Source: Acidithiobacillus ferruginosus (GTDB taxonomy: Bacteria > Pseudomonadota > Gammaproteobacteria > Acidithiobacillales > Acidithiobacillaceae). From it: a stretch of DNA of 43,571 nucleotides. The translations under genes and the position numbers were made by a program. Below are positions 1 to 43,571 of the stretch, piece after piece; the stretch's first letter is position 1, and the number at the start of each line of letters is the position of its first letter. The notes under the pieces were generated by a model. The model worked only from the letters and a program-made list of their open reading frames with translations. It did no database searches and was not told the origin of the DNA. The stretch covers positions 1-43,571 of the forward strand of contig NZ_JABBDR010000099.1 of NCBI RefSeq assembly GCF_018854495.1, read 5' to 3'.

Positions 1-1214
1 CGGTCGACCGCGTCTAACTGTTCGGCGACAACCCATTGCAAATACTGAAAAAATTCCACACGATCGGACTGGTGCGCGGCAAACTCCGTTACCGCAGGTG
101 CTTCGGGACGACGATATTTTTCAGGCCAGACCGGCCAACCCCAGGGGGGAGGATCCTGGGTCTGGAGGTGTTCCCGGAGGGCCTCGAAAACCCCCAGACG
201 GAAGAGTGCCTCACCGCCCTCTTTTTGAAATTGGCGGAAAGCGCGGGCGCGCTCGCCATTGCCCGGTAGTTCCGTTTCGCGAAAGGCGTGATAGAGGAGT
301 TCCAGAATCTCCCGCTTGGCAGCGGCCACTCCCCCATAGTCCACCAGGTCAGTGCCGCGCAAGGCGCGCAGATCGGCCTGGAAATGCGCGTCATAGACCC
401 TGTCGTGGGCCGCGTAACAATGGGCAAACTCTGGCACAGCCTCCACGTCCACATAGAGAATATTGAGGAATTTTCGACTAGAAGGGCTGTAGGGACTGGC
501 ATGGTGGGGATTGTCCGGGAAAAGCGCATGTAATGGGTTGAGCCCCACCAGCTCCGCGCCAGATTGGGCCGCAATGTCCAGCACCTGCAGGAGATCGCTG
601 AAATCACCCATACCCCAGTTGCGACCCGAACGCAACGCGTAAAGTTGCAGCGCAGGGCCCCAGACTTTCCGGGATTCCTGGATCGCTTCGGGCGTATAGC
701 AGGCTTCAGGGACCGTGATCCACGGCATTTCTGCGCGGAGACCGTCTGGCCCCTGCAGAGTAAGGCGGTGATAGCCCAGGCCCGGGCCAAAGGGCAGATC
801 CAAGCGCCAACGCCGGAAGACTTGCTCGCCGATGCGACCTTCTTCCAGCAGCTCTAGGCTGGCCGGCTGGAATGTGCCTTCCCGGGCGTTCTCCTTTTCA
901 GGACAAAAACGCCAATGCCAGATATCCTGAGCGACATCCACCGGCAAAGAGAGGGCTACCCAAGGGGGCTCGGTCGTGATCCGCTGCACCAGTAGCGGCG
1001 GCAGGAGAGATTGCCAGGATGCCGTCTCTTTCTGTCGCAAGGCTTCGCGGGCATCTTGCGCATTTTCTGTCGGTACGCCCAAAGCTTTTAACAAGGCCAG
1101 TAAGGTGCCTTGAGGGACAACGCGTTTCCTTCCGACGGCGTTGTGATAATGCTCCAGAACGCCATAGCTTTGGCACAGTTCACGGATCAGGTTTTTGTCG
1201 AGGGGCGCTTTCAT
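1..1214 (-). CDS. malQ: 4-alpha-glucanotransferase (amylomaltase), 3' part beyond left edge
   Basis: The minus-strand frame stays open from an ATG at 1214-1212 to the window edge, giving about 404 residues. The start overlaps the treZ stop in an ATGA. The N-terminal ~140 residues resemble the extra N-terminal domain of long, enterobacterial-type MalQ; then comes glycoside hydrolase family 77 sequence, including LQLYALRSGRNWGMGDF, AELVGLNPLHALFPDNPH and SPYSPSSRKFLNILYVD. The last visible residues are FFQYLQWVVAEQLD, typical of the family. The catalytic Asp and Glu lie beyond the edge and cannot be checked. The enzyme moves maltosyl and longer glucan units between alpha-1,4-glucans in the cytoplasm, which here would recycle short maltodextrins left by GlgX and TreZ. 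Family assignment is confident; integrity is unknown because the gene is cut. Confidence 0.9.
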   Translation of the reverse strand, partial: MKAPLDKNLIRELCQSYGVLEHYHNAVGRKRVVPQGTLLALLKALGVPTENAQDAREALRQKETASWQSLLPPLLVQRITTEPPWVALSLPVDVAQDIWHWRFCPEKENAREGTFQPASLELLEEGRIGEQVFRRWRLDLPFGPGLGYHRLTLQGPDGLRAEMPWITVPEACYTPEAIQESRKVWGPALQLYALRSGRNWGMGDFSDLLQVLDIAAQSGAELVGLNPLHALFPDNPHHASPYSPSSRKFLNILYVDVEAVPEFAHCYAAHDRVYDAHFQADLRALRGTDLVDYGGVAAAKREILELLYHAFRETELPGNGERARAFRQFQKEGGEALFRLGVFEALREHLQTQDPPPWGWPVWPEKYRRPEAPAVTEFAAHQSDRVEFFQYLQWVVAEQLDAVD

Positions 1215-3046
1215 GGGTGTTGCTCCCCAGCCTCTTCATCCAGCAGACAGAGCACTCCCCAACCAGGGAGGCGTTTTTGTTGCAACAGGGCGGTTGCCTC
1301 CTGTGGTTGCGCAAAGACCAACCGGCCTTTAGGAATCAGGTCCAAAAACAGGGGTTCAGGTGCCCATTGCCCGTAGAGAGAGAGTATGGCGCCGTCGGCC
1401 AAATGCCAGTGCACTGCCAGGCCGGTTTTTCCCAGAAGATGCCAAGTGCCGCTGTCCCCCGGGACTCCGGCGAGACGGGGCACAATCTCGTCCCTCCGGA
1501 TCTGTAGAAGCCGGCGGTAATACTGTAACCAATCCGCGTGCGGGACGAGATTACGCTGTGTCCAATCCAGTGTGCTGGCGATAAAGGTCGATTCAGCACC
1601 AGGGTCTGGGATTTGCGCTGCTGTCTTCCCGGTGGAAAAATGCGCGAAAGCGGCAAATTCCCAGCGCCGTCCCTCCCGCACAGTTTGACTCAGTTCTTCA
1701 CCGAAATCACAGAAGAACAGGAAAGGGCTGATGGCGCCGAACTCTTCCCCCATGAAGAGGAGCGGCACCGCTGGAGAGAGAAGTAACACTGCGACGGCAG
1801 CACGCAGGGCTGCGGCGGGGCAAAGACTGGAGAGCCTCTCGCCCAGGGCGCGATTGCCAATCTGATCATGGTTTTGCAAAAAGTTGATAAAAGCGACGGG
1901 GGGCAGATAGGCGCTGGCTTCACCACGGGCACGATGGTCGCGATAGACAGAAGGTTGGCCCTGCCAGGCAAAACCCTCCGCCAGACAACGACCCAGATGA
2001 TTGGTGGGCTGGTCGGCAAAATCCCTGTAATAGCCGTCCTTCTCCCCTGTCAGCAGCACATGCAGCGCATGGTGGAAATCGTCATTCCATTGGGCCCGAT
2101 AGCCCCCTGATCCAAGATAGTGAGCAGCATTGTGATCATTTTCGAGCATCAGGTGGATCTGACGATCCTGCCCGGGTCCGGCGGCCACAGCGGCGGCGAT
2201 TTCTTCCAGGATATCGGGATGGGAGTCGTCGCAGATGGCATGTACGGCGTCGAAACGCAGTCCATCAAAATGGTATTCCTCCAGCCAATACAGGGCATTA
2301 TGCCGGAAAAAGTCGCGTACCACGCGGCTGTTCGGTCCGTCAAAATTGATGGCGGGACCCCAGGGAGTATGATGCCTTGGGGTGAAAAAATCCTCGGCAT
2401 AGCGATGCAGCGCATTGCCTTCGGGGCCGAAGTGGTTATAAACCACGTCCAGGAAGACCATGAGCCCTTTGCCATGGGCGGCGTCCACCAGAGCCTTGAG
2501 ATCTTCCGGCCCGCCATAAACGGCATCCGGGGCGAAAGGGAGCACGCCATCATAGCCCCAGTTCCGGCGGCCGGGAAAGTCTGCTAATGGCATAAGTTCC
2601 ACCGCCGTAATGCCCAGATCTGCCAGATCATCCAGGAGTTCCATGGCGGCCCGGTAAGTCCCTTCGGGGGTGAAGGTCCCCACATGGAGTTCGTAGATCA
2701 CGGTCTCATGCCACGGTCGACCCCGCCAACGGTCATCCTGCCAGGCGTAGGCGGCGGGGTCGATGACCAGCGACGGACCCTGGGCATCTTCGGGTTGATA
2801 TCGGGAGGCGGGATCGGGGACGGCACTCCCGTCGGGCAGTAGGAACTGATAACAGACGCCGCTGCCCAGGCCCGGAGCGAAGTGGTGCCACCAGCCACCA
2901 GCCGCGCTCTCCATGGTGCGCCGTTTCTTGCCGCCCGCCCAGGACAGAACGATCTCCAACTGCTGCACGCGCGGCGCCCAAAGCCGAAAAAGGACCCCTT
3001 CCGCCTCCAACATTGCCCCAAAGGGCATGTCGTGGCGGCGGATCAT
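1211..3046 (-). CDS. treZ: Malto-oligosyltrehalose trehalohydrolase
   Basis: 611 residues, slightly longer than the usual ~580-600. An N-terminal carbohydrate-binding module-like segment (about residues 10-100) precedes a GH13 barrel. The nucleophile is in DGLRFDAVHAI (Asp266), the acid/base in IHLMLENDHN (Glu302) and the stabilising Asp in FLQNHDQIGNRA (Asp394); YRAQWNDDFHHALHVLLTGE is a TreZ signature. The enzyme releases free trehalose from maltooligosyl-trehalose made by TreY. TreY is not visible and may lie left of the window. The start at 3046 overlaps the glgX stop (ATGA), and an AGGA sits about nine bases before it, so translation is probably coupled. The downstream neighbour is malQ. 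The assignment is firm. Confidence 0.95.
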   Translation of the reverse strand: MIRRHDMPFGAMLEAEGVLFRLWAPRVQQLEIVLSWAGGKKRRTMESAAGGWWHHFAPGLGSGVCYQFLLPDGSAVPDPASRYQPEDAQGPSLVIDPAAYAWQDDRWRGRPWHETVIYELHVGTFTPEGTYRAAMELLDDLADLGITAVELMPLADFPGRRNWGYDGVLPFAPDAVYGGPEDLKALVDAAHGKGLMVFLDVVYNHFGPEGNALHRYAEDFFTPRHHTPWGPAINFDGPNSRVVRDFFRHNALYWLEEYHFDGLRFDAVHAICDDSHPDILEEIAAAVAAGPGQDRQIHLMLENDHNAAHYLGSGGYRAQWNDDFHHALHVLLTGEKDGYYRDFADQPTNHLGRCLAEGFAWQGQPSVYRDHRARGEASAYLPPVAFINFLQNHDQIGNRALGERLSSLCPAAALRAAVAVLLLSPAVPLLFMGEEFGAISPFLFFCDFGEELSQTVREGRRWEFAAFAHFSTGKTAAQIPDPGAESTFIASTLDWTQRNLVPHADWLQYYRRLLQIRRDEIVPRLAGVPGDSGTWHLLGKTGLAVHWHLADGAILSLYGQWAPEPLFLDLIPKGRLVFAQPQEATALLQQKRLPGWGVLCLLDEEAGEQHP

Positions 3047-5175
3047 TTTCTCATTCCTCCGTGATGCAGGAGGACGAGGGAACGCCCTTGCAGCGGATAG
3101 CTCTCTCCACTCTGCTGCACCCCTTTGGCCGCGCCGTCGTCCTGAGCGGTATCCAGCAGGAGTTCCCAGGATGATTTGTTATCAGGCAGCGACGGCAGAG
3201 TAAAGGGTATACCATCGTGAAAGGCATTCAGCAGGAGCAGAAAATCCTCGTCCTTTACCGGCCGACCCTGTGCATCCAGATCTGTGAGCTCCGTGCCCGC
3301 CAGGTATAAACCCAGGCAGTGTGCGTCACCTTCCTGCCAATCTTCGGCGTCCATTTCTCGTCCGTCGGGATGAAGCCAGATGACATCCATAGTCTGGTCT
3401 GGCGCTACGGCCTGGCCGCGGAAAAAATGCCGGCGTCGCAAGCTGGGATGATCCCGGCGCAACTGGATTATTTGTGTGAGGAAATCCAGTTGCTTTTGCT
3501 GCACTGCGTTGACGTCCCAACTCAGCCAACTCAAGGGGTTATCCTGGCAATAGACGTTGTTGTTGCCCTGTTGACTGTGGCTGAGTTCATCACCCGCCAG
3601 CAGCATGGGTACCCCTTGGGAGAACAGCAGACTGGCCAGAAGATTGCGCTGCTGCCGGGCGCGCAGGGCGTTAACCTCAGCGTTATCCGTCTCGCCTTCG
3701 GCGCCGCAATTCCAGAGAAGATTATTATCGCTGCCGTCCTGATTGTCATTCTGATTAGCTTCGTTGTGTTTTTCGTTGTAGCTCACCAGATCATGCAGGG
3801 AGAAACCATCATGGACGGTAAGGAAATTGATGCTGGCGGTGGGGCCGCGCCCGGCCCTGGTATACAAATCAGCGGAGCCGCCCAGACACGCGGCAAGTCC
3901 TCCCAGTTGTCCGTCGTCGCCTTTCCAGAAGGCCCGCAAGGTATCGCGGTAACGGTCATTCCACTCCGCGCAGCCGGGCGGAAATGCACCCAGTTTGTAA
4001 CCACCTTCCCCCAGATCCCAGGGCTCAGCAATGAGTTTGACCCGGGCGAGCACGGGATCCTGGAGCAGGATTTCGAAGAGTGGTCCCATGCGGTCATCGG
4101 AGCGGAAGGGGCGCGTCAGAGAAACGGCGAGATCGAAGCGGAAGCCGTCCACGTGCATTTCTTCCACCCAATAGCGCAGGGAGTCCAGAATAAGCTGCAT
4201 GACCCTTGGGTGATCGGCGTTGAAGGAATTGCCACAACCGGTAGTGTCGATGTAATAGCGGGGCTTATCCGCTACCAGGCGATAATAGGCGGCGTTGTCG
4301 ATACCGCGGAAGCTGAGGGTGGGACCCAATTGGTTGCCTTCGGCTGTATGATTGTAGACCACGTCCAGAATCACCTCGATACCCGATTTATGGAGTGCCT
4401 TGACCATTTCCCTGAACTCGTCGATTTTACCGCTCGCCAGATACAGGGGATGGGGTGCGAAAAAGCCCAGGGAATTGTAACCCCAGTAGTTGCGCAGCCT
4501 ACGCTCCACCAGATCGCGGTCATCTACAAAAGTCTGTATCGGCAACAATTCGATGGCGGTCACTCCGAGCTTTTGTAGGTGCCCGAGTATGGGCGCTGAA
4601 GCAAGGCCAGCACAGGTCCCGCGGAGGTTTTTGGGAACCTTGGGGTGCTGCATACTGAGCCCACGCACATGGGCCTCATAGATAACCGTGTCCGACCAGG
4701 GGGTCTGCGGCGGCCGGTCATCGCCCCAATCGAATCGGTTATCCACCACGGCTGCCTTGAGCATCTGTGGAGCATTATCCCGCTTATCTAACGACAGATC
4801 CGCTTTGGCGTTGCCAATGCGGTAGCCAAAATGCGCGTCATTCCAGTCCAGTGTGCCCACAATCGCCTTGGCGTAGGGGTCCAGCAGAAGTTTGTGGGGA
4901 TTGCAGCGTTGGCCCTGTTCGGGTGCATAGGGACCATATACCCGGTAGCCATAGACAAGGCCGGGCTTGGCATCGGGCAGATAGCCGTGCCAGATTTCGT
5001 TACTTTTCTCGGGTAGGGGGAGTCGATGCGTCTCCCGCTCCCCCTGAGCATCGAACAGACAGAGTTCCACGCGCTCGGCCTGCCCGGAAAAAAGCGCAAA
5101 ATTGATTCCACTGCCATCCCATTCTGCGCCTAATGGATAGGAATGACCCGGCCACAGTGCAGGTTTCCTTTTCAT
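3043..5175 (-). CDS. glgX: Glycogen debranching enzyme, GlgX/TreX isoamylase type
   Basis: 710 residues, the usual length for GlgX/TreX. An N-terminal CBM48-type domain (about 10-110, with SGINFALFSGQAERVELCLFD) is followed by a GH13 barrel: DVVYNHTAEG near 271, nucleophile in VDGFRFDLAVSL (Asp348), acid/base in LIAEPWDLGEGGY (Glu384) and FLTVHDGFSLHDL (Asp456). The NEANQNDNQDGSDNN stretch is characteristic of the subfamily. It hydrolyses alpha-1,6 branch points of glycogen, giving linear chains for TreY/TreZ and MalQ. It starts 13 bases after the treS fusion with an AGGG upstream and overlaps treZ by four bases. In a tre operon the name treX would also fit; sequence alone does not separate them. 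Confidence 0.95.
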   Translation of the reverse strand: MKRKPALWPGHSYPLGAEWDGSGINFALFSGQAERVELCLFDAQGERETHRLPLPEKSNEIWHGYLPDAKPGLVYGYRVYGPYAPEQGQRCNPHKLLLDPYAKAIVGTLDWNDAHFGYRIGNAKADLSLDKRDNAPQMLKAAVVDNRFDWGDDRPPQTPWSDTVIYEAHVRGLSMQHPKVPKNLRGTCAGLASAPILGHLQKLGVTAIELLPIQTFVDDRDLVERRLRNYWGYNSLGFFAPHPLYLASGKIDEFREMVKALHKSGIEVILDVVYNHTAEGNQLGPTLSFRGIDNAAYYRLVADKPRYYIDTTGCGNSFNADHPRVMQLILDSLRYWVEEMHVDGFRFDLAVSLTRPFRSDDRMGPLFEILLQDPVLARVKLIAEPWDLGEGGYKLGAFPPGCAEWNDRYRDTLRAFWKGDDGQLGGLAACLGGSADLYTRAGRGPTASINFLTVHDGFSLHDLVSYNEKHNEANQNDNQDGSDNNLLWNCGAEGETDNAEVNALRARQQRNLLASLLFSQGVPMLLAGDELSHSQQGNNNVYCQDNPLSWLSWDVNAVQQKQLDFLTQIIQLRRDHPSLRRRHFFRGQAVAPDQTMDVIWLHPDGREMDAEDWQEGDAHCLGLYLAGTELTDLDAQGRPVKDEDFLLLLNAFHDGIPFTLPSLPDNKSSWELLLDTAQDDGAAKGVQQSGESYPLQGRSLVLLHHGGMRK

Positions 5176-5188
5176 TCTTGCATGCCCT

Positions 5189-8100
5189 TCATGTCAAAGC
5201 AGCCCAAATAGCGTCGCCGGGTGTTTGTTCAGGTGCAGCATCCATACTGGCCAAAAGAATCTGTAGGGTGCTGCGCAGGGAATCTTCTTGCAGTGGCTCT
5301 AGGAACTCAGGGATGCCGTCCAGGAGACGCTCCCAGAGCGCCAGCTCCAGGAGACTTTCCCGGAGAAATACGTCTGCCGGATAAAACGCGGCCCCGGTCG
5401 CCACCTCGTCATAGGCATGTGTGAAGGCGTCCAGACTTTGTTTTACCCAGATTTGGACGCCTTCCCGTATTTGTAGCAAATCATTTCCCGCACTCGCAGA
5501 AATGCGGCTCAAGGTGGCAAGGGCGGCAGCGATCAGCGAGAGGCGCATAGCGGCCAGATCAAGTAGCGGGGACTTTTTGCGGCGTCTTTGTACGGGTGAT
5601 AGACGCGGATCACCACCGAGATTGATGAGAATAAAATCCTCTTCTACAAGTAAAGCCTGAGCGAGGCCCAGGTAGCCTGGGCACCGGATACGGGTAAGCG
5701 TAGCGGGTAAGGGCAAATGGCGCCACGCGGCCAGGCGCTCGTGGATTCGGTCCTGTACCGCAAGCCAGTCTTGCGTGTTTTGGCGCAGTCCCTCCGGCAA
5801 GCCTGGCAATATCCTTTCCAGAACGGCAGCGGCTTTTTCCGCAGCCCGGGCCGTGTGGTTCACCCACTGTGCCAGGTCTTCTACGGTAAAGGGTTCGGGA
5901 TCGAAGGCCTGGTCGCCGCTGGGCTGTGCCAAGGCGCGGTGCAGTTCGGCAATACGCCGACCAAGGGTGGCCATACGCAGCCGGTAAAGGCCGTGGTCGC
6001 TCTCAGTTGGCGGGGAGTTATCAGCGCTTGGTGCAGCGGTCATACGTTCGGCCAGTGTACGTTCCAGATAATCCACGCTGAAAGTCCAGGCATCGCCCTG
6101 ATTTTCTACATAGCGGCGCAGGAGAGCTAGCGCAAGGACATCGCCCTGCGCCGGACGGAATTCCACCCGACCGAGAACCTGCGCCATATGGGGGTAAGGG
6201 GATATCTCCGTAAGGAAGACGCCTACTTCGAACTCCGGATCGCCCCCTGCCTGCAAACGACGATAGCCTTTAAGATAGAGCTGCTCTCCAAGAACAATAT
6301 TACTGTGCCGTTGCTCCAGACTGGGGCGTCGCAGTGTAATCAACTCACTTTCGCTGAAATCGTAGGCAGCGCTTTTTCCAAAGACCATGACGCCACCGGC
6401 AAAGGGTTGCTCGTCGCCTTTACCCATGCTACGGACCAAGGTGCGGCAGAAAGCATCGTTCCCGAAGGCATCCAGCAGTACGCCGAGCCGCTCCTTTTGC
6501 CGAACCTTGGCGAGAATCCAAGTATGAAAGGTGTCCATGAGATTTTCCTGCTCGTCTTCCCAGGCGATGGCAAGGGGCAGAGAATAGTAAATATTTTCGC
6601 CATCAGCGCCGGGGGTCTCGATGATCATCCAGAACCAGACCTCTTGGCCGCTCGGGGAGCGCCATTCATCCTTGATCTCGATGCCGACCGCGGCAACGGC
6701 CTCCTGATCGCCAGCCACCCAGCGCTTGCTCTTCAGATAAGGTGCGAGGACTTCCACTTGCAGTTGTCGGCGGGTTCGGGTGGCGAGGGCGCGGCGAGTA
6801 GCGCTGACATCCCCGTCCAGAGAGAGAAATGTATGCCAACCCTCCAGTAGGACGAGGACAGGTAGCTCCGGACGCGCCAGACGTTCTTCGTGCCAGGCCG
6901 GTGGATTGGTGTCTTCGTCGAGAGAGAAGGCCAGGAAAGTATGGGCTGGAAGGGTCAGGAGATAGGGTAGCTGTCCGATGGGCGGGAAGGCGCTTTTCCC
7001 AATGAGCTCCACCGGGGTACGGCCAGCGTATGCTTCCAGCCCCAGTTCCACCGCCTGCGCCGTACGCGAGAGATTGGCCACGCAGAGGACGGATGCTCCT
7101 GCGTATTCCCGCAAATAGGCCAACATCTTACGGTTGCCTGGGCGCAGGAAGCGGATATTCCCGCGACCGAAGACTGGGTGCTCCTTGCGCACGGTGATGA
7201 CTTTGCGGGTCCAGTGGAGCAGAGACGAGGCATTGCGACTTTGGGACTCCACATTAACGGCTTGGTAGCCATAGACCGGATCCATGAGGAGTGGCAGATA
7301 GAGCTGCTCAGGGTCAGCGCGGGAAAAGCCACCATTGTAGTCCGGGCTCCATTGCATGGGGGTGCGCACACCCTTACGATCGCCCAAATAGATATTGTCG
7401 CCCATACCGATTTCGTCGCCGTAGTACATGATGGGCGAACCGGGCATGCTCATGAGCAACCAGGTCAGGAGTTCGATCTTTTGCCGGTCATTGCTGAGCA
7501 AGGGAGCGAGGCGTCGGCGGATGCCAAGATTCAAGCGCATGCGAGGGTCCGCGGCATACTCCCGGTACAGATAATCCCGTTCCTGCCGGGTCACCATTTC
7601 CAGAGTCAGTTCGTCGTGATTGCGCAAAAAGATAGCCCACTGGCAGTTCTCGGGGATATCTGGCGTCTGGCGCAGGATATCGGTGATGGGATGGCGATCT
7701 TCCTGCGCCAACGACATGTAGATGCGGGGCATTAAGGGAAAATGGTAGGCCATTTGGCATTCCTCGCCCTGCCCGAAGTATTCGCGTACGTCTTCCGGCC
7801 ACTGGTTGGCCTCAGCCAGGAGGACGCGGTCGCGGTAGTGGGCATCTACGGCAGCACGGATTTGCCGGATGACGGCATGGGTCTCAGGCAGGTTTTCGTT
7901 GTTAGTGCCGGCGCGCACGCAGAGATAAGGAATGGCATCTAGACGCAGACCATCCACACCCATGTCCAGCCAGTAGCGCAGCACCCGAATCATGGCCTTG
8001 ACTACCTGTGGATTATTGTGGTTCAGATCCGGTTGATGGGAGAAGAAACGATGCCAGTAATAGGCTTTGGCGATGTCGTCCCAGGCCCAGTTGGATCGCT

Positions 8101-8602
8101 CGGAATCGGAGAAAATAATACGTGTTTCCGGAAATTTTTTATCCGTATCGCTCCACACATAAAAATTGCGCTTAGCCGAGCCGGGCGGAGCGCGTCGCGC
8201 CGCCTGGAACCACGGATGCTGATCAGAGCTATGGTTGATGACCAGTTCGGTGATGACCTTCAGACCCCGGCGATGCGCCTCATGGAGGAAATGACGAAAA
8301 TCGTTCAGCGTACCATAGTCGGGGTGAATGTCCCGATAGTCCGAGATATCATAGCCGTCATCGCGCAGGGGGGAAGGATAGAAAGGTAAAAGCCAAAGGG
8401 CGTTTACCCCCAGATCCTGGAGATAATCCAGCCTGCTGGTGAGGCCCGGGAAGTCGCCGATGCCGTCGCCGTTGCTATCCTGGAAGGTGCGGACGTGCAG
8501 TTCGTAAAGCACAGCATCTTTGTACCAGAGGGTATCCCCGTCAGCAGAAGCTACCGCTGCCGTGTCCGGCGCGGCCCCCGTCTCCATTTTTTCTGCTGTC
8601 AA
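5189..8602 (-). CDS. treS: Trehalose synthase fused to a maltokinase-like domain (kinase site degenerate)
   Basis: 1137 residues. Residues ~22-570 are trehalose synthase (GH13): nucleophile in [13 protein letters not shown] (Asp222), acid/base in [11 protein letters not shown] (Glu264) and [12 protein letters not shown] (Asp330), so maltose-trehalose interconversion looks intact. Residues ~630-1137 are a Pep2/maltokinase fold: the N-lobe [10 protein letters not shown] and [13 protein letters not shown] are recognisable. In the C-lobe the catalytic-loop consensus HGDYHLGQ is replaced by PGYLGLAQ (residues 975-982, Asp to Tyr977), and the metal-binding DFEGEP is replaced by NLGGDP (994-999, Asp to Asn). 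I infer a pseudokinase. The start is TTG at 8602-8600, chosen because AGGGG lies six bases upstream; an ATG five codons later has no good ribosome site. It is the first gene of the glucan operon. Confidence 0.93.
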
Positions 8603-8645
8603 AACCTTCCCCTCGATCTTCTGGGCCTCAGCAACCTCTGTGTAA

Positions 8646-8674
8646 CCTATAGTTCAGTGCCGCTGATTATGCAA
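8646..8674 (-). promoter_or_regulatory. Possible promoter of the treS-glgX-treZ-malQ operon
   Basis: Reading the minus strand, TTGCAT (8674-8669) and TATAGG (8651-8646) are separated by exactly 17 bases and lie about 45 bases before the treS start. The -35 matches consensus at only three positions, so this is a weak candidate and nothing more. Confidence 0.25.
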
Positions 8675-8886
8675 AAACGACGATTAAAGGCGCCGACGTG
8701 CCCGCCACAGAGGGGCATCGGTTTACGCCCACTATCGCCCTGACAAGATCACCAGCTGTGCCCAAGGGCGCCATTGCGTCCATTTCGCTCAGGAAACACT
8801 CCCGCTTGGTCACCTTGCGCCGTCACGAAAGGCCTTGATCTTCAGCGAAGGTCACCTATCCGGACATACTGTTTTTCCCTACGCTA

Positions 8887-8922
8887 TCTGATCGGACTGT
8901 TGTATGAACGGTCTAGATCAGA
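8887..8922. repeat. Inverted repeat between the small membrane protein gene and treS
   Basis: TCTGATC (8887-8893) and GATCAGA (8916-8922) form perfect 7-base arms around a 22-base loop. It lies just past the end of the 168-aa gene on the minus strand. No T-run follows on either strand, so it is not a convincing terminator. The rest of 8675-8886 holds nothing I can identify. Confidence 0.3.
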
Positions 8923-8928
8923 GACCCC

Positions 8929-9435
8929 CTAACGCTTTTCATCCTCCAGAATTGAGCGACGATCGCTCTTGGTCAGTTTTTGGTATATACCAAGTCCGAC
9001 CAGCGCAAGAGTGGATGCTAAAATAACGGTAGCTGGGTATAACAATAATGAAATATTTTCTAATCCTGCCTTGAATAGATAAACCAGCCCTTCAAGCCCC
9101 ACGGAAACAATAATAATAATAAATATTTTTATGAGGCCTCCGGTGATTTCTTTCTGGGTCAGCAAATCCTGAGATCTCGATGTATAGACCTCTTCTTCGA
9201 TGATGTAACGGACGACTTCAAGGACTGCCATTGCGACCACCGCCACGCTGATCATGCTCAGAAGCGCTTCCGGTAGGAATCCGCCAGAAATTAAATCCAT
9301 CAATAGATTCCATAACGACCAGGCCATCAACCCGAAGGCTGCCAGAAAAAGCAGGCAGGCCGTTATAATAAAGCTGAGGGCTATCAGTTTCTCAAATATC
9401 GATTTCAATTTCTGATTCCTCGCTGCGGGGGCCAA
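8929..9435 (-). CDS. Hypothetical four-helix inner-membrane protein
   Basis: I do not recognise the family. The frame encodes up to 168 residues with four hydrophobic segments at about 17-39, 54-74, 98-118 and 126-150, a charged loop EEEVYTSRSQDLLTQKEI between helices two and three, and a basic/acidic tail. The overall plan resembles PsiE-like small membrane proteins, but this is only a topology similarity. The frame opens at TTG (9435), which lacks a clear ribosome site; a second TTG at residue 10 has CGAGGA about eight bases upstream and may be the real start. The gene is noticeably richer in A and T than its neighbours (for example the run of ATA/ATT isoleucine codons near 9110-9130), hinting at separate ancestry. 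It shares strand with treS but is 326 bases away. Confidence 0.7.
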   Translation of the reverse strand: MAPAARNQKLKSIFEKLIALSFIITACLLFLAAFGLMAWSLWNLLMDLISGGFLPEALLSMISVAVVAMAVLEVVRYIIEEEVYTSRSQDLLTQKEITGGLIKIFIIIIVSVGLEGLVYLFKAGLENISLLLYPATVILASTLALVGLGIYQKLTKSDRRSILEDEKR

Positions 9436-9452
9436 ACCATACTTGGCCTGCC

Positions 9453-9554
9453 TTAATCCAGGTAGAACTCGACATTGCGTTCACGGCGGTCATCCACGGT
9501 CAGAAACGACGGATCCAGACTGTGGTGGACAGCCTGAACGCAGCAGCGAGCCAT
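9453..9554 (-). other. Possible gene remnant or 33-aa small ORF
   Basis: An ATG at 9554-9552 opens 33 codons ending with TAA at 9455-9453. The second half, SLDPSFLTVDDRRERNVEFYLD, has a protein-like charged composition such as the C-terminus of a cytoplasmic protein, but no ribosome site precedes the ATG and an in-frame stop lies four codons upstream. I cannot name a family. It could be a decayed gene end or chance. Confidence 0.22.
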
Positions 9555-9576
9555 TTCTTGGCTAGGTCAGCGCTCC

Positions 9577-9912
9577 TTAATGTTCTGGTTTTTTGCTTTT
9601 ACCTGCAAGACCATCTGTTTTTGGCCCTGCAGCTCCCACACCCTTGCTGTTGATGGCGGCTGATTTCGTACTTCTCTGCTGTTGATGTATTTCCGGTCGC
9701 GCCGCGTTCCGGCGCTGGTGCGCATATTCCTGTTCTGCTTTTCGTTCTTCCTTGGCTTGTGGAGAATTTGCGGCGAAAGGTATGTTGTGCGTTACCGGGT
9801 ATGGTGTGGAAGTTGTGGCCGCAGAAGTTATTGCGGAGTCGGCGCCGGCAACGGTAAAAACGCTACCTATGATGATGGTGGTGCCGGCAATGGCGGTAAA
9901 GATGGTTTTCAT
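9577..9912 (-). CDS. Small exported hypothetical protein
   Basis: 111 residues. The N-terminus MKTIFTAIAGTTIIIGSVF followed by TVAGADSA is a classic Sec signal peptide with cleavage likely near residue 24. The mature part is short, Ala/Lys/Gln-rich and low in hydrophobic residues (KEERKAEQEYAHQRRNAARPE), predicted disordered, ending in KSKKPEH. The ATG at 9912 is well supported by AAGGAG six bases upstream. No family recognised. A periplasmic or secreted location is inferred from the signal peptide. It stands alone, with 140 bases after it and over 350 bases before it. Confidence 0.7.
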   Translation of the reverse strand: MKTIFTAIAGTTIIIGSVFTVAGADSAITSAATTSTPYPVTHNIPFAANSPQAKEERKAEQEYAHQRRNAARPEIHQQQRSTKSAAINSKGVGAAGPKTDGLAGKSKKPEH

Positions 9913-10268
9913 GGCATTTCTCCTTGTGGTTTAGCAGTTGAAAGCCGTGTACTTCGTGATGTGGCAATCATAGGGCAATTCAGCGAGCCATGCCATTCAT
10001 TACGCGATCGGTTCCTGAATATCTGTTGGACAGGTGTCTGGCCAATCCAATGACTGCAATCAGTCTTGGGACCATCAGGACTCAACGGCGGCAGGGCAGC
10101 GGAAGCGGTCGTCCAGCGGACTGACCATCATGTTCTCGAAACTCGTCACCATGACTGTAAACCGTAGCAGTCTTTTGATAATGGTTTTCGATAATTGCAA
10201 CCCTTTGATTTACCGTGCAACAATCACCGCCATCTGAAGACTCTCGAAAACGGTCGGTTCAGAGATCA
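9913..10268. other. Gene-free stretch with a 21-bp repeat copy
   Basis: No reading frame with a credible start or recognisable protein occurs here on either strand. The part nearest 9912 should hold the promoter of the exported protein, but I see no good -35/-10 pair. One copy of a 21-bp direct repeat lies at 10096-10116. The stretch may be decayed mobile or coding DNA. Confidence 0.4.
10096..10116 (+). repeat. 21-bp direct repeat, copy 1
   Basis: The 21 bases from GCAGCGGAAGC to GGTCGTCCAG are identical to 13558-13578 in the same orientation, 3.46 kb apart. Flanking bases differ. An exact 21-mer repeat is not expected by chance in a window this size. Confidence 0.7.
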
Positions 10269-10439
10269 CTAGGACAGGCCTTTCATGAAGCGAAGAGTGA
10301 ACGCAGCACACACCAGAACTATGCCCACATTCGCCATCAGCCTTGCCCAAAAGTGACCCCGGAAAAAGGCAATGTCCACACTGACAATGATTACGGACAA
10401 CATAATAACGTAACAGGATACGACCAGAGCCTTTGTCAT
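10269..10439 (-). CDS. Small two-helix membrane protein, 56 aa
   Basis: An ATG at 10439-10437 opens 56 codons ending in TAG at 10271-10269. There are two hydrophobic segments, about residues 4-26 and 34-50, joined by the loop DIAFFRGHFWARL; the second segment runs MANVGIVLVCAAFTLRF. The FFR-x2-FW-x-RL-x2-N-x-GIVL pattern is what I would expect of a conserved small inner-membrane protein, and I believe similar proteobacterial hypotheticals exist, but I cannot name one. GAGGGG lies eight bases upstream and overlaps the stop of the sulfotransferase fragment 12 bases before, so the two may be co-transcribed. Function unknown. Confidence 0.6.
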   Translation of the reverse strand: MTKALVVSCYVIMLSVIIVSVDIAFFRGHFWARLMANVGIVLVCAAFTLRFMKGLS

Positions 10440-10451
10440 CGTGGGGTCCCC

Positions 10452-10736
10452 TCAGGTGCTGGTATCGCCAAGCGCAGAAAAATGGCTCGCCTGATCATAA
10501 AGCCGGAGATATTCGCGGGGGTCAGAAACATACTCGATGAAGTGTTCGCGCTCCGGTTTTGGGTGAATTTGCGCAAAATAATGCGGTTCTTTAAACACCG
10601 GCAAAAAAACATCAGGATGTTTCTGGAGGTGGCGATACAGGGAAGTGGTGCCGCCTTTGACGGTGCCGGTAATGAAGAAATTGGGCCACCGGGATAGGCT
10701 TGCGGTTTCTGTTTGGGCAGGGCTTGGGCTGTGCAA
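10452..10736 (-). pseudogene. Truncated sulfotransferase (N-terminal fragment)
   Basis: 94 residues matching only the N-terminus of PAPS-dependent sulfotransferases of roughly 250-300 residues. WPNFFITGTVKGGTTSLYRH (18-37) is the 5'-phosphosulfate-binding loop (usual form GxxKSGTTSL), followed by LQKHPDVFLPVFKEPHYFA. The frame then stops at GDTST where the family continues with the 3'-phosphate-binding part and the acceptor-binding domain; no continuation is visible in any frame downstream. The start is TTG at 10736 with GGAGG four bases upstream. Without the C-terminal two thirds it cannot be an active sulfotransferase. I call it a pseudogene fragment, though the intact ribosome site means a peptide could still be made. 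Confidence 0.75.
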
Positions 10737-10850
10737 ATGTCCTCCTCAAGGGGGTCTTAGTCATAGGTCGAAAAGGCTAAATGCCGATCTCGCGTGGCGC
10801 AGTATAGCATTCATCGTGTAACGGCCAGCCCCTTCCGCAGTGCTTCTGGG

Positions 10851-11402
10851 CTACGGCAGGAGCACCGGCGATGCGTAGGCCGAGGCGGGTGCTGGGGGTG
10901 GTAAAAGCACGGTCGGCGGCCGCGTGGAAGGTGGGCGGATGGGCCTCGGTGGGGGGCGGTGCCAGCGAGAGGGGCGCCCAGGGCGATACGTTGGAAAGGG
11001 CCCAGGGCCGATATAGGCTGGTATATATACATGCTGTCGGGGTTCTGGGGGCGTAGGCAAGCTGCTTTGGTAGTTGTTGAGTGCAGTAAGCAGATTCAGG
11101 CGTTCGATGGCCGTCAGGGTTTTATTTTTGTCTGCCGGGGGCGGCGCTGCGGCCGGCTGGACGGGTTGCGGTTGTGCAACGGCTGGTGGTGCCGGAGGAA
11201 TGGGTGGCAGCGCCTGCAACTTTTTTGCGTTTGGTGGCGGCTGGTCGCCATAACTGACGGTGCCATTGGATGAAACCCAGCGATAAATGGCAGCCTGGGC
11301 GGACAGCGGCGCTATGCCACCTGCCCATACAAGCAGCGCGACACAGGCCATGAAGGCGGAGCGCCGGTTGCGTGAAATGCCACTCAGAAAAGCATGACAC
11401 AT
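10851..11402 (-). CDS. DUF4124-domain exported protein with proline-rich tail
   Basis: Taken from ATG 11402 this gives 183 residues; an in-frame GTG at 11435 and an ATG at 11351 are alternatives, none with a strong ribosome site. A signal peptide with core ACVALLVWAGGIAPLSA ends at AQA, then IYRWVSSNGTVSYGDQPPPNAKKL matches the DUF4124 module (I-Y-[RK]-W-x5-G-x-[VT]-x-Y-[GS]-D-x-PPP) found at the N-terminus of many proteobacterial periplasmic proteins. The rest is low-complexity Pro/Ala/Arg sequence with a short helical patch (LTAIERLNLLTALNNYQ) and many PPP motifs. Envelope location is inferred. Function is unknown for the family. It is a lone gene on the minus strand. Confidence 0.8.
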   Translation of the reverse strand: MCHAFLSGISRNRRSAFMACVALLVWAGGIAPLSAQAAIYRWVSSNGTVSYGDQPPPNAKKLQALPPIPPAPPAVAQPQPVQPAAAPPPADKNKTLTAIERLNLLTALNNYQSSLPTPPEPRQHVYIPAYIGPGPFPTYRPGRPSRWHRPPPRPIRPPSTRPPTVLLPPPAPASAYASPVLLP

Positions 11403-11532
11403 GGCAGTGTAACCTGAGGCAGTAACGGCACGCACATGACGCTAAGGCTGCGCATCTTTTGCCGCCGCCAGTTCGGCCTTCATGCGGGCGATTTCACCGC
11501 GGCCGGGCGTCAAATGGGGACCAAGGAGTGCT

Positions 11533-11994
11533 TCATGCATAGAGCAACCGCCCGCGTGGCTCTGGTATAGAGCGCCCCAGATCCGTTGCTGTCTCGACCC
11601 ATTCACCAATCACCCGTTCCGCATTGGCTACCGCCTCTTGATAAGTGGCGCCATCAGCCATGCAGCCAGGGAGTTCAGGAACTTCCACGATAAAAGCGTT
11701 GTCTTCGTTACTCCAATAAATGACCAGTTCATACTTACTCATCGTTATTAATCCCCAGGGATACTTGGTGAGTATGCCGCGCGCTTGCTTCACTTGGTAG
11801 GGCTTCGCCATGCGTCCTATGGGTTGGAGATTGATGATCTCGGCCACCCCTTCTTTGGTAAGGATATGATGGTCACCCTTCACGCGAAGCTTAAATCCAA
11901 GCCCATCTAACAAGGACAAAAGGTCAGCAAAGGCTATGTTGGCATCGCTCCGACCACTGAGAACGGCGGTCTGGATCTTTTCGTGTTTACCCAA
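11533..11994 (-). CDS. HicA toxin-HicB antitoxin in-frame fusion
   Basis: 153 residues in one frame. Residues 1-~80 are HicA-like: GKHEK at the start, DLLSLLDGLGFKLRVKGDHHILTK with the catalytic-type His in GDHH, and QPIGRMAKPYQVKQARGILTKY. Residues 85-153 are a complete HicB-like protein beginning MSKYELVIYW, with VEVPELPGCMADGATYQEA and ending in RLLYA, the normal HicB end. In usual loci hicA ends just after the KxVKQ...KY segment and hicB is a separate gene; here PWGLIT joins them with no stop. The HicB ATG (11742-11740) keeps a GGGGA about nine bases upstream, so separate HicB may still be made. The start of the whole frame is TTG with no clear ribosome site. HicA normally cleaves mRNA and HicB neutralises it; whether this product is toxic is unknown. 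Confidence 0.82.
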   Translation of the reverse strand: MGKHEKIQTAVLSGRSDANIAFADLLSLLDGLGFKLRVKGDHHILTKEGVAEIINLQPIGRMAKPYQVKQARGILTKYPWGLITMSKYELVIYWSNEDNAFIVEVPELPGCMADGATYQEAVANAERVIGEWVETATDLGRSIPEPRGRLLYA

Positions 11995-12034
11995 GAATTA
12001 CACCAAGCCTGAACGCTTCATTCGTTTGATTCAT
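11987..12034 (-). CDS. 15-codon leader ORF overlapping the hicA start
   Basis: ATG at 12034-12032 is preceded by AAGGAGG with good spacing and encodes 15 residues (MNQTNEAFRLGVILG) before TAA at 11989-11987. It runs over the TTG start of the hicA-hicB frame (11994) in a different frame. It could couple hicA translation by termination and reinitiation, or be the original N-terminus of hicA separated by a one-base shift. Confidence 0.4.
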   Translation of the reverse strand: MNQTNEAFRLGVILG

Positions 12035-12168
12035 GGCTCGGCCTCCTTCTGGAGTAAGCGATTCTCGCTCTGATAAGCGTAACCCAATCAAACGTCCGCT
12101 TCCAGTCTGGCACCGCCCTTTGAGTTCGCAAAAAATGGTCTTCTTCTCACAACCATGGAGACCGTGTC

Positions 12169-12798
12169 ATGCCAACAGAACTCAACGGCACCCAGCACCC
12201 ACAAATCCCTTGGAACAAAGGCAAAGTCATAGGTCAGAAACGGCCCTTGAAACTACAGGAGGTATGGGCCATTAGAATTCGCCTGCAACTGGCCCAACAG
12301 ATCCGCGAATTAGCCCTCTTCAACCTCGCCATCGATAGCAAATTGCGGGGCTGCGACCTCTTGGGACTGCATGTTTTCGATATCGCACATGGTCACACCG
12401 TCATGCACCGCACCATCGTGCTCCAACAAAAAACTCAGAGGCCCGTCCAATTTGAGATCACCGAGCAAACCCGAGAGGCCCTGACCACATGGATCGCCCA
12501 TGCCAAACTCAAGGATGACCAGTTTCTCTTCCCCAGCAGGAAACACGCCTCACCTCATCTTTCCACCCGGCAGTATGCGCGTGTTGTAGAGCGTTGGGTT
12601 ATTTCCATAGGGTTGGATCCGTCCGCCTATGGCACGCATACCATGCGCCGAACCAAGGCCACATTGATTTACAAGCGCACCAAGAATCTCCGCGCCGTGC
12701 AACTTCTGCTGGGGCACACCAAGCTGGAGAGCACCGTCCGTTATCTGGGCATTGAGGTCGATGATGCTTTGGAAATGGCCGAACAGACGGAAGTGTAG
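12169..12798 (+). CDS. Short tyrosine recombinase (integrase family)
   Basis: 209 residues, consisting mostly of the catalytic domain of tyrosine recombinases. Visible catalytic residues are Arg60 (DSKLRGCDLLGL), His157-x-x-Arg160 (GTHTMRRTKAT), His183 (LLGHTKLEST) and the nucleophile Tyr192 (VRYLGIE). A normal core-binding SAM-like domain is missing; residues 1-30 are short and basic. Proteins of this compact form are annotated repeatedly in proteobacteria as phage-type integrases. GGAG lies about eight bases before the ATG. It is the only mobility-type gene in the accessory stretch, flanked by hicAB and the DUF4160/DUF2442 pair. All catalytic residues look present, so activity is possible, but its target site is not identified. 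Confidence 0.88.
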   Translation: MPTELNGTQHPQIPWNKGKVIGQKRPLKLQEVWAIRIRLQLAQQIRELALFNLAIDSKLRGCDLLGLHVFDIAHGHTVMHRTIVLQQKTQRPVQFEITEQTREALTTWIAHAKLKDDQFLFPSRKHASPHLSTRQYARVVERWVISIGLDPSAYGTHTMRRTKATLIYKRTKNLRAVQLLLGHTKLESTVRYLGIEVDDALEMAEQTEV

Positions 12799-12815
12799 CG
12801 GAATTGATTTTGGCC

Positions 12816-12844
12816 TTGAGATAGTGCAATGATTTCCCTATCAT
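12816..12844 (+). promoter_or_regulatory. Promoter candidate for the DUF4160/DUF2442 pair
   Basis: TTGAGA (12816-12821) and TATCAT (12839-12844) are separated by 17 bases, each matching sigma-70 consensus at four positions. Transcription would begin near 12851, the A of the next gene's ATG, and no ribosome site precedes that ATG, so the message may be leaderless. Confidence 0.45.
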
Positions 12845-12850
12845 GAAGCC

Positions 12851-13087
12851 ATGACCAACTACTCAGTAGGGGATGACTGGCGTGTACGCGTCAACGGCCG
12901 GGAGCAGCATCCGCTTCCGCACGTCCATGTGCAGTTTCGTGACGGATCCCGTGTGTCGCTTGCCATCGAGACAGGCGCGCTTCTGGTCGGCTATGTCTCG
13001 CCCCGGAAGCGATTGGAACCGGTGCGGACCTGGATTGAGGCGCATCGGGATGTCCTATTGACGGAATATCGGAGGTTGAATCCATGA
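12851..13087 (+). CDS. DUF4160-family protein
   Basis: 78 residues. The N-terminal half, DDWRVRVNGREQHPLPHVHVQF, carries the PHVHV core of the DUF4160 family, followed by a glycine-bearing beta stretch (ALLVGYVSP) and a C-terminal helix with RTWIEAHRDVLLTEYRRLN, matching the family layout and length. No catalytic role is established for the family. The gene overlaps the next by ATGA (13084-13087), so the two products are probably made in balance. Paired genes of this type with a DUF2442 partner are common and have the compact, overlapping arrangement of toxin-antitoxin modules; that functional reading is inference. Confidence 0.8.
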   Translation: MTNYSVGDDWRVRVNGREQHPLPHVHVQFRDGSRVSLAIETGALLVGYVSPRKRLEPVRTWIEAHRDVLLTEYRRLNP

Positions 13088-13533
13088 ATCAAGCACCCAG
13101 AATTGAAACGGCGACGATTACTGGCCCGTTCCAGATAGAAATCCATTGGTCCACCGGCGAAGTGTTTACCACGGATCTCAAGGATCTTATTGGTCCGCCA
13201 CGGAAGGAAGACCCCTTTTGCGCGCTTCATGATCCGGCCTTCTTCGCTCAGGGGCATGCAGATGACTGGGGCGATGGCCTGAACTGGCCAGGCGGATTGG
13301 ATCTGGGCGCAGACCGTCTCTATGCCTTGGGGAGGAAACAGACAGGATTACCAACGCGTGAGGACTTCATCCAGTGGATGGAGCGGAACAATCTCAGCCT
13401 GACTCATGCGGCAGAAGCCATCGGTATGACTCGGCGCATGATAGCCTACTACAAAAACGGCTCTCGCCCGATACCAAAGACCGTGTGGCTAGCCTGCATC
13501 GGTTATGAGGTGCTTGAACGCCACGCAGCTTGA
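13084..13533 (+). CDS. DUF2442-domain protein with C-terminal helix-turn-helix
   Basis: 149 residues. Residues ~5-85 are DUF2442-like (IETATITGPFQIEIHWSTGE, then DLKDLIGPP and a DPAFFAQ/NWPGGLDLGADRLYALG segment). Residues ~93-145 form a helix-turn-helix of the XRE/Cro kind: REDFIQWMERNNLSLTHAA, EAIGMTRRMIAYYKNGSRP IP and KTVWLACIGYE. The DNA-binding domain makes it the likely autoregulator, and antitoxin-like partner, of the DUF4160 gene it overlaps. The ATG is inside the stop of that gene, and translation is probably coupled. The palindromic operator one would expect is not obvious upstream. Confidence 0.8.
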   Translation: MNQAPRIETATITGPFQIEIHWSTGEVFTTDLKDLIGPPRKEDPFCALHDPAFFAQGHADDWGDGLNWPGGLDLGADRLYALGRKQTGLPTREDFIQWMERNNLSLTHAAEAIGMTRRMIAYYKNGSRPIPKTVWLACIGYEVLERHAA

Positions 13534-13557
13534 TTAAGGTGAATAATGGCCGATTTT

Positions 13558-13578
13558 GCAGCGGAAGCGGTCGTCCAG
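13558..13578 (+). repeat. 21-bp direct repeat, copy 2
   Basis: Identical over 21 bases to 10096-10116. It lies 25 bases after the DUF2442 stop. The surrounding 13534-13764 has no gene I can support and is AT-rich near 13690-13760. Confidence 0.7.
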
Positions 13579-13764
13579 AAATTGGTGGTCAGTATGTAGC
13601 GCGCTTTGGTGACGCTTACTAGACATAGAAAGGCGGACAGATTCAGGGCTGGATTTGACCTCAAAAGTGCCTGAAAACCCAGTGTCGATTAAACGTTCGT
13701 TTTTTAAATTATTACTCTTCTATAGATGGTACCCCTCACTTGTACATTATCACTTGTTGCCTGA

Positions 13765-14037
13765 TCGCTTGAGTGTGCCATCGCAGGCACCGAGTTTCGG
13801 CAGGGAGCCTGGTTGCGCAGTATCCCTGCCGGAGCAACCCGCAGCTACCAAGAACAGGCGAGGGGCATGGACCGGGCATCGGCGGTGCGTGCCGTGGGGC
13901 GTGCCAACGGCGCGAATCCCATTGGTATTGTCATTCCCTGCCATCGCGTCATCGGCTCCGATGGCACCTTGACCGGGTACGCGGGCGGAATAGAGCGCAA
14001 ACGCTGGCTGTTGCGGCATGAGGGTGGTGATTTTTAG
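13765..14037 (+). pseudogene. 5'-truncated O6-methylguanine-DNA methyltransferase
   Basis: After a stop at 13762-13764 the frame reads SLECAIAGTEFRQGAWLRSIPAG and continues as a clear Ogt/Ada C-terminal domain: TRSYQEQARGMDRASAVRAVG, then NPIGIVIPCHRVIGSDGTLTGYAGG with the methyl-acceptor Cys in PCHRV, and ERKRWLLRHE. Normal Ogt proteins have about 70-80 further N-terminal residues, absent here, and two residues are missing between W and IP compared with the usual W-x2-L-x2-IP. No credible start exists. I read it as a decayed ogt or detached Ada methyltransferase domain. It converges on the ada-alkA gene, whose stop it overlaps. Confidence 0.8.
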
Positions 14038-15503
14038 GGTTGCGCCCACAAACGCATGGCCGCATAGGCCCGCCAGGGCCGCCATGCTTCGGCGAGCACC
14101 AGCATTTCTGCGGGGTTGGGGCGCCCACTCTCCGTTTCCAGTGCGCGTAGTAGTCCCAGGTCTGAATGGGGGAAGGCGTCCGGATCACGATATCCGCGCA
14201 TGGCGATGTAGTGCGCCGTCCATGGGCCGATACCCGGCAGTTTGCAGAGGTTTTTGATGATGCTGTCGAGGGGGTGCGCCGAAAAAGCCAGGCGGCCCTC
14301 TTGCATGGCCACAGCCAGAGCCTGCAGCGCTTTTTCTCTGGCCCGGGTTAGGCCGATAGATCTCAGGTCGGCAGCCATGACGGCGACGGGTGTCGGAAAT
14401 ATCCTGGAGATTCTCGTGCCATCTGAAAGTCGCGCCATATCCTCTGTGAGCAATTCCCCAAGGGCGGCAACAAGCCGACCCGATAGCGTGGTCGCTGCTG
14501 CTACGCTAATTTGCTGACCCAATATCGCGCGCACGGTGAGTTCGAACAAATCCCATGTGCCCGGGACACGCAACCCCGGCCTCGCCCTGACGCGTGAAGC
14601 CATAAGCGGGTCTATGGAAAGATGCTGGTCGATCCTAATGATTTCCGTATCCAGATCAAACAGGCGGCGCAATCGCGCCACGATGATGCCTATTGGGGGG
14701 ATTTTCGTTGCGTATATGGTTGCCAGAAGCTGATCGGCTGCCGGATCAGGGTGGACTTCGACCAGGCCCTGTGTCCCTTCTAACTGAAAGGAACGCCAAT
14801 AGTGCCCGGACTGTACGGCCTCCACTCCCGGGATGGCACGGCCCGCCAGAAATTCCAGCAGTGCCGTCCAGTCATAAGGCGTGGTATAGGGCAGCTTCAA
14901 GGTGATACCCGCAGCCATATCGCTCTTTGAAGCAGAAGTATGGCGCAGTGCACTGGGCGCACACCCACAATGGCGCTGCATGACCGCATTGAAACGGCGG
15001 ACGCTGCCAAATCCTGCAGCAAGTGCGACATCGGTCATGGAGAGTCCGGTTTCTGCAATCAGTTTTTTGGCTAGCAGAATGCGCTGCGTCTGCGCCAGGG
15101 CCGTCGGCGTGCTACCAAGCACGCGTACAAACAGTCGCCGCAAATGCCGTCCACTGACACCCAGTTGTACAGCTACCTCCTCCAAACTAGCGCCATTCAA
15201 GGCGCCGTTATCACTCATTTGCTGCAAAGCCCGAGAAACCATCAGGGCGCTGGCCTCTGCGAAAGGTTCGGCCCCCGCCAACTCCGGGCGACAACGCAAA
15301 CAGGGTCGGAAGCCCAACTGTCGGGCTACCGCAACGCTGGGTATAAAAAAACAATTTTCCAGCTTGGGGGGGCGTGCGGGACATACCGGACGGCAATAGA
15401 TGCCCGTGGATAACACCGCCGTGTAGAACTTGCCATCAAACCGCACGTCCTTTGCGAGGACGGCGCGGTAGCACACTTCGCGATTCAGGTCCGATGTATT
15501 CAT
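14034..15503 (-). CDS. alkA: Ada-type regulator fused to AlkA DNA-3-methyladenine glycosylase
   Basis: 489 residues. Residues ~8-75 are the Ada methylphosphotriester-repair zinc domain with Cys37, Cys41, Cys68 and Cys71 (GIYCRPVC and PCLRCRPE). Residues ~85-185 are an AraC-type double helix-turn-helix (LEEVAVQLGVSGRHLRRLF and MTDVALAAGFGSVRRFNAVM). Residues ~200-485 are AlkA: LPGIGPWTAHYIAMRG is the helix-hairpin-helix and FPHSDLGLLRAL supplies the catalytic Asp448. It should sense methyl phosphotriesters, act as a transcription activator of repair genes, and excise alkylated bases. The O6-methylguanine domain of classical Ada is not part of this protein; a broken copy sits at its 3' end. No operon partner. 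Confidence 0.94.
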   Translation of the reverse strand: MNTSDLNREVCYRAVLAKDVRFDGKFYTAVLSTGIYCRPVCPARPPKLENCFFIPSVAVARQLGFRPCLRCRPELAGAEPFAEASALMVSRALQQMSDNGALNGASLEEVAVQLGVSGRHLRRLFVRVLGSTPTALAQTQRILLAKKLIAETGLSMTDVALAAGFGSVRRFNAVMQRHCGCAPSALRHTSASKSDMAAGITLKLPYTTPYDWTALLEFLAGRAIPGVEAVQSGHYWRSFQLEGTQGLVEVHPDPAADQLLATIYATKIPPIGIIVARLRRLFDLDTEIIRIDQHLSIDPLMASRVRARPGLRVPGTWDLFELTVRAILGQQISVAAATTLSGRLVAALGELLTEDMARLSDGTRISRIFPTPVAVMAADLRSIGLTRAREKALQALAVAMQEGRLAFSAHPLDSIIKNLCKLPGIGPWTAHYIAMRGYRDPDAFPHSDLGLLRALETESGRPNPAEMLVLAEAWRPWRAYAAMRLWAQP

Positions 15504-15599
15504 AGTGTGTTTATAAGCCAGGCGGCTGCAAGTGTCTCGTCATTTTCGGACGTCGATATTGAGGAGGCGGCGCGCAAAAACAAAGCCACCCCATTCTTA
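15504..15599. other. Short region upstream of ada-alkA
   Basis: This should contain the ada-alkA promoter on the minus strand. I find no confident -35/-10 pair and no gene. Confidence 0.3.
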
Positions 15600-15994
15600 T
15601 CAATGCTTTTCCTGATTAGCACGATGCTTTTTGTGGTGTGGAAGCCCCGTCCTTCCCGCTCTCAAGAGATGTCCACCCCTATCCGAAACGTTGATGAAGG
15701 GCATGGTTTCTCCTGGCGACAGGGCATCCAGGGCACCATTGAACTGAAGCTGCAACTCAAGCATATCGCGAGGTTCGAACGCAAACCGCCAGCCGTTTGG
15801 GGTTGAGCGAAAGTAATCCAGGAGGTACGGTGTCAGCGTTGCCCGATGTATTCTTCGAACGCTTCACGGCTTGGAAAGGTACCGTCCCAAGCTAACACAA
15901 ACGACGCATCAGCATCAGGCGCGGCACCGATGTCCTCAATGACAAGTGCTTTTACACGCTCGGAATGATACGCAGCGAGCCCTTGACCGTATCC
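15600..15994 (-). pseudogene. Alpha/beta-hydrolase remnant with frameshift
   Basis: Two frames together read as the middle of an alpha/beta-hydrolase. Frame one (15994-15836) gives SERVKALVIEDIGA, then SFVLAWDGTFPSREAFEEYIGQR and a stop at 15835-15833. Shifting by one base, PYLLDYFRSTPNGWRFAFEP and RDMLELQLQFNGALDALSPG continue the family until TGA at 15602-15600. Restoring one base (CGC-xTG-ACA) would join them as GQR-L-T-PYLLDYF. The N-terminal half, with the nucleophile elbow and oxyanion residues, is missing: the remnant begins right after the cupin stop in the same frame. The end also drifts from the family. Clearly a dead gene, probably once in an operon with the cupin. Confidence 0.72.
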
Positions 15995-16405
15995 CTAGCC
16001 GCCGATCGGAAGGACCTGAAAATCGACAAGCTCGTCCGGTTCTCCGCTATAGACCTGATACCCGGTGGTCTCGATGGCCAAAAAAGCGCCATGAGCCAAC
16101 CCTGCCGGGTGCAGAAGGTAGTCCCCCGGGAAAAGACGCTGCCGTCCCGACTTGTCACCGTGGCCGCCAGTGAGAATGTAGATGTGTTCGTCGGAGCGGG
16201 CGTTCGCCACGATCTTGATGAGCATTCCAGGGGGTGGGGAGAAGCGGACGATCTGCGCCATGCCGCCGCCTTCGGATCTGCGGTCGCTCAAGACCTTGAA
16301 ATGAACCGTTTCCTCGCCATGGAAGAGGGACAGATCCCCCAGTGCCTGGCTGCCGGGGATCCAAGGAATCTGCTCTGGCGTGGCGGTGATGGGGTGCAGG
16401 GACAT
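15995..16405 (-). CDS. Cupin-domain protein
   Basis: 136 residues from an ATG at 16405-16403, chosen for GGAG six bases upstream; the longer upstream frame lacks support. The single cupin barrel is visible: PPPGMLIKIVANARSDEHIYILTGGHGD for motif one and FPGDYLLHPAGLAHGAFL for motif two (His-bearing PAGxxH). It resembles small ChrR/quercetinase-like cupins of about 130 residues. Metal-binding residues are partly present (the SDEHIYIL His/Glu and the GLAH His), but the substrate cannot be told. It is divergent from the ArsR-type gene with a palindromic operator between them, so regulation by that protein is likely. The hydrolase remnant follows immediately. Confidence 0.8.
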   Translation of the reverse strand: MSLHPITATPEQIPWIPGSQALGDLSLFHGEETVHFKVLSDRRSEGGGMAQIVRFSPPPGMLIKIVANARSDEHIYILTGGHGDKSGRQRLFPGDYLLHPAGLAHGAFLAIETTGYQVYSGEPDELVDFQVLPIGG

Positions 16406-16444
16406 GACATTCTCCTTTTTTTGCGCGTTCACGAAAGAGCAGCC

Positions 16445-16450
16445 ACTATA
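16445..16450 (-). promoter_or_regulatory. -10-like element for the cupin gene
   Basis: On the minus strand TATAGT lies 40 bases before the cupin ATG. No good -35 accompanies it at 16-19 bases, which would suit a promoter dependent on or blocked by the regulator whose operator candidate lies just upstream. Confidence 0.3.
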
Positions 16451-16471
16451 CTCCCATGAGGGAATCACTGG

Positions 16472-16489
16472 TTTCGATGATGATCGAAA
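16472..16489. promoter_or_regulatory. Palindromic operator candidate between cupin and ArsR-type genes
   Basis: TTTCGAT and ATCGAAA form perfect 7-base arms around GATG. The site is 25 bases before the ArsR-type start and about 67 before the cupin start, where a dimeric winged-helix repressor would control both divergent genes. Confidence 0.5.
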
Positions 16490-16514
16490 TATGGAATAAG
16501 AAGGAAGTGCGCAC

Positions 16515-17195
16515 ATGGAGCTGCACAAAGTGGTCGCGTTGCTAGGAGTTCCGGCCCGTGCAGCCATGGCCTGGGCCCTGGTTGGAGGCGACGCGTTACC
16601 CGCCAGTGAACTGGCCTACCGGGCAGGGGTGACCCCCCAGACTGCCAGCCACCATTTGGCCCGGATGGTGGATGGTGGACTGCTTGCGGTGGAACGCTGT
16701 CTACGCTACCGCTACTATCGTTTGGCCAGTCCAGCGGTGGCCGAAATCCTGGAGAGTCTGATGGCACTATCCGGCCCGCCGATCCTCAAGAATCGCCCAG
16801 ACCGCGCCGCGGTGGATCCATTGTGCCAAGCACGGAGTTGTTACGATCATCTGGCGGGGAGTCTTGCGGTCGCCTTGGCAGATACCCTACGGCGCAACGG
16901 GTGGATAAGCCTCCAGGAACGCGATTATCAGGTTACAGAGATTGGCGAACATGGATTCGTGGCTTTCGGGTTGGATCTGCCTGCCTTACGTCATCAGCGC
17001 CGGCTTTTCGCGCGGCGCTGTATCGATTGGAGCGAGCGTCGACCCCATATCGGTGGAGCGCTGGGGGCCGCTTTGATGACGCGCTTCCAGGAGTCTGGAT
17101 GGATACGAAAAAACCCCGGAGATCGAAAAATCTGGGTTACGAGTGTCGGCCAACAAGGGCTGTGGAAAACCTTTGGTGTTGATGCGACACTATAA
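16515..17195 (+). CDS. ArsR-family winged-helix transcriptional regulator
   Basis: 226 residues. The N-terminal ~80 residues are an ArsR/SmtB-type winged helix: VVALLGVPARAAMAWALVGG, then LPASELAYRAGVTPQTASHH as the recognition helix and LLAVERCLRYRYYRLA as the wing. The C-terminal half (PLCQARSCYDHLAG, then LAVALADTLRRNGW and further) matches the extended C-terminal region seen in longer ArsR-type regulators; CQARSCYDH contains two cysteines and a histidine that could sense metal or oxidant, which is inference. GGAAG lies seven bases before the ATG. The gene is divergent from the cupin-hydrolase remnant pair and probably represses it and itself. Confidence 0.85.
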   Translation: MELHKVVALLGVPARAAMAWALVGGDALPASELAYRAGVTPQTASHHLARMVDGGLLAVERCLRYRYYRLASPAVAEILESLMALSGPPILKNRPDRAAVDPLCQARSCYDHLAGSLAVALADTLRRNGWISLQERDYQVTEIGEHGFVAFGLDLPALRHQRRLFARRCIDWSERRPHIGGALGAALMTRFQESGWIRKNPGDRKIWVTSVGQQGLWKTFGVDATL

Positions 17196-17737
17196 ATGGC
17201 CGCGCCATGCCGATGCACCGCCAAGAAGGCTCGGTCAATATCCTGCCTCTTGCGCATAAATAGTCGCTCCATAAAAACCTCCCTGCTCCGCACAAGAGGT
17301 CATGATAAATAAAACTACACAACGTCGCCGCTGCCTATGGATGACCGGGGAATCAGTGGCCGGATGAGACTGGAATACGCTGCCCTTATGGGGGACCAAT
17401 ATACGGATGACGTAATGTGATTCACCGCCAATGAACGGCCGCCAAGACATAAGTCTGGCACTGCCGTTCGCTCCGCAAGGTACCACGGCACTCCGTCGCC
17501 TGTAGACAATGCCTGTCGCAAGAGGCCAAAGACGGTTGTCGCCGCGCGCTTCGGGCACACACTCCCGCGGCTGCTCTCACGCCGTCTATAACTAAGGGCG
17601 ACCCTGTCCTACAAGCATACTCTATTCATGCGGGCATCCCTTTATGTTATCCCTTAAGATAGTGTTCACGCGCTGAATCGGCCTGTAACCAATGGAAACA
17701 ACACACGCCGCAGAGTCAGCAAATACTTATATAGAAC
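17196..17737. other. 542-bp gene-free stretch before the RND operon
   Basis: No recognisable protein on either strand. A minus-strand frame around 17235-17558 and an ATG at 17272 with a GGAGG upstream (running antisense into the regulator gene) have no family resemblance and I do not call them. The right end (17600-17737) should carry the promoter of the efflux operon, but no -35/-10 pair stands out. Possibly decayed DNA. Confidence 0.4.
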
Positions 17738-19288
17738 ATGATTCGTCTTCCTCAAGGTCAGCCCGTAACATTTCGCAACAATTTCCTCGGTGGCCACATC
17801 TTCCTTATGACCCCGCTTTCCGGGAGAATGGCGGCTCCACTGCCGAGGAGCCTGAGCGTGCCCCCCAAAGTGTTATCGCTGGCTGTCTGTACCGTTTTCT
17901 GTGTGGCTCAGGGCGCGCTGGCGCAAGCCAGCGTCGGAGCGTGGCTGGCGGACCCTCTGGATACCGAAAGCGGTATGAGCGCCAGCCCCGCCCAGGCGTG
18001 GACAGCGCCTGGCGGACTCCCCAGAGTCCCCAAGCCCCAAACCCTCCCTGCGGCAGAGCAGGGCCAGGTCTGGACACTGGCGCAACTCACTGCGTATGCC
18101 CTCGCCCACAACCCGCAGACCGCCGCCGCCTGGGATGGTTTGCGCGCCCAGGCCGCAGGCCTGGGAATGGCGGAAAGCGCCTGGCTGCCCAGCCTCACCC
18201 TCAATACCGGTTTCAGTCGTCGGCAGGCGGTTTCCACCGTCGGCTTCACGGTGCCGGCACGCAACAGCGCCAACCCCAATCTGACCCTGAGTTACACCCT
18301 GTGGGACTTTGGCCTGCGCGCCGCCAAGGTGGATGCTGCCCGCGCCCAGGAATGGGTGGCGGGCTTCACCCAGAACCAGAGCATCCAGGCCGTGGCCTTC
18401 AGCGTCGCGCAGGCCTATTACCAGCTCCTCGGCAATCAATCCCTGTTGCTGGCCGATGAAAAGACCGTGGCGGAAAACCAGAAAAACCTGGAGGCCGCCG
18501 AGGTCCTGCATCGTGCCGGGCAAGCCACCATCGGCGCCCTCTATCAGGCCCGGGCCGCCATGGCGCAGGCGCAGTCTACCCTCGCCGCGCAACGCCAGAC
18601 CGTGCGTAGCAGCGAAGGGTTGCTGGCCAGCACCCTGAACCTCGGTCCCCAGACCTCGCTGAGGATAGCGCCCCTCAAACTAGGGCAGAAACCGCCCCAA
18701 CTCCACAGCGCCGCCGAGACGTTGATGCACGCCGCCCTCACCGCCAATCCCGCTTTGCAGCAGGCGCGGGCCCAGGTCGCCGTAGCCCAGGCCAATGTCC
18801 GCAGCTCCGAGGCCAGCGGGCTGCCTAGCCTAGGGGTCAGCAGTTCCTACGGTTACGCCTTTCAGAACGGCTATCTGCCCGGCGATACCTGGACGGTGGG
18901 TTTTACCCTGACCGTACCCCTCTTCACCGGCTTCAACACCCATTATCAGATACGCCAGACGCAGGCCCTGAGGGACCAGGCCCAATCCAACCTCGCGGCC
19001 GGCCGCAGCAGCACCGAAGCCACGGTCTGGCAGGATTTTCACAACTTCCAGGGCGCGGTTGCGGCCTACCCCGGCGCACAGAGCGGTCTGGAAAATGCGA
19101 GGAAGGCGCTGGAGGTGGTACAGGCCCAGTATCGCGTCGGTCAGGCTACCATTCAGGATGTCCTCCTTGCCGAATCCACCCTGGCGCAGGCGCGCTATAC
19201 CCTGATTCAGAATCTGGTTAACAGTTATGTCGCCCTGGCGCAACTCAGTCAGGCCGTCGGCATGCCTTTGGGAGAGAATACACCGTGA
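17738..19288 (+). CDS. TolC-family outer-membrane efflux channel
   Basis: Up to 516 residues. After a signal-peptide-like stretch (VLSLAVCTVFCVAQGALAQA) come two repeats of the outer-membrane efflux protein family, about 105-310 and 320-510, with typical helical-coil sequence (SLLLADEKTVAENQKNLEAA and ALEVVQAQYRVGQATIQDVL) and beta stretches (PNLTLSYTLWDFGL and WTVGFTLTVPLFTGF). It forms the trimeric exit duct of a tripartite pump. The start is uncertain: ATG 17738 has no ribosome site; ATG 17807 or 17828 would place the signal peptide nearer the N-terminus. The stop overlaps the adaptor start in GTGA (19285-19288), so the three pump genes are one operon. Confidence 0.92.
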   Translation: MIRLPQGQPVTFRNNFLGGHIFLMTPLSGRMAAPLPRSLSVPPKVLSLAVCTVFCVAQGALAQASVGAWLADPLDTESGMSASPAQAWTAPGGLPRVPKPQTLPAAEQGQVWTLAQLTAYALAHNPQTAAAWDGLRAQAAGLGMAESAWLPSLTLNTGFSRRQAVSTVGFTVPARNSANPNLTLSYTLWDFGLRAAKVDAARAQEWVAGFTQNQSIQAVAFSVAQAYYQLLGNQSLLLADEKTVAENQKNLEAAEVLHRAGQATIGALYQARAAMAQAQSTLAAQRQTVRSSEGLLASTLNLGPQTSLRIAPLKLGQKPPQLHSAAETLMHAALTANPALQQARAQVAVAQANVRSSEASGLPSLGVSSSYGYAFQNGYLPGDTWTVGFTLTVPLFTGFNTHYQIRQTQALRDQAQSNLAAGRSSTEATVWQDFHNFQGAVAAYPGAQSGLENARKALEVVQAQYRVGQATIQDVLLAESTLAQARYTLIQNLVNSYVALAQLSQAVGMPLGENTP

Positions 19289-20415
19289 CCCGTTCCCCCG
19301 TTGTCCTTCTGCTGACGTTGGCGACCCTCTCCCTGATGCTGAGCGGTTGCCAGACCAAGGCCAAACATGAGGCCCCGCCCCTGCAGGTCAGCCTGGTCAG
19401 CGTCAGCACCCGTCCCATGACCCATTATGAAGGTTTTCTGGGCACGGTGACGCCCCTGCAGACGGCGACCATCGTGCCGCAGACTTCCGGCATCCTGCAG
19501 AGCGTGCGGTTTACCGAGGGGAGCATGGTAGACAAGGGACAAACCCTGTTCACCATCGACCCGGCACAGATGCAGGCAGCACTTGCCCAGGCCCGGGCCA
19601 AGCTGGTGGCGGATCAGGCCACTGCGCGCTATAACCGCAACATCGTGGAGCAGGACCGTCCATTGGCGGAAAAGGATTTCATCACTGCCCAAAGCTTCGA
19701 TCAGGCGGTTTCCCAGGCGCAAGCGGCAACGGCGCAGGTGCAGGCGGATCAGGCCGCCCTGGAACAGGCTCGCCTCAATCTCTCTTACACCCGCATCACC
19801 GCCCCCATCAGCGGCCGTATCGGCCTGGCCCAGGTCAAGGCAGGCAACCTGGTTGTCGCCAACCAGACGCAATTGGCGATCATCAACCAGATTGCACCGA
19901 TCACCGTGAATTTCAGCGTTCCTCAGAGCCTGCTCTCGGCAGCGCGGCTGGCCCAACAGCAGGCGATTCCGCTGCCGATCGAGGATGAGAAGGGTGGTAC
20001 GGTGCTCGCTCAGGGCAAGCTCACCTTCATCGACAACAGCGTGAGCGCGGGAACCGCCACCATCAACATGCAGGCCACCGTACCCAACGCCAACCTCGGC
20101 CTCTGGCCCGGACAGTACGTGCAGGTGCAGATGCCGATCCAGCAGTTGGCGCAGGCCACCGTGCTGCCGGTGGGCGCCATACAGCAGGGCAGTACCGGGC
20201 CCTTTGTCTACACGGTGAAAGATGGCACGGCCGTGGATAAGCCGGTGCAAGTGCTCTGGGAGTCGGGCACGGATGCGGTGGTGCAGGGGATAGAGGCGGG
20301 TATTCGGGTGATCTATCCCCTCCCCGCACGGCTCTATCCGGGGGTTAGGGTGGCGCTGAGCGGCACGGGCGGGCCTGCCATCCAACCCGCAGGGACGCCG
20401 GGGAAAAGACCATGA
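19285..20415 (+). CDS. RND efflux periplasmic adaptor lipoprotein
   Basis: 376 residues starting at GTG 19285, inside the stop of the channel gene. The N-terminus has a lipoprotein signal with lipobox LSGC (Cys about residue 22), so it is anchored to the membrane by lipid. The body follows the membrane-fusion-protein plan: lipoyl half (IVPQTSGILQSVRFTEGSMV), an alpha-hairpin (ALAQARAKLVADQATARYNR ... QVQADQAALEQARLNLSYT), the second lipoyl half (RITAPISGRIGLAQVKAGNL) and the beta-barrel (VPNANLGLWPGQYVQVQM). It links the inner-membrane pump to the TolC-type channel. The stop overlaps the pump start by ATGA. Confidence 0.95.
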   Translation: MTRSPVVLLLTLATLSLMLSGCQTKAKHEAPPLQVSLVSVSTRPMTHYEGFLGTVTPLQTATIVPQTSGILQSVRFTEGSMVDKGQTLFTIDPAQMQAALAQARAKLVADQATARYNRNIVEQDRPLAEKDFITAQSFDQAVSQAQAATAQVQADQAALEQARLNLSYTRITAPISGRIGLAQVKAGNLVVANQTQLAIINQIAPITVNFSVPQSLLSAARLAQQQAIPLPIEDEKGGTVLAQGKLTFIDNSVSAGTATINMQATVPNANLGLWPGQYVQVQMPIQQLAQATVLPVGAIQQGSTGPFVYTVKDGTAVDKPVQVLWESGTDAVVQGIEAGIRVIYPLPARLYPGVRVALSGTGGPAIQPAGTPGKRP

Positions 20416-23400
20416 ATTTCTCCGCCCTGTTCATTCGCCGCCCGGTGATGACGGTCGTACTGATCCTCGGGCTGGTGCTCTATGGCATTTTTTCCTTCAC
20501 GAATATGCCGGTGGCCCTGTTGCCCAGCGTGGACTTTCCGACGGTCTTGGTCGCGGCGAGTCTGCCGGGGGCAAGCCCGCAGACCATGGCCAGCGCCGTG
20601 GCGACACCGCTGGAAAAGCAGTTTTCCTCCATTCCCGGACTTTCCTCCATGAGCTCGGTGAACAATCAGGGCTCGACGCGGGTCATTCTGCAGTTTGACC
20701 TCAGCCAGAACATCGATGTCGCCACCCAGAATGTGGAAAACGCGGTCACCCAGGCCTCTCACCTGCTGCCGCCGGGCATGCCCAGCCTGCCCTTCGTCAA
20801 GCAGCTCAATCCGTCGGCGGCGCCCATCGAGTTCATTGCCCTCGCTGCGCCCAATATGCCCATCTACCAGCTCAACCAGTACGCGGTGGACAAGGTGGTG
20901 CCGGCCATTTCCGGTATTCCCGGCGTCGCCCAGGTGCAGATCTTCGGGGAGCAGAATTACGCGGTGCGCATTCACGCCAACCCCTTCGCCATGCAGGCGC
21001 ACGGGATATCGCTGCAGGCCCTTACCCAGGCCATTTCCAGTCATAACGTCAACCTGCCCCAGGGCACGGTGCTGGGTGCGGTGCGCAATTATGCGGTAAA
21101 CGTGCATGGACAACTCCACGACGCCGAAGCCTTTGCGGGCATGCCCATTACTTTCGCCAACGGTGCGGTGGTGCCGCTGGCCGATATCGCCGAAGTCCGC
21201 AACGGGGTGGACAATGACCAGATCGCCAGTTGGATCGGTGGCCAGCGTGCCCTCATTCTCGCCGTGGTTCGCCAGCCCGACGCGGATACCGTGGCTATCT
21301 CCGACGCCATCCAGAAACGCTTGCCGTTGCTGAGCGCCAGTCTGCCCGGCGGTGCCCACATGACCGTGGTGTACAACAAGGCAGACTATATCCGTGCGGC
21401 GGTGGAAGAGGTCGAGGCCACCCTGTTGCTCGCCTCCATACTGGTGGCCGGGGTGCTCTGGCTCTTCCTGCGCCGCGGCAGCCCGACGCTGATCGGCGCG
21501 CTGGCAATCCCCGCCTCCATCCTCGGCACCTTCGCCATCATCTATGAGCTGGGGTATACCCTGAATACGCTGACGCTCCTCGCCCTGACCCTGTCGGTGG
21601 GCTTTGTGGTGGATGATGCGGTGGTCATGCTGGAGAACATCGCCCGTCATGAGGAAAATGGTGAAGAGCCTTATCAGGCAGCGCTCGTGGGCAGCCGGGA
21701 AATCGGCTTCACGGTGATCTCCATGACCCTGTCGCTGGCGGTGGTCTTTCTGCCCTTTCTGGTCATGGGTGGTATCATCGGCCGTTTGTTTCGCGAATTC
21801 GGTATCACCATCGCTGTGGTCATCCTGCTCTCCGGGCTGATCTCCCTGACCCTGACACCCATGCTCTGCGCCCGCTATCTGCGGGTGAAACACCAGGGAC
21901 AGAGTCGCTTCGAGCGCGGTTTCATCCGGCTGCGTGACTGGTATGGACGCAGCCTGCGGGCGATGCTTGGACACCGCGGCTGGATATATGGCGGTGCCTT
22001 GCTGAGTCTGCTGGCCATGATCGGGCTTTTCATCATCCTCCCCAAGGGCTTCATCCCCACCGAAGACAGCGGCATGATCATGGGCAACCTAGAATATCCC
22101 CAGGGTATTTCCTTTGCCCAACTGGAGACGACCCAGCAGGCCATCGCTGCTGCCGTCGGCCACAACGCCGCGGTGCAGGCGGTGATGTCCAGCGCCGGAC
22201 AGGGTGCCGGTGCCTTCGGTTCCGGCAACAGCGGGCGGCTGATCATCCGTCTCAAGCCGTTGGGTGAGCGGCCGTCGGGAACCCAGGTCATTGCGGAATT
22301 GCGCCAGGCCGTCAGCCATTTCGCCGGGGTGGAGGCGAGTTTCCAGTTGCCGCCCGCTATCCAGATGGGGCCGGTCTCCTCCCAGTCCAATTATCAATAT
22401 ATTCTGCAGAGCGAAGACCAGGACAGCCTGAACGCGGCGGCACCCAAACTGGTAGCGGCCCTGCGCAAGGTACCCGGACTGCAGTCCGTCAACAGTGACC
22501 TGCAGTTGGCCAATCCGGAGATCGAGGTACACATCCTGCATCAGCGGGCGCAGGCGCTGGGTGTTACCCCGGAAATCATCGAACAGGCGCTGAACTTTGC
22601 TTTCGGCGGCACCCAGGTGGGCACTATCTATGCCTCCACCAACCAGTATGAGGTCATTCTCGACCTGGCGCGGCAGTTTCAGGCGAATCTCGGCGCGCTT
22701 TCCGCCATCACCGTGCCGGGCAGCGCCGGGCTGGTGCCCCTGGCCGCACTGGCGCACTTCGCCTACGGCGTCGGCCCCCTGAGCATCAGCCACTACAACG
22801 GCCTGCCCAGTGTGACCATCTCCTTTAACCTGGCGCCCGGTGTTTCCCTGGGAAGCGCCACCCAGGCAGTGCAGGACACGGCGGCAAAAATATTGCCTGC
22901 GGATGTGCAGGGCGAATTCGGAGGGTCCGCGGCGGCATTCTCCCAGTCCACAGGCAGTCTGCCCATGCTGCTGCTGGCGACGGTAGCACTGATCTACGCC
23001 ATTCTGGCCATTCTCTATGAAGATTTCATCCATCCCCTGACCATCCTCACTGCCCTGCCCTTGGCTGGCTTTGGTGCGTTGCTGGCCCTCTGGATTTTTC
23101 ATCAGGAACTGGATCTGTTCAGCTTCGTCGGCATCATCATGCTGGTGGGGTTGGTGAAAAAGAACGGTATCATCATGGTGGACTTTGCCATCCACCGCCG
23201 CCGCGAGGGCGCCACGGCGGTGGACGCCATGGTCGATGCCTGTATCACCCGCTTTCGTCCCATCATGATGACCAACCTTGCGGCGGTGCTGGGCATTTTG
23301 CCCATCGCCATCGGCATTGGCGCGGGTGCCGAGTCCCGGGTGCCCCTGGGCGTGGCGGTAGCGGGCGGTATCATCGTGTCGCAGTTCCTCACGCTCTACG

Positions 23401-23522
23401 TGACGCCGGCGTTCTACGTCCTCTTTGAGGGATGGAAAGGGCGCTGGAAGGGTCGTATGGTGGTTTCGGAACCGGCGACGGAGGGCGTCGGTTCTGCAAT
23501 TTCGCCAAATTGTGATATATAG
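20412..23522 (+). CDS. RND multidrug efflux pump, HAE1 family
   Basis: 1036 residues, normal for hydrophobe/amphiphile efflux pumps. The N-terminus FIRRPVMTVVLILGL is typical, two large periplasmic loops follow transmembrane helices 1 and 7, and the proton-relay pair is Asp401-Asp402 in SVGFVVDDAVVMLENIARHE. Late helices include GLVKKNGIIMVDFA with the conserved Lys. It is closest by appearance to MdtB/MdtC-type members, but only one pump gene is present. It exports hydrophobic or amphipathic compounds or metals using proton motive force; substrates cannot be read from sequence. Translation is coupled to the adaptor gene through ATGA. Confidence 0.95.
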   Translation: MNFSALFIRRPVMTVVLILGLVLYGIFSFTNMPVALLPSVDFPTVLVAASLPGASPQTMASAVATPLEKQFSSIPGLSSMSSVNNQGSTRVILQFDLSQNIDVATQNVENAVTQASHLLPPGMPSLPFVKQLNPSAAPIEFIALAAPNMPIYQLNQYAVDKVVPAISGIPGVAQVQIFGEQNYAVRIHANPFAMQAHGISLQALTQAISSHNVNLPQGTVLGAVRNYAVNVHGQLHDAEAFAGMPITFANGAVVPLADIAEVRNGVDNDQIASWIGGQRALILAVVRQPDADTVAISDAIQKRLPLLSASLPGGAHMTVVYNKADYIRAAVEEVEATLLLASILVAGVLWLFLRRGSPTLIGALAIPASILGTFAIIYELGYTLNTLTLLALTLSVGFVVDDAVVMLENIARHEENGEEPYQAALVGSREIGFTVISMTLSLAVVFLPFLVMGGIIGRLFREFGITIAVVILLSGLISLTLTPMLCARYLRVKHQGQSRFERGFIRLRDWYGRSLRAMLGHRGWIYGGALLSLLAMIGLFIILPKGFIPTEDSGMIMGNLEYPQGISFAQLETTQQAIAAAVGHNAAVQAVMSSAGQGAGAFGSGNSGRLIIRLKPLGERPSGTQVIAELRQAVSHFAGVEASFQLPPAIQMGPVSSQSNYQYILQSEDQDSLNAAAPKLVAALRKVPGLQSVNSDLQLANPEIEVHILHQRAQALGVTPEIIEQALNFAFGGTQVGTIYASTNQYEVILDLARQFQANLGALSAITVPGSAGLVPLAALAHFAYGVGPLSISHYNGLPSVTISFNLAPGVSLGSATQAVQDTAAKILPADVQGEFGGSAAAFSQSTGSLPMLLLATVALIYAILAILYEDFIHPLTILTALPLAGFGALLALWIFHQELDLFSFVGIIMLVGLVKKNGIIMVDFAIHRRREGATAVDAMVDACITRFRPIMMTNLAAVLGILPIAIGIGAGAESRVPLGVAVAGGIIVSQFLTLYVTPAFYVLFEGWKGRWKGRMVVSEPATEGVGSAISPNCDI

Positions 23523-23539
23523 CGGGCAAAGACCAACAC

Positions 23540-23552
23540 CCGGGAGGCCCGG
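23540..23552 (+). promoter_or_regulatory. Hairpin enclosing the ribosome site of the extra lipoprotein gene
   Basis: CCGGG and CCCGG pair perfectly around AGG, and the GGGAGG ribosome site of the next ATG (23556) is inside the stem-loop. This could lower translation of the lipoprotein unless ribosomes finishing the pump gene open it. Confidence 0.4.
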
Positions 23553-23555
23553 AAC

Positions 23556-24068
23556 ATGCCCGCAAAAATTCTATTTCTCCTGCTCGTGCTTGCCCTGTCA
23601 GGCTGCGCGTCCCTGCAACCACCTCCATCCACCAGCACGGCCGGCGCCGCCGCACGGGGCGCCGCGATGGCCAGCCGTGATGCCGAAGCGGCACAGCAAC
23701 GCCTTGCCGCCGTCGCCGCTCAGCGCGCCGGGGCCGAACAGCAATTCTGCCCGAACTGGCGGCAGGCGCTTGGCCAGGCGCGGAGCAACGCCATGGGTTG
23801 CGCGCGAATGCCGCTCGGCGAACAGGCCACCTGCTGGCAGGCGGTGTCTCAATGGGCGCAGGAAGAGAGCCGCTATTTCCATGCCCTGACCCCTCTTTTC
23901 CAGGGAGGGGCCTACGCCACGCCGGCGGCGCAGGCGGCACGTTTTTTTGACCTGGCTCAGGGTTGGGCCATTACCTGTCAGGACGGCCAGCAAGCCTGCT
24001 CCGCCGCATCCGGCCATCAGCAGATGAATGACCATAAAAATATCGTAAATCGCTTCTGCAGCCGTTGA
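23556..24068 (+). CDS. Hypothetical lipoprotein downstream of the RND pump
   Basis: 170 residues. A short signal ends in lipobox LSGC (MPAKILFLLLVLALSGCASL), so Cys17 should be lipidated. The mature protein begins with a Pro/Ser linker, then helical sequence (MASRDAEAAQQRLAAVAAQR) and four later cysteines in CPNW, GCARM, TCWQ and TCQDGQQAC plus one at the end (FCSR), suggesting periplasmic disulfides. No family recognised. It starts 33 bases after the pump gene with a GGGAGG site in a hairpin, so it is likely co-transcribed; a role beside the pump is inference from position only. Confidence 0.75.
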   Translation: MPAKILFLLLVLALSGCASLQPPPSTSTAGAAARGAAMASRDAEAAQQRLAAVAAQRAGAEQQFCPNWRQALGQARSNAMGCARMPLGEQATCWQAVSQWAQEESRYFHALTPLFQGGAYATPAAQAARFFDLAQGWAITCQDGQQACSAASGHQQMNDHKNIVNRFCSR

Positions 24069-24179
24069 GGATTAGGTGTTGCTTGTTTTCATCCCCGGAT
24101 GAACTGAATTATGCTGGTGTACCAGGGGTACTGGAATCGATACGTTATCAGCAGCCGGTTATCACACAGGGAGGTCTTC

Positions 24180-24635
24180 ATGCTCAAAAAATTCGCCCAG
24201 GATTTCAAGACATTTCTGCAGCGCGGCAATGTCATCGATCTCGCCGTAGCTTTTGTGATCGGCTCGGCATTTTCCGCCATCGTTACTTCGCTGGTCAGCA
24301 ACGTGATCATGCCGCCTATCGGCATGCTGCTCGACAGGGTCGATTTTTCCAACCTCTATATCCTATTGAAGCAAGGCACCATTCCCGGCCCTTACCTGAC
24401 CCTGGAAGCCGCCAAAAAGGCGGGCGCCGTGACCGTAAACTACGGTCTCTTCATCACCTCGTTGATCAGCTTTTTCATCATCGCCCTGGTGATATTTTCC
24501 ATTGTGCGGGTGATCAACAAGCTCTACCCCAAACCCGCCCCTGCCATGACCACCAAAACCTGCCCCTTCTGTGCCTCCGCCATTCCTTTGGCCGCGATAC
24601 GTTGTCCCAACTGCACCTCGCAACTGGAGTCCTGA
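24180..24635 (+). CDS. mscL: Large-conductance mechanosensitive channel with C-terminal zinc ribbon
   Basis: 151 residues from ATG 24180, which has GGGAGG six bases upstream; a longer in-frame start at 24111 has none. The N-terminal helix KKFAQDFKTFLQRGNVIDLA and TM1 VAFVIGSAFSAIVTSLVSN are classical MscL, as is IMPPIGMLLDRVDFSNL; TM2 spans about 88-111. After the channel the usual C-terminal helical bundle is replaced by a Pro/Ala linker and a zinc ribbon with CPFC (128-131) and CPNC (142-145). MscL is a homopentamer of the inner membrane that opens under tension to release solutes in osmotic downshock. The ribbon's role is unknown. Confidence 0.95.
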   Translation: MLKKFAQDFKTFLQRGNVIDLAVAFVIGSAFSAIVTSLVSNVIMPPIGMLLDRVDFSNLYILLKQGTIPGPYLTLEAAKKAGAVTVNYGLFITSLISFFIIALVIFSIVRVINKLYPKPAPAMTTKTCPFCASAIPLAAIRCPNCTSQLES

Positions 24636-24644
24636 AACGGCGGC

Positions 24645-24667
24645 GCCGGGGTACCCGCGTCCCCGGC
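24645..24667 (+). terminator. Terminator-like hairpin after mscL
   Basis: GCCGGGG (24645-24651) pairs perfectly with CCCCGGC (24661-24667) around a 9-base loop, ten bases after the mscL stop. The following CTGGTTTCATT is only weakly T-rich, so termination may be partial. Confidence 0.4.
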
Positions 24668-24758
24668 CTGGTTTCATTGGCAAAGGTTGGTGTGCCGTCG
24701 CCTTGGCGTCCCGCTTCGCGTATTCTCGAATAACGCTCCCCACACTCAGGACCGGCCA

Positions 24759-26297
24759 TTGATCTGGGAAAACCTGTTGTACCTCATTATCGGTGTTGTG
24801 CTCGGTCTGATGGTCGCCGGACTGGTAGCGCGCAGCATGATCCAGCGTCAGCAGGATATCAGCGCGGCACTCCGTGAAGGACAGCAGGCCAGCGCGGCTC
24901 AGACGGAGAGCCTGCAGTACGAAATAAATGCCCTGCGGCAACAGGCCCGGGAACAGCAGGAAATCCTCCGCCACGAGAGTGAAAGCAGGGCCGCTGCAGA
25001 AGCGGAAAGCCGTCGTATCCCGGCGCTCGAAAATGCCCTGGTGGCGGAACGCGGCAATACCGCGCGCCTGCAGACGGAAAACAGCGCCATTCGGGGCCAG
25101 CTGGCAGAACTGGGTGAGCGGCTGGAACAGGAGCGTCTGCGTGGTACAGAGAAGCTGGCGCTGCTGGAAGATGCCCGTCAACGTCTCAGCGACGCCTTCC
25201 AGTCCCTATCTGCAGAGGCCCTGCGCCGCAACAACCAGTCTTTCCTGGAACTGGCGCGGGAAAATCTGGAGCGTTTCCAGGAAAGCGCGAAAACCGACTG
25301 GGAGGGCCGACAAAAGGCTGTAGGGCAACTGGTGGAGCCTATCCGTGAGTCCCTGGAGAAGGTGGGCACCCGCATCGATGCCATGGAGAAGACCCGCATC
25401 GATGCTTACGGCGCCCTCAATGAGCAGATCCGTGGTCTCGTCCAGGACCACCTGCCGCGTCTGCATCAGGAAACCGCGGCGCTGGTGAAGGCACTGCGCC
25501 AGCCCGCGGCCCGGGGGCGCTGGGGCGAGATGCAGCTCAAACGGGTCGTGGAGATGGCCGGGATGCTGGCCTACTGCGACTTTACGGAGCAGGAGGGAGT
25601 CAATACCGATTCGGGTCAGCAGCGTCCCGATCTGCTGGTGCGCCTGCCCGGCGGCAAACGCATCGTCGTCGATGCCAAGGCGCCACTGAGTGCTTATCTG
25701 GAGGCCATGGAAACCGATGATGAGCAGAAACGCGCGCACTTTCTGCACAAGCATGCCAGCGAACTGCGCACCCACATGACCCAGCTCAGCAAAAAATCTT
25801 ACTGGGAACAGTTCCAGCCGACCCCGGAGTTCGTTGTTCTGTTCGTGCCCGGTGAGGTGTTCTTCAGCGCTGCCCTCCAAGAAGACCCGTCGCTCATCGA
25901 ATACGGCGTCGAGCAGAAGGTGATCGTTGCCAGCCCCACCACCCTCATCGCCCTGCTGCGGGCGGTGGCCTATGGCTGGCGGCAGGAATCGCTGGCCGAA
26001 AATGCCCGTGCCATCAGCGATCTCGGCAAAGAGCTTTACGATCGTATCAGCATTTTGGCAGGGCACTGGGCGCGGGTGGGCAAGGGGCTGGGGCAGGCGG
26101 TGGAGGCCTACAACAGCGCGACGGGGTCGCTGGAAACCCGGGTACTGGTCTCCGCGCGCAAGTTCCGCGACCTCAAGGCTACGCCCGAGGCAAAGGAACT
26201 ACCCGGCATGGACCCCGTGGAACGGGTCCCGCGCCTCCTTCAGGCGGAAGAATTCATCGGACCGGATGCCACAGCCCCGCTCCCGGACCAATGCTAG
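24759..26297 (+). CDS. rmuC: DNA recombination protein RmuC
   Basis: 512 residues from TTG 24759, chosen because AGGA lies seven bases upstream and the protein then begins with the membrane anchor LIWENLLYLIIGVVLGLMVA; a longer frame from 24687 runs through non-coding-looking sequence. Residues ~30-190 are a coiled coil (QQAREQQEILRHESESRAAA and similar), then the RmuC domain: ARGRWGEMQLKRVVEMAGML, RPDLLVRLPGGKRIVVDAKA with the PD-(D/E)xK-like DAK, and VASPTTLIALLRAVAYGWRQ. RmuC limits inversions and rearrangements at short inverted repeats. Members are 400-500 residues, so length is normal. Single gene, convergent with ispH at 39 bases. Confidence 0.93.
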   Translation: MIWENLLYLIIGVVLGLMVAGLVARSMIQRQQDISAALREGQQASAAQTESLQYEINALRQQAREQQEILRHESESRAAAEAESRRIPALENALVAERGNTARLQTENSAIRGQLAELGERLEQERLRGTEKLALLEDARQRLSDAFQSLSAEALRRNNQSFLELARENLERFQESAKTDWEGRQKAVGQLVEPIRESLEKVGTRIDAMEKTRIDAYGALNEQIRGLVQDHLPRLHQETAALVKALRQPAARGRWGEMQLKRVVEMAGMLAYCDFTEQEGVNTDSGQQRPDLLVRLPGGKRIVVDAKAPLSAYLEAMETDDEQKRAHFLHKHASELRTHMTQLSKKSYWEQFQPTPEFVVLFVPGEVFFSAALQEDPSLIEYGVEQKVIVASPTTLIALLRAVAYGWRQESLAENARAISDLGKELYDRISILAGHWARVGKGLGQAVEAYNSATGSLETRVLVSARKFRDLKATPEAKELPGMDPVERVPRLLQAEEFIGPDATAPLPDQC

Positions 26298-26336
26298 TCT
26301 GCCCGGAGACCAGCCGCAGGCGGAGCAAAGTAAAGG

Positions 26337-27287
26337 TCAGGCGCCTTCCCGCTGCGTCTGCGCCTGTATCAGCGCCAGAGGCAGGCTGAAAGTCACCTTT
26401 TCCTCTACGCCGGGCCTTTCTTGGGGCACTCTCGCGCCCCAGCCCCGGAGGGTGTCTATAATCTCCCGGACCAGGCTTTCCGGCGCCGATGCCCCGGCAC
26501 TGATACCAATCTTCCCCACACCTTCGAACCATTCGCGGCGCAACTGCTGAGCGTCCTCGATGAGATGGGTCTGCGTCCCCAGCCGCGTCCCCAGTTCTGC
26601 CAGGCGGCTGGAATTGGAACTGTTCGGCGCGCCCACCACCAGCAGGATGTCGACATCAGGGGCCAGCGACTTCACCGCATCCTGGCGGTTCTGGGTGGCA
26701 TAACAGATATCATCTTTTTTCGGGCCTTCGATGAGAGGAAAGCGTGTGCGCAAGGCGACGATCACTTCTGCGGTGTCATCCATGCTCAAAGTGGTCTGCG
26801 TGATGTAGGCGAGCTTGTCCGGGTTGCGGGGCGCTAGGGTGGCCACATCGGAGACATTGGAAACCAGATACATCATGCCCTCCTCGACCTGACCCATGGT
26901 GCCTTCCACCTCCGGGTGTCCGGCGTGACCGATGAGCACCATTTCCATACCGTCCCGGCTGTACTTCTTGACTTCCATATGCACCTTGGTCACCAGCGGG
27001 CAGGTGGCGTCGAAGACGCTCAGACCCCGCGCCGCCGCGTGCTCACGGACGGCAATGGGCACGCCATGGGCGCTGAAAATGACCGTAGCCGCGTCCGGCA
27101 CCTCATCCAGCTCTTCGACGAAAATGGCGCCACGGGCGCGCAGGTCTTCGACGACATGACGGTTGTGAACGACCTCGTGACGCACATAGATAGGCGCACC
27201 GAAAAGCTCCAGGGCGCGATCGACGATCTGAATCGCCCGGTTGACCCCCGCGCAGAAACCACGCGGATTGGCTAACAAAATATCCAT
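26337..27287 (-). CDS. ispH: 4-hydroxy-3-methylbut-2-enyl diphosphate reductase
   Basis: 316 residues, the standard length. The three cluster-binding cysteines are Cys12 ([12 protein letters not shown]), Cys96 ([12 protein letters not shown]) and Cys195 ([13 protein letters not shown]). Other conserved parts are [12 protein letters not shown] and [14 protein letters not shown] with the substrate-binding serines. It is the last enzyme of the methylerythritol phosphate pathway, producing isopentenyl and dimethylallyl diphosphate with an iron-sulfur cluster in the cytoplasm. It lies 88 bases downstream of rsmE on the same strand, a separation that would allow its own promoter. Confidence 0.97.
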
Positions 27288-27375
27288 GCTGAGATTCCCG
27301 AAGTTGACCAGGGAGAATGGTCCGTCCTGCCGCCCGCCCTGTCAACCACCGCAAGCTGGCTATTTCGGTGGTGAC

Positions 27376-28101
27376 TCAGAGATCGCCCCACAGCGCCTGG
27401 GCGACGGCGATGGCGGCGATGGCGGCGGTCTCCGCGCGCAGGATGCGCGGTCCCATGCGCAACGAGCGAAAGCCGTGGGCCTGCGCGGCGGCTACCTCTT
27501 CTGCGGCCAGCCCACCCTCGGGGCCACTGAGCAGGGTGATCTCCGGCCCCGGATGGCCAAGATCGGTAAAGCGCTGCCCACCCTCCGGGTCGAGTACGAA
27601 GGCGGCTCCCCGCACCCCGGCCCATGCGGTTTCCAGCGTAACCGGCGGAGCGAGTTCGGGAATCGTCGTGCTGCCGCTTTGCTCGCAGGCCGCAATGACG
27701 ATATCCCGCCAGCGCGCCAGACGTTTCTCCCCGCGTGCTTCACTCAGTTGCACCACTCCGTGGCGGCAGGCCACCGGCTGAATCCGCCGCACCCCCAGTT
27801 CCACTGCTTTCTGTAGGCTCCAGTCCCAGCGCTCGCCGCGCGTCAGTGGCAAAAACACCTGAATAGCCAGCGGCGAACCGGTCGACCGCGCATGCCGCCC
27901 ACTGATCGCCAACTGCGCTTGCGCCCCCGAAATCCCCGTCAGGGACGCCTGATACATCCAGCCATCGCCATTGAACAGGGTCAGTTCCTGGCCATGGCGG
28001 GCGCGCAACACCTTGAGCAGATGATGGCTGGCACCTGCCGGCAGCAAAAAGGGGCCGCTTTCGGGCAGGTCGGAATCGGCGTATAAGTGAATGCGCGGCA
28101 T
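27376..28101 (-). CDS. rsmE: 16S rRNA m3U1498 methyltransferase
   Basis: 241 residues, matching RsmE (about 240). The N-terminal PUA-like domain contains SHHLLKVLRARHGQELTLFNGDG in broken form (HHLLKVLRARHGQELTLFNG), and the C-terminal SPOUT knot has LSGPEGGLAAEEVAAAQAHG and LGPRILRAETA in the form RMGPRILRAETAAIAAIAVA, the S-adenosylmethionine site. It methylates N3 of U1498 in 16S rRNA. The ATG at 28101 is divergent from the first gene of the CBB cluster. The next gene on this strand is ispH. Confidence 0.95.
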   Translation of the reverse strand: MPRIHLYADSDLPESGPFLLPAGASHHLLKVLRARHGQELTLFNGDGWMYQASLTGISGAQAQLAISGRHARSTGSPLAIQVFLPLTRGERWDWSLQKAVELGVRRIQPVACRHGVVQLSEARGEKRLARWRDIVIAACEQSGSTTIPELAPPVTLETAWAGVRGAAFVLDPEGGQRFTDLGHPGPEITLLSGPEGGLAAEEVAAAQAHGFRSLRMGPRILRAETAAIAAIAVAQALWGDL

Positions 28102-28168
28102 AGGTTACGATATCGGGCAGGAGAACACAGGTGGGATTATATCATCGTGGCGCTGGCGCGGGTGGCGC
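28102..28168. promoter_or_regulatory. Divergent region between rsmE and the CBB cluster
   Basis: These 67 bases separate rsmE from the first CBB-cluster gene and should contain control elements for at least one of them. TTATAT (28137-28142) is -10-like on the plus strand, but no -35 fits at 16-19 bases. No clear LysR-type (CbbR) T-N11-A palindrome is apparent to me. Confidence 0.25.
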
Positions 28169-28606
28169 ATGATCAAAGACTCCGATTGCCGTCGCCCACC
28201 GGTCTGGCAGACGCGGCCCGGGTTGGTCCCGGCCTGGATATACAACCAGGCCCTCATTCTGCAGCACGCCGCCACCGGCCCCGTCTTCATTCCCCTGCGT
28301 TACGTCTCGGTCATGGCAATCCTGCTGGAACGCGAGTGGGTATTCTGCGACTACCTCGGCGGCCGTGTTGCCGTCAGCGTCTGGCATCACTTCGACCACC
28401 AGTCCAGAGAAAACCTGCACGACGGCGTGACCTGCCAGATGGATCTTTTCAGCCCGGCAGGGGAGGAAATCCTGCGTCGCCTGCCCATGGAGTTTCATCA
28501 GGCCCTGAATAACGCCATCAAAAAGTCCGCAGAAAAAAGACGCCACCCTGCCCGGGTGATCGCTCTGGATAGCCTACCCCGCCGGGGCCCGGGGCCTGAT
28601 ATCTAA
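28169..28606 (+). CDS. Conserved hypothetical protein at the head of the CBB operon
   Basis: 145 residues from ATG 28169; the ribosome site (GGGTGG) is weak and an in-frame ATG at 28091 overlaps the rsmE start, so the start is open to doubt. The protein is soluble, with ALILQHAATGPVFIPLRYVS, a hydrophobic centre, VSVWHHFDHQSRENLHDGVT and a basic tail (KKSAEKRRHPARVIALDS). No motif names a function. It is 22 bases before suhB, on the same strand as the CBB genes. I recall an uncharacterised gene in this position in A. ferrooxidans, so it is probably a regular member of the operon. Confidence 0.75.
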   Translation: MIKDSDCRRPPVWQTRPGLVPAWIYNQALILQHAATGPVFIPLRYVSVMAILLEREWVFCDYLGGRVAVSVWHHFDHQSRENLHDGVTCQMDLFSPAGEEILRRLPMEFHQALNNAIKKSAEKRRHPARVIALDSLPRRGPGPDI

Positions 28607-28628
28607 GACAGATACGGGAGACACGACC

Positions 28629-29456
28629 ATGATACCGGAAATCGACCAGCAATGGGTCGGCAAACTGCTGCGCACCAGTGCCGAACGCTTCGTGCTGCCC
28701 CGTTTCCACGCCGTCAGCGCCAGCCGCAAACCCGATGGCAGTATCGTCACCAGCGCCGATATCGATAGCCAGAACTTTTTGCAGGATATGCTCGCTGCCC
28801 GCTATCCCGACATTCCCCTGCTGGGAGAAGAAATGAGTGCAACGGAACAAACCCGCCTGCTGCACGAGGCCGACGCCCTTTGGTGTCTGGATCCGCTGGA
28901 TGGCAGCAGCAATTTTGCTGCCGGCGTCCCGATCTTCGGTATCTCCCTGGCGCTACTGCAAGGCGGGCACTCGGTGCTCGGTTGGGTGTACGACCCTGTG
29001 CGCGCCGAGCTCTTCTCCGCAGCAAAGGGGAGCGGCGCGCGGGTGGACGGCGTACGCATGGCGGTTCGGCAGGCACCGGCGCTCGGGCAATGCGTCGGCG
29101 TCGTAGACTACAAAAGGCTCGATCGCGCTCTCGCCCTGCGCCTGATCGACGAGCGGCCCTTCCACAGCCAACGCAACTTCGGCGCTTCCGTCCTCGAATG
29201 GTGCTGGCTCGCCGCCGGACGTTATCATTTTTACCTGCACGGCGCGCAACAGCTCTGGGATCGCGCCGCAGGCGCCCTGATACTGCATGAGGCGGGCGGC
29301 AGGGCCACGCAATTCAACGGCGGCCGCCTCAGCGAAAACGATCTGCAAACGCGCTCCGTGCTCGCCACCCTCGATCCGCGGCTGCACCAGAGCTGGTCTC
29401 GGTGGCTGGAAGCGGTCGGTGAAACGCCTGCTCAGTTCCCAAATGCAGCCCTTTGA
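28629..29456 (+). CDS. suhB: Inositol monophosphatase family phosphatase
   Basis: 275 residues, typical of the family. Metal ligands are in LLGEEMS (Glu) and LDPLDGSSNF (Asp-x2-Asp-Gly-Ser), with a third in LWDRAAGALILHEAGGRA. VTSADIDSQ matches the usual VTxAD. Such enzymes dephosphorylate inositol-1-phosphate and related sugar phosphates, and some members act on 3'-phosphoadenylates or fructose-1,6-bisphosphate. Sitting 58 bases before a bona fide fructose bisphosphatase in a CBB operon, a sugar-bisphosphate role is conceivable but unproven. GGAG precedes the ATG by eight bases. Confidence 0.9.
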   Translation: MIPEIDQQWVGKLLRTSAERFVLPRFHAVSASRKPDGSIVTSADIDSQNFLQDMLAARYPDIPLLGEEMSATEQTRLLHEADALWCLDPLDGSSNFAAGVPIFGISLALLQGGHSVLGWVYDPVRAELFSAAKGSGARVDGVRMAVRQAPALGQCVGVVDYKRLDRALALRLIDERPFHSQRNFGASVLEWCWLAAGRYHFYLHGAQQLWDRAAGALILHEAGGRATQFNGGRLSENDLQTRSVLATLDPRLHQSWSRWLEAVGETPAQFPNAAL

Positions 29457-29514
29457 TTTATGCTAAAACAATTCATCTCTCTCAACGAATCCGTCACGGA
29501 AGGAAAAGAATCGC

Positions 29515-30459
29515 ATGGCCTCCATAGGTAATCTCGCACTGTCCCTGCTTCCCGTCACTGAATCCGCGGCCCGTGCCGCGAGCGGCTGGATCGGCCGCGG
29601 TGAAAAAGAACTCGGCGACGGTGCCGCAGTGGACGCCATGCGCATCGCCATTGCCCAGGTCCCCATGCGTGGGGTGGTGGTCATCGGTGAGGGCGAAAAG
29701 GACGAAGCGCCCATGCTCTACAACGGTGAGGTGGTGGGCTCGGGTACTGGTCCAGAGGTAGAGATCGCCGTTGACCCTGTCGAAGGGACCACCTTTCTGG
29801 CCCAGGGTATGCCCGGCTCCATCTGTGTGCTGGCAGCGGCTCCCAAAGGCAGCATGTTCCAGCCCGGTCCAGCCTTCTATATGGACAAGCTGATCGTCCC
29901 GGCCCCGGCCCGCGGCAAAATCGATCCCGCTGCACCCATGAAGGACAAGCTCCACGACCTGGCCCGCGCCCTCGGCAAGGACGTCCGTGAATTGCGCATC
30001 TTCCTGCTCAAGAAGCCGCGTCACGAGGCCATGATCCGCGAAATTCAGGCCGCTGGCGCCACCGTGCGCCTGCAGACAGACGGCGACGTCAGCGGTGGCA
30101 TCATGGCCGCCCTCGGCACCAAGGTGGATGCCATGATGGGCATCGGTGGCACTCCGGAAGGGGTCATTTCCGCCTGCGCCGCCCGCGCCATGGGCGCCGA
30201 CATGTTTGGATGCCTCTCGCCGCAGAAACCTGGCGAAGCAGAAGCCATTGCCGCCGCCGGCCTCAAGGCCGGGCAGTGGCTGGGGCGTGATGAACTGGTG
30301 TCCAGCGATGACGTGCTCTTCGTGGCCACCGGCCTGACCTCTGGCGACATCCTCGATGGCGTAACCCGCTCCCACTACTTTGTGGAAAGTGAGAGCCTGG
30401 TTATTTCTGGTCACGACGGCATTCTGCGCCGGGTCCGCACCCACCAGCGCATCGACTGA
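29515..30459 (+). CDS. glpX: Fructose-1,6-bisphosphatase class II (GlpX type)
   Basis: 314 residues, the GlpX length. Signature sequences are VVIGEGEKDEAPMLYNGE, VDPVEGTTFLAQGMPG with the DPxEGT metal site, LQTDGDVSGGIMAAL and MMGIGGTPEGVISACAARAM. In cyanobacteria and many autotrophs this class may also accept sedoheptulose-1,7-bisphosphate, which would serve two CBB steps; not testable here. GGAAGGAAAAG provides the ribosome site before ATG 29515. In the CBB context the name cbbF is appropriate. Next gene tkt is 24 bases on. Confidence 0.96.
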   Translation: MASIGNLALSLLPVTESAARAASGWIGRGEKELGDGAAVDAMRIAIAQVPMRGVVVIGEGEKDEAPMLYNGEVVGSGTGPEVEIAVDPVEGTTFLAQGMPGSICVLAAAPKGSMFQPGPAFYMDKLIVPAPARGKIDPAAPMKDKLHDLARALGKDVRELRIFLLKKPRHEAMIREIQAAGATVRLQTDGDVSGGIMAALGTKVDAMMGIGGTPEGVISACAARAMGADMFGCLSPQKPGEAEAIAAAGLKAGQWLGRDELVSSDDVLFVATGLTSGDILDGVTRSHYFVESESLVISGHDGILRRVRTHQRID

Positions 30460-30483
30460 TTTCTATTTATTAAGGAGTATGTT

Positions 30484-32481
30484 ATGACTGTGACCCGTAC
30501 TGATCTGGCGAACGCCATCCGCGTTCTCACCATGGACGCCGTGGAAAAGGCAAAATCCGGTCATCCCGGCATGCCCATGGGCATGGCGGACATCGCCGAA
30601 GTGCTGTGGAACGACTTTCTGGTCCACAACCCCGCCAATACCCATTGGGCCAACCGCGACCGCTTCATTCTGTCCAATGGACACGGTTCCCTCCTGCAGT
30701 ACGCGCTCCTCCATCTCACCGGCTACGATGTCTCCATGGAAGACCTCAAAAACTTCCGTCAGTGGCACAGCAAGACCCCCGGTCATCCGGAGTACCGCGA
30801 CACTCCAGGCATTGAAACCACCACTGGCCCCCTGGGTCAGGGCCTTGCCAATGGCGTCGGAATGGCGCTGGCGGAGCATATGCTGGCCAGTCACTTCAAC
30901 CGCCCCGATCACGAAATCATCCATCACTACACGTATGTATTCCTCGGTGATGGCTGCCTCATGGAAGGCGTTTCTCATGAGGTCTGTTCCCTGGCGGGCG
31001 TCTGGGGACTGGGCAAGCTCATCTGCTTCTACGATGACAACAACATCTCTATTGACGGTCATGTGGGTGACTGGTTCGCCGACAACACCCCGGCGCGTTT
31101 CGAGGCTTACGGCTGGCATGTGATCCGTCACGTCGACGGACACGACCCCGAAGCCATCAAAACGGCCATCGTGGATGCCCGCAAACAGACCGGCAAGCCC
31201 ACCCTGATCTGCTGCAAAACCGTCATCGGCCATGGCTCCCCCAACAAGGCCGGCAGCCATGACTGTCATGGCGCGCCTCTGGGCGCCGAAGAAGTATGTC
31301 TGACCCGGGAAAACCTGGGCTGGTCCGCGGAGCCGTTCCATATCCCCGAGGCCGTTTACCGCGCCTATGACGCCCGGGCCAAAGGGGAGGCCGCGGAGGC
31401 CGACTGGAAGGCCCGTTTCGCCAAATACCGGGAACTCTATCCCGAAGAGGCGGCAGAGCTCGAGCGGCGCCTGGCCGGTACCCCCGCCGCCGATTTCGAT
31501 GCGGCGGCGGCGGCGCTCATCGCCGATTTCCGTAAGACGGCACCCAAAATCGCTACCCGCGTGGCATCCGGTCAGTGCATTCAGGCCCTTGCACCGAAGT
31601 TGCCCGAATTTATCGGTGGTTCCGCCGATCTGACGCCTTCCAACAATACGCGCTGGAAGGAGGCCATCGACATCGGCCCGCATCGCCTGATGGGCAACTA
31701 CATCCACTACGGCGTGCGGGAATTCGGCATGTCCGCCATCATGAACGGCATCGCTCTCTACGGCGGTTTCCTGCCCTTCGGTGGCACCTTCCTGATTTTC
31801 TCCGACTACAGCCGCAATGCGATCCGGATGTCGGCGCTGATGGGTATTCGCGTGATCTATGTGATGACCCATGACTCCATCGGTCTCGGCGAAGACGGCC
31901 CCACTCACCAGCCCATCGAGCAGGTCAACAGCCTGCGTCTGATCCCCAACCTCCATGTCTGGCGCCCGGCGGATGCCGTCGAAACCGCCATCGCCTGGGA
32001 ATCCTCGGTCAAACTGGAACGGACGCCGTCTCTCCTCGCCCTCAGCCGGCAGAACCTCCCGGCGCTGCCACATACCGACGAGACCGTGGCCAATGCCCGG
32101 CGCGGCGGCTATGTGCTCAAGGAGGCCGAAAACGGCAAGGCCGAGGGTATCCTGATCGCCACCGGCTCCGAAGTGGAGCTGGCGCTGGCGGCCCAGGCCA
32201 AACTGGCGGAGCAGGGACATCACGTGCGCGTGGTTTCCATGCCGTGCATGAATATCTTTGCGGCACAGGACGCGGCGTATCAGGAGCGTGTCCTGCCAAG
32301 CAGCATCACCAAGCGTGTGGCCATCGAAGCGGGCACCACGGGGCTCTGGTACCGGTATGTGGGTCTGCACGGCGCGGTCATCGGCATCGACCACTTCGGC
32401 GCCTCGGCCCCGGCCCCGGTCCTGTTCGAGAAGTTCGGCTTCACGGCGGATAACGTCGTCGCGCACTTCCAGGCACTGTAA
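30484..32481 (+). CDS. tkt: Transketolase
   Basis: 665 residues, the full length of transketolases. The thiamine-binding region is [20 protein letters not shown] followed by DDNNISIDG; the N-terminus has [20 protein letters not shown]. The pyrimidine-domain part includes [18 protein letters not shown], the catalytic Glu motif, and [17 protein letters not shown]. In the CBB cycle it makes erythrose-4-phosphate, xylulose-5-phosphate and ribose-5-phosphate; erythrose-4-phosphate also feeds the shikimate pathway, linking to the trp genes downstream. The symbol cbbT would suit the context. AAGGAG lies before ATG 30484. Confidence 0.97.
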
Positions 32482-32516
32482 ATCATTCATTCTAAAACTG
32501 TTGAGGAGTTCACATT

Positions 32517-33533
32517 ATGGCACTGCGTATTGGTATTAACGGCTATGGGCGTATCGGACGGAACATCCTGCGGGCCGTCTATGAGGCGAACCGCACTGAC
32601 GAAGTTCAGATTGTCGCGGTCAATGACCTGGGCAGCCCCGAAACCAACGCCCACCTGACACAGTATGATTCCGTGCATGGCAAATTCCCTTTCCCGGTGA
32701 ACGTGGACGACGGCGACATGCTGATCGGCGACGACCGGGTCAAGGTGCTCGCCGAACGCGATCCTTCCAAGCTGCCCTGGGGCGATCTGGGCGTGGACGT
32801 GGTCCTGGAGTGCACCGGCTTCTTTGCTTCCCGCGAAAAGGCGGCCCTGCACCTCAAGGGCGGCGCCAAGAAAGTGCTGATCTCCGCACCGGCAAAGGAT
32901 GCGGTCGACCTCACCGTCGTCTACGGCGTCAACCACCAGTTGCTCGACCCCGCCAAGCACCACATCGTCTCCAACGGCTCCTGCACCACCAACTGCCTCG
33001 CACCCCTGGCCAAGACCCTCAATGATCTCGCCGGCATCGAGGCGGGGACCATGAACACCATCCACTCCATGACCAATGATCAGCGCATCATCGATGTCTA
33101 TCACGAAGACCTGCGCCGTGCCCGCGCTGCTGGCATGAGCATGATCCCCACCAGCACTGGTGCCGCCAAGGCCATCGGCCTGGTACTGCCGGAGCTGGCA
33201 GGCAAGCTGGACGGCTTCGCCATCCGGGTGCCCACGCACAACGTCTCCCTCGTTGACCTCACCTGTATCGTCAACAAGGAAGTCTCCGTCGACGAAATCC
33301 ACGCCGCCATGAAGGCAGCCAGCCAAGGCGCGCTCAAGGGGGTCTACGGCTACAACGACAAGCCGCTGGTCTCCATCGACTTCAACCACAATCCGCACTC
33401 CTCCACCTATGAGTCCTCACTGACCAAGGTCAAGGGCAAGCTGGTCAAGGTCTGCTCCTGGTACGACAACGAGTGGGGTTTCTCCAACCGTATGGTGGAT
33501 ACCGCCCTCGCCATGATGGGTCAGGCCCGCTGA
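32517..33533 (+). CDS. gap: Glyceraldehyde-3-phosphate dehydrogenase, type I
   Basis: 338 residues. The Rossmann start is [20 protein letters not shown], the catalytic cysteine is in [15 protein letters not shown], and the C-terminal [14 protein letters not shown] closes the family. In the CBB direction it reduces 1,3-bisphosphoglycerate to glyceraldehyde-3-phosphate; cofactor preference is not settled by the visible NDL after strand two. It lies 35 bases after tkt with GAGGAG before the ATG and 14 before pgk. The symbol cbbG fits. Confidence 0.97.
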
Positions 33534-33547
33534 GGAGGAATCTGACC

Positions 33548-34753
33548 ATGAATGTCCTGCGTATGATGGATGTGCCATTAAAGGGCAAACGGGTGCTGAT
33601 TCGTGAGGATCTCAACGTCCCCATGAATGATGCGGGGGCCATCACCGATGACACCCGCATCCGCGCCAGCCTGCCCACCATTCGCGCCGCGCTGGCCGGC
33701 GGCGCGCGGGTGATGCTGATGTCCCATCTGGGGCGTCCCAAGGAAGGCGTTTTCGACGAAAAGGCCAGCCTCGCTCCGGTCGCCGCCCACCTCAGCCAGT
33801 TGCTGGGCCGCGATGTGCCGTTGGTACGGGACTGGCTGGATGCCGGTAAAGACCGCCTTGCCCAGCTTCAGGACGGTGATGTCGTCGTGCTGGAAAACGT
33901 GCGCTTCAATACTGGCGAAAGCACGGACGACGAGGCGCTGTCCAAAAAGATGGCTGCCCTCTGTGACGTGTTTGTGATGGACGCCTTCGGTACCGCCCAC
34001 CGCGCCCAGGCCAGCACCCATGGGGTCGGCAGGTTCGCTCCCGTCGCCTGCGCCGGCCCGCTGCTGGTCAACGAGCTGGATGCGCTGGGCAAGGCCCTGC
34101 AGAACCCCCGGCGTCCTCTGGTCGCCATTGTCGCCGGGTCCAAGGTGTCCACCAAGCTGACCATCCTAAAGTCCCTGGCGGACAAGGTGGATCAACTGGT
34201 GGTGGGTGGCGGCATCGCCAACACCTTCATCCTCGCCGCAGGTCATTCTGTCGGCAAATCCCTCTGTGAAGCGGATCTGGTGCCTGATGCGCAAGCCATC
34301 ATCGCCGCAGCCAGGGCCAAAGGCGGCGATGTCCCGCTGCCGAGCGACGTGGTGGTCGCCAAGGCATTTTCGGAGACGGCCCCGGCGCGGACCTGCAGGG
34401 TGGATGATATCGCTGCCGATGACATGGTGCTCGATATCGGTCCCGACACCGCCAAAACGTTGGGCGATATCCTGCGCAAGGCAGGTACCATCGTCTGGAA
34501 TGGTCCGGTGGGCGTATTTGAGTTTGACGCCTTCGCCCGCGGCACCGAGGCCATTGCCCGGGCAGTGGCGGAAAGCAGCGCTTTTTCCATCGCCGGGGGG
34601 GGGGACACCATTGCGGCGATCAACAAATTCCATATCGAAGATAAGGTCTCCTACATCAGTACGGGTGGGGGCGCCTTCCTGGAATTTCTCGAAGGCAAGA
34701 CCCTGCCCGCCGTAGCCATGCTGGAAGAACGTGCACGAGGTACACACACTTGA
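33548..34753 (+). CDS. pgk: Phosphoglycerate kinase
   Basis: 401 residues from ATG 33548, supported by GAGGAGG at 33532-33538; an upstream in-frame ATG inside gap is not used. Typical parts are [62 protein letters not shown] and [16 protein letters not shown]. It phosphorylates 3-phosphoglycerate in CO2 fixation. Oddity: the GGGD motif (residues 350-353) is encoded by a run of ten G (34595-34604), a slippage-prone tract in an essential gene. The TGA stop overlaps the pyk TTG start (TTGA at 34750-34753). Confidence 0.97.
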
Positions 34754-36189
34754 TACGCCGGACGAAGATCGTCGCAACCCTGGGTCCCGCCAGTTCCGAT
34801 GTGCGGGTCATCGATCGCCTGATCGAGGCGGGCGTTGATGTCGTTCGCCTCAACTTCTCCCACGGTGCGGCAGAGGATCACGTCAAGCGTGCGGAGATGG
34901 TCCGGGAAAGGGCGCGCGCTCACGGCCGGGCCGTCGGGGTGCTGGCCGATCTGCAGGGACCCAAAATCCGCATCGGCAAATTTGCCGAAGGCAAGATCCA
35001 TATCCGGGAAGGCGAGCCTTTTATTCTCGATACCACTTGCGCCATTGGCGATCAGACGCGGGTTGGCGTGACCTACCCGCAACTGGTCAATGATGTGGAC
35101 CGGGGGGCAACCCTGCTGCTCAATGACGGCATGATCGTGCTCTGGGTGGAAAAGGTGCAGGGCCCCGAAATTCACACCCGGGTGGTGCAGGGTGGTGAAC
35201 TCTCCGACAGCAAGGGCATCAACCGGGCGGGTGGTGGCCTGACGGCGCCGGCGCTGACAGACAAGGACCGGGCGGACATCATCACCGCGGCGCGCCTCGA
35301 GGCCGACTATCTGGCGGTTTCTTTTCCGCGCAGCGCCGCCGACATGGAAGAAGCCCGTCGCCTCTTCCGCGAAGCGGGTGGTCACGGCGCCCTGGTTGCC
35401 AAAATCGAGCGGGCCGAGGCGGTAGAGGCCATCGAAGAGATTCTGGCGGTGTCCGAGGCCGTCATGGTGGCGCGGGGCGATCTCGGCGTTGAGATCGGCG
35501 ATGCGGCGGTACCCCCGGTGCAGAAGCGGATTATCGCCTTGGCGCAGAAGTACAACTGTCTGACGATCACGGCGACGCAGATGATGGAGTCCATGATTCA
35601 CCAGCCGATTCCTACCCGCGCCGAAGTTTCCGATGTGGCCAATGCGGTCCTCGACGGTACGGATGCGGTGATGCTGTCCGCCGAAACGGCGAGCGGAGCC
35701 TTCCCGGTAGAGGCGGTCGCCGCCATGGACCGTACCTGTCGTGAAGCCGAGCGCCAGGCACCGGCCACCGGTACCGTGCAGATCATCGACCGGCCGCTGG
35801 AACGCATAGACGAAACCATCGCGGCGGCAGCCATTCTGGCCACCATGCGCTCGCCCATCGTGGCCATCGCGGCTTTTACCGAGAGCGGTTCCACGGCTCT
35901 GTGGCTGTCCCGCGCCAATCCCCGGGTGCCGATCTACGCGCTGACCCCCCAGGTCTATACCCGGCGCAAGGTGACTTTGTATCGCGGTGTCCACCCGGTC
36001 AATTTCCCCCAGAGTCGTCATGATGACCCCCTGCAGGTGATGCATGCGGCCGAGGATGAACTGCGGCGGCGCGGCGTCGTTCGCGACGGAGATTTGATCC
36101 TCATCACCATCGGTGAGCCCATGGGCGCTCCGGGTGGCACCAATACCCTCAAGCTGGTGCGGGTCGGTGATGTCACGCACCGCGCCTGA
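34750..36189 (+). CDS. pyk: Pyruvate kinase
   Basis: 479 residues, normal for the bacterial family. The start is TTG 34750, overlapping the pgk stop, so translation is coupled. Motifs: [52 protein letters not shown] with the substrate loop and [20 protein letters not shown]. Residues ~350-479 are the C-terminal regulatory domain ([20 protein letters not shown]). It converts phosphoenolpyruvate and ADP to pyruvate and ATP, draining fixed carbon toward biosynthesis. A pyruvate kinase inside a CBB operon is unusual but fits a role in moving triose phosphate carbon to pyruvate. Confidence 0.96.
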
Positions 36190-36296
36190 GGCTGGCCAAT
36201 CCCGACCGTTACGGGGCCCGGCTTGCGGTTTGGGGGGCTCCTCTATACGATTGCTCAAGACCCAATCCATTTTTATTCACATTTAGGAGAAGTGTT
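36190..36296 (+). promoter_or_regulatory. pyk-fba intergenic gap, weak promoter candidate
   Basis: TTGCGG (36224-36229) and TACGAT (36247-36252) are spaced 17 bases apart. Only seven of twelve positions match consensus. An internal promoter for fba is possible because this is the largest gap in the cluster apart from that before trpE. Confidence 0.22.
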
Positions 36297-37367
36297 ATGG
36301 CCCTGGTTTCATTGCGTCAGTTGTTGGATCATGCCGCGGAACACAGCTACGGCATCCCCGCCTTTAACGTCAACAACCTGGAGCAGGTGCGCGCGATCAT
36401 GGAAGCGGCGGCTGCCGCCGACGCGCCGGTCATCCTTCAGGCGTCCGCCGGTGCCCGCAAGTATGCCGGCGAACCCTTTCTGCGCCATCTGATTCTGGCC
36501 GCCATCGAAGAGTATCCCGACATCCCCGTCGTCCTGCATCAGGATCACGGCGCGAGCCCGGCGGTTTGCATCCAGGCCATCCGCTCCGGCTTCTCCAGCG
36601 TGATGATGGACGGTTCCCTGCTGGAGGACGCCAAGACCCCCGCCAGCTATGACTACAATGCCACGGTGACCGGCAGGGTCGTGGAGATGTCTCACGCCGT
36701 CGGTGTGACCGTCGAGGGCGAACTGGGCTGCCTCGGCTCCCTGGAAACCGGCATGGCGGGCGAAGAGGACGGTGTCGGTGCCGAGGGCTGTCTGAGCCAT
36801 GACCAGATGCTGACCGATCCCGAAGAAGCGGCCCGATTCGTGAAAGCCACCAAAGTGGACGCCCTGGCGATTGCCATCGGCACCAGCCACGGCGCTTACA
36901 AGTTCACCCGCCCGCCGACCGGCAAGGTCCTGCGTATCGACCGGATCAAGGAGATTCACGCCCGCATCCCGGATACCCATCTGGTCATGCACGGCTCCAG
37001 CTCGGTGCCGCAGGACTGGCTGAAGATCATCCATGAATTCGGTGGCGACATCGGCGAAACCTACGGTGTGCCGGTAGAGGAAATTCAGGAAGGCATCAAG
37101 TACGGCGTGCGCAAGGTCAACATCGATACCGATCTGCGCCTGGCGGCAACCGGCGCGGTGCGTCAGAGCCTGGCCAAAAATCCCAAGAACTTTGATCCTC
37201 GCAAGTTCCTGACCGCCTCCATCGATGCCATGCGCGATATCTGCCGGCTGCGTTATGAGGCTTTCGGCAGCGCCGGGCAGGCTAGCAAGATCAAGGCCAT
37301 CCCGCTGGATACCATGTTCAGGCGCTACAGCAAGGGTGAACTCGACCCCCGCGTCACCGGCGTCTAA
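36297..37367 (+). CDS. fba: Fructose-bisphosphate aldolase, class II
   Basis: 356 residues, the usual length for the class IIB proteobacterial CBB type. Zinc and catalytic sequences are [52 protein letters not shown] and [30 protein letters not shown] binds phosphate. It condenses dihydroxyacetone phosphate with glyceraldehyde-3-phosphate and with erythrose-4-phosphate in the CBB cycle. The gene is 107 bases after pyk, the widest gap among the sugar genes, and has AGGAG seven bases before the ATG. The symbol cbbA fits. A strong hairpin follows it. Confidence 0.96.
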
Positions 37368-37390
37368 ATAACGCTACCTAGCGATTGACT

Positions 37391-37423
37391 GGCGAGGGCG
37401 CATGGCGCTCTCGCCCTGTTTTG
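37391..37423 (+). terminator. Strong terminator-like hairpin between fba and rpe
   Basis: GGCGAGGGCGC (37391-37401) pairs with GCGCTCTCGCC (37405-37415) over eleven base pairs with one G-T wobble and a three-base ATG loop, followed by CTGTTTTG. This has the form of an intrinsic terminator although the operon clearly continues: the rpe ribosome site starts at 37423. It probably lets only part of the transcripts through or stabilises the 3' end of the upstream message. Confidence 0.6.
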
Positions 37424-37431
37424 GAGGCAAA

Positions 37432-38094
37432 ATGACCCAGTTCAAGATTTCCCCCTCCATCCTTTCGGCGGATTTTGCCCGTCTGGGTGAAGAAGTGCGC
37501 GCCGTCGATGAGGCGGGTGCCGACTATATCCATATCGACGTCATGGACAACCATTTCGTCCCCAATCTGACCATCGGACCGCTGGTGGCGGCCGCCATCA
37601 AGCCCCACACCCAAAAGCCGCTGGATGTCCACCTCATGATCTCACCGGTGGACAGCATCATTCCCGATTTCGCCAAGGCCGGCGCCGACATCATTACCGT
37701 GCATCCCGAAGCGACGATCCATCTGGACCGTACCATTCAGTTGATCCACAGCCTGGGCTGTAAGGCTGGCGTTTCCCTCAATCCTTCTACGCCCCTCGAT
37801 GTGCTGGACTATGTCCTGGAGAATCTTGATCTGGTGCTGGTGATGAGCGTCAACCCCGGTTTCGGTGGGCAGAGCTTCATCGAGTACACCCTGCGCAAGA
37901 TCGAGGCGATCCGCAAGCGCATCGAGGCGACCGGCAAGGCCATCGAGCTGGAAGTGGATGGTGGCGTCAAGGTGGACAATGTGCGGCGGGTCGCCGATGC
38001 CGGCGCCGATGTCTTCGTGGCGGGCAGCGCCATCTATAACACCCCCGACTACGCCGCGACCATCGCCGCTTTCCGCAAAGCCCTGGCGGGCTGA
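37432..38094 (+). CDS. rpe: Ribulose-phosphate 3-epimerase
   Basis: 220 residues from ATG 37432, chosen for GGAGG four bases upstream; a start ten codons earlier falls in the hairpin region. Metal and catalytic motifs are [58 protein letters not shown] and [11 protein letters not shown]. It interconverts xylulose-5-phosphate and ribulose-5-phosphate in the CBB regenerative phase. Only three bases separate it from gph. The symbol cbbE fits. Confidence 0.97.
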
Positions 38095-38097
38095 ATC

Positions 38098-38781
38098 ATG
38101 GCAACGCTGAATGCCGACACGCTGTTTACCGCGCGCGTCGTCCTGCTCGATCTGGATGGCACGCTGATAGATACCGCGCCGGACCTGGCCGGTGCGGCCA
38201 ACCATGTGCTGCAAAAACTCGGGCGTGCGCCCGCCGAAATGCCGGTCATTCGTGGCTTCATCGGTAACGGTGTCCGTGAACTGATGCGTCGCGCGCTGGC
38301 GATCCACAGCGATCCCAGCGAAGTGGAACTGGATGCGGCCATGGTCGATTTCAGCAAGTACTACGGGGAGCATCTGCTGGATCATAGCGTGATCTACCCG
38401 GGCGTGCGCAAAACGCTGGAGACCTTGCAGGCTCAGGGCCGGGAACTGGTATGTATCACCAACAAGACCGCGGCCTTCACCGTGCCGCTGCTCCAGCGAC
38501 TGGACCTCTACGATTTTTTCGGACTGGTCTTGTCCGGCGATAGCCTGCCGCGCAAGAAACCCGATCCATTACCCCTGACCCATACGGCTGAACATTTTCA
38601 TCAGCCGGTGGAAAACTGCCTGCTGGTCGGCGATTCACGTAACGACACGCAGGCGGCCCGGGCAGCGGGTATGCCCATTGCCTGCGTGACCTACGGTTAT
38701 AACGGCGATGAGCCCGTCCGTTGCCTGGAGCCCGACGCGATACTGGACAACATGAGCGAATTATTGGATATTCTGGCGTAG
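38098..38781 (+). CDS. gph: Phosphoglycolate phosphatase
   Basis: 227 residues of the HAD superfamily: LLDLDGTLIDTAPDL is motif one with the nucleophile Asp, VCITNKTAAF is motif two, KKPDPLPL motif three and LVGDSRNDTQAARAAG motif four. The cap is the helical type seen in Gph. It removes phosphate from 2-phosphoglycolate made by the oxygenase side-reaction of RuBisCO, which explains its place in a CBB operon (cbbZ). It starts three bases after rpe without a separate strong ribosome site, so translation is probably coupled. RuBisCO itself is not in this window. Confidence 0.94.
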   Translation: MATLNADTLFTARVVLLDLDGTLIDTAPDLAGAANHVLQKLGRAPAEMPVIRGFIGNGVRELMRRALAIHSDPSEVELDAAMVDFSKYYGEHLLDHSVIYPGVRKTLETLQAQGRELVCITNKTAAFTVPLLQRLDLYDFFGLVLSGDSLPRKKPDPLPLTHTAEHFHQPVENCLLVGDSRNDTQAARAAGMPIACVTYGYNGDEPVRCLEPDAILDNMSELLDILA

Positions 38782-38804
38782 CGTTGCGGGGGATCAGAGG
38801 CACC

Positions 38805-38849
38805 ATGTGGAAAGCACTGCGGTGGGAGAGACGATGGCGTTGCTGCTGA
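38805..38849 (+). CDS. Putative Trp-rich leader peptide upstream of trpE
   Basis: ATG 38805 has AGAGG four bases upstream and encodes 14 residues, MWKALRWERRWRCC, with three Trp codons. Short Trp-bearing peptides before trp genes can act in attenuation. Caution: the Trp codons are not adjacent, and a second ATG (38834) with its own GGGAG opens a 26-codon frame overlapping the trpE start. Confidence 0.4.
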   Translation: MWKALRWERRWRCC

Positions 38850-38870
38850 AAGGCAGTGACTTCTTTATCT
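38839..38870 (+). promoter_or_regulatory. Possible trp attenuator hairpin
   Basis: GTTGCTGC (38839-38846) can pair with GCAGTGAC (38853-38860) over eight pairs, two of them G-T, around a 6-base loop; TTCTTTATCT follows. A competing pairing is CACTGC (38815-38820) with GCAGTG (38853-38858). The stem is moderate and the T-run imperfect. Confidence 0.35.
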
Positions 38871-38891
38871 ATCGCTCTAACGAGGTGATCC

Positions 38892-40409
38892 GTGATTCCA
38901 AAAGCAACCTTTGAGGCCTTGGCGCGCCAAGGCTACAACCGTATACCCCTTTCTCGAGAGGTCATCGCTGACCTCGACACTCCCTTATCGGCTTATCTCA
39001 AGCTGGTCGATGGCCCCTATGCCTACCTGCTGGAATCTGTGCAGGGCGGCGAGAAATGGGGCCGCTATTCCATCATCGGTCTTCCGGCACAGCAGATATT
39101 GCGGGTCACCCAGGGCATTGTCACTGTTCATGTGGATGGCGTAGAGACCGAGCGGGCGACCCCGGCGGACCCCCTGGAATGGATCAGCGCCTTCCGCAAG
39201 CGCTTCCATGTAGCACCACTGGAAAATGCCGATGAGCGCTTCAGCGGTGGTCTGGTGGGCTATTTCGGCTACGACATCGTCCGCAGCATCGAACCCCGCC
39301 TCGCCCGCAGCACGCCCTTGCCCGACCCGCTGGAGCTGCCGGAAATTCAGCTGCTGGTGGCCGACGAACTGCTGATCTTCGATAACCTGCGCGGGACCCT
39401 CCGCCTGCTGGTGCATGCCGACCCCGCCCAACCCGAAGCCTGGGAGCGTGGCGCGACCCGCCTGCGGGAGCTACAGCAACGGCTGCACGAGCCGGCACCG
39501 CCGTCCCCACCGCCGGTGAGCACCCGACACGTCCGCGAGGAAGATTTCACCGCCAGCTTCAGTCGTGAGGGGTATATGACGGCGGTGCGCACCATCAAGG
39601 CCTATATCGGCGCTGGCGACGTAATGCAGGTGGTGCCCTCCCAACGCCTGTCCACTCCGCTGACCGCGCACCCGCTGGATCTCTATCGCGCCCTGCGTGG
39701 CATCAACCCCTCCCCCTACATGTTTTATGTGGATCTAGGTGATACCCATCTGGTGGGCTCGTCGCCGGAGATACTGGTGCGGGTCGAAGATGATCAGGTC
39801 ACGGTGCGCCCCATCGCCGGTACCCGTCCGCGCGGCAAGACCCGCGCCGAAGATGAGGCGCTGGAACAGGAACTCCTCGCCGACCCCAAGGAGCGCGCCG
39901 AACACCTCATGCTCATCGACCTGGCGCGCAACGATGTGGGGCGTATCGCCGACACCGGCTCGGTGCGGTTGACCGATTCGTTTGGTATCGAACGCTACTC
40001 CCATGTCATGCACATCGTCTCGCAGGTCACGGGACGATTGCGCCCGGAGCTGGACGCCATGGATGCCTTACGAGCGACCTTCCCGGCCGGAACGGTTTCC
40101 GGTGCGCCCAAGATTCGCGCCATGGAAATCATCCGCGAGGTGGAGCCGGTAGCGCGCGGCGTCTACGCGGGGGCGGTGGGCTACTGGGGCTGGAATGGCA
40201 ATATGGACACCTGCATCGCCATTCGCACCGCGGTCATCAAGGATGGCATGCTGCACATCCAGGCGGGCGGCGGCATTGTCGCCGACTCGGAACCCGCGGC
40301 GGAGTGGGAAGAAACCATGAACAAACGCCGCGCCATGTTCCGCGCCGTAGCACTGGCCGAAAACGGTCTCGACCCCGAAGGGAGGGCAGATCATGTTGCT
40401 CATGATTGA
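38892..40409 (+). CDS. trpE: Anthranilate synthase component I
   Basis: 505 residues from GTG 38892, with GAGG five bases upstream. [18 protein letters not shown] contains the LLES tryptophan-feedback site, so allosteric inhibition by Trp is expected. The chorismate-binding domain includes [51 protein letters not shown] and [18 protein letters not shown]. With TrpG it makes anthranilate from chorismate and glutamine. The end overlaps trpG by 17 bases. It is the first trp gene after the CBB genes, 110 bases after gph. Confidence 0.97.
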
Positions 40410-40965
40410 TAACTACGACAGCTTCACCTACAACCTGGTGCAATACTTCGGCGAACTGGGGGCGGAAGTGCGGGTTGAGCGCAATGATGCCATCGACGTG
40501 GCGGCTATCGAACAACTAGCTCCCAGCCGCATCTGCATCTCCCCTGGACCCTGCACGCCCAACGAAGCAGGTATCTCGCTGGACGTCATCCGTCATTTCG
40601 CGGGGAAAATCCCGCTGCTCGGCGTTTGTCTCGGGCATCAGGCCATCGGTCAGGCTTTCGGCGGCAAAGTCATCCGGGCCGACAAAGTGATGCATGGCAA
40701 GACCTCACCAATTTTCCATAACGGCAAAGGAGTCTTCCGCGACTTACCCGACCCCTTTGCCGCCACCCGTTATCACTCCCTGATCGTCGAGCGCGCCTCT
40801 CTGCCGGATGCGCTGGAGGTGACGGCCTGGACCGCAGCAGGAGAAATCATGGGCTTGCGCCACCGCACCCTGGATGTGGAGGGCGTACAGTTTCACCCCG
40901 AGTCCATTCTTAGCGAGCACGGCAAGACCTTGCTGCAGCACTTTCTGCAAGGGAGCGCGCGATGA
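40393..40965 (+). CDS. trpG: Anthranilate synthase component II (glutamine amidotransferase)
   Basis: 190 residues. Class I amidotransferase motifs are [28 protein letters not shown] with the nucleophilic Cys, and [13 protein letters not shown] with catalytic His and Glu. It supplies ammonia to TrpE, and in many bacteria also serves PabB. It starts inside the trpE end and ends in an ATGA shared with trpD, so the three genes are translationally linked. It is not fused to TrpD as in enterics. Confidence 0.97.
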
Positions 40966-41978
40966 TCGTCCGGGACATACTGGAGCAAATCGTGGCGGGG
41001 CAGGACTTGTCGCGCAAAGAGGCACAAACGGTCTTCGCCGGCATCATGGCCGGGGACTGGACGCCCGCACAAATCGGCGCCCTGCTCATGGGCCTGCGCA
41101 TGAAAGGGCAGCGAGTCGAGGAACTGGTCGGTGCCACCCAGGCCTTGCGCGCCTGTATGACGCGGGTGGAGGTCTCTACCGATCACCTGCTGGATACCTG
41201 CGGTACCGGCGGTGACGCACTGAGCACCTTCAACATATCGACGGTGTCTGCCGTGGTAGCGGCGGCCGGCGGGGCGCGGGTGGCCAAACACGGCAACCGT
41301 TCCATGGTCAGCCGCAGCGGCAGCGCTGACGTGCTGGAAGCCGCCGGTCTGCGCATGGACATGAGCCCCGCCGAAGTCGCCGACAGTATCGAGCGCATCG
41401 GTATCGGTTTTCTATTCGCGCCGGCGCACCACGGGGCCATGCGTTACGCCGTTGGTCCGCGCAAGGAGCTCGCCATCCGTTCGCTGTTCAACCTCATGGG
41501 GCCACTGAGCAACCCGGCGGGGGCGCCGCATCAGGTACTCGGCGTTTATGCCGAGCGCTGGCTGATTCCCATGGCCGAAGCCGCCCGGGAACTGGGATCA
41601 CGCCATGTGCTGGTGGTACATGGGCACGATGGCCTGGATGAGATCAGCCTGTCCGGGCCATCAGACATAGCAGAGTTAAAAGACGGGATGATCAGTCGCA
41701 GCCGGATTCAGCCGGAGGACTTCGGGCTGTCATCAGCACCGCTGGCGACCCTGCAAATCGACAGTGTGGCGGCGGCCCTGGCGGCGGCAGAAGAGGTATT
41801 ACAGAATCGCCCCGGCCCGCGTCGCGACGTCGTCCTGCTCAATGCCGGAGCCGCACTCTATGCGGCAGACGTGGTCCCCGATATGGCTGTCGGCGTGGTA
41901 GTCGCCCGGGCAGTGCTCCAATCCGGCGCCGCCTGGGATAAGTGGCAGGCATTGCTGGGCAGGACTTCACAGGGATAA
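40962..41978 (+). CDS. trpD: Anthranilate phosphoribosyltransferase
   Basis: 338 residues. Phosphoribosyl pyrophosphate and anthranilate sites are seen in [38 protein letters not shown] and [20 protein letters not shown], with [20 protein letters not shown] further on. It attaches the ribosyl phosphate to anthranilate, step two of tryptophan synthesis. The ATG overlaps the trpG stop; trpC follows after three bases. Confidence 0.97.
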
Positions 41979-41981
41979 GAC

Positions 41982-42773
41982 ATGACCGACATACTTCAGG
42001 AAATCATTGCCCATAAGCGGGAGGAGCTGGTGGCGCGCCAAACCCGTCTGGGCCTTGCGGAGCTGCAGGCGGCAGTGGCCCTGACGGCACCGCCGCGCAA
42101 CTTCGTCGGCGCCATTCGGGCCAGAATAGCCCAGGGACAGGCCGCGGTGATCGCCGAAATCAAAAAGGCATCGCCGTCGGCGGGGGTAATCCGCGAAGAC
42201 TTCAATCCGGTGACCATTGCCCAAGACTACGCCGCCCATGGCGCAGCCTGCCTGTCGGTTCTGACCGATGAACACTATTTTCAGGGCGCCGACCTCTATC
42301 TCGCCGCCGCCCGTGAAGCCTGCCCACTGCCCGTGCTGCGCAAGGATTTCTGCATCGATCCCTATCAGGTCTGGGAAGCACGGGCCATTGGGGCCGACGC
42401 CATCCTGCTCATCGTTGCGGCCCTGAGCGATGCCGAGCTGCAGGGTCTGGAGGCAACGGCGCAGAGCCTGGGCCTGGCGGTGCTGGTGGAGGTGCATGAT
42501 GCAGCCGAGTTACAGCGCGCATTAAAATTGCGTACCCCACTGATCGGCATCAATAACCGGGACCTGCGGCGCTTTGTCACCGAGATTGAAACCACGCTGA
42601 AACTGCTTCCGGAGATTCCCCGAGAGCGGATCGTCGTCACCGAAAGCGGCATCCGCAGCCGGGAGGAGGTGGCCACCCTGCGCGCTGCGGGAGTCGGTGC
42701 CTTTCTCGTTGGCGAGGCATTTATGCGCACTGCCCAGCCCGGAGACGCCCTGCAACACCTGTTTTTTGATTAA
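41982..42773 (+). CDS. trpC: Indole-3-glycerol-phosphate synthase
   Basis: 263 residues as a free-standing TrpC without the TrpF domain. Motifs are [53 protein letters not shown] and [13 protein letters not shown], covering the catalytic Lys, Glu and Asn positions. It closes the ring to form indole-3-glycerol phosphate. It is the last gene of the superoperon; trpF, trpB and trpA must be elsewhere. No convincing terminator follows in the 70 bases before the next gene. Confidence 0.97.
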
Positions 42774-42779
42774 ACGCAG

Positions 42780-42808
42780 TTTACACGGCTAGTTGATTGT
42801 CATTAAAT
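42780..42808 (+). promoter_or_regulatory. Promoter candidate for the OsmC-Rrf2 gene pair
   Basis: TTTACA (42780-42785) and TTAAAT (42803-42808) are 17 bases apart, matching sigma-70 consensus at five and four positions. Transcription would start near 42815, about 30 bases before the GTG start. It is the best promoter-like sequence I find in the window. Confidence 0.5.
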
Positions 42809-42843
42809 GGGAATCGGTGATTTCCGGGAATAGGGAGCAAAGA

Positions 42844-43269
42844 GTGGAAGCACGCGTACAATGGATGGGTCCTGGGCAGATGAGCTTCGTCGCCGACGCC
42901 GACAGCGGTCACGCCCTGGTCATGGATGGCGCCGCCGAGATCGGCGGACGTAATCTCGGCCCGCGCCCCATGGAGCTCCTGCTGATGGGTCTGGGCGGAT
43001 GCTCCAGTATCGATGTGGTGATGATTCTTCAGAAGTCCAGGCAAGATATCCGCAGCTGTGTGGTGGAGCTGGCTGCCCAGCGGGCGGAGCAGGACCCGAA
43101 GGTGTTCACCGGGATTCATCTGCATTTTGTGGTATCCGGCAAGGCGCTTGATCCCAAGCGGGTAAGCCACGCCATCGGCTTATCCGCAGAAAAATACTGC
43201 TCCGCCAGCATCATGTTGGGTAAGACTGCGGCGATCACCCATGACTATGAGATTCTAGAAGAATGCTGA
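42844..43269 (+). CDS. OsmC/Ohr-family protein
   Basis: 141 residues from GTG 42844, chosen for GGGAG six bases upstream; a start at 42793 has none. The two redox cysteines of the fold are present, in LLMGLGGCSSIDVVMILQK and LSAEKYCSASIMLGKTA, and GPRPMELLL matches the family. It is closer to the YhfA-like OsmC group than to Ohr. OsmC-type proteins reduce organic peroxides, though this subgroup's substrate is not established. It lies ten bases before an Rrf2-type regulator, which suggests redox or iron-sulfur-linked control. Confidence 0.88.
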   Translation: MEARVQWMGPGQMSFVADADSGHALVMDGAAEIGGRNLGPRPMELLLMGLGGCSSIDVVMILQKSRQDIRSCVVELAAQRAEQDPKVFTGIHLHFVVSGKALDPKRVSHAIGLSAEKYCSASIMLGKTAAITHDYEILEEC

Positions 43270-43279
43270 GGATGCCTCC

Positions 43280-43571
43280 ATGCTACTGAGTAAAACCAGC
43301 GAATACGCCTTACAGGCCCTGATCTACCTCGCGGCACAGCCATCCGGGGAGCCGGTGCTGAGTCGGGACATATCCGATTACCTACACGTCCCGGCCCAGT
43401 ATCTGGCGAAGATCCTGCAGGATCTGGCCAAGCGCGGGGTGCTCGATTCCTTCAAGGGCCGCGGCGGTGGCTTTGTCCTGCGCCCCGGAGCAGGACAGAT
43501 GAACATCCTCGACATCATCGAGATCGTGGAAGGGCAGCCGTTTGGTCAGGGCTGTGTACTCGGCCTCAAGG
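43280..43571 (+). CDS. Rrf2-family regulator, 5' part (right edge)
   Basis: The frame from ATG 43280 stays open to the edge (97 residues). It has the Rrf2 winged helix: LLSKTSEYALQALIYLAAQP, SRDISDYLHVPAQYLAKILQ and DSFKGRGGGFVLRPGAGQMN, followed by ILDIIEIVEG. The last part, GQGCVLGLK, shows the first cysteine of the expected three-cysteine iron-sulfur site, as in IscR/NsrR/RsrR types; the others are beyond the edge, so which type it is cannot be decided. It probably regulates itself and the OsmC gene, or genes to the right. Confidence 0.88.
   Translation, partial: MLLSKTSEYALQALIYLAAQPSGEPVLSRDISDYLHVPAQYLAKILQDLAKRGVLDSFKGRGGGFVLRPGAGQMNILDIIEIVEGQPFGQGCVLGLK

Follow-up and report, generated by a model that had tools for sequence, protein, structure and literature searches.

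A trehalose synthase fused to a putative maltokinase-derived pseudokinase in Acidithiobacillus, and the association of such kinase decay with missing GlgE

Introduction

Proteins in which trehalose synthase (TreS) is followed by maltokinase on one polypeptide have been described from Estrella lausannensis (TreS-Mak; PMC7935935) and Pseudomonas aeruginosa (TreS/Pep2; PMC8084333). According to the available parts of these reports, both halves of either fusion were shown to be active and work with GlgE. The fusion of Acidithiobacillus ferruginosus described here has the same layout, but its kinase site is lost and GlgE was not found in its genome. In Mycobacterium smegmatis the two homologous halves are separate chains with an active kinase, and Pep2 docks on the C-terminal domain of TreS (5JY7; accessible part of PMC6509496). 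The salt bridge made there by TreS Arg312 is not kept in the present protein, in which this residue aligns with Gln300 (hand-counted alignment). The maltokinases of Mycobacterium vanbaalenii and Mycobacterium tuberculosis (4U94, 4O7O; PMC4306142) match the fusion over the kinase. Relative to these enzymes, the equivalents of Lys149, His245, Gln310 and Asp343 are kept, whereas Asp305, Asp322, the P-loop Ser136 and both maltose-binding tyrosines are substituted.

Pseudokinases in general show kinase homology without the catalytic and metal-binding aspartates, and the known ones are mostly derived from protein kinases. The domain considered here differs from most of them in having a small-molecule kinase as its ancestor and a metabolic enzyme as its fusion partner. 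No earlier description of a dead fused maltokinase, or of a link between such a domain and GlgE, was found in the literature searched, most subscription journals lying outside it; similarly, the available portion of one review (PMC11046441) has no occurrence of pseudokinase or pseudoenzyme.

The fusion gene and its operon

The window, i.e. the whole stretch of 43,571 nucleotides that was analysed, belongs to a 3.0-Mb genome assembled into 309 contigs, of which it is one. The treS-maltokinase fusion gene lies at 5189..8602 on the minus strand, as do all features given below, and starts with TTG. It translates to 1137 amino acids without an internal stop, in agreement with an earlier note, made from the sequence alone, which had called the frame open. 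Residues 26-561 (6920..8527) match the NCBIfam model treS_nterm (TIGR02456) with 927.5 bits against a cut-off of 678. Residues 601-1092 (5327..6802), the maltokinase-like domain and putative pseudokinase, match TIGR02457 (TreS_Cterm, 'putative maltokinase') with 296-298 bits, which is below the curated cut-off of 375, yet with an E value of 6e-88. Both marks of the TreS-Pep2 fusion family, a TreS scoring above cut-off and a C-terminal maltokinase domain by homology, are present.

The next gene, glgX (3043..5175), encodes a glycogen debranching enzyme (TIGR02100, 1028 bits, above cut-off) and overlaps by 4 bases with treZ (1211..3046), encoding malto-oligosyltrehalose trehalohydrolase (TIGR02402, 698 bits, above cut-off). 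Then comes the start of a 4-alpha-glucanotransferase gene (malQ; 3..1214), perhaps a MalQ-TreY fusion, which the contig end cuts after 404 codons. Its top model is NF011077 (malto-oligosyltrehalose synthase, 1693 positions), matched over positions 5-391 with 428 bits and followed by 4-alpha-glucanotransferase models; no score reaches its cut-off, which is not surprising for a truncated gene. The fusion thus sits in an operon of trehalose and alpha-glucan genes.

In the accessible parts of the Acidithiobacillus ferrivorans papers the gene is named simply as trehalose synthase, and the trehalose operon as treS, glgX, treZ and treY (PMC5468388). Transcript values of 46 and 15 at two temperatures, a difference that was not significant, are given in PMC5085989 for Acife_0606, which is probably the A. 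ferrivorans counterpart of the fusion gene.

A full-length fusion was found in three of 29 genomes of the window's family, namely the window genome (G000), a MAG named Acidithiobacillus (G013; fusion 99% identical to the window's) and A. ferrivorans DSM 22755 (G005; 87%), and a kinase-family match in four of 31 genomes of its order. Of 14 loci with altered kinases, some of which are short or lie at the end of a contig, five contain a TreZ-like gene next to the fusion (L103, L112, L223, L224 and L226), and in A. ferrivorans DSM 22755 (L227) GlgX follows as far as the contig extends. No counterpart of the four window genes was seen near the other eight (L038, L039, L040, L219, L220, L221, L222 and L225), and an operon rule for altered kinases was dropped on this account.

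Active sites of the fusion protein

The earlier note held that both catalytic aspartates of the kinase are lost, and both codons and ungapped alignments bear this out. Codon 977 (5672-5674) encodes Tyr at the putative catalytic base Asp305, within a degenerate catalytic loop (PGYLGLAQ, residues 975-982; 5657..5680), and codon 994 (5621-5623) encodes Asn at the Mg-binding Asp322, within a degenerate DFE motif (NLGGDP, residues 994-999; 5606..5623; M. vanbaalenii numbering). A phmmer alignment of the window kinase with M. vanbaalenii maltokinase (4u94; E 9e-13 with the window sequence as sole query) has no gaps in the two motifs. Three maltokinases were the sole PDB sequences matched up to E 10, and a profile built from 42 fusions also aligns with the three solved maltokinases. 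A displaced catalytic Asp, against which the note had wished its claim to be checked, is ruled out by the ungapped motifs. Further, both aspartates are also absent in the relatives G013 (L034), G005 (L035) and P0002, which makes a sequencing error unlikely; position 977 is His in the A. ferrivorans DSM 22755 protein and in P0002.

Several other positions of the site have changed. In the degenerate P-loop (LEQRHSNI, residues 762-769; 6296..6319) Ser136 and Asn137 are replaced by Arg765 and His766. His303 has become Pro975, His307 Gly979, Glu324 Gly996, Glu326 Asp998 and Arg342 Leu, and in the degenerate maltose-binding segment (residues 1092-1099; 5306..5329) Lys413, Tyr416 and Tyr420 have become Arg1092, Asp1095 and Glu1099. 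His at 137 and Arg at 413 are also seen in relatives scored as intact, so that both are uninformative alone. The residues kept are the phosphate-binding Lys149 (Lys778; 6269..6271, by alignment), His245 (His888), Gln310 (Gln982) and Asp343 (Asp1015), together with the NQGDAW motif (residues 834-839; 6086..6103), which aligns with the interlobe hinge of maltokinase (4u94, 5jy7).

The available part of the maltokinase structure paper (PMC4306142) gives Asp305 as the putative base, Asp322 as a Mg ligand, Ser136 and Asn137 as P-loop residues and Lys413, Tyr416 and Tyr420 as lying near maltose; Lys149 is named as well. Replacing the Asp322 equivalent of the M. tuberculosis enzyme by Asn, i.e. the change seen at Asn994, abolished its activity, mutation of its Asn137 equivalent was inactivating and that of its Ser136 equivalent cut activity strongly, and in the M. 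vanbaalenii enzyme mutation of Tyr416, Tyr420 or Lys413 nearly abolished it (PMC4306142). The catalytic Asp, Mg-binding Asp, P-loop Ser and both maltose-binding Tyr expected of a functional maltokinase are all missing from the window protein, and the fused kinase is probably catalytically inactive. We regard it as very improbable that it still acts, via displaced residues or on another substrate. Some relatives (L144-L154, L212 and L214) do keep both aspartates with the maltose site alone changed, so a change of substrate is possible in this family; against this, the window domain is ungapped against a solved maltokinase at both motifs, bears the very Asp-to-Asn change that abolished the M. 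tuberculosis activity and has lost the P-loop Ser too.

The same substitutions bear on a regulatory role. The maltose/ATP sensor suggested in the note is, as far as it would work through the canonical sites, weakened by the replacement of the maltose tyrosines, the P-loop Ser and the Mg-binding Asp. Another form of this idea, in which the domain has turned into an allosteric regulator of TreS that binds some other ligand or a Mg-free nucleotide, draws on the kept Lys778, Gln982, His888 and Asp1015 of the nucleotide and hydrogen-bond network and on the ATP site of M. smegmatis Pep2, which shares elements with the TreS interface (PMC6509496, in the part available). It is nevertheless quite unlikely, as P-loop Ser, Mg-binding and maltose-binding residues are all substituted and the substitutions vary by lineage, a pattern not suggestive of one new shared ligand.

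The TreS half contains Asp222, Glu264 and Asp330, the three catalytic acids of the GH13 site. By its residues, the protein thus has the active site expected of a functional trehalose synthase.

Recurrence of kinase loss

Beyond what the earlier note had proposed, the loss is recurrent, tracks the absence of GlgE and is partial in the metagenomic proteins P0003-P0005. Among 121 aligned proteins, both aspartates are absent in the window protein and its A. ferrivorans relative P0002, the base alone in P0003, P0004, P0005, P0024, P0027 and P0028 and the Mg ligand alone in P0061; P0058 and P0104 are incomplete at the motifs (P0058 was flagged as altered for this incompleteness alone), and the other 110 have both. 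In 110 further proteins, taken from the best 120 of 1042 matches, the base Asp is absent in 13, and 95 have allowed letters alone at 16 sites.

P0003-P0005 are nearest to the window protein outside Acidithiobacillus and join it in the TreS tree (SH-aLRT 98). Their base has become Asn and the maltose tyrosines are gone, with the Mg-binding Asp and a Thr/Asn P-loop kept, and P0122, which is outside the tree, has His at the base position. To judge from these residues, such partial loss would fit a stepwise decay. Elsewhere, Asp322 is replaced by Gly in purple sulfur bacteria and kin (Lamprocystis purpurea, Thiodictyon, G162, G824 and L040) and in G303, and by Asn in L112, P0061 and G054, the last from the window's order but another family. 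Both aspartates are changed in G858, the base is His in G394, and it is Asn or Tyr in further proteins, Methylomonas lenta (P0212) among them.

On the TreS tree the state of the aspartates needs at least five changes among genomes of known GlgE status. This tree was built quickly from 146 of the 153 genomes, rows with a short TreS part, such as L112, being omitted; 62 of its 150 inner branches reach a support of 95, 44 are below 80, and several rows, that of G394 included, sit on long branches. Aspartate loss in the fused kinase is thus recurrent across unrelated bacteria, with at least five separate losses on the tree.

Association with the absence of GlgE

GlgE was scored by a search for its N-terminal family (PF11896) in two batches of 73 and 80 genomes holding the fusion. 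Between the first batch and the second we settled which letters to allow per site and which eight sites to count as essential. The genomes came from a class draw (32 of 369 matched; 22 long matches kept and 10 short weak ones dropped) and a phylum draw (65 of 398 matched; 58 kept, seven dropped), their union being 75 genomes, from the orders of G303 (19 of 147 matched, five kept) and G162 (three of five) and the window's own order, and from the best 80 of 122 loci found by likeness to the window, 70 of which entered the GlgE test. The loci outside it are L034 and L035 (repeats of G013 and G005), L056, L094, L099, L101, L106, L108, L109 and L110. As the orders of G303 and G162 were searched because of altered kinases there, and the loci were picked for their similarity to the window, the 153 genomes are not a random sample; all of them still hold the kinase domain, which places the rate of its deletion in GlgE-less lineages outside the reach of the sample.

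GlgE was found in 134 of the 153 genomes and not in 19. Two Sulfuricella MAGs (L036 and L089), for instance, combine GlgE with an intact fusion. The note had seen no glgE in the stretch before it and had proposed looking for that gene and a second maltokinase in the whole genome. The window genome, like those of G005 and G013, has no PF11896 match, and its single TIGR02457 match genome-wide is the fusion, so that the remark of the note extends beyond the contig and neither gene was detected.

Of the 19 GlgE-negative genomes, 13 have lost a catalytic Asp, vs none of the 134 GlgE-positive ones (Fisher p 1e-14); a change at one or more of the eight essential sites is seen in 17 and eight of them, respectively (p 1e-14). 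Both p values are overstated, because the genomes are related and were partly picked for their resemblance to the window. A fairer count comes from the class and phylum draws, in whose choice kinase state played no part. In these alone, with the window genome dropped, Asp is lost in 4/8 GlgE-negative vs 0/66 GlgE-positive genomes (p 6e-5) and any site is altered in 7/8 vs 8/66 (p 3e-5). On the best tree, taken whatever its branch support, 10 independent pairs differ in GlgE; for any essential site the kinase differs as expected in seven of them (the median of 500 pairings, with a minimum of six) and the opposite way in none (p 0.016). Asp loss alone gives four vs none, which is not significant (p 0.125), and with well-supported branches only, four pairs differing in GlgE remain, too few for a test. 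In this sample Asp loss always occurs without detected GlgE (13/13), so that the kinase motif predicts whether a genome has the GlgE route.

There are exceptions in both directions, and they count against the explanation favoured below. G056 and G823 are GlgE-negative with intact kinase motifs; their assemblies, with a completeness of 93% and 94%, are fragmented into about 250 and 290 contigs. An assembly gap could explain the absence of GlgE in other negative genomes as well, but G712 and G858 are single contigs and G696 is in three. Of the eight GlgE-positive genomes with altered kinases, six (L144, L145, L146, L148, L152 and L154, near Bradyrhizobium on the tree) keep both aspartates and have a changed maltose site; judging from these residues, their kinases may have changed substrate or binding mode. 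The other two (G627 and G643) hold, besides GlgE and an altered fused kinase, a second, stand-alone maltokinase frame of 574 amino acids near GlgE.

Selection on the altered domain

Ratios of dN/dS were computed by NG86 with our own script for the kinase and TreS halves separately. For the kinase half they are 0.11-0.36 in nine altered pairs vs 0.06-0.25 in 10 pairs run as intact, and for the TreS half 0.04-0.12 vs 0.01-0.10; the 'intact' set includes L144-L145, with its changed maltose site, and three of the nine 'altered' pairs keep both aspartates, some of the nine being non-independent. The bootstrap ranges of the altered kinases lie below 0.5 in eight of the nine pairs. Thus, the altered domain is under constraint, less tight than that on a live kinase, because its dN/dS is well below 1 yet above that of intact kinases. 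With kinase homology, catalytic residues gone and a frame under purifying selection, the window domain has what defines a pseudokinase, and its retention as one, as supposed in the note, is well supported by the substituted essential sites and the low dN/dS.

These figures also allow for passive decay, in which the kinase became useless after the loss of GlgE, its site drifted and a domain without a role survives as a clean deletion is hard. The higher average dN/dS of altered kinases speaks for it, as do the window and A. ferrivorans DSM 22755 proteins, 79% identical in the kinase and 96% in TreS, and the kinase half of G394, which has 428 residues vs 437-492 in intact ones and keeps 25 of 64 conserved positions. 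We think it unlikely all the same, given a dN/dS that falls far short of 1, its bootstrap range staying under 0.5 in all pairs but one, an open reading frame and the uneven spread of the changes. When 18 altered kinases are tabulated, the usual residue is found in 63 of 180 cells for ten positions that contact phosphate, Mg or maltose, vs 116 of 126 for seven positions in and just after the hinge; the two groups were picked after the table was seen, the 18 rows are non-independent and Ser/Thr and Lys/Arg swaps count as changes. Within NQGDAW, positions 834-837 and 839 have the usual residue in 16, 18, 17, 14 and 17 of the 18.

Overall size is kept as well. Among 17 altered kinases of GlgE-negative genomes, 15 have 460-477 residues over a stretch for which the intact median is 466.5 (437-492); the short ones are L112 (424 residues, its frame starting at the contig end) and L135 (428). 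A thinned set of 95 intact kinases has 64 columns with a conservation of 90% or more, and the window domain keeps 41 of these.

Proposed explanation

We consider it rather probable that the window protein is a trehalose synthase whose fused maltokinase has turned pseudokinase, the kinase having been lost in the absence of GlgE and the domain kept for its structural contribution to TreS. Relatives that have the GlgE route use TreS to convert trehalose to maltose, the kinase to phosphorylate maltose to maltose 1-phosphate and GlgE to polymerise the latter. We know of no use for maltose 1-phosphate where GlgE is absent; there it would be a dead end and probably harmful. Because the product was useless and probably harmful to them, lineages without GlgE would then have given up the binding of maltose, the catalytic base and the site for Mg/ATP.

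Several reports bear on this. A Streptomyces glgE null accumulates maltose 1-phosphate and has a growth defect, a pep2 null has no defect, and build-up of the compound is lethal in M. tuberculosis (PMC5042117). In P. aeruginosa without glgE, maltose 1-phosphate rose almost eightfold (PMC8084333). When active TreS-Mak of E. lausannensis was introduced into one E. coli host, no colonies were obtained, and the authors presumed toxic maltose 1-phosphate to be the cause (PMC7935935). Given this build-up after glgE removal, GlgE loss should favour the loss of kinase activity.

The domain would have been kept since its packing on the TreS half stabilises or positions TreS; a scaffold role of this kind, raised in the earlier note, is plausible. 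The M. smegmatis interface was not used as support for docking, as Arg312 is not kept, and this missing contact counts against the structural role, as does the faster evolution of altered kinases, which is also expected under weaker constraint.

GlgA scores above its cut-off in the window genome, and glycogen can therefore be made by the classical route. In the operon, glycogen from the GlgA route would be cut by GlgX and reworked by TreZ and the MalQ-like enzyme, and TreS would turn maltose into trehalose with no drain into maltose 1-phosphate. Such a glycogen-to-trehalose conversion fits the genes around the fusion. We infer the order of events, toxicity as the driver, the structural role and this flux alike.

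If so, the pattern would be a natural, repeated experiment on how the toxicity of a metabolite can silence half of an enzyme with two functions, and on the reasons for which that half is then retained. Annotation of such altered fusions as maltokinase or as part of the GlgE pathway is probably wrong. Further, the non-catalytic contribution of the kinase to TreS in TreS:Pep2 becomes testable with proteins that probably lack catalysis already.

A mirror case in the TreS half

The reverse arrangement is seen in fusions of Cyclobacteriaceae, Flammeovirgaceae and two kindred MAGs (L091-L097 and L099-L102), all 11 of which have Pro or Ala at the TreS nucleophile Asp; it is kept in four other Bacteroidota fusions (L085, L086, L087 and L113). 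The kinase motifs of the 11 are intact as far as read (L094 is cut short), and GlgE is present in all eight of their genomes that were tested. In each of the ten such genomes that were searched, the fusion is the single match to exceed the TreS cut-off, other matches being weaker, at up to 272 bits.

A possible, if somewhat doubtful, reading of both cases is a two-headed enzyme whose halves are mutual structural partners; the kinase would die repeatedly where GlgE is missing and maltose 1-phosphate harmful, and TreS would die where trehalose is not needed as the source of maltose. Should assays bear this out, the fusion could lose the activity of either half with that half still attached, which would support a mutual structural role.

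The TreS half of this group is 76-89% identical between species in five pairs, with synonymous sites saturated. The loss of the nucleophile looks like one event, because the eight nucleophile-less fusions in the TreS tree form one clade with full support.

Variants among the TreS-maltokinase fusions

Catalytic residues have been replaced in either half of these fusions. In Cyclobacteriaceae and related organisms, the position of the TreS nucleophile Asp is occupied by Pro or Ala (11 of 11 fusions, at loci L091-L097 and L099-L102), and the kinase motifs are intact as far as they can be read, L094 being cut short. Judged from sequence, the TreS half of these proteins is probably dead, and they would probably represent the mirror image of the window case, with the TreS half affected and the kinase half intact. 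Another group, comprising P0212 from Methylomonas lenta and other fusions among P0176-P0231, carries Asn or Tyr in place of the catalytic base and retains the Mg-binding Asp.

The fused kinases of several Bradyrhizobium-like genomes (L144, L145, L146, L148, L152 and L154) keep both Asp residues and are changed at the maltose site, where His307 is replaced by Arg and Tyr416 by Asn or Asp (M. vanbaalenii numbering). GlgE is present in these genomes. The substitutions perhaps reflect another substrate or binding mode.

Two genomes with an altered fused kinase, G627 and G643 (L197 and L198), contain a second, stand-alone maltokinase frame of 574 aa close to GlgE; thus, the fused copy may be redundant there. 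In genome G394, the fusion frame (L221:8517-13391, minus strand) is open for approximately 560 residues upstream of TreS. This stretch, which had no Pfam or NCBIfam matches at the thresholds used, may be a real extension or open-frame read-through. In genome G054, a type I-G CRISPR cas3 gene (L219:13179-15572, plus strand) is located near the degenerate fusion.

A truncated gene at the edge of the contig

A MalQ-like gene cut by the contig end (window:3-1214, minus strand) resembles, and by its sequence looks like, the MalQ portion of a MalQ-TreY fusion. The A. ferrivorans counterpart is named treY or 4-alpha-glucanotransferase, depending on the paper (PMC5468388, PMC5085989); a MalQ-TreY fusion, if true, would reconcile both names.
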